Shown: piece by piece, positions 1-28,352 of the stretch | Numbering within the stretch: position 1 is the stretch's first letter | Layout: every line of letters begins with the position of its first letter | Virus record (IMG/VR): IMGVR_UViG_3300037502_002467 | Span: 1 to 28,352 of that record | Direction: 5' to 3' (one strand) | Length of the DNA: 28,352 nucleotides | Source: a virus | Translations under genes and position numbers: made by a program | Notes under the pieces: generated by a model | The model's database searches: none | Told to the model about the DNA's origin: nothing | Seen by the model: only the letters and a program-made list of their open reading frames with translations

Positions 1-1750
1 AAACAGAATCTATTGCATCAATAAAATTATTTCTTTCACCATATATTGGTCCTGTTGGTATGTTTCTTGATTCTAACATTTCAATAGCATCAATCATCAT
101 TTTTTGTTTACTTAACCCTGGTAGTAGGTCACTAAATGCTAAAAGAAATCCTGGTACTTGCGGACCATTTTTCATGATTGTTGCTGTTTCTATTGTCTTA
201 AGAATCGTATCAAACAAATCATCACAACTTTTTATATTAGTATTTTTTACATTTTTTAATATTTGAAAAATTGCTGTCAATATTGTAACATATCTTTTGT
301 ACTTACTTTTCAATATTTTTGTAATAACAAGTCTAATAAAAATCATTAATTCACCTTTAATTCTCGACCAAAATTCTGTAATAAATTTCCAAAATAAATC
401 TCTTATTATATAATAAAATAATTTTGACAATTTTCTCATCATGACTTTTACATCTAAAACCTCTTCTGTTATAGATTTAAAAATTTTATATACAATAATA
501 ATTGGTAAAAATAATTTTGGTGATAATATTGTTGCAACTAATGCTTTAGGTAAATTTTTTATAAAGGAATTAAGTATTGACAACGTAAATTGTGATGAAG
601 GAATTGATTTATCAGATTGTTCATAAGCATCGTTTGCTGATTTTTCAATTGTTTCATTAACTAAATCATTTAATGTTTTTTTCCCACTCAAATAAACAAA
701 ATCTTCAATTATTGAAGGATTAGTTATAGCTTGAAAATTGTTACAATCAATAAAATTTAGTAATTTTTTTATTCTTAAATTTTCGGAATCAAAATCTACC
801 TCATCAACATCATCAAAATCAAAATAGAATTCAAAAGATTCTTCACTTTCATCAATTAAATCTGTTGGATTTTGTTTTTTTATATCTGATCTATCGTTTG
901 TTGTTCCACATACAGCAAATAGTTTATTCAATAATCTGTCTAAATTATTTAGACCAATATTGAATTGTAATGTTTCACTACCATCTCCTTGTATTGTTAA
1001 TAGCATTGCTGTTTTTGTTATGCCTGATATATCTGGTAATTCAATTGATGAAAAATAATCATCAAAAAATTGATTGACACTTAAACTACCAAAATTCAAT
1101 AAATCAGATATCTCAAACTCTTGGTTAGTTGCATCCCAATTAATGGAGAATAAAGTCCCGCCACCATTTTTCAAAAAATCATATTGGTTTCCACTAAATG
1201 TATTATATAAATTCCTATTAACTTTTTCTTTTTTTATATCAGGTGTTTGTGGTTCGTATATAATTTTTCCAATATTAGCGTCAGGAGAAATTGAAAATAT
1301 ATCAAGAAAATCAATTTCTTTTGGTTTTATTTTTATAGAATTTATCGGTATTGTAGAATTTGAACCACAAATTCCATCACCAGCAAAAAAAACTTTAACA
1401 ATATTTTCTTGTAAAATTCTTTTACTATCTTTAACTGTAACATCTAAAGATTCTAAAGCGTATCTTTTAATTTTTTGTTTAACAATATTTTTATCTAAAC
1501 TTGCTCTACGATTTTCTGCATCAACAAAAGTTTCTACAATTTCAATTAATTCTGAAAATATATCTTTTTTATTTTTTCTTTTCTTTTTTCTTTTGTCTAT
1601 GAATGAATCTAATTTTTTACCAAATAGTTTATCAGTTGATGGTAAATCTTGTAGATACCTATCATATATATCATCGGCAATATTCTTGTCATCATCTAAA
1701 CTATTTCTTATTGCGTTTAGTTTTGATTTTATTTCTCTATTCTTCCTCAT
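1..1750 (-). CDS. Large hypothetical phage protein, C-terminus beyond left edge
   Basis: I translated the minus strand from the ATG at 1750 and found an open frame of 583 codons that is still open at the window edge. The N-terminus is highly charged, with a Lys/Arg-rich run near residues 50-65. The middle is acidic (DFDDVDE). A hydrophobic and basic stretch (LPKALVATILSPKLFLPIII and after) follows, then Lys/Phe/Trp-rich helices that look amphipathic or membrane-associated. I recognise no catalytic motif. Its ATG shares one base with the TAA of the upstream gene (TAATG), so the two are probably translationally coupled. Size and position downstream of the late sigma factor suggest a virion or tail-associated protein, but that is an inference. 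The plus-strand frames here are shadows. Confidence 0.8.
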   Translation of the reverse strand, partial: MRKNREIKSKLNAIRNSLDDDKNIADDIYDRYLQDLPSTDKLFGKKLDSFIDKRKKKRKNKKDIFSELIEIVETFVDAENRRASLDKNIVKQKIKRYALESLDVTVKDSKRILQENIVKVFFAGDGICGSNSTIPINSIKIKPKEIDFLDIFSISPDANIGKIIYEPQTPDIKKEKVNRNLYNTFSGNQYDFLKNGGGTLFSINWDATNQEFEISDLLNFGSLSVNQFFDDYFSSIELPDISGITKTAMLLTIQGDGSETLQFNIGLNNLDRLLNKLFAVCGTTNDRSDIKKQNPTDLIDESEESFEFYFDFDDVDEVDFDSENLRIKKLLNFIDCNNFQAITNPSIIEDFVYLSGKKTLNDLVNETIEKSANDAYEQSDKSIPSSQFTLSILNSFIKNLPKALVATILSPKLFLPIIIVYKIFKSITEEVLDVKVMMRKLSKLFYYIIRDLFWKFITEFWSRIKGELMIFIRLVITKILKSKYKRYVTILTAIFQILKNVKNTNIKSCDDLFDTILKTIETATIMKNGPQVPGFLLAFSDLLPGLSKQKMMIDAIEMLESRNIPTGPIYGERNNFIDAIDSV

Positions 1751-2133
1751 TATAATTTGTAATTTGCATTACTTTGGGTTTTGTCGTCCTTGTCTTCAAC
1801 TAATCTATCAAGCAATTCTCTTTCTTCTTCTGTTAAATTCAACTTACCAATAGGCATACTTTTACCTCCAGAACCTTGTGTTTGTTTCAATAAAAGACCT
1901 TGAAGTTTTACTAATGATATTTTTTTCTCTGTACATTCGTTCATAATTTTTTGTTGTTCTTTAATCACAGGACCAATCATACTCATATCTTCTTGGTCTT
2001 TCATAAAAGACAACATTTTTTTCATAATCATTGACGCATAATTTTTTTGCTCAACAATATCATTGTATATTTCTTGCATTAATGCTAATGCGGAATCTAC
2101 CTCTAATGTGATTAAATTTTTTTTCTCTTTCAT
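1750..2133 (-). CDS. Small coiled-coil hypothetical protein
   Basis: This is a 127-residue, mostly helical, charged protein. Residues 10-85 contain heptad-like hydrophobic spacing rich in Met, Ile and Leu. A short Gly/Ser linker (QGSGGKS) follows, then an acidic helix (LTEEERELLDRLVED). No enzyme motif is visible. It lies 14 bases downstream of the late sigma factor gene, and its stop overlaps the next start by one base, so it belongs to the same minus-strand operon. A small acidic helical protein next to a gp55-like sigma could be a co-activator in the manner of T4 gp33, but no sequence similarity was seen and the idea is speculative. It could equally be a scaffold or chaperone. Confidence 0.75.
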   Translation of the reverse strand: MKEKKNLITLEVDSALALMQEIYNDIVEQKNYASMIMKKMLSFMKDQEDMSMIGPVIKEQQKIMNECTEKKISLVKLQGLLLKQTQGSGGKSMPIGKLNLTEEERELLDRLVEDKDDKTQSNANYKL

Positions 2134-2147
2134 ACTAATAAATAGAT

Positions 2148-2846
2148 TTATTCTAAAAATGTTTTCATGATACCATCGTACATCTTTTTAAATTTTTTCA
2201 TAGATATTCTGATTTCTTTGGTACTTAATGAAGTCATTTCTCTAATTGATAATAATATTAAATTTTTATTGAATTTATTACCATTACCAATTTGAAATAT
2301 CTTGTCAAAATTATTAAAAATTTCAAGTAAAGAATAACCTAACTTTTTCTCATTTTCGGTTAAATCTTCATTTTCCATGAAGTTTTCTAAGTCGATTACC
2401 AATTTTATGATAACATCTCTATAATCTAATTGATAATCATCTATTACATATGACAATTCAACACTATCTTCAATATCAGAAGAAATATCTTCGTAAGAAA
2501 CATTCCGATTATTATCTTTATTATCTCTTTGAATTGCACCCATTAAGTAATTCTTACATATTGTCCCAAAGTAAGAATAGGCTTTATGGTTTTTTGTATG
2601 ATCAAATTTATTGATTTTAGTAATCAAAAATGACATAGTGTCAGTATGTATATCTTGAAAATCTAAATCTTTTCTATATAATTTATACCGTCGAATAATA
2701 CTTTCGACCATTATTATTAGGGGTTCTCTTAAATATTCATTGAATATCTTATTCTTTTCTGTCTCGGAATCAGATTCTAAATATCTTATTACCGCTTGTT
2801 CTTGAGCATCCCCAAAATAAATTTTTTGGGTTCTCTTTCTTGGCAT
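2148..2846 (-). CDS. 55: T4 gp55-like late-transcription sigma factor
   Basis: The protein is predicted to bind host RNA polymerase and direct it to phage late promoters. Its 232 residues (T4 gp55 has 185) carry a reduced sigma-70 region 2. Helices at about 40-60 (EPLIIMVESIIRRY) are followed by an aromatic/basic segment at 89-110 (AYSYFGTICKNYLMGAIQR) that matches the region 2 core helix and promoter-melting stretch of phage and ECF-like sigmas, and then NRNVSYED. The C-terminal helix (residues 205-230) ends in hydrophobic residues (MKTFLE), as expected if it contacts a clamp or co-activator. The ATG directly abuts the stop of the glycosyltransferase upstream (TAAATG). Candidate targets are the TATAAATA-type octamers in the divergent regions of this window. 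The sigma assignment is firm; gp55 orthology is likely. Confidence 0.85.
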   Translation of the reverse strand: MPRKRTQKIYFGDAQEQAVIRYLESDSETEKNKIFNEYLREPLIIMVESIIRRYKLYRKDLDFQDIHTDTMSFLITKINKFDHTKNHKAYSYFGTICKNYLMGAIQRDNKDNNRNVSYEDISSDIEDSVELSYVIDDYQLDYRDVIIKLVIDLENFMENEDLTENEKKLGYSLLEIFNNFDKIFQIGNGNKFNKNLILLSIREMTSLSTKEIRISMKKFKKMYDGIMKTFLE

Positions 2847-3632
2847 TTAATTTTCTACATAATTTATATCTCGCTTATTTTTGAAAAAGAATTCACGTTT
2901 TGCTGCATCAATCCAAAATGATGCCTCATTCTCACTTAATAAAAATTCGGGTTGATTTTTGTAGTTCCAAAACAAAGAGTCTTCTCTAAAATTTACATGT
3001 TGATATCCCACTCTTGGTACTGTCATAATTTTAACATCATTATATGTGAGTCGTAAAAATAATTCATACCCAAAAGTTAGTTTTATGTTGTCTTTTAATA
3101 AACCATTGTCAATAATCACTTTAGTTTTATATAACCCACCACTTATTTGGTAATTTTGATATTCTAACAAAACTTCGTTTTCTAAAAATCCTTGTTTTTC
3201 ACTAAAACCATATGCCCAAACAGATTCGTTGGTGAAACTGATGAATTCGCCTTCGCTATTGATATCTTTTACTATAGGTAAAAATACAGATACTTCAGGA
3301 TATGCTTGAATGTATTCATTCATGGATGTCAACCAAATTTGTTTGTATTCATCATCAACTTCTAATATTGAAAACCATTCAGTATCACAATTAGTAATTC
3401 CTAAATTTACTAAACTACAAAAATCTGTCATTTTATTAGATGTGATAATTTTTGTTTCAATATTAGCACTTGTTGCTTGTTTTGAAATTTCTTTTTCAAT
3501 TTCATTAGGACAAACAATTAATAGTTTTACATCATTATGAAAAGTAGAAATAGATGATATAGCATTTTCCATCATTTTTGAATAATCTTCATCAAATTTG
3601 TGTATAGGTAAAATAATACTTATATTTTTCAT
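2847..3632 (-). CDS. Family 2-like (GT-A) glycosyltransferase
   Basis: The 261-residue protein begins with the classic GT2 strand and loop (ISIILPIHKFDEDYSKM). It then has a nucleotide-sugar-binding region with an NxG-like turn (SLVNLGITNCDTEW, residues 73-86) and an acidic metal-site motif in FSILEVDDEY (D93, D94, the DXD position). Aromatic residues in the C-terminal half (ENEASFWIDAAKREFFF) may contact the acceptor. The start overlaps the stop of the next upstream gene by four bases (ATGA). Unusually for this window, an AGGAGG run sits 7 bases before the ATG, within the last codons of the upstream gene. The acceptor could be modified phage DNA, a virion protein or a host polysaccharide; the sequence does not decide. 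Confidence 0.85.
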   Translation of the reverse strand: MKNISIILPIHKFDEDYSKMMENAISSISTFHNDVKLLIVCPNEIEKEISKQATSANIETKIITSNKMTDFCSLVNLGITNCDTEWFSILEVDDEYKQIWLTSMNEYIQAYPEVSVFLPIVKDINSEGEFISFTNESVWAYGFSEKQGFLENEVLLEYQNYQISGGLYKTKVIIDNGLLKDNIKLTFGYELFLRLTYNDVKIMTVPRVGYQHVNFREDSLFWNYKNQPEFLLSENEASFWIDAAKREFFFKNKRDINYVEN

Positions 3633-4708
3633 TGAGTGACCTCCTCTTGTTTTAATTTATCAATAGCTGATTTAATTTTTTCTAATCTATTTTTTTGATA
3701 TGAATTGAATACTGAAATTATATTGTTTTCAGTAATTTCTTTAGAATATGGTAACAATGTTTCTTTCATTTTATCTTTAACTTCTTGAGTCAATTCAATA
3801 CCTTCAAGCCAAGCAATAATATACGTTGATAAGATATCAACAATTTTATTTGAATCGTATGTCCACATTCCATTTTCAGTAAGCCAATCTGGTTCTGTGT
3901 TTGGAATTTTACCGACAATAGGAACACCACATTTCATTGATTCCAAAGGAAAAGTACCAAATGTTGATTCATCGTCTACCCAAACAGATACCATGCATTC
4001 AGAGAGGGCATCCGCAAAATCATTATATGGTAAATTAACCAAATCTTTAAATGTCACCCACCTTAAATGAGGATTTTTTAAATAAAATTCTGAAATTATT
4101 TTTCTATTAACCACCCTATCTCGACATAAAATTGCAATATATGGTTTAATTGGCATCTCAGTTTTCTTGAAGTTGTCACCAATTATTGGTGGAATAATCG
4201 CAACATTTGTCCTTGGGAAATATTCTAAAATATATTCTTTTGTTTTTTCTGTTGTTGTAATAGCATGATAAAATCCATAATCAGCCCACTTACTTCCAAT
4301 AGGTAGTGATTCAAATATATAATCTTTTTGTTGTACTAACATTACTTTTGTACACTTGACATTTGAAAGTTGTTGTAAAACATTAGAATATAATTCTGGT
4401 ACTACTAAAACGTCTTCAACTTTTACTTGTATTTTATCTTCTTTTATTGAAACAACTTCTAATTCATTATACAAATCACCCAACCAGCCTTGCACACCCA
4501 TGTACGATTGGTCTTCAACTAAAATTTTAGAATTAAATCCATTCTTTTTTAGTGTTAAAGCAATATCATAGATATGCTTTATCGATGCTCTTGGGTTATT
4601 TTTTGTGTCGTATGTCAAAAAATAAATCACGTTTTCATTGTTATGCAATGACATAAGTGATGATTCTAACTTTTCTATGTTCTCTTGATTTTTATTCATC
4701 ATCTTCAA
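3629..4708 (-). CDS. GT-B fold glycosyltransferase
   Basis: The 359-residue protein has two Rossmann-like halves. The N-terminal half (residues 25-170) starts with NVIYFLTYDTKNNPRAS and resembles acceptor-binding domains of GT4-type enzymes. The C-terminal half (from about 190) contains the donor-binding signature TFGTFPLESMKCGVPIVG at 249-266, in which E255 matches the first Glu of the EX7E-like motif. A charged helical tail (residues 335-359) ends in Gln/Glu-rich sequence. It overlaps the upstream small gene by 17 bases and the downstream GT-A gene by 4, so the two glycosyltransferases are very probably co-translated and may act in sequence on one acceptor. MKM and a later MN are both possible starts; the first is used here. 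Confidence 0.85.
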   Translation of the reverse strand: MKMMNKNQENIEKLESSLMSLHNNENVIYFLTYDTKNNPRASIKHIYDIALTLKKNGFNSKILVEDQSYMGVQGWLGDLYNELEVVSIKEDKIQVKVEDVLVVPELYSNVLQQLSNVKCTKVMLVQQKDYIFESLPIGSKWADYGFYHAITTTEKTKEYILEYFPRTNVAIIPPIIGDNFKKTEMPIKPYIAILCRDRVVNRKIISEFYLKNPHLRWVTFKDLVNLPYNDFADALSECMVSVWVDDESTFGTFPLESMKCGVPIVGKIPNTEPDWLTENGMWTYDSNKIVDILSTYIIAWLEGIELTQEVKDKMKETLLPYSKEITENNIISVFNSYQKNRLEKIKSAIDKLKQEEVTQ

Positions 4709-5000
4709 CTAATATATTATATTTTATTAATGTATTAAAAGCAATTTTTAATGATATATTTTTATCAGACAATGCAAAAATTCCAATTTCATTGTCATCG
4801 TCACCATCTTGAAATTCATTCAATACGCGATCTAAACACATTTTTATTACTTCGTATTTGAATATATTAACTTCTATTGTTGTTTTAATTGTACCATCTT
4901 CATTTTTTTCTTCTTGATTTTCATCAGTAGTAATTAATGCACATTTATCAACAATACCTTCAACATCTATGTAGTAGGATTTTCCGAAAATTTTGACCAT
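4692..5000 (-). CDS. Small acidic hypothetical protein
   Basis: This 102-residue protein has a beta-rich N-terminus (MVKIFGKSYYIDVEGIVDKC), an acidic loop (DENQEEKNEDG), then a strand and helices (KYEVIKMCLDRVLNEFQD). It ends in an acidic tail (VEDDE). I do not recognise the family and see no catalytic motif. It overlaps the HAD-like gene upstream by 34 bases and the glycosyltransferase downstream by 17 bases, so it is embedded in a translationally coupled operon. That tight placement and the normal codon use argue it is real. A role linked to the neighbouring glycosyltransferases or the HAD-like protein is possible but unsupported by sequence. Confidence 0.7.
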   Translation of the reverse strand: MVKIFGKSYYIDVEGIVDKCALITTDENQEEKNEDGTIKTTIEVNIFKYEVIKMCLDRVLNEFQDGDDDNEIGIFALSDKNISLKIAFNTLIKYNILVEDDE

Positions 5001-5569
5001 AATTCTTTTATTTCTGATAATTTAGATATTTCTTCTTTACAAGTAAAGAATTTATTATAATTGGTATTGAATTTTATTGGTGTTTTAGCTTTATTATGTT
5101 GAATGATGTCAATATTATCACTTATCCACATGTCGCATTGATCCCAACATTTACCAATATCTTCATTTTTTATAAATCTAATATTGTTACCTAAAAAACC
5201 ATTTTTAGATAAAAAGAATAACGTTGCTGGTTTGGCTTTACCTACTTCATTTAATCCAATAATCGTAAAATTATGTTCTGAGTTTTCAAATATCATTTTA
5301 TTTAATTCGGTAAAAGCATTTGAATAACTTAATCCAGCATGTCCAAAAATTTCTATGGGGTATTCGATAAAAAGAAAAAACTCGTACTCTTCAATAGATT
5401 GAAAAGCATACGAGTTTAATAAGTTATTGTTTTGAATTTGGTCTGTTATTTTATATTCAAAATTGTTTTCATTTTCAAATTCACTATCAAAGAATGAATC
5501 TTTGTAATGATAGTCAAATTTTTGTATGAAATTTCTTAATACACCATCAATACTAATAAAAATCTCCAT
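4967..5569 (-). CDS. HAD-like phosphatase/nucleotidase-like protein with altered nucleophile
   Basis: The N-terminus (MEIFISIDGVLRNF) has the shape of HAD motif I (hhhhDxDGx), but the first Asp, which is the nucleophile, is replaced by Ser6; the second acid, D8, is kept. Further matches are a strand ending in TIIGLNE (motif II position), K111/K113 before a hydrophobic strand (KPATLFFLSKNG, motif III position) and CDMWISDN (D146, D151, motif IV position). At 200 residues it fits small phage 5'-deoxynucleotidase-like HAD proteins. The lost nucleophile suggests it is catalytically inactive or mechanistically altered. The ATG lies inside the 3' arm of a hairpin that follows phoH. It overlaps the next gene by 34 bases. 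Confidence 0.6.
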   Translation of the reverse strand: MEIFISIDGVLRNFIQKFDYHYKDSFFDSEFENENNFEYKITDQIQNNNLLNSYAFQSIEEYEFFLFIEYPIEIFGHAGLSYSNAFTELNKMIFENSEHNFTIIGLNEVGKAKPATLFFLSKNGFLGNNIRFIKNEDIGKCWDQCDMWISDNIDIIQHNKAKTPIKFNTNYNKFFTCKEEISKLSEIKELWSKFSENPTT

Positions 5570-5591
5570 GTATTAAATATAACACATGGAG
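5564..5591 (-). terminator. Hairpin after phoH that contains the next start codon
   Basis: Perfect 8-base arms (CTCCATGT at 5564-5571 and ACATGGAG at 5584-5591) enclose a 12-base AT-rich loop. Read on the minus strand the 3' arm is followed by ATTTTTATT, so it can act as a weak intrinsic terminator for phoH. The same arm holds the ATG (5569-5567) of the HAD-like gene, so the fold would also hide that start codon. Whether it stops transcription, gates translation or both is an inference. Confidence 0.5.
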
Positions 5592-5613
5592 ATTTAAAAA
5601 TAAATGATAAATA

Positions 5614-6330
5614 TCAATCGTATCTATGTAAAATTTCAGTAATCAAAGGGTTTCTAACAATATCCTTTGGATTCTTAAATTCATATATACCGATATTCGG
5701 AAGACCTTCCATTCTTTTTTTCGCATCGTACAATCCAGAGTGTTCGATATTTTTAAATTTATCCGATTGTTCCAAGTCGCCAGAAATGAAGAATTTAGAG
5801 TTAAAACCAATCCTTGTCAATAACAACTTCATTTGACCAATGGTGGAGTTCTGTGCCTCTTCAAATATCAAAATTGAATTATCTACGTTCCAACCACGCA
5901 TGTATGCAAGAGCAGCAACTTCAATAAACTCTTCATTCTTCAATCTTTCCCTTGCTTGTTTACCTATAATCTTGTTTAAAAGATAATAGGACGGAAAGAT
6001 ATAAGGGTCGAGTTTTTGCTCTAAGTCACCAGGTAGACTACCCAATTTCTCTTCTGCTTCTACTGCTGGTCTCACAATGATAATCTTCTCGTATTTGTTT
6101 TTATCATCATGAAGTAAGTCTATTGCTTTTTTCATTGCAATATATGACTTACCTACCCCTGCTGGACCAATACAAATTGTTATTTCATTTTCACCCAATA
6201 TATCCCAATATTCTTTTTGGGAGTTTGTTAAAAATTTCTCTTTTGGTTTTTTTATTATTTCTCTAATTCTTTCTTTATTTGGTGTTCTTTTTTCCTCTTC
6301 CGCTGTTACTACTCTAGTTTTTGTTCTCAA
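5614..6330 (-). CDS. phoH: PhoH-like ATPase
   Basis: A P-loop protein of the PhoH family, common in marine and other T4-like phages; its biological role in phages is not settled. Visible motifs in its 238 residues are Walker A GPAGVGKS (55-62), the PhoH hallmark VRPAVEAEEKLGSLPGD (86-102), Walker B ILIFEEAQN (153-161) and the sensor-like ISGDLEQSD (182-190). The first in-frame ATG is just after Walker A and so cannot be the start. The chosen start is TTG at 6330-6328, with an in-frame stop 12 bases (four codons) further upstream. The basic N-terminal 40 residues are an extension. It sits 39 bases after dUTPase in the same direction and is followed by a hairpin. Confidence 0.93.
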   Translation of the reverse strand: MRTKTRVVTAEEEKRTPNKERIREIIKKPKEKFLTNSQKEYWDILGENEITICIGPAGVGKSYIAMKKAIDLLHDDKNKYEKIIIVRPAVEAEEKLGSLPGDLEQKLDPYIFPSYYLLNKIIGKQARERLKNEEFIEVAALAYMRGWNVDNSILIFEEAQNSTIGQMKLLLTRIGFNSKFFISGDLEQSDKFKNIEHSGLYDAKKRMEGLPNIGIYEFKNPKDIVRNPLITEILHRYD

Positions 6331-6369
6331 GAAATAAAAAATTTATTATAAATTATTATATTATAAATA

Positions 6370-6936
6370 CTACAAACCTGTCGAACCGAATCCACCCGAA
6401 CCTCTATCTGTTTCAGATAATTCTTGTACTTCGTTAAATTTGACTTGAGGATATGGGATTATTATAATTTGAGCACCTCTATCCCCAACATCATATTTCA
6501 TACTATCTATACCATCTGTTTTTTTAAATGTTGCTTGTATTTCTCCTCTGTATCCACTATCTATAACACCAACACAATTTGACAATATCAAATCTTTATT
6601 TCTAACAGAAGAGCGTGGAAATATTAAACCAACGTAATTTTTAGGAATTTCCATAGCAATCCCAAAACCATAAGAAACACTAAATGTTGTATTTTCTATG
6701 ATACGTGTGATTGTCAAGTCCATACCAGCATCACCATCTTTCGAATAAGACGGAATTACAGCGTCTTTATGGAGTTTTTTGATATTAACATCGATAATGT
6801 TCTTTCTTGGGTTAAGTAGGTTCATTAAGCCGTCAATTTCACCCATAAAGGATGTTGACGTATCGTTATCATCCTCTAAAGTTGCATCAATCTCTTTTAA
6901 CTTTGTTAATAATTCTTCAATGTTTATGTTGTTCAT
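6370..6936 (-). CDS. dut: Trimeric dUTPase (dUTP diphosphatase)
   Basis: Hydrolyses dUTP to dUMP and pyrophosphate, keeping uracil out of DNA and supplying dUMP for dTMP synthesis. All five motifs of the trimeric family are present: DAGMDL (69-74), PRSS (107-110), GVIDSGYRG (123-131), a motif 4 region around DVGDRGAQ (149-156), and the C-terminal arm RGSGGFGSTG (178-187). The catalytic Asp in motif 3 and the uracil-binding turn are intact, so it should be active. At 188 residues it is about 45 longer than usual because of an acidic helical N-terminal extension (residues 1-48) of unknown role. It overlaps the upstream small gene by 20 bases. Confidence 0.95.
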   Translation of the reverse strand: MNNINIEELLTKLKEIDATLEDDNDTSTSFMGEIDGLMNLLNPRKNIIDVNIKKLHKDAVIPSYSKDGDAGMDLTITRIIENTTFSVSYGFGIAMEIPKNYVGLIFPRSSVRNKDLILSNCVGVIDSGYRGEIQATFKKTDGIDSMKYDVGDRGAQIIIIPYPQVKFNEVQELSETDRGSGGFGSTGL

Positions 6937-7150
6937 TTTCTGCTGATTTTGTTTTTAACCAAATATCTAATTTCTTAATTCTTTCTTTTAAATCATCATC
7001 TTGTGGACGTAAACAACACTCAATGAATACATCGGTAATTCTTTGTAGTTCAGCAAATGTTACTTTTACACCGATATGATTCACATATTCCAAAGCCATT
7101 TTGCTTTGTGATTGTCTGAGAATCTGAATGTCTCTGTTGTAAAATTCCAT
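6917..7150 (-). CDS. Small hypothetical protein
   Basis: A 77-residue protein predicted to be helical throughout, with N-terminal MEFYNRDIQILRQ and a charged second half (DDDLKERIKKLDIWLKTK). No known domain was recognised. It is three bases from the DUF4494-like gene upstream and overlaps dUTPase downstream by 20 bases, so it belongs to the same transcription unit. The overlap, strand and lack of a rival frame support it as a real gene. Small helical proteins beside nucleotide-metabolism genes in T4-like phages are often host-takeover or accessory factors, but nothing in this sequence identifies the role. Confidence 0.7.
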   Translation of the reverse strand: MEFYNRDIQILRQSQSKMALEYVNHIGVKVTFAELQRITDVFIECCLRPQDDDLKERIKKLDIWLKTKSAENEQHKH

Positions 7151-7153
7151 AAA

Positions 7154-7387
7154 TTATGCTTTGTAGTATTGTGGAGTATTTTGTTTGTCAATAACACATT
7201 CAACAGGAAATTTTACTATTGAAATACTTTCAGAAGAACGCATATCTTCTGCTCTGTATTTCGATGCCACAATTGTTGCCTCTTCAACTGACTCTGCCTC
7301 AATTAGATACTTTAATTTTTTGAGCCTTGGGTTTCCTTCTCTGTCCAATTGCTCTGTCTCGTAGCCGATTGTCACTAAATAATGCAT
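7154..7387 (-). CDS. DUF4494-like small protein
   Basis: The 77-residue protein has a beta-beta-alpha-beta pattern: a strand with charged ends (HYLVTIGYETEQLDREG), a second strand (KKLKYLIEAES), a helix (VEEATIVASKYRAE) and a final strand (ESISIVKFPVE). This layout, especially 'YLIEAESVEEAT', resembles DUF4494, a small domain known mainly from Bacteroidota and their phages. I assign this by pattern memory only. It has no catalytic motif and its function is unknown. It is four bases from the preceding GT4 gene and three from the following gene. If the match holds it is one of the better clues to a Bacteroidota host. Confidence 0.65.
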   Translation of the reverse strand: MHYLVTIGYETEQLDREGNPRLKKLKYLIEAESVEEATIVASKYRAEDMRSSESISIVKFPVECVIDKQNTPQYYKA

Positions 7388-7390
7388 AGT

Positions 7391-8617
7391 TTACTTGTTT
7401 ATGATTGTTTTGAAAAATTGAACTCTGTCTTTGCAAACGTTTTTAAGTGAATATTTGTCTTTTACGGTTTCGTACAATCGATTACCCATGTCTTCAATCA
7501 TAGATGGGTTTTCAATTAACTTTTTCATGTGCTGTGCCCATTGCTTATGATTTTTCTTGGGTGAAACCAAGAGTGCGTTACCATTCTTGTTAAATATACC
7601 ATTTTCTATCGAATTTACCAAATCTATGGTATAAGGATTTGTTTCACTTGCAATAATAGCTTTTTTATGGAAACCAGCCTCAATAACTTTTAATTGTGAT
7701 TTATTAGCATTAAATGTGGATTCTACCAATGGTGCTAATGAAATATCAAAAAAGTTATAATTGGTTGCGTAAGAATTTATGTTTTTTGTCCATCTTCTTA
7801 CATATGGTTTATGTATATCATCATATGGTACCTCAATAAAATTAAACAAGTATGTTTTATATTCTTGGTCAAGTACTCTATACTTATCCGTAAAAATGCT
7901 CTCGTACTTAAACCATACTGTTTCATGAGGTTGTATTGGTCTTTGAACTTGCTCACCAGTTTCTTTTTTTATTTCAGTAACCGTACCTCTTGTATCAAAT
8001 CCACATAAAACGAATTGAACTTTATCCTTATACGATGCGTGAATACTTGAAATTCCTTGTTCTAATAACTCAATATCATTAAGATGTGATGAACCTCCAA
8101 GCCAACCAAATCTAATTTTTTCAGATTCAATTTTATTTATTTTAAATTGTTCTTCCTCTTCGTTTACTGCGTTTGGAAAAATTACAATATTTTTTAAGTT
8201 TAATCTTTCCTTAATAGTTTTAGCAAAAATTGGTGTAGTTGTAGATATATAGTCCGCTAATTTTAATAGTTCTATTTTCTTTTCGGGCATTTTTGTTGCA
8301 ATAACTTGATAATACATTGGGTGTCTTTGGTCCACAAACCACAAGTCATCAATATCAACAATAACTTTAATACCTTTTTGCTTTAACCACTTAATTCTTT
8401 CAACATTTTTTTCATGTGTAGATTTATGAATAAAGGAATGTAAATAAACGATTTGATAATCAAGAAATATGTTATCTGAATCAGGTACATCAAACATAAT
8501 GTCGACATGGATTTCGTCCATGTAATTATCTCCAATATATTTGAATGGGTCTAATATTCTAAATTTACCTACACCATGTGAATCTGAGGGAATTGCTAAT
8601 AATTTTATTTTAGACAT
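7391..8617 (-). CDS. GT4-like glycosyltransferase
   Basis: The 408-residue protein has GT-B architecture. Its N-terminal domain opens with KIKLLAIPSDSHGVGKFRIL and includes KVIVDIDDLWF (84-94). The interdomain region has FPNAVNEEEEQF (147-158). The donor domain begins with IRFGWLGGSSHLNDIELL (168-185) and includes DISLAPL (291-297) and KSQLKVIEAGFHKKAIIAS (306-324), where E313 fits the GT4 catalytic-loop glutamate. A segment at 205-275 (after FVLCGFDTRG) is longer than in typical short GT4 enzymes. This is the third glycosyltransferase of the minus-strand block, separated from the other two by the nucleotide-metabolism genes. Donor and acceptor are unknown. Confidence 0.88.
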   Translation of the reverse strand: MSKIKLLAIPSDSHGVGKFRILDPFKYIGDNYMDEIHVDIMFDVPDSDNIFLDYQIVYLHSFIHKSTHEKNVERIKWLKQKGIKVIVDIDDLWFVDQRHPMYYQVIATKMPEKKIELLKLADYISTTTPIFAKTIKERLNLKNIVIFPNAVNEEEEQFKINKIESEKIRFGWLGGSSHLNDIELLEQGISSIHASYKDKVQFVLCGFDTRGTVTEIKKETGEQVQRPIQPHETVWFKYESIFTDKYRVLDQEYKTYLFNFIEVPYDDIHKPYVRRWTKNINSYATNYNFFDISLAPLVESTFNANKSQLKVIEAGFHKKAIIASETNPYTIDLVNSIENGIFNKNGNALLVSPKKNHKQWAQHMKKLIENPSMIEDMGNRLYETVKDKYSLKNVCKDRVQFFKTIINK

Positions 8618-8665
8618 TATAATAATTTATGTCTAAATAATAATAAAATATTTTTAAATAATAAA

Positions 8666-9241
8666 TTATTTAGCCTTATTTACACCCGTAATTTTTCCTT
8701 TAAAAATAGAATCGCCAACCTTTAAAACCAAATTTTCGTTAATTGTTGCTGTTTGTTGTGCTGTTAAAATTTGGTTTAATTTTTCATCAAGAACCTTTCT
8801 TATTGTATTTTCAATCAAGGTAGATAATGAATTCATATCGATTCCAGGAACAGATTGGTATTGTGTTGATGATTGTTTCTGTGTTGGTTTTTTTGATAAT
8901 CCTTCCCTTTCCATTAATTTTTTAGCCCCTTGAATAAAATCCATATTAAGGTTGTCATTCAAGGTTATTTGAGGAATTGGATTTTCTATCATAGCCTTTT
9001 TTATGACATCAGGTAATTTTGAATTATTAATCCTATCAATACTAACGTCTTTATTTATTGCTTTGGGTGCTGGTTGTGTATTTTGTAAATTGATAATTTC
9101 TTCAGGGTCTGACCTTAATATTTGTTCATTTATATGACCATGTTCAAAATTACCAGTTTCAACTTTGTTCATGACTTTTTTTGCTTGCACCAAACGACTC
9201 ATTAAATCGGTTGGTGATATTGTACCTTTTTGTTGTGACAT
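8666..9241 (-). CDS. Hypothetical virion-associated protein
   Basis: This 191-residue protein has a low-complexity, Gln/Asn/Lys-rich middle, and a helical segment (SLSTLIENTIRKVLDEKLNQ, 140-159) predicted to be coiled. The C-terminus (LVLKVGDSIFKGKITGVNKAK) looks like a small beta-hairpin. I recognise no enzyme motif. It lies in a run of five genes that look like capsid-core or tail accessory proteins, between the WYL-like gene (29 bases upstream) and the GT4 gene (48 bases downstream). A long disordered region and short folded ends are typical of scaffold or internal head proteins, so that is the best guess, with low certainty. Confidence 0.65.
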   Translation of the reverse strand: MSQQKGTISPTDLMSRLVQAKKVMNKVETGNFEHGHINEQILRSDPEEIINLQNTQPAPKAINKDVSIDRINNSKLPDVIKKAMIENPIPQITLNDNLNMDFIQGAKKLMEREGLSKKPTQKQSSTQYQSVPGIDMNSLSTLIENTIRKVLDEKLNQILTAQQTATINENLVLKVGDSIFKGKITGVNKAK

Positions 9242-9270
9242 TTTATAATTTTTTTATAATATAAATAATA

Positions 9271-9993
9271 TTAAGAAAACATTAAAGATTTCATTCTTAT
9301 TAATCTTTCTTGTAAATTATTATCGATTTTATTTTTTGGTTTTTCGTCTTTTTTTGGTTGTGGTAATTCTTGTTGATTATTTTGTTCGGGTTCTTTTTGT
9401 TCAGGTTCAGTAGGCGTGTTAGTTGGTTTTTCTTTTTGTTTGGGTTGTGGTAGTTCTTTTTTAGGTAATACTTGTGGTTCTTCCTTTTGTTTAGGTTGTG
9501 GTAATTCTTTTTTTACTGGTTTTTGTTGTGCTTGTAATTTTGGTTCTATTTTTTTTATTGGTTGCTTTGGTTTTATCTCCTTTGGTTGTGTTGACATATC
9601 TAAACTAACGTAAGTCACCGACATGGATTTATCGTCACCTTGTTTATATCCTGGTCTATTTCCTGGATATGTTTCATCGGTAATCGTTATGTTTCTCATT
9701 CGAGAAATCATAAACGTTCTCCACTTTGTTTTGTCAAAGCCTTTTTTTGAGACTGAAGGTGGTTCAATCCACGCTCTTAAAATTAAGTTACCCTTTTTGC
9801 TCAAACCTATCGCATATGGTTCAACTTTAATTCTTCTACCAGGTCTTACACTATCCTTTTTGGGTTTTTGTGGACCATAGTAATCAAATGTTATTTTCCT
9901 TTTGTTTTTTATTGCATCAACAATAGGTTTTGTTTGTGTTGTTTTAAGAACATTTTGTTCAACCAATATTTGAAAAAGAATACTATCAATCAT
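9271..9993 (-). CDS. WYL-like domain protein with Pro/Gln/Lys-rich tail
   Basis: Residues 20-117 have the order of a WYL domain: IVDAIKNKRKITFDYYG, a basic RPGRRIKVEPYAIGLSKKG, the strand NLILRAWIEPP, and WRTFMISRMRNITITDE. In bacterial regulators the WYL domain binds ligands or nucleic acid and is normally fused to an HTH; none is present here. Residues 150-225 are a low-complexity linker with three copies of an 'ELPQPKxKEEP' unit. The last residues (LQERLIRMKSLMFS) resemble the end of the 165-residue protein two genes upstream. Total length is 240 residues. The neighbours look virion-related, so it may be packaged. The WYL assignment is by pattern and moderately sure. Confidence 0.65.
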   Translation of the reverse strand: MIDSILFQILVEQNVLKTTQTKPIVDAIKNKRKITFDYYGPQKPKKDSVRPGRRIKVEPYAIGLSKKGNLILRAWIEPPSVSKKGFDKTKWRTFMISRMRNITITDETYPGNRPGYKQGDDKSMSVTYVSLDMSTQPKEIKPKQPIKKIEPKLQAQQKPVKKELPQPKQKEEPQVLPKKELPQPKQKEKPTNTPTEPEQKEPEQNNQQELPQPKKDEKPKNKIDNNLQERLIRMKSLMFS

Positions 9994-9996
9994 TTT

Positions 9997-10371
9997 TTAA
10001 AAATTAGGATATCTATTATTTTCACCATATTTGTTTTTGGTAATAGATTCGGTTCTTTTTTTAATATCTGTTAAACCACCAACGCTACCATTATTTTCAC
10101 CTTTACCCTTTTCATCACCATCAGACAATGCATTTTTGTTGTTAGATGAATAACCATTAGTTTCTTTGTAAAGATTTTTAGCCATGGTTTCGTTTCTCGT
10201 TTTAATATCTACGCTTGAGCCAATAGCACCATTATTATCACCTTTACCTTTTTCATCACCATCAGATAACGCATTTTTATTTGTAGAACTATAAAGATCA
10301 TTATAGTCATAGATATTACGAGCCAAATGTTCGTTTCTATACTTTTCTGCTAATTTTTCTAATTCTGTCAT
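9997..10371 (-). CDS. Protein of 47-residue tandem repeats
   Basis: A 124-residue protein built from about 2.4 tandem repeats with a period of 47 residues. Each begins R-x-E-x-x-x-x-N-x-Y and includes NALSDGDEKGKG and a DIK motif (repeat starts near residues 12, 59 and 106). Within the repeats, the SDGDEKGKG stretch (residues 36-44 and 83-91) resembles a flexible, possibly ion-binding loop. There is no enzyme motif. The stop lies three bases before the WYL-like gene start, and the start follows the 165-residue gene by one base. Near-exact identity of the repeat cores suggests recent duplication. Function unknown; a virion or host-binding role is a guess. Confidence 0.75.
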   Translation of the reverse strand: MTELEKLAEKYRNEHLARNIYDYNDLYSSTNKNALSDGDEKGKGDNNGAIGSSVDIKTRNETMAKNLYKETNGYSSNNKNALSDGDEKGKGENNGSVGGLTDIKKRTESITKNKYGENNRYPNF

Positions 10372-10372
10372 A

Positions 10373-10870
10373 TTAATAATTTATTAGTTTTTTTATTTTA
10401 TTTATTTCTTCAAACAACCCCAAAGATGTTAATGGTGTTATTGAGGATTTTTGAGATGAATTTTTAACAAAATTTGGTTTGGTTATAAAACTAAACCTTT
10501 TTTTATGTTTTGTTAAATGTGTGTTTTTTCTTTCTCCATTTATGGAGGTAATTTCATCTGCTCTTTTTTTAGAATCTTTTTTATTGCTAATCAAATCTCT
10601 TTCGCCTGTTAAAAATTTTGTCCCCCAATTTAACATGGTATCGCCCCCAGCTAAATTGTATTTAACAACATCTTTTGTTTTATCCATATTTTGTAAATCA
10701 TGAATAATTCTTTTCAATTGCCCATAATTAACCTTCTTATCTTGTAATAGTTTTTCCGCTCTCTGTATTCCAGATACCCTACTACCACCTAATCCTGAGA
10801 TAGTATGATTAATCAAATCCAAAACATTTTGCGGTATATTAAAAACTCTACCTTTTAACTCTTTATTCAT
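10373..10870 (-). CDS. Hypothetical protein with LAGGD motif
   Basis: The 165-residue protein has an N-terminal helical half (KGRVFNIPQNVLDLINHTIS; RVSGIQRAEKLLQDKKVNYG), then QLKRIIHDLQNM, then a conserved-looking YNLAGGDTMLNWGTKFLTGERD segment split around residues 72-93. A basic, probably disordered region follows (residues 96-150). It ends in LFEEINKIKKLINY, similar to the end of the WYL-like protein downstream. It overlaps the upstream gene by eight bases. No catalytic function is recognised. The gene group and disordered basic C-terminus suggest a DNA-contacting or capsid-core protein, but this is only an inference. Confidence 0.7.
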   Translation of the reverse strand: MNKELKGRVFNIPQNVLDLINHTISGLGGSRVSGIQRAEKLLQDKKVNYGQLKRIIHDLQNMDKTKDVVKYNLAGGDTMLNWGTKFLTGERDLISNKKDSKKRADEITSINGERKNTHLTKHKKRFSFITKPNFVKNSSQKSSITPLTSLGLFEEINKIKKLINY

Positions 10871-11645
10871 TATTTTTTAAATATTCTAAAACATCATCTA
10901 TTGTTAAATTATTACTTTCTAACGTATCTTTAAAAGATTTTATTTGTCTTTTAATTATTGGATTAACTTCTTTTATTTCTTTGTTTGGTGAATTTACTAA
11001 TTCATAGTCAGAGTTTCTTTTTGATAATATATTTTCAATAAATTCCTCAATAAATTTTTTAGGATTTTCGATTAGTCTAATTTTGTCACCTTTTAATTTT
11101 TTATCATATCCCAAATTTTTTAATCTTTCAATTGTTTCTTCATCAGACAATTTCAAGTTTTTTCTAAAATATCGATACGCTTCTTCATATGAAGCATCTT
11201 TTCCTAATGTTTCGTCATAACCAAGAGCATCACCCATTTCTATTTCATCAATAGTATTTTCTATAAGTTTTTTTAGTTCAGATTTATTCTCAGCCCAATA
11301 CCTTAAAGATGTGTGTGTACCATGAACACCATGCGTACCCATTGATGCTGCACCAGTTTTAACTACTCTATCCGTAATTTCTTTCTGTGTTATACCATTT
11401 TTTTTAGATGCTAAAGGTGTTTTTTTTCTCATAATATTACCTTTTTTATCTACGATTTCTTCTAAATCTTCTTCATCAACCTTTTCAGGTATTTTTTCAA
11501 AATCAGTATCATCAGAAAATTCTTTTGCCCATTTCGCCCATTTTTTTCCTTTTTTACCGCCCTTTCCAGCTTGAGCATAAAAATATCTTTGTTGAGCTTT
11601 GGATGCGAATTTTTCTTCAATAACTTGTTTTATAAAATTATTCAT
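10863..11645 (-). CDS. Hypothetical virion-type protein with AQQRYFYA motif
   Basis: The first gene of the long minus-strand operon encodes 260 residues. The N-terminus (MNNFIKQVIEEKFASKAQQR, then YFYAQA) has an amphipathic helix and a motif resembling the 'SKAQQRFM' segment (DUF3008-like) of other phage proteins. A basic Gly/Lys/Trp patch (GKGGKKGKKWAKWAKEF) follows. A Gly/His segment lies at about 106-120 (ASMGTHGVHGTHTSLRYWAE). The C-terminal half is acidic and helical. This resembles an internal head protein with a short targeting N-terminus, but no function is proven. Candidate late promoter AATAAATA is about 40 bases upstream. Confidence 0.7.
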   Translation of the reverse strand: MNNFIKQVIEEKFASKAQQRYFYAQAGKGGKKGKKWAKWAKEFSDDTDFEKIPEKVDEEDLEEIVDKKGNIMRKKTPLASKKNGITQKEITDRVVKTGAASMGTHGVHGTHTSLRYWAENKSELKKLIENTIDEIEMGDALGYDETLGKDASYEEAYRYFRKNLKLSDEETIERLKNLGYDKKLKGDKIRLIENPKKFIEEFIENILSKRNSDYELVNSPNKEIKEVNPIIKRQIKSFKDTLESNNLTIDDVLEYLKNNE

Positions 11646-11659
11646 TAATTCGTTTTTTA

Positions 11660-11667
11660 TATAAATA
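11660..11667 (+). promoter_or_regulatory. Putative T4-type late promoter (TATAAATA)
   Basis: An exact match to the T4 late -10 octamer TATAAATA lies 31 bases before the ATG of the LamG-like gene. A gp55-like sigma is encoded in this window. In AT-rich DNA such octamers arise by chance, so position is the main support. Confidence 0.45.
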
Positions 11668-11684
11668 TCAAATGTTATGAAAGA

Positions 11685-11692
11685 TATTTATT
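11685..11692 (-). promoter_or_regulatory. Putative late promoter (AATAAATA)
   Basis: AATAAATA (minus strand) differs from TATAAATA at one base and lies 40 bases upstream of the start at 11645. Together with the plus-strand octamer at 11660 it would drive the two divergent genes from overlapping sites. Confidence 0.35.
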
Positions 11693-11697
11693 AATAC

Positions 11698-12732
11698 ATG
11701 AATAGTCAAAATATTTTAAGATATTGGGGTCAAAGACTGAAAGTAAGATTGGATGCATCCGAATTTTATGATTACGAATTAGGAACATCGGAAATTGATT
11801 TTGATACCGATGTTTTAGATTTTGACAATCTTATAACTTACACTGGATTAACAATTGATTCGTCTTGTTTGGATGTAACATTAGACGATATTAAACCATG
11901 GTCAATAGAAATCAATACACCATATACAGGAAATACATGTGATTTTAATGTCAGAAAAAGAACCGAATATGGTTGGACATTAGATTTTGTTTTTAATAGA
12001 GAAAGTTTACCATGGACAAGTGGAAGTACTTTTTATTATTGGGGGATAGAAAATGAAACAAATGAAAGAAATTATTTGGACAATAATTTATCTTTTAGTT
12101 TCACTGATGATGGTAGAATAAAATGGGAATCATATCATATTTCAGGATATTGCCACACAACATCAGGATTTACTGAAGTTAATTATATTGCATCTGGTCA
12201 AACCAATGTTTTATGTACGGGTGGAACCTCTAATGATTTTAACATTACAATCGTATTCAAAAGAAATAATTATTTGACAGATTGTGACATACTCAATCGT
12301 GGCGGTTCAAATGATTATGTAACAGGTTGGACAGTTACAAATCCCAAGGAAGTAATTACAGGAGCAACCGAAGATTATACCATAGTTGAAACGTTAAATA
12401 AAAATTGGTTATCTGAAAGAGATTATAGGCTCGGTACTTTAAAAATATACCTTAATGGTAGACTAATATACAAATTAAAAGATTGGGAAGAAGTTGTTCC
12501 ATCTGTTAGAAGTTCCGATAATAATATTGTACAAATATGGGGTGGTGGTACTTCAGGTTCAACGGATATACATATGGGTACAATAGAATTTAATTTAAAG
12601 CAAGTTAAGTATTTTGAAGAACCATTAGGTTATCCAAATATTAAACATCATTATATAACGGAAATTAAATCTGATTTCAATATTAATGAATGTCAAGAAG
12701 ATTGTATTGATGACAATATTGTAGGAATATAA
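11698..12732 (+). CDS. LamG/concanavalin-like structural protein
   Basis: This 344-residue, beta-rich protein is full of Trp, Tyr, Asp and Thr. The central part reads as a jelly-roll lectin fold: WTLDFVFNRESLPWTSGSTF, LSFSFTDDGRIKWESYHISG, a strand FNITIVFKRNN, and GTLKIYLNGRLIYKLKDWEE, the last being the typical LamG 'YxNG' strand and turn. A final strand MGTIEFNLKQVKYFEEPL closes the fold. There is no signal peptide. It is probably a virion surface or fibre protein that binds glycans, or a head decoration. It is a single-gene transcription unit, convergent with the membrane cassette and closed by a bidirectional terminator. The lectin-like fold is inferred, not proven. Confidence 0.75.
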   Translation: MNSQNILRYWGQRLKVRLDASEFYDYELGTSEIDFDTDVLDFDNLITYTGLTIDSSCLDVTLDDIKPWSIEINTPYTGNTCDFNVRKRTEYGWTLDFVFNRESLPWTSGSTFYYWGIENETNERNYLDNNLSFSFTDDGRIKWESYHISGYCHTTSGFTEVNYIASGQTNVLCTGGTSNDFNITIVFKRNNYLTDCDILNRGGSNDYVTGWTVTNPKEVITGATEDYTIVETLNKNWLSERDYRLGTLKIYLNGRLIYKLKDWEEVVPSVRSSDNNIVQIWGGGTSGSTDIHMGTIEFNLKQVKYFEEPLGYPNIKHHYITEIKSDFNINECQEDCIDDNIVGI

Positions 12733-12760
12733 AAAAAAGGGACATTGTCCCTTTTTTTTA
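12731..12760. terminator. Bidirectional intrinsic terminator
   Basis: The stem GGGAC/GTCCC with loop ATT is flanked by eight A upstream and eight T downstream, so it can work on both strands. The stop codons of the plus gene (12730-12732) and the minus gene (12760-12758) lie at the outer edges of the A and T tracts, making this a very compact convergent junction. Confidence 0.9.
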
Positions 12761-13054
12761 ATAGATAAAAAATACGGTGTCTTTTCTAACCAAAGGTTTT
12801 CTGTTTTCCAAACTTCTTATTTTATTTTCATGTACATCAAGTTTGTTTTCTAAATGTATCATATTCAATTTAAATAAGGAATCCGAAACCTTTAAATCAT
12901 TATTTTCTTTCATAATTGTACTATCATTTTTCAAATGCTCATGGATAATATCCGCTTTTGACATATCAAATGATTGTAATAACATGTAAACAACAAACCC
13001 CAATAATAGTAATGACGCAACTGCCATTACTGCAAACTCATTGTTTTTCATCAT
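12758..13054 (-). CDS. Membrane-anchored coiled-coil protein, possible i-spanin
   Basis: The 98-residue protein has one N-terminal membrane segment (residues 8-27, AVMAVASLLLLGFVVYMLLQ). The rest is polar and helical with coiled-coil character (residues 35-85), ending in VRKDTVFFIY. This is the topology of an inner-membrane spanin: short cytoplasmic end, one anchor, periplasmic coiled coil. It overlaps by 17 bases with a two-membrane-segment gene upstream, which fits a lysis cassette. No lipoprotein o-spanin or endolysin is seen nearby, so the assignment is tentative. A structural membrane-associated protein is the alternative. Confidence 0.7.
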   Translation of the reverse strand: MMKNNEFAVMAVASLLLLGFVVYMLLQSFDMSKADIIHEHLKNDSTIMKENNDLKVSDSLFKLNMIHLENKLDVHENKIRSLENRKPLVRKDTVFFIY

Positions 13055-13256
13055 CTCCAGTTATTTTTTTAATTGATGTTGCCATTGCACCAAAAAGGAC
13101 TGATACAAATGCAATTAATAACTCTCTGTTAGATTGTGGCATTTCTTTTTCCATCAACATGAAGAAAATACCGATAGCAATAGCCATCACAAGAAGTGAA
13201 CCGATGAAACTAAAAATTCTTGAATTTCCCATAGTAGTACTTATTTTTTTTGTCAT
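13038..13256 (-). CDS. Small two-membrane-segment protein, holin-like
   Basis: The 72-residue protein has two predicted membrane helices (about 13-35 and 44-62) joined by a short polar turn (MEKEMPQSNRE). Its tail is charged and hydrophilic (SIKKITGDDEKQ). This matches class II holins in size and topology. It lies directly upstream of a spanin-like gene with a 17-base overlap. The second Met (residue 9) would also leave both helices intact, and MTKK is used as the start. Candidate late promoter AATAAATA lies about 41 bases upstream. Because topology alone is weak evidence, holin is a hypothesis. Confidence 0.65.
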   Translation of the reverse strand: MTKKISTTMGNSRIFSFIGSLLVMAIAIGIFFMLMEKEMPQSNRELLIAFVSVLFGAMATSIKKITGDDEKQ

Positions 13257-13257
13257 T

Positions 13258-13265
13258 AATAAATA
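13258..13265 (+). promoter_or_regulatory. Putative late promoter (AATAAATA)
   Basis: A one-mismatch version of TATAAATA lies about 55 bases upstream of the adhesin start at 13320, in the divergent region shared with the holin-like gene. Supported by position only. Confidence 0.3.
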
Positions 13266-13296
13266 TCATATATAAAAACTTAAAGAATAGTTTTAG

Positions 13297-13304
13297 TATT
13301 TATT
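13297..13304 (-). promoter_or_regulatory. Putative late promoter (AATAAATA)
   Basis: On the minus strand AATAAATA lies 41 bases upstream of the start at 13256, close to the 40-base spacing seen at 11685-11692. Supported by position and the repeated spacing. Confidence 0.35.
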
Positions 13305-13319
13305 ATTATAAAATTTATA

Positions 13320-14504
13320 ATGTCAAATTATATAAAATCAGGTACTACAACGAATTTAACATCGGCAATAAGAAAAAATTTTAGAGTTGGTGTTAATGGT
13401 GCCGCAGATTATGGACCAACAAATATTACGGGATTTTATAAAGGCATTACACCTCCTATTGGTGGATATACAATTTATGTAGGTAAAGAAACACAAGGTC
13501 CAAGTATACATGTTGCATATGACAATGAACAATGTATATTTTTTTTAAAATCATTTGGTTCAACAGGAACAACAATATCTGATGTTTTAGCATGGGCAGA
13601 TAATCAAGAAAATATTTGGGTTTCATCATCAGATTTAACTGAATTAGATTTGATTGATGTTACACCTATTAGTAGTCCACAACCATCGTTGACTCCAACA
13701 CCAACAATTACGCCATCTATAACACCAACAATTACACCATCTATTACACCAACAATTACGCCATCTATAACACCAACAATTACGCCATCTATAACACCAT
13801 CTATAACACCATCTATTACACCAACAATTACACCATCTATTACAAATACCCCAACGCCAAGTATAACACCGAGCGTTACTATAACTAATACTCCAACACC
13901 AAGCGTTACATCTTCAAGTGGTGGTGATGCTATTTTTTCAGCATTATCTACAACGGGAAGAACGGCATATACGGCAGCAAGTGTTGGTAATTTTATACAA
14001 GTTAGTTCAACAGACTATACATCAGTTGTAAATGCGGTATTGAATGTTACAAGATATGGTACAACTGAAGCACAATTTTCAGGTGCGTCAGGTACAGGTT
14101 GGAGTGGCGGATTTGCGGTACAAAACCCATTTCAGACACCAGTACCCGCAAATAATTATATAATAGGATATTCAATGTGGCCAGATAGAGCTGCAAGTAC
14201 ATTTATATATACAGGTAGTACAACAGGAAATACACCAACATACACTAAATTGGGAAATACAATTAATAACTCTGCTGGCGGTAGAATATATCTAATAAGA
14301 AAAGCACCAACAGATTTGACAAGTGGTAATACATATTTTGCATCATACACTACCGCTGTACAAGTAACAAAAGGAACAAACATAAACCCAACATATTATA
14401 AAATGGGTGGTGGTACAACCGTAACATCACCTTGGAGTACTTGGACGGGTAATGTTCCTCCACCAGCATTACAGATTTTAACAACAACAACTTTATCATG
14501 GTGA
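13320..14504 (+). CDS. Adhesin/tail fibre-like protein with Thr-Pro repeat stalk
   Basis: The 394-residue protein has three parts. Residues 1-115 form a globular domain ([40 protein letters not shown]). Residues 116-200 are a Thr/Pro/Ser/Ile stalk containing exact repeats of TPTITPSI. The C-terminal domain (about 203-394) is beta-rich, full of Thr, Gly and Ser, with aromatic spots, and ends [14 protein letters not shown]. Such Pro/Thr stalks join globular heads in surface adhesins. It is probably a virion surface or fibre protein that contacts the host. It is followed 15 bases later by a BppU-like gene, supporting a role in a host-contact device. Confidence 0.78.
13698..13841 (+). repeat. Coding minisatellite, 24-base unit
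   Basis: Five 24-base units (four in a row at 13698-13793, one at 13818-13841) encode TPTITPSI. Between them are two 12-base half units (13794-13817) encoding TPSI. Copies differ at two positions only (G/A and A/T). The copies are in frame, so gain or loss of a unit only changes stalk length. Confidence 0.95.
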
Positions 14505-14518
14505 TATATTTATGATAT

Positions 14519-14887
14519 ATGGAATTTTATATTAGACAAGGCGCAAGTGACCCAATATTAAAATTAAGATTAATAGATGATGGAAAAAACGATAAATCAT
14601 CTATAAATGATTTATTAGAAAATGCTGATATTGCATTTGATATGTATGAACTCAATACAGAAAATCCTATTTTATTAAATGAAACTTGTAACATAACAAC
14701 AAGAATAAAAAAGTTCCAAAATACTACTGACGAATATTATATTACATATAGATTCACTGAATCTCAGACCATGGAAAAAGGTAGATATGAAGGTAGAGTC
14801 ACCATACAATTTCTTGATACCGACCAAAACCCCACAACAAAACTAATATTACCTATTAGAGAAAAATTATTTATAAACATTATATAA
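14519..14887 (+). CDS. BppU N-terminal-like baseplate/fibre accessory domain
   Basis: This 122-residue beta-sandwich-like protein starts FYIRQGASDPILKLRLIDDG and has ADIAFDMYELNT, a strand pair around YYITYRFTESQTMEKGRYEG and RVTIQFLDTDQNPTTKLILP. That sequence of 'receptor strand, Asp turn, membrane-free sandwich, G-x-Y-x-G-x-hxhxF' follows the pattern of the BppU N-terminal domain found at the periphery of phage baseplates. Assignment is by pattern only. It begins 15 bases after the adhesin, with no promoter or terminator in between, so the two are probably co-transcribed and may assemble together. Confidence 0.6.
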   Translation: MEFYIRQGASDPILKLRLIDDGKNDKSSINDLLENADIAFDMYELNTENPILLNETCNITTRIKKFQNTTDEYYITYRFTESQTMEKGRYEGRVTIQFLDTDQNPTTKLILPIREKLFINII

Positions 14888-14965
14888 TTTAATTTGGAAA
14901 ATTATTCTATAAAATTCCAAATAGAGCAATCTTTTTTGTATATTTACAAAGCATAAGTTATAATA

Positions 14966-17869
14966 ATGAAAGAAGTTATTCCACAACATATTATTGAAAA
15001 GTTCTTGGATGGTGAAGATGATGAAAAATATATTGTCGGTGTTGAATATGATTACAAAACTGATTTAATCCATAAAATTATACAAGACCCTGAATTAGGT
15101 AAAATAACAAAACCAGACACATTCACACCATTTATGTGGTGTGGAGACTTATCACAATTAAATTTTTATAAAGGTAGTAAGTCTCAGTTAAAAAAAATGA
15201 TGGGTCATTATGGTATTCTAATCGAAAAGTTAGATACGCATGGTGATAGTAGATTAGAGAATGGACATAAGTTTTTAATCAAATGTATTAAAACTTATTC
15301 TGATATGATTAACTTCTTCAAAAATGGTGGTATTGATCCGTGGAGTGACAAGTATAAAAAACATTTTACAATATTATCTGCTGTCGAACAATATCTGATA
15401 CAAAAGAAAAAAAGATTATTCAAAGGTATTGAAGATTATTCAGATGTCCACCGATTTGTATATGACATTGAAACCACTGGTTTAGACCCTAACACCAATA
15501 AAATCATATTAATTGGTGTTAAAGATAATAGAGGTTATAAAAAAACAATATCAGCATTTGGTGATAATGGTGAGGCGTTGTGTATAATTGAATTTTTTGA
15601 AACAATAAAACTTCTGAAACCAACAATTATTGGTGGATATAACTCAGCAGCGTTCGACTTACCATTTATATTGAGAAGAGCGGAAATATTAGGCTTGGAC
15701 ATAAAAAAATTGACAAGCATTATTGCGAGCAAACCTATAAAAGAAAAAGAGGGTGTTTTGAAATTAGGCAATGAAGTTGAGAAATATACTCAACATGTGT
15801 TGTTTGGTTTTAATATTATTGATATTGCACATTCAGTTAGGAGGGCACAAGCAATAAACTCGGAGATTAAATCTTGGGGACTGAAATATGTTACAAAGTT
15901 TCTTGAAAAAGAAAAACCAAATCGTGTCTACGTTGATGGTGATAAAATTAGCAACATTTATTTAGAAAATGAGAGTTATTATGTAAATCCTAAATCTGGC
16001 AAATATAAAAAGATTGGTACACCAGGTACCGAGAATTTATTACAAAAATATCCTAAGTCATATGAAATATGGTCAGGTCAAAGAATTGTAGAACAATATC
16101 TTGATGATGACTTGTACGAAACCATGATTGTTGATGATTCTTTTAGCCAATCAACATTCTTACTTTCAAAACTTGTACCAACAACATATGAAAAAGTTGC
16201 CACGATGGGTACCGCATCATTGTGGAGATTAATTATGGTTGCTTGGTCTTATGAGAATAATCTACCGATTCCACAAAAAGATGAAAAAAGAAAGATTACA
16301 GGTGGATTATCAAGATTATTAAATGTTGGATATTCTAAAAATATTGTAAAGTTTGACTTTGCTTCACTATACCCTTCTATCGAATTGTACTATGACATAT
16401 TCCCAGATTGTGACATATTGGGTGCGTTAAAAACAATGTTGGGTTATTTTAGAAACATTCGTATCAAGTATAAGAGATTAACAAGTGAACTTAAAGACTC
16501 TGACCCCGTAATGTCAGAAATGTATGATAGAAAGCAATTACCTATTAAAATATTCATCAACGCATTTTTCGGTTCGTTGTCTGCTCCTCATGTATTTCCA
16601 TGGGGTGATATGAATCTTGGAGAAATGACAACTTGTATTGGTAGACAATGCTTGAGGATGATGATTATGTTCTTCATGAAAAAAGGTTACAAAGCATTGG
16701 TTATGGATACTGATGGTGTAAACTTTGAAACACCACCCGATGTAGAAACGCATACATATATTGGTAAGGGTTTAAATGAATTGGTTGAAGTTGGTAAGGT
16801 ATATGAAGGAATTGCTGCGGATGTTGCTCAATTCAATGATATCTTTATGAGAAATGAAATGGGTTTAGATATCGATTATATTGCTCCAGCAACTATCAAC
16901 GTATCAAAGAAGAATTATATCATTAAGATTATCAAAAAAGGTAAAGAGAAAATAAAACTTACAGGAAATACAATTAAATCAAAAAAACTCCAACAATATG
17001 TTGCAGATTTCTTGGATGAAGGTTTAAAACATTTATTGAATGGTGATGGACTATCATTTATTGAATCATACTACGCACATATAGAAAAGATACATAATAA
17101 GGAAATACCATTGGCTAAAATTGCAAATAAGTCTCGTGTAAAACAATCTGTTGAGGATTATGGTAAACATATTAAGAAAGTAACCAAAGCGGGTACACCA
17201 ATGTCCAGACAAGCACATATGGAGTTAGTTATTCAGAATAATTACCCCGCGAATTTAGGTGAAACTATTTATTATGTAAACAATGGCCCCAAAAAGGGTT
17301 CGGGTGATGTTTGCATGAAAAACAAATGGACAAAAAAAGAAAAAAGAGAATACGAATCTACTCATGGTCATCCCATGCCTGATGATTACAAATTATTGGA
17401 AATTAATTCTTATATGATTCCTGAAAAGGAAATCATGGAAAATCCCGATATGAAGGGAGATTATAATGTTGCAAGATATATTGCTATTTTTAATAAAAGA
17501 ATTGAACCATTGCTTGTAGTATTCAAACCTGAAATAAGAGATGATATACTTGTTGAAAATCCAAAAGACAGACAATATTTTACAAAACAACAATGTGAAT
17601 TGGTGAATGGTCATCCTTTAAAACCTGAGAATCAAGATAATTTAGATGAGGTTTTAACATTATCAGATAGTGAAGTTGCATTTTGGAACAAAATGGGTGT
17701 TGACCCATATTTTATGTATGTAGAAGATAGTCTGACTGAAATAGACTATTCATGGGTAGAATTTAATCGAAGTTTATTAGATAGCAATCAAAGCCATGTT
17801 AAAAACAATGAAGATGAAATTTTTGATGAAAAAAATAGCGATAATATTGAACACGCTGTTTTCGTTTAA
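14966..17869 (+). CDS. 43: Family B DNA polymerase (T4 gp43-like)
   Basis: The replicative polymerase, with 3'-5' proofreading. Exo I is YDIETTG (acids near 167 and 169), Exo II is GGYNSAAFDLPF, and Exo III may be QYLDDDLYE. Polymerase motif A is DFASLYPSI (about residue 463), motif B is KIFINAFFGSL (about 528) and motif C is MDTDGV (about 580), where a Gly replaces the Ser of canonical DTDS. KNYIIK and KLTGNTIKSKKLQQ mark the palm/thumb region. At 967 residues it exceeds T4 gp43 (898), partly through a segment between Exo II and Exo III. It is convergent with the neck gene, and the stops overlap. Confidence 0.96.
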   Translation: MKEVIPQHIIEKFLDGEDDEKYIVGVEYDYKTDLIHKIIQDPELGKITKPDTFTPFMWCGDLSQLNFYKGSKSQLKKMMGHYGILIEKLDTHGDSRLENGHKFLIKCIKTYSDMINFFKNGGIDPWSDKYKKHFTILSAVEQYLIQKKKRLFKGIEDYSDVHRFVYDIETTGLDPNTNKIILIGVKDNRGYKKTISAFGDNGEALCIIEFFETIKLLKPTIIGGYNSAAFDLPFILRRAEILGLDIKKLTSIIASKPIKEKEGVLKLGNEVEKYTQHVLFGFNIIDIAHSVRRAQAINSEIKSWGLKYVTKFLEKEKPNRVYVDGDKISNIYLENESYYVNPKSGKYKKIGTPGTENLLQKYPKSYEIWSGQRIVEQYLDDDLYETMIVDDSFSQSTFLLSKLVPTTYEKVATMGTASLWRLIMVAWSYENNLPIPQKDEKRKITGGLSRLLNVGYSKNIVKFDFASLYPSIELYYDIFPDCDILGALKTMLGYFRNIRIKYKRLTSELKDSDPVMSEMYDRKQLPIKIFINAFFGSLSAPHVFPWGDMNLGEMTTCIGRQCLRMMIMFFMKKGYKALVMDTDGVNFETPPDVETHTYIGKGLNELVEVGKVYEGIAADVAQFNDIFMRNEMGLDIDYIAPATINVSKKNYIIKIIKKGKEKIKLTGNTIKSKKLQQYVADFLDEGLKHLLNGDGLSFIESYYAHIEKIHNKEIPLAKIANKSRVKQSVEDYGKHIKKVTKAGTPMSRQAHMELVIQNNYPANLGETIYYVNNGPKKGSGDVCMKNKWTKKEKREYESTHGHPMPDDYKLLEINSYMIPEKEIMENPDMKGDYNVARYIAIFNKRIEPLLVVFKPEIRDDILVENPKDRQYFTKQQCELVNGHPLKPENQDNLDEVLTLSDSEVAFWNKMGVDPYFMYVEDSLTEIDYSWVEFNRSLLDSNQSHVKNNEDEIFDEKNSDNIEHAVFV

Positions 17870-18993
17870 ATAGGAATGATAGGTGCTGGCATTGCTCTGA
17901 ATTTCATAGCACCATTTAAGTACTCAGCCTCTAACTTTCTTCTTTCCATGAGTTTTTCAGGTCTGAGCCTTGTCAATATACCTTCAGCACCTATAAGTTC
18001 TTCAATCAATTTCATTCTGTCGTCCTTGGCCTCAGTCAATAAAGTATTATAATCTAATTTAATAGTACTATCAGGCACTTGCAAGTCACCAGAGAATTTG
18101 CCCCAAATTCTTGCTAAACCTTCTTTTGCATAAGTCATCAAATATCTTCTAACCCAATTTTGTGCTGGTCTATTTAAATCAGACCACATCAAACCTTCAG
18201 TTTGGACATCTGATGGTAATTTTACAATATCTTTATTTGCAGCCAAGCATTCATCTCTATTATCGGTGGTTTCATAATACCAATACCATACTTTGTAGTT
18301 GTGTTGTTGTATTGATCCGAAATCGAATCTACCACCAGGAGTATTATACAAATGAACCATTTTTGTACCATTTGGACCCGCAGTGATTCTATATGTCAGT
18401 TCTCCACCAATCAACTTGTTTTTCATGCTTCTATCTTGCATCCTCAATAGTAAGTCAAATGCGGGTAGCATGAAATAGGAGCCCGATGTGCCCATTTGAG
18501 CGAATCCACCAACACCACCAAAGCCAACACCACCAAGACCGCCAAAACCACCTAAAAATGGGTCTACGATACTATCTGTTAACTCGGCTCTGGTAAACCA
18601 TAAGAGTTCGTTTATTTCTCTTCCAGCGGGTATAATATATGTTTGTGTATTTGCACTTAATTCAATATAATCCTTTTTTAATTCCCATGGACCACCAGCT
18701 TGTAAGCCAACGATTTTAGAATATGCATAGGAGTATTGTGTTTCATAATCAAGGCTTCTTGTGGTGAACGCTCTTGTTAAAGATATGGTATCAACATCAA
18801 CATTCACCAAAGAAGACCACTGAGATTCAATAAGCCAATTATGAACGTATTGTTCATAGTCATTCATTGATAACTCTAAAAATGAATCCATTTGTTCTTC
18901 TGTCAATTCAACCCCACGAACTGGCATCCCCAACAAATGGAAAATTTGTGTATATAATTTCTCTTTTTCTGTCTGCGTGATTACTGTACTCAT
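17866..18993 (-). CDS. 13: Neck protein, T4 gp13-like
   Basis: This 375-residue protein resembles the T4 neck family that closes the filled head and joins it to the tail. The N-terminus has the typical helices LYTQIFHLLGMPV, LTEEQMDSFLELSMNDYEQY and VHNWLIESQW. The C-terminal half holds WVRRYLMTYAKEGLARIWG. A Gly-rich loop (residues 147-165, many GG and FGG) lies in the middle and is an unusual insert. The length is above T4 gp13 (309). It is the only gene of its unit, reading left from the divergent region at 18994, and its stop overlaps that of DNA polymerase. Confidence for a neck/connector role is good; exact orthology less so. Confidence 0.8.
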   Translation of the reverse strand: MSTVITQTEKEKLYTQIFHLLGMPVRGVELTEEQMDSFLELSMNDYEQYVHNWLIESQWSSLVNVDVDTISLTRAFTTRSLDYETQYSYAYSKIVGLQAGGPWELKKDYIELSANTQTYIIPAGREINELLWFTRAELTDSIVDPFLGGFGGLGGVGFGGVGGFAQMGTSGSYFMLPAFDLLLRMQDRSMKNKLIGGELTYRITAGPNGTKMVHLYNTPGGRFDFGSIQQHNYKVWYWYYETTDNRDECLAANKDIVKLPSDVQTEGLMWSDLNRPAQNWVRRYLMTYAKEGLARIWGKFSGDLQVPDSTIKLDYNTLLTEAKDDRMKLIEELIGAEGILTRLRPEKLMERRKLEAEYLNGAMKFRAMPAPIIPI

Positions 18994-19008
18994 AACTTTA
19001 TTTATTAC

Positions 19009-19016
19009 TATAAATA
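19009..19016 (+). promoter_or_regulatory. Putative T4-type late promoter (TATAAATA)
   Basis: An exact TATAAATA octamer lies 16 bases upstream of the ATG at 19032, within ACTATAAATAGT. The spacing is shorter than at other candidate sites, so a very short leader would result. Confidence 0.35.
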
Positions 19017-19031
19017 GTTTATATTTGTGTT

Positions 19032-19262
19032 ATGGAATGGAATAATCAAATAGATGTTATTGCTCAATTTTGTTTTAAAAACAGAATTACATTAGTTATT
19101 CAAAATCAGGCAGAAATAAATTCAGCACATTATGAAAATGACGGAAAATATACTAAATTTATAATTTCAGTATGTAATGAAAAGGATGAAAAATTAGAAA
19201 AAATTATTGATGATGGATTCAATAATTTAAAAAATTTCGTTAATCAACTCCCTGGTAAATGA
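19032..19262 (+). CDS. Small hypothetical protein
   Basis: A 76-residue protein with N-terminal MEWNNQIDVIAQFCFKNRIT, a strand (TKFIISVCNEK) and a charged C-terminal helix (EKIIDDGFNNLKNFVN). No family recognised. It is a single-gene unit whose last 36 bases overlap the 3' end of the convergent helicase gene. It has a good ATG preceded by a TATAAATA octamer and no rival frame. The overlap means the two genes would produce complementary 3' ends if both are transcribed at the same time. The small size and lone location leave function open. Confidence 0.65.
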   Translation: MEWNNQIDVIAQFCFKNRITLVIQNQAEINSAHYENDGKYTKFIISVCNEKDEKLEKIIDDGFNNLKNFVNQLPGK

Positions 19263-20969
19263 TTCGGAATATTCACCATCACCCATTACTTGGTCAATAA
19301 TATTCTTTTTCTTTTGTAAAATATTATACACTATCCTTTCTATTGTGTTTTCAAATAATGGATAGTAAACAAGAACGGAATTTTTTTGTCCGTACCTATA
19401 TGCTCTATCTTCTGCTTGTGAATGATGTGCGGGTACGAAAGATAAATCGTTCATTATAACAGTTTCTGCCGCTGTCAATGTTATACCGACACCACCAGCA
19501 ACAATATTAGATATGAATATTTTTACCTTATCGTTATTTTGAAATTTATCAACACTTTCTTGTCTTTTATCTTTTGACATTCTACCATCAAGAATAACAG
19601 AATTCTTTTTATATTTTTCATGTAAAACGTCAACCACATTTGTAAAGTTTGTGAAGACAATTACCTTTTTATCTTGTTCCAATACTTTATCAATTAATTC
19701 GCAAGTGTATTGTATTTTTTCCATTGCAATTAATTGTCTGATTTTCATCAGTCTATTAAGAGTCACGGTAATACTCTCGTCTTTCTTTTTATCCTCACTA
19801 ATTCTCATGAACTCTTCAAGTTCCTCGTCATAAAACGTACTTTTCAGTTCGAGATAAATTGGATTGATTATTTTTTCGGGTAAATCCAAAATATCTGTTT
19901 TGAGTCTTCTTAAAACAATATTTTGTGTAAGTTCTCTTAACTCATCAAGATTACTTGCACCACTGGTATTCCAAATTTTTCTATTACCAACAGTAAATTG
20001 ATATCCTTTACAATATCTTCTTACATATGTCTGCCAATTTATTGCAAGTGGTGAGTTAACAATTTTAAGAAGATTGTAGTAATTAATTGGTCTCGAAGTC
20101 ATTGGTGTGCCCGTAAGTAACCAAACTTTAGGTATTTTACTCAATACATCGTTAAGTAATTTTGTTCTATTTGCTTGTGGATTAGATAAATAATGTGCTT
20201 CATCTACAATTGCTAAATCAAACCCAGCATTTACTAAAAGTTTATAATCATCACTATCTTCGGACTTATCTGTAGTATGATAGTTTTTTATGATGTCATA
20301 GTTTATAATATAATAATCAAAAGTAGAGCCCCATTTTCTGCCTTCAATTATAAAAATTCTTTTATCACTATAATTTTCAATTTCTCTTTTCCAATTTATT
20401 TTCAAGGATGCAGGACAAATAATCAAGACCTTTTTTGCTTGACTTTCGATAGATGCTATTACGGCTGCGGTTGTCTTACCTAAACCCATATCGTCAGCTA
20501 ATATAAACCTATTGTTTGCCAATAGTTTTTCAATTGCGACTTTCTGATGTTCAAGTGGTGGGCGATTAGAATATTTTGAATAATCTATATCGTATGATAA
20601 TTTTTTTTCTTCTTGCACAATTGCAGTTTTAGGTATCCAAAAAGCATAATTTTTTTCAGAATCAGTTACACGACCCCATATATGATAAGCCTTTTCACTT
20701 TCGCATAATAATTTCTCGCACCAAATTTTTTCAGGTGGTGAACTTAAACTCTTATCTACCATTAATTTTTCCGAAAACGAATTTACGATTTTTAAATGTT
20801 TTTTAGCAACTTTAGGTACAACATTCTCAAATTTAATAACATATTCAGCCTGTGGTCTGGTTAAATTAAAATTTTTGATATTAGTGTTTTTTAATTTCCA
20901 CTCTAATATCTGATTGTTGGAACCCGTATAATTTTCTAAAATTTCTTTTGCTTTTAGTTCTGGAATCAT
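19227..20969 (-). CDS. SNF2-family helicase (possible functional analogue of UvsW)
   Basis: A 580-residue SF2 ATPase of the SNF2 type, perhaps for fork regression, strand annealing or recombination in place of T4 UvsW. Motif I is ADDMGLGKT (158-166), motif II is DEAH (256-259), motif III TGTPM (286-290). The second lobe includes VIVFTNFTNVVDVL, VAGGVGITLTAAETVI and the motif VI stretch QAEDRAYRYGQ. The N-terminal 135 residues lack a recognised DNA-binding domain. It is divergent from the gp14-like operon, with a TATAAATA octamer 45 bases upstream on the minus strand. ATP-binding residues appear intact. The biological partner is inferred. Confidence 0.92.
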   Translation of the reverse strand: MIPELKAKEILENYTGSNNQILEWKLKNTNIKNFNLTRPQAEYVIKFENVVPKVAKKHLKIVNSFSEKLMVDKSLSSPPEKIWCEKLLCESEKAYHIWGRVTDSEKNYAFWIPKTAIVQEEKKLSYDIDYSKYSNRPPLEHQKVAIEKLLANNRFILADDMGLGKTTAAVIASIESQAKKVLIICPASLKINWKREIENYSDKRIFIIEGRKWGSTFDYYIINYDIIKNYHTTDKSEDSDDYKLLVNAGFDLAIVDEAHYLSNPQANRTKLLNDVLSKIPKVWLLTGTPMTSRPINYYNLLKIVNSPLAINWQTYVRRYCKGYQFTVGNRKIWNTSGASNLDELRELTQNIVLRRLKTDILDLPEKIINPIYLELKSTFYDEELEEFMRISEDKKKDESITVTLNRLMKIRQLIAMEKIQYTCELIDKVLEQDKKVIVFTNFTNVVDVLHEKYKKNSVILDGRMSKDKRQESVDKFQNNDKVKIFISNIVAGGVGITLTAAETVIMNDLSFVPAHHSQAEDRAYRYGQKNSVLVYYPLFENTIERIVYNILQKKKNIIDQVMGDGEYSESFTRELINEIF

Positions 20970-21013
20970 AAATAATCATATTAAATATATATAATTACAT
21001 TGACATTAACAAC

Positions 21014-21021
21014 TATTTATA
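21014..21021 (-). promoter_or_regulatory. Putative T4-type late promoter (TATAAATA)
   Basis: An exact minus-strand TATAAATA octamer lies 45 bases upstream of the helicase ATG at 20969, a spacing similar to that of other minus-strand sites in the window. Confidence 0.4.
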
Positions 21022-21028
21022 TAGTAAT

Positions 21029-21541
21029 ATGAATAATAAAGCACCAATCACGAGATTAAACAAATTTTTTTCTCAAGATGATTTTGACTTACAGATACAA
21101 TTGGGTATGGAATATCTACATGGTGATATTAATATGCGACTTGTGTTATATCGTGTAGATAGAGAAAAAACAGATATTGATAATGTATATGGTGAAGTTG
21201 GAAAAGATGAAATCAAGTTCTTACCTCCAGTTGAGATTAATGGATTAGTCAAAATTGATGAACCTAAAAATGCATCATACAAAAATGGATTATTACGTTA
21301 TAACGAACCTGGAAATCTAACTGTTACTATTTATTTGAGTCATTTGGAAGATTTAGGTGTTGATATTAGATATGGTGATTATATAGGTTATCCAGAATCT
21401 GATGAAAGATTAAGGTTTTATAGTGTAACAAATGATGGTAGAGTTATTGCGGATAATAAACACAAAATGTTTGGTTACAAACCGCATTACACAACAATAA
21501 CTTGTGCATATGTACAAGATACAGAATTCAGAGGTTTATGA
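21029..21541 (+). CDS. Neck/head-completion protein, gp14-like
   Basis: The 170-residue beta-rich protein ends with a signature that I associate with T4-like neck or head-closure proteins: VDIRYGDYIGYPES, then a strand pair (RLRFYSVTNDGRV), an aromatic turn (MFGYKPHYTTITCAYV) and EFRGL. This resembles the C-terminal half of gp14 family proteins, but the match is by pattern. It starts the plus-strand operon that continues with the metallopeptidase and the gp15-like protein; its stop overlaps the next start by four bases (ATGA). The context of connector and tail genes supports the assignment. A head-completion or tail-terminator role is the alternative. Confidence 0.6.
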   Translation: MNNKAPITRLNKFFSQDDFDLQIQLGMEYLHGDINMRLVLYRVDREKTDIDNVYGEVGKDEIKFLPPVEINGLVKIDEPKNASYKNGLLRYNEPGNLTVTIYLSHLEDLGVDIRYGDYIGYPESDERLRFYSVTNDGRVIADNKHKMFGYKPHYTTITCAYVQDTEFRGL

Positions 21542-22191
21542 AAATTATTGTCAATTCAACACAATTAAGATTATTATTAGAAACAAATGGTATTGACGAC
21601 TTTATGGATATATTCGTTAATTCATATCCCAAATTTGAAATAATAGCAGATGATGTTAGAGAATTTATTATTAAGTCTAAATGTCAAAATATTGAAATTT
21701 CTAATATAGCATTTTCAGGTGCCGCTGGTTTTGCTCTTTATGATAGAGTTGTTTTGAATAAGAACTTATTTAATGATATTAATAATGAATATAAATTAAG
21801 TTATTTGTTATATGCGATTTTTCATGAATTATCACATTCATATCAATATAAAAAATATGGTTTTGATAAAATGGCTAGTTTCTATACAAATGAAATTTCT
21901 GTTACAGAAGCTGCTGAATTTATGCAATATATTGAAAATGTTGCAGATGAATTTGCAATAAGAAAATTGAGACAAATAGCTTTAAAATATAAAGGTAAAA
22001 TAGATATTAATTATAATATTATTAAAAAAGCATATAAAGATGTTCCAATCGTTCATTTTATACAATTTATTAAGCAAATTAAAAAAATTATAGAAAAATC
22101 GGGTGTAAAAGATAAAAGACAAATACCACAATTAATGTATAATTATTTTAAATATATGATAATCGATGTCAATTCCCAAGAGAAAAAATAA
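21538..22191 (+). CDS. HExxH zinc metallopeptidase-like protein in the neck/tail operon
   Basis: I start it at ATG 21538, which overlaps the previous stop (ATGA), rather than at the earlier in-frame ATG at 21502 that would overlap by 40 bases. The 217-residue protein has HELSH (96-100), the zinc-binding and catalytic HExxH motif, and ENVADEFA (133-140), where E133 fits the third ligand in the 'ExxAD' pattern of gluzincins. Helices surround these sites. The C-terminal 65 residues are Lys/Ile/Tyr-rich. It is unlike the serine-type prohead protease of T4. It could process virion proteins, be packaged, or act during infection. The fold family is not decided. Confidence 0.78.
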   Translation: MKIIVNSTQLRLLLETNGIDDFMDIFVNSYPKFEIIADDVREFIIKSKCQNIEISNIAFSGAAGFALYDRVVLNKNLFNDINNEYKLSYLLYAIFHELSHSYQYKKYGFDKMASFYTNEISVTEAAEFMQYIENVADEFAIRKLRQIALKYKGKIDINYNIIKKAYKDVPIVHFIQFIKQIKKIIEKSGVKDKRQIPQLMYNYFKYMIIDVNSQEKK

Positions 22192-23419
22192 TATTGATGT
22201 ATATGGTAACAAACCATATTATATAGGTCAAGATATACAAAATAGAAGACAAGAATTATTGGACAGAATTACTAAGTCTGATAGTTACTTACCTGATTCT
22301 ATTTTACATGATGATTTGGATTTGGGTATGTTAGATTTTATAAAAAATTATTTTGTTGTTGTTTCAGATGGTCAAAAAATCCCCGTTATCAATAAAATAC
22401 TCACAATACAAAGATGGGCTGAATTTTCTAATAATTGGGAATTTGCTGATGAAGATGGAAACATGCAATTACCATTTATAGCAGTTATAAGAAAACCTGA
22501 TGTACAACCAGGTACAAATCCCATAACACAAAGAACGATTCCCGATAGAAAAACATTTTATTATGCTTCTGTTCCAACATGGAATGGAACACAAATGGGG
22601 GCTGATATATATAGAATACCACAACCCGTTGCCGTTGATATTACATATGAGGTAACAATCGTTTGTAATAAATTCAGAGATTTGAATAGATTCAATAAAA
22701 TTGTTTTACAAAAGTTTTCATCAAGACAAGCATATACAACAGTTAAAGGACACTATATTCCAATCATATTGGAAACAATAGATGATAGTACACCAATGGA
22801 TACCATTGATGGTAGAAGATTTTATATTCAAAATTATAAATTTGTTATGCTTGGTTTTTTGATTGATAAAGAAGAATTTGAAGTTAAACCAGCAATTAGT
22901 AGATTTTTTCTGATGAATGAATTTATTGATTCAAAATCATTAGAAAGACGAGTTATCAATAAGATAATAGACATAAGAGTTGTCAATTTCATTGCTGATG
23001 GTATGCAAACCCAATTTAGTGTTGGTGAAACAATATCTGTATTGTTTAATGTTGGAATTAATGGTTTGGTTCAAGAATTAGGTACAAACTATTATCACAT
23101 TGCGGGTACATCTAAAGTGACATTTGAAGAACCACCAATAGAAGGTAGTGTTGTTACTATAACATATTATAAAAATAAGAGTGCTAATTTTATAGACAAT
23201 TATGGTAAACCATTATTTTTAGGAAATGAATATTTTGTTTATGATGGTACAAACAATATTTATAATACCACCAATGCAATTAAAGATATTGTTTCTTTAG
23301 ATATTAATGGTCTTATTGAAGAAGAAGGTATTGGTTTTGATATTACAAGTGATTATACTATAACAATCAACTATAACCCTGTTATTGGTTCAAAGATTGG
23401 TGTTACGTATTTATATTAA
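22166..23419 (+). CDS. gp15-like tail completion protein with fibre-like C-terminal extension
   Basis: Residues 1-250 follow the pattern of T4 gp15-type proteins: GQKIPVINKILTIQRWAEFS (69-88), LPFIAVIRKPD, then PVAVDITYEVTIVCNKFRDL (154-173), LQKFSSRQAY and HYIPIILETIDD. T4 gp15 stabilises the end of the sheath and tail tube. From about 270 to 336, and again from about 373 to the end, the sequence matches phage fibre-type modules (VNFIADGMQTQFSV; VGINGLVQELGTNYY; EEPPIEGSVVTITYYK; LDINGLIEEEG). Total length is 417, far above T4 gp15 (272). It overlaps the metallopeptidase gene by 26 bases. The gp15-like core is likely; the extension's role is inferred. Confidence 0.7.
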   Translation: MSIPKRKNNIDVYGNKPYYIGQDIQNRRQELLDRITKSDSYLPDSILHDDLDLGMLDFIKNYFVVVSDGQKIPVINKILTIQRWAEFSNNWEFADEDGNMQLPFIAVIRKPDVQPGTNPITQRTIPDRKTFYYASVPTWNGTQMGADIYRIPQPVAVDITYEVTIVCNKFRDLNRFNKIVLQKFSSRQAYTTVKGHYIPIILETIDDSTPMDTIDGRRFYIQNYKFVMLGFLIDKEEFEVKPAISRFFLMNEFIDSKSLERRVINKIIDIRVVNFIADGMQTQFSVGETISVLFNVGINGLVQELGTNYYHIAGTSKVTFEEPPIEGSVVTITYYKNKSANFIDNYGKPLFLGNEYFVYDGTNNIYNTTNAIKDIVSLDINGLIEEEGIGFDITSDYTITINYNPVIGSKIGVTYLY

Positions 23420-23577
23420 TCCTCTCCGTATATATCTTTCTTTTTGTTCTTGATATTTTCTTCTATCCACTTTTCAAGAACCTTATGAATTTTCAAACCA
23501 TTTTTGTCACAATGGTCTTTCAGTACTTTGTGGTGTCTGTCGCTAATTTTCACGTTTTTATACACGACTTTATTCAT
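23416..23577 (-). CDS. Ribbon-helix-helix-like small DNA-binding protein
   Basis: A 53-residue minus-strand gene, read by hand from ATG 23577 to TAA 23416. The start MNKVVYKNVKISDRHHKVLK gives a short strand (residues 4-10) then a helix, and DHCDKNGLKIHKVLEKWIEE a turn and second helix; the tail is basic then acidic. This is the shape of ribbon-helix-helix repressors, which bind DNA as dimers through the beta strand. Its stop overlaps that of the gp15-like gene. The 122 bases upstream, shared with the sheath gene, contain perfect palindromes that could be its operator. It is short but has no rival frame, and normal codon use. The family assignment is by pattern. Confidence 0.72.
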   Translation of the reverse strand: MNKVVYKNVKISDRHHKVLKDHCDKNGLKIHKVLEKWIEENIKNKKKDIYGED

Positions 23578-23699
23578 ACAGGATAAAAAAAGATAGATTA
23601 TTATCTAAATATATCTACAAATATAATAATATGGAAATCTTTGTATAAAATAAAGATATTTATTAGTTAGATAATAAAATATTTAAAATAAAAAATTAA
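23578..23699. promoter_or_regulatory. Divergent control region with palindromic operator candidates
   Basis: This 122-base AT-rich gap lies between the RHH gene and the sheath gene. It holds a perfect palindrome TAGAT-TATT-ATCTA (23594-23607). TTATTATCTAA (23598-23608) is repeated in inverted form as TTAGATAATAA (23667-23677). A minus-strand AATAAATA (23657-23664) may be a promoter for the RHH gene. The inverted pair could bind the RHH protein and affect sheath transcription; this is an inference. Confidence 0.45.
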
Positions 23700-26573
23700 A
23701 TGGCAACTTCTAACAGAGTATTTGTATCACCTGGTGTATATACATCAGAAAAGGATTTAACATTTGTGGCTCAGAGTGTGGGTGTAACAACTTTAGGTTT
23801 GGTCGGTGAAACTTTAAAAGGCCCAGCGTTTGAGCCTGTATTAATAAGTAATTTTGATGATTTCAGAACATATTTTGGTGGCACATCAGTGTTAAAAGAT
23901 GGAAATGGTAGTCCAAGATATGAATTACCATATGTGGCAAAATCTTATTTGCAAGAATCTAACCAATTATTTGTAACAAGAATACTTGGATTAACAGGTT
24001 ATAAACCATATAGAACATATGGTTTATCAACATTAGGTGGTATGGTTGTTACGGGTACTACACCAACAACTACAAGCGGAACTATGAATCCAACATCATC
24101 TTCAACCATTACGGGTAGTACTTTCTATACCGAATTATCTGATAAACTTGCAATTGATGGTGACACTATCACTGACTACATTCTTGCCAATTTTTCAGGT
24201 TTCACTGGAACAACTGATGAAGATAAATGGTTTGTTTTAGGTAACGTACCCGAATCTGCTACGAGTGGGTTAACGGGAACTGAATTAGCATCACCATTGA
24301 CTGGTTTATTTAACGAAGAAAATACAAATGGTAAAGAATGGTATAATAAATTATTCTCATCTGGATTAACAAGCGTATATGCATATCTTTTTGTATATAA
24401 TAGCAGTTCAACATTTGATGTAACAAGATACTCATACGATGCATATGTTAATCAAGATTATGAAGATTTGATTGTTGCCGCATTAAGGTCTAGAGGTCAT
24501 TATGATGCACAAACATTAATCAGAGAAGTTACTGGTTCAACAAGTGTTGAAATTTCTGAAGTTGACAATTTGGAATCAAATGCTCTTGGTGAATTTGTGA
24601 TAAGTGTAACTGGATATACTGGTGGTGCAAAAACATTTAATTGTTCTTTAGATCCAGGTTCAACGAAGTTTATAGGTAAAGTATTGGGTACTGACGTATA
24701 TGATAGAGAATATGCAGACTTCCCCCTTTATGTACATGAAATATATAGCAACTTAGTTAAAAATCTTTATGACCTTGGTCATATTAGAGGTTTAAGCACA
24801 ACATTAACAACGAATCTTGATGCTAACGAATTTGTAACGGAATGGAAGACAGCACAATCACCATATGTTGTTTCAGAAGTAAGAGGTAACAAAGTTGTTG
24901 ACTTGTTCCAAATCGTAACTATTTCTGATGGCAATGCATCAAATACTGAAGTAAAAGTTATGATTTTGAATATCGATTTGGATAAACTCCAATTCGACAT
25001 GGTTGTTCGTGACTTCAATGATACAGACGAAAATATGGTTGTATTGGAAAGATACAATAGATGTTCTATGGATCCAAGTTTACCAGGGTATGTTGCTAAA
25101 AAAGTTGGTACTGCAAATGGTGATTATCCATTGGTATCAAAATATATTATGTTGAACATGGCTGATAACCACCCAACAGATGCAATTCCAGCTGGCTTTA
25201 GAGGTTATACGGTTAACAATACGTTCGGTACTAAAACATTGGGTGGTATTGTCTATAAATCGACTTATTTGAGTGCAGGGGATGTAATTAGATATGAGTC
25301 CGATGGTACACCAGTTATTTCTAATGGTGATAAAGTGAAAAAGGTTTCTCTTGGATTATCAACTCAATTGGGGTATGCTTATGACAAAGATTTGTTCACT
25401 TACAAAGGAACTGCTGCGGTAACTGGTAAAACTGAAGGTTTCCATTTATCTAATAACGCATCAGGATTTACTGGAGATACTCCAACAGGTTATTTGTTTG
25501 AAACAACACCTTATGATTTGGAGGGTACAAGCAAGGGTTTGTTATCAAATATTAATTACAGAAAATTCACATTAGCATGTGCTGGTGGATTTGATGGTTG
25601 GGATGTATATAGAAGTGTTAGAACATTTGATGATGCATATATTTTCGGAAAGAACACATATATAGCAAATCATAGTTCAAGCAGTGCAACAAGTGGTGTT
25701 TTCAGTTCAACTGTTGGAAATTCTGATTACTATGCATATTTGACAGGTATTCAAACATTCGCTAATCCTGAAGCAGTTGATATCAACGTATTTGCAACTC
25801 CAGGTATTAATTTCTATGATCATACATCATTAACAGAACAAGCAATTGATATGGTTGAAACAGATAGAGCGGATTCGCTTTATATCATAGCATCAAGGAA
25901 TTCTGAAACAACTGAAGAAGTAATTGCTGATTTGGAAGCGGCTGATTTGGATTCTAACTATTCAGCAACATATTGGCCATGGATTCAAATTAAAGATGCT
26001 GATAGTGCAACTAACTTATATGTACCACCAACTTGTGAAGTTGTTAGAAACATAGCATTGACGGACAACGTTGCACAACCTTGGTTTGCTGTTGCTGGTT
26101 ATCAAAGAGGTTTGGTTAACTCTGTAAAAGCATACAAGAAGTTGACTCTTGACCAAAGAGATGATTTGTATCAAGCAAGAATCAATCCAATTGCAACCTT
26201 CTCTGATACTGGTACTATCATTTGGGGTAACAAAACTCTTCAAGTAAGAGAATCTGCATTGGATAGGATTAATGTTAGAAGATTGTTATTGAGAGCAAGA
26301 AAACTTATTTCTGCTGTTGCTATAAGATTGTTGTTTGAACAAAATGACGAACAAGTAAGAAATGAATTCTTGAGATTGGTTAATCCAATTCTTGATGCTA
26401 TCAAGAAAGAAAGAGGTTTAACTGATTTCCGTGTAACGGTTTCTAACGATCCTGAGGATATTGATGCTAACACATTGAGAGGTAAAATTTATATCAAACC
26501 TACAAGAGCGTTAGAATTTATTGATGTAGAATTCATTATTACACCTACAGGTGCATCATTTGAAAATATATAA
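23700..26573 (+). CDS. 18: Contractile tail sheath protein (T4 gp18-like)
   Basis: The N-terminus (FVSPGVYTSEKDLTFVAQSV; TLGLVGETLKGPAFEPVLIS) and C-terminus (WFAVAGYQRGLVNSVKAYKK; RRLLLRARKLISAVAIRLLF; LTDFRVTVSNDPEDID) match the sheath family that contracts during injection. At 957 residues it is well above T4 gp18 (659). The extra length seems to lie in Gly/Thr/Ser-rich surface domains between about residues 100 and 640. The N-terminal 100 and C-terminal 280 residues make the conserved core and the inter-subunit arms. A 122-base control region and no Shine-Dalgarno precede it. It ends in a strong terminator. The absence of the tube gene (gp19-like) in the window means that gene lies elsewhere. 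Confidence 0.95.
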   Translation: MATSNRVFVSPGVYTSEKDLTFVAQSVGVTTLGLVGETLKGPAFEPVLISNFDDFRTYFGGTSVLKDGNGSPRYELPYVAKSYLQESNQLFVTRILGLTGYKPYRTYGLSTLGGMVVTGTTPTTTSGTMNPTSSSTITGSTFYTELSDKLAIDGDTITDYILANFSGFTGTTDEDKWFVLGNVPESATSGLTGTELASPLTGLFNEENTNGKEWYNKLFSSGLTSVYAYLFVYNSSSTFDVTRYSYDAYVNQDYEDLIVAALRSRGHYDAQTLIREVTGSTSVEISEVDNLESNALGEFVISVTGYTGGAKTFNCSLDPGSTKFIGKVLGTDVYDREYADFPLYVHEIYSNLVKNLYDLGHIRGLSTTLTTNLDANEFVTEWKTAQSPYVVSEVRGNKVVDLFQIVTISDGNASNTEVKVMILNIDLDKLQFDMVVRDFNDTDENMVVLERYNRCSMDPSLPGYVAKKVGTANGDYPLVSKYIMLNMADNHPTDAIPAGFRGYTVNNTFGTKTLGGIVYKSTYLSAGDVIRYESDGTPVISNGDKVKKVSLGLSTQLGYAYDKDLFTYKGTAAVTGKTEGFHLSNNASGFTGDTPTGYLFETTPYDLEGTSKGLLSNINYRKFTLACAGGFDGWDVYRSVRTFDDAYIFGKNTYIANHSSSSATSGVFSSTVGNSDYYAYLTGIQTFANPEAVDINVFATPGINFYDHTSLTEQAIDMVETDRADSLYIIASRNSETTEEVIADLEAADLDSNYSATYWPWIQIKDADSATNLYVPPTCEVVRNIALTDNVAQPWFAVAGYQRGLVNSVKAYKKLTLDQRDDLYQARINPIATFSDTGTIIWGNKTLQVRESALDRINVRRLLLRARKLISAVAIRLLFEQNDEQVRNEFLRLVNPILDAIKKERGLTDFRVTVSNDPEDIDANTLRGKIYIKPTRALEFIDVEFIITPTGASFENI

Positions 26574-26592
26574 TTAATAGTTTTATCTAAAA

Positions 26593-26627
26593 AATAAAAA
26601 AACCCATGTTTTCATGGGTTTTTTTAT
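26593..26627. terminator. Intrinsic terminator after the sheath gene
   Basis: The stem CCCATG (26603-26608), loop TTTT, and CATGGG (26613-26618) are followed by nine T (26619-26627) and preceded by an A-rich tract. It isolates the abundant sheath mRNA from the homing endonuclease gene. The A tract allows some function on the other strand too. Confidence 0.93.
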
Positions 26628-26683
26628 TTTATTTACATATTTATATGTAGATTTGTTCTTATTACAAACAAAATTATTTTACC

Positions 26684-28207
26684 ATGGACATTACATTAAA
26701 ATGTGAAAACTGCAATAATGAGTTTATCGCTAAGTTTAAACACCGAGATAAGAAGTTTTGTAACAGAAATTGTTATTTCGAATATGCTAATAAACACAAA
26801 ACATTGGGAAGACCAATAGATAATGATGTTAGAGAAATTAGAAAATGTCTACAATGTGGTAGTGAATTCACAGAAAGAAAAAAATACGATAGGAAAATAT
26901 GTTCTGATGAGTGTAGAACAATTTGGAATAACAATCCAATTAATATTGAAAATAGAATTATTAAAAGTAAGGAATCATTAAAAGAAAAGTATGGTATTGA
27001 TACTTTATTTAAAAGTATTGAGTTTCAAAAAAATTTGAAAAAATCATTTTTAGAAAAGTATGGTGTAAAACATCCAATGGCTAAACAAGAATTTGTTGAA
27101 AAACTAAAAAATACAATAAAACGTAATCATTTACCAAAATTAATTGAATCATTAAAAACACATAATATTCAACTATTGGATGAATACATTAATAACAAAG
27201 ATGGTAATACTTCAAGACCATATAATTTTAAATGTAATAGATGTGATTACGTTTTTACCAGTACTTTATTGGGTTCTGGTAAAATTCCAATATGTAGAAA
27301 ATGTTTTCCAATTACAAAAAATTCAAATTTAGAAACATTCGTTAAAGATTTTTTGAATGAAAATGGTATATATCATATCAATGGTGATAGAAAAATATTA
27401 AATGGAAAAGAACTTGATATACTAATACCAAATAACAATATTGCAATTGAAATAAATGGACATTATTACCATTCAGAAATACATGGTTCAAAAGATAAAA
27501 AATATCATATTGGTAAAACTATATGTGCAAATGAAAAAGAAATTAAACTTATTCATATAATGGAGGATGAAATAATTTTAAAAGAAGAGATTGTAAAATC
27601 TAGATTAAGAAATATTCTTGGGTTAATTAATAATAAAATATATGCCAGAAAGTGCGATATAAGAATAGTAGGAAAAAAAGAATCTGAAAACTTTCTTAAT
27701 AAGAATCATATTCAAGGTAATTCGATAGATAAAATAAGGATTGGGTTATATCATAATGAAGAATTGGTATCATTAATGACTTTTGGACATAAAAGAAAAG
27801 TGTTAGGAAATAAAAAAACAAATAGTTTAGAGTTTGAACTAATAAGGTTTTGTAATAAAATAAACACCAATGTTATTGGTTCATTTTCAAAATTATTAAA
27901 ATATTTTATAAAAACACACAACCCAAAATCAATAATTACATATGCAGATATAAGATGGTCTGGGATAAATCCAAAAGAAACTGTTTATAATAAAAATGGT
28001 TTTAAATATTTGGGATTAACAACACCAAATTATTGGTATGTTAATATTGGTAAATTTATTGATAGACATCATAGATTTACTTTTAGAAAAGATATATTAG
28101 TTAAAGAAGGTTTTGATAAAAATAAAACTGAATGGGAAATAATGAAAGAAAAATCATTTGATAGAATTTGGGATTGTGGTTCTATGAAGTTTGAAATGTT
28201 ATTTTAG
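26684..28207 (+). CDS. Free-standing Vsr-like homing endonuclease with zinc fingers
   Basis: The 507-residue protein has two N-terminal Cys4 zinc sites (C7/C10/C26/C30 and C55/C58/C73/C77), then two helical 'EKYGxxxxxKSxEFQ' repeats (about 98-147), a third zinc site (C184/C187/C204/C207), and a Vsr-type PD-(D/E)xK-like core (KELDILIPNNNIAIEINGHY, 242-261, with D245 and E256). The C-terminal part (about 315-500) includes ARKCDIRIVGKKESENFLNK and a GF/TTPNYWYVN segment resembling GNAT-like domains. This architecture matches phage homing endonucleases of the Vsr-related family. Terminators sit on both sides, so it looks like an inserted, self-contained unit. No intron or intein was detected around it. 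Confidence 0.85.
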   Translation: MDITLKCENCNNEFIAKFKHRDKKFCNRNCYFEYANKHKTLGRPIDNDVREIRKCLQCGSEFTERKKYDRKICSDECRTIWNNNPINIENRIIKSKESLKEKYGIDTLFKSIEFQKNLKKSFLEKYGVKHPMAKQEFVEKLKNTIKRNHLPKLIESLKTHNIQLLDEYINNKDGNTSRPYNFKCNRCDYVFTSTLLGSGKIPICRKCFPITKNSNLETFVKDFLNENGIYHINGDRKILNGKELDILIPNNNIAIEINGHYYHSEIHGSKDKKYHIGKTICANEKEIKLIHIMEDEIILKEEIVKSRLRNILGLINNKIYARKCDIRIVGKKESENFLNKNHIQGNSIDKIRIGLYHNEELVSLMTFGHKRKVLGNKKTNSLEFELIRFCNKINTNVIGSFSKLLKYFIKTHNPKSIITYADIRWSGINPKETVYNKNGFKYLGLTTPNYWYVNIGKFIDRHHRFTFRKDILVKEGFDKNKTEWEIMKEKSFDRIWDCGSMKFEMLF

Positions 28208-28231
28208 AATACTTAATGTTCAAATATTCAC

Positions 28232-28260
28232 AAAAATGGGAGGTAAAACCTCCCATTTTT
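28232..28260 (+). terminator. Intrinsic terminator after the homing endonuclease
   Basis: A 12-base perfect stem (AAAAATGGGAGG / CCTCCCATTTTT) encloses a TAAAA loop, with a T run within the 3' arm. It lies 25 bases after the stop of the endonuclease gene. Confidence 0.93.
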
Positions 28261-28352
28261 TATAATGTTCCACATGAAACAATAATTTTATAAAAATTTT
28301 TAAATTTCCTATACTAGTATTATACTAGTTATAAATTATTTTTTTATTAAAA
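28261..28352. other. Non-coding right end with parS-like 16-mer and 11-base tandem repeat
   Basis: No open frame of note is seen. The region holds TGTTCCACATGAAACA (28266-28281), one base from the bacterial parS consensus TGTTNCACGTGAAACA. About 30 bases further on are two TATACTAGT copies (28310-28318 and 28321-28329) spaced by 11 bases. An AT-rich tail follows to the edge. The next gene must lie outside the window, so this may be its control region. Confidence 0.6.

Follow-up and report, generated by a model that had tools for sequence, protein, structure and literature searches.

The locus and its genes

The window, by which is meant the whole 28,352-nucleotide stretch of DNA analysed here, which comes from an uncultured T4-like phage, carries on its plus strand a gene (21538..22191) for a predicted accessory zinc metallopeptidase of 217 residues. 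The reading frame is open from ATG to TAA, as the earlier note had it, and its product is described here by a homologue alignment and an AlphaFold model. The gene is inserted between two neck genes. The left border is formed by a gp14-like gene (21029..21541, plus strand), whose stop overlaps the peptidase start in an ATGA at 21538-21541, and the right border by a gp15-like gene (22166..23419, plus strand), whose ATG at 22166 leaves 26 bases common to both genes; the coupling and the overlap had both been pointed out before and are borne out. The two neck genes are named from gene order alone, following T4 and Microcystis phage Mel-JY01, in which nothing lies between the corresponding two genes, and neither protein matches a PHROG or Pfam family at E 0.1. 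The surroundings also include a helicase gene, a tail sheath gene and, on the minus strand, a head-tail adaptor gene (PHROG 211, 17866-18993). A homing endonuclease gene (PHROG 3339, E 1.1e-109; 26684-28207, plus strand) follows behind the tail sheath gene.

Within the protein, HELSH (residues 96-100; 21823..21837, plus strand) holds the predicted zinc ligands H96 and H100 and the predicted catalytic E97, and ENVADEFA (residues 133-140; 21934..21957, plus strand) holds the proposed third ligand, E133, both motifs lying where they had been reported. Residues 1-15, MKIIVNSTQLRLLLE (21538..21582, plus strand), are proposed to be a capsid-targeting propeptide that would be cut after E15.

Homologues and predicted catalytic class

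Searches with the single window protein returned no relative in IMG/VR, none by tblastn among 50,697 phage records (E up to 10) and nothing among the PHROGs, and two central homologues found none in the same phage records at E up to 1. The sole Pfam match of the window protein, JmjN, was dismissed as chance. With the neck adaptor as the query, IMG/VR yielded 252 relatives, of which 80 were kept, and four of these 80 carry a homologue of the peptidase at 62 to 35% identity. A profile built from five peptidases then gave 88 homologues, 80 of which were kept, and removal of near copies at 90% identity led to a non-redundant alignment of 46, from which L140 and L203 (no usable start) and the long chains L152 and L185 had been omitted beforehand; all but two of the 46 are shorter than 300 residues (44/46). 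One pattern run over bacterial and archaeal contigs matched 150 stretches and confirmed zero relatives. The searches made thus found no cultured-phage relative of this family.

H96, E97, H100, Y102, Q103, K105, K106, Y107, G108, E133, A136, D137, K143 and Y166 are invariant in all 46 non-redundant homologues, and the pattern HExxHxYQxKKYG is unchanged across them. A candidate third ligand conserved in the homologues, the lack of which would have spoken against a peptidase, is therefore present as E133. The AlphaFold2 model forms a single domain (mean pLDDT 91.3, pTM 0.87) with HEXXH in helix 84-107 and E133 in helix 122-150; the N-terminal segment is its least confident part, the first ten residues averaging 60. 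Top rows of the VIA comparison are mainly gluzincin-type peptidases, all weak with Z under 6, such as ERAP1 (Z 5.8, rmsd 3.3, 123 aligned) and PprI (Z 5.7, rmsd 4.2, 96 aligned). Foldseek gave no match at E 0.001 (best E 0.36), a structure library of viral proteins gave weak matches with a best E of 0.046, and a profile search of PDB sequences showed marginal similarity to MJ0392 (E 0.005) and proabylysin (E 0.0075). The SprT-like family PF10263 does not match the window protein at E 1 and matches 27/46 homologues weakly, with E values from 1e-4 up to 1. The fold searches point to no close family and rule none out. The class that had been suggested for the protein, a gluzincin-like zinc metallopeptidase with predicted zinc binding and activity, agrees with the invariant HEXXH and Glu and with the zincin-like model, and as a prediction from sequence and model it is well supported.

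An accessory insertion between neck genes

Among 71 relatives in which both flanking termini of the gp14/gp15-like junction are resolved, 66 lack the peptidase, and only 1 to 7 bases separate their two neck genes. The peptidase occupies the junction in three (L005, L031 and L064), and in L073 and L078 other genes are found there that themselves start with tags of the same kind as the N-terminus described below; L032 carries the peptidase with an unresolved gp15 start. Seen from the peptidase, both neck genes flank it in 22/80 homologue loci, four of which (L160, L162, L163 and L167) have about 415 bases between gp14 and the peptidase; one neck gene flanks it in 2/80 and neither is present within the available flanks in 56/80. 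The peptidase start lies directly behind the adaptor gene in L169, L171 and L208, and in the 251-kb relative G009 the gene, at 9.3 kb, is well away from the neck genes and belongs to a tagged-gene cluster. Rather than a fixed member of the neck set, the peptidase gene is an accessory insertion. The description of the gene as embedded in the neck/tail operon accordingly stands as a statement of position and fails as a hint of its role.

The first of the roles that the earlier note had offered is that of a neck/tail assembly protease maturing virion proteins. Its translationally coupled position between the gp14-like and gp15-like genes, repeated in the 22 loci, would agree with such a role, and a maturation role has been proposed for a zincin of other jumbo phages (PMC7824862). 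It is nevertheless the least probable of the readings considered here and very improbable in itself, since the peptidase is missing from most of the resolved relatives that share these neck genes, and the loci that show neither neck gene argue against it as well.

Interchangeable N-terminal tags

The N-termini of the homologues fall into three main short types, exemplified by MKIIINENQLKLLLE (type A), MNLQENIRRILKE (type B) and MKKIVRLTESDLTRIIKRVISE (type C), that are exchangeable and end just before the conserved core. The window peptidase bears a type A tag, and in the five nearest peptidases M1, K2, Q9, L12 and E15 are invariant. In the manner of a T4-type capsid-targeting sequence, the short N-terminal peptide comes with an L/I-x-E site, which in the window protein is LLE at residues 13-15. 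An [LI]xE triplet stands at the joint between tag and core in 40/46 homologues, compared with 1008/8140 control windows (12.4%) of equal length elsewhere in the same proteins. The joint is missing in the other six: L206 and L209, which have no tag, and L151, L168, L184 (where the triplet is VNE) and L189. At this place L189 reads LISPNVEG, as does its near copy L197 from G009, although that genome has a prohead protease, and L206 is without a tag despite the protease in its record, G038. Untagged homologues that start at the core are L203, L206, L207 and L209.

On a tree of the core the tag types A, B and C require at least five changes (37/46 rows counted); this is a quick tree with 15/43 weak inner branches, and the tag labels were set by hand with 9/46 rows (seven other, two untagged) outside the A/B/C count. 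Of the identical residues in type C tags, a fraction of 0.40 is encoded by different synonymous codons (random pairs, 0.52), so these tags are kept as protein; the partial codon identity fits recent exchange. A purely DNA-level signal such as a recombination site was put low, given this synonymous variation. A search of cultured phages with the tag peptide alone returned nothing.

The same tags on unrelated proteins

HMMs built only from the tags of the peptidases match 23/698 predicted proteins of four relative genomes, two of which are peptidase homologues. Eighteen of the matches are N-terminal, two C-terminal and three internal. Reversed proteins give 4 matches and three shuffles give 3, 1 and 2, and a few of the 23 are therefore expected by chance. 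Across the loci, N-terminally tagged proteins other than the peptidase account for 217/1107 predicted proteins in the 80 peptidase loci as against 8/998 in the 80 neck loci, a comparison that counts near-identical loci more than once, and a tagged neighbour is present in 48/80 peptidase loci.

Tag ends on unrelated proteins were scored over distinct bodies with the last residue left free. They are [LIV]xE in 24/24 type B and 23/24 type C tags, and conservation drops after this triplet, except that type B favours E next (18/24). Type A, the window's own type, is the weakest general case because [LIV]xE stands at the anchor in only 16/50; an [LI]xE nevertheless falls within twelve residues in 31/50, later windows giving 4 to 11 of 50. 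The same peptide is thus found on non-homologous proteins, with the least force for type A.

These tagged proteins bear on the idea that the N-terminus keeps this particular peptidase inactive as a zymogen propeptide, or helps it to fold, and has nothing to do with the capsid. Its being the least confident part of the model would suit such a role, and abylysin and jannalysin, two weak structural relatives, are called zymogens in the titles of the papers concerned. The idea is nonetheless highly doubtful, as the same tags stand on proteins that have no peptidase motif, are exchanged among the homologues and, judging from type C codons, are kept as protein.

A fourth N-terminal type, NLQENIQRIKEMMG, occurs in L172, L174, L182, L204 and other homologue loci and is similar to the C-termini (QFKRMKELM) of scaffold-like proteins in G001, G009 and G012, a resemblance hinting that the tags may mimic a docking peptide of the scaffold. 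In the window, a WYL-domain protein (PF13280, E 1.6e-7; 9271-9993, minus strand) has an N-terminus, MIDSILFQILVEQ, with an LxE site and a C-terminus, RLIRMKSLMFS, like those of the relatives' scaffold-like proteins. Also on the minus strand, the products of 10373-10870 and 10863-11645 each bear a tag-like terminus, LFEEINKIKKLINY at the C-terminal end of one and MNNFIKQVIEEK at the N-terminal end of the other. Different proteins (L073:4120-5625, L145:6611-7069 and G009 2971-3387) carry a zinc-ribbon module (CxxCGW...CHKCGHDN) behind the tag. The Peptidase_C39-like gene L097:9877-10854, from G009, encodes a tag-like N-terminus, and its start coincides with the final base of the peptidase gene. 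L152:4069-7134 encodes a chain of 1021 residues that, judged by eye, opens with a nucleotidyltransferase-like region and also contains a zinc ribbon and a pair of zincin motifs; it is possibly a cargo polyprotein.

Chains of this kind raise another function for the peptidase, which might be carried into the head by its tag and cut other cargo there or on delivery, with no host protein involved. Zincin domains have been proposed to process polyvalent proteins (PMC5512222), and in L152 and the 531-residue L185 the peptidase is joined to further domains, L185 carrying a type B tag inside its chain; the Peptidase_C39-like gene that comes after the peptidase in G009 points the same way. This packaged processing enzyme is unlikely, if less so than a zymogen propeptide or a neck/tail maturase, since nearly all aligned homologues are under 300 residues, the gene is also found in neck operons without tagged neighbours and the phages already have a prohead protease.

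Proposed capsid targeting and the prohead protease

T4 directs a few proteins to its capsid that inhibit restriction enzymes and redirect host transcription. The prohead protease gp21 is said to cut after L/I-X-E, ten N-terminal residues of IPIII to be enough for targeting and Alt to be cut at both ends, and an E-to-D change in IPIII is reported to block cleavage while leaving targeting intact (PMC9026906). gp21 is also said to take 65 residues off gp23 and 10 off gp24, with IPI and Alt acting inside the host (PMC9958956). T4-type internal proteins are likewise described as having a characteristic N-terminal signal and being injected, and type IV restriction enzymes as being blocked by Ip1, Ip2 and Ip3 (PMC12373910). 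The T4 record gives the cut ends as FLTE65 in gp23, LLRE10 in gp24 and MKTYQEFIAE, with FIAE at 10, in IPII and IPIII.

A gp21-type protease, Peptidase_S77, is present in 11/18 relative records, many of which are fragments, and in 12/28 records that bear the peptidase, the other 16 of which give no match and may be fragments; in G009 the protease gene lies at C1:77576-78265. The relatives also have a Gp23-type capsid protein, that of G001 matching at E 5.5e-75. In all three genomes counted (G001, G009 and G012) LINE stands at residue 60 of this protein, a site that was set beside that of T4 gp23 by eye; the Gp23-type protein of G005 has the LINE motif in the same context. Within the 28-kb window, itself a fragment, Peptidase_S77 and Gp23 find no match at E 1. 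Two small genes with type C tags are found in G012 between its protease gene and its scaffold-like gene.

Proposed function

Taken together, the zinc peptidase is probably carried into the prohead by a removable capsid-targeting sequence of the T4 type, injected with the DNA and used to cut a host protein, although packaging, cleavage, injection, zinc binding, proteolysis and the host target are all inferred. The last step by itself, which is drawn from analogy, is close to an even call. It is proposed that the small gluzincin-like metallopeptidase is an optional cargo enzyme expressed alongside the late neck genes, and that residues 1-15 would serve to dock it in the prohead's scaffold core. 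Cleavage after E15 by a gp21-type prohead protease would then yield a mature, 202-residue peptidase that stays beside the DNA inside the head. At the next infection the mature enzyme may be injected and cleave a host protein, by analogy with the injected IPI and Alt of T4. Of the roles that had been listed for the protein, carriage in the virion followed by cutting of a host substrate is accordingly favoured by the N-terminus that resembles a capsid-targeting sequence, and maturation of neck or tail proteins is disfavoured.

A wider reading, for and against which the balance is about equal, is that a group of uncultured T4-like phages uses interchangeable, protease-removable tags to load dozens of effectors into the head, the zinc peptidase being one cargo whose gene is able to enter late operons including that of the neck genes. 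The tags would be N-terminal and sometimes C-terminal, or would form joints inside polyproteins. This signature, read from sequence alone, points to a much larger load of injected cargo in uncultured phages than in T4, a family of zinc peptidases included. If true, this would allow the proteins that an uncultured phage injects to be recognised directly in its sequence by their tags, would make the question of which proteins such a phage injects testable by a tag search and would supply new tags for loading proteins into phage heads.

Comparison with known systems

The delivery principle is that of T4 and is already known. What is new is a zincin family as probable capsid-targeted cargo, together with further tag types and tagged clusters that are larger than the internal-protein loci of T4. 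No description of a capsid-targeted metallopeptidase or of these tags was found in the open-access literature searched, and a brief literature search found no virion mass-spectrometry paper for Flavobacterium phage immuto or Microcystis phage Mel-JY01.

As predicted enzymes, the peptidases are reminiscent of the minigluzincins (proabylysin and projannalysin), PprI/IrrE and the M1 aminopeptidases, with which they share HEXXH, a downstream Glu and weak profile or fold similarity. The sequence similarity is marginal, however, and the window protein differs from these gluzincins in its N-terminus and its phage context. A further comparison is with the metallopeptidase domains of polyvalent proteins and the SprT-like zincins of jumbo phages, which are likewise phage zincins proposed to be delivered or to cut host proteins (PMC5512222, PMC7824862), the latter being proposed for the SprT-like zincins (PMC7824862). 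Unlike these, members of the family described here usually have a single domain and a putatively detachable tag, the exceptions in length being the chains L152 and L185, and the window protein of 217 residues and one domain lacks the two or more effector domains that mark a polyvalent protein.

A close parallel is with the T4 proteins IPI, IPII, IPIII and Alt, whose capsid-targeting sequence is also a short N-terminal peptide ending in L/I-x-E, a gp21-type site (PMC9026906, PMC12373910). In both systems the tag is common to otherwise unrelated proteins and the cargo, putative in the present phages, is accessory and variable. The phages described here differ from T4 in having several other tag sequences, a predicted enzyme of zincin type among the proteins that bear them and many more tagged proteins clustered together.
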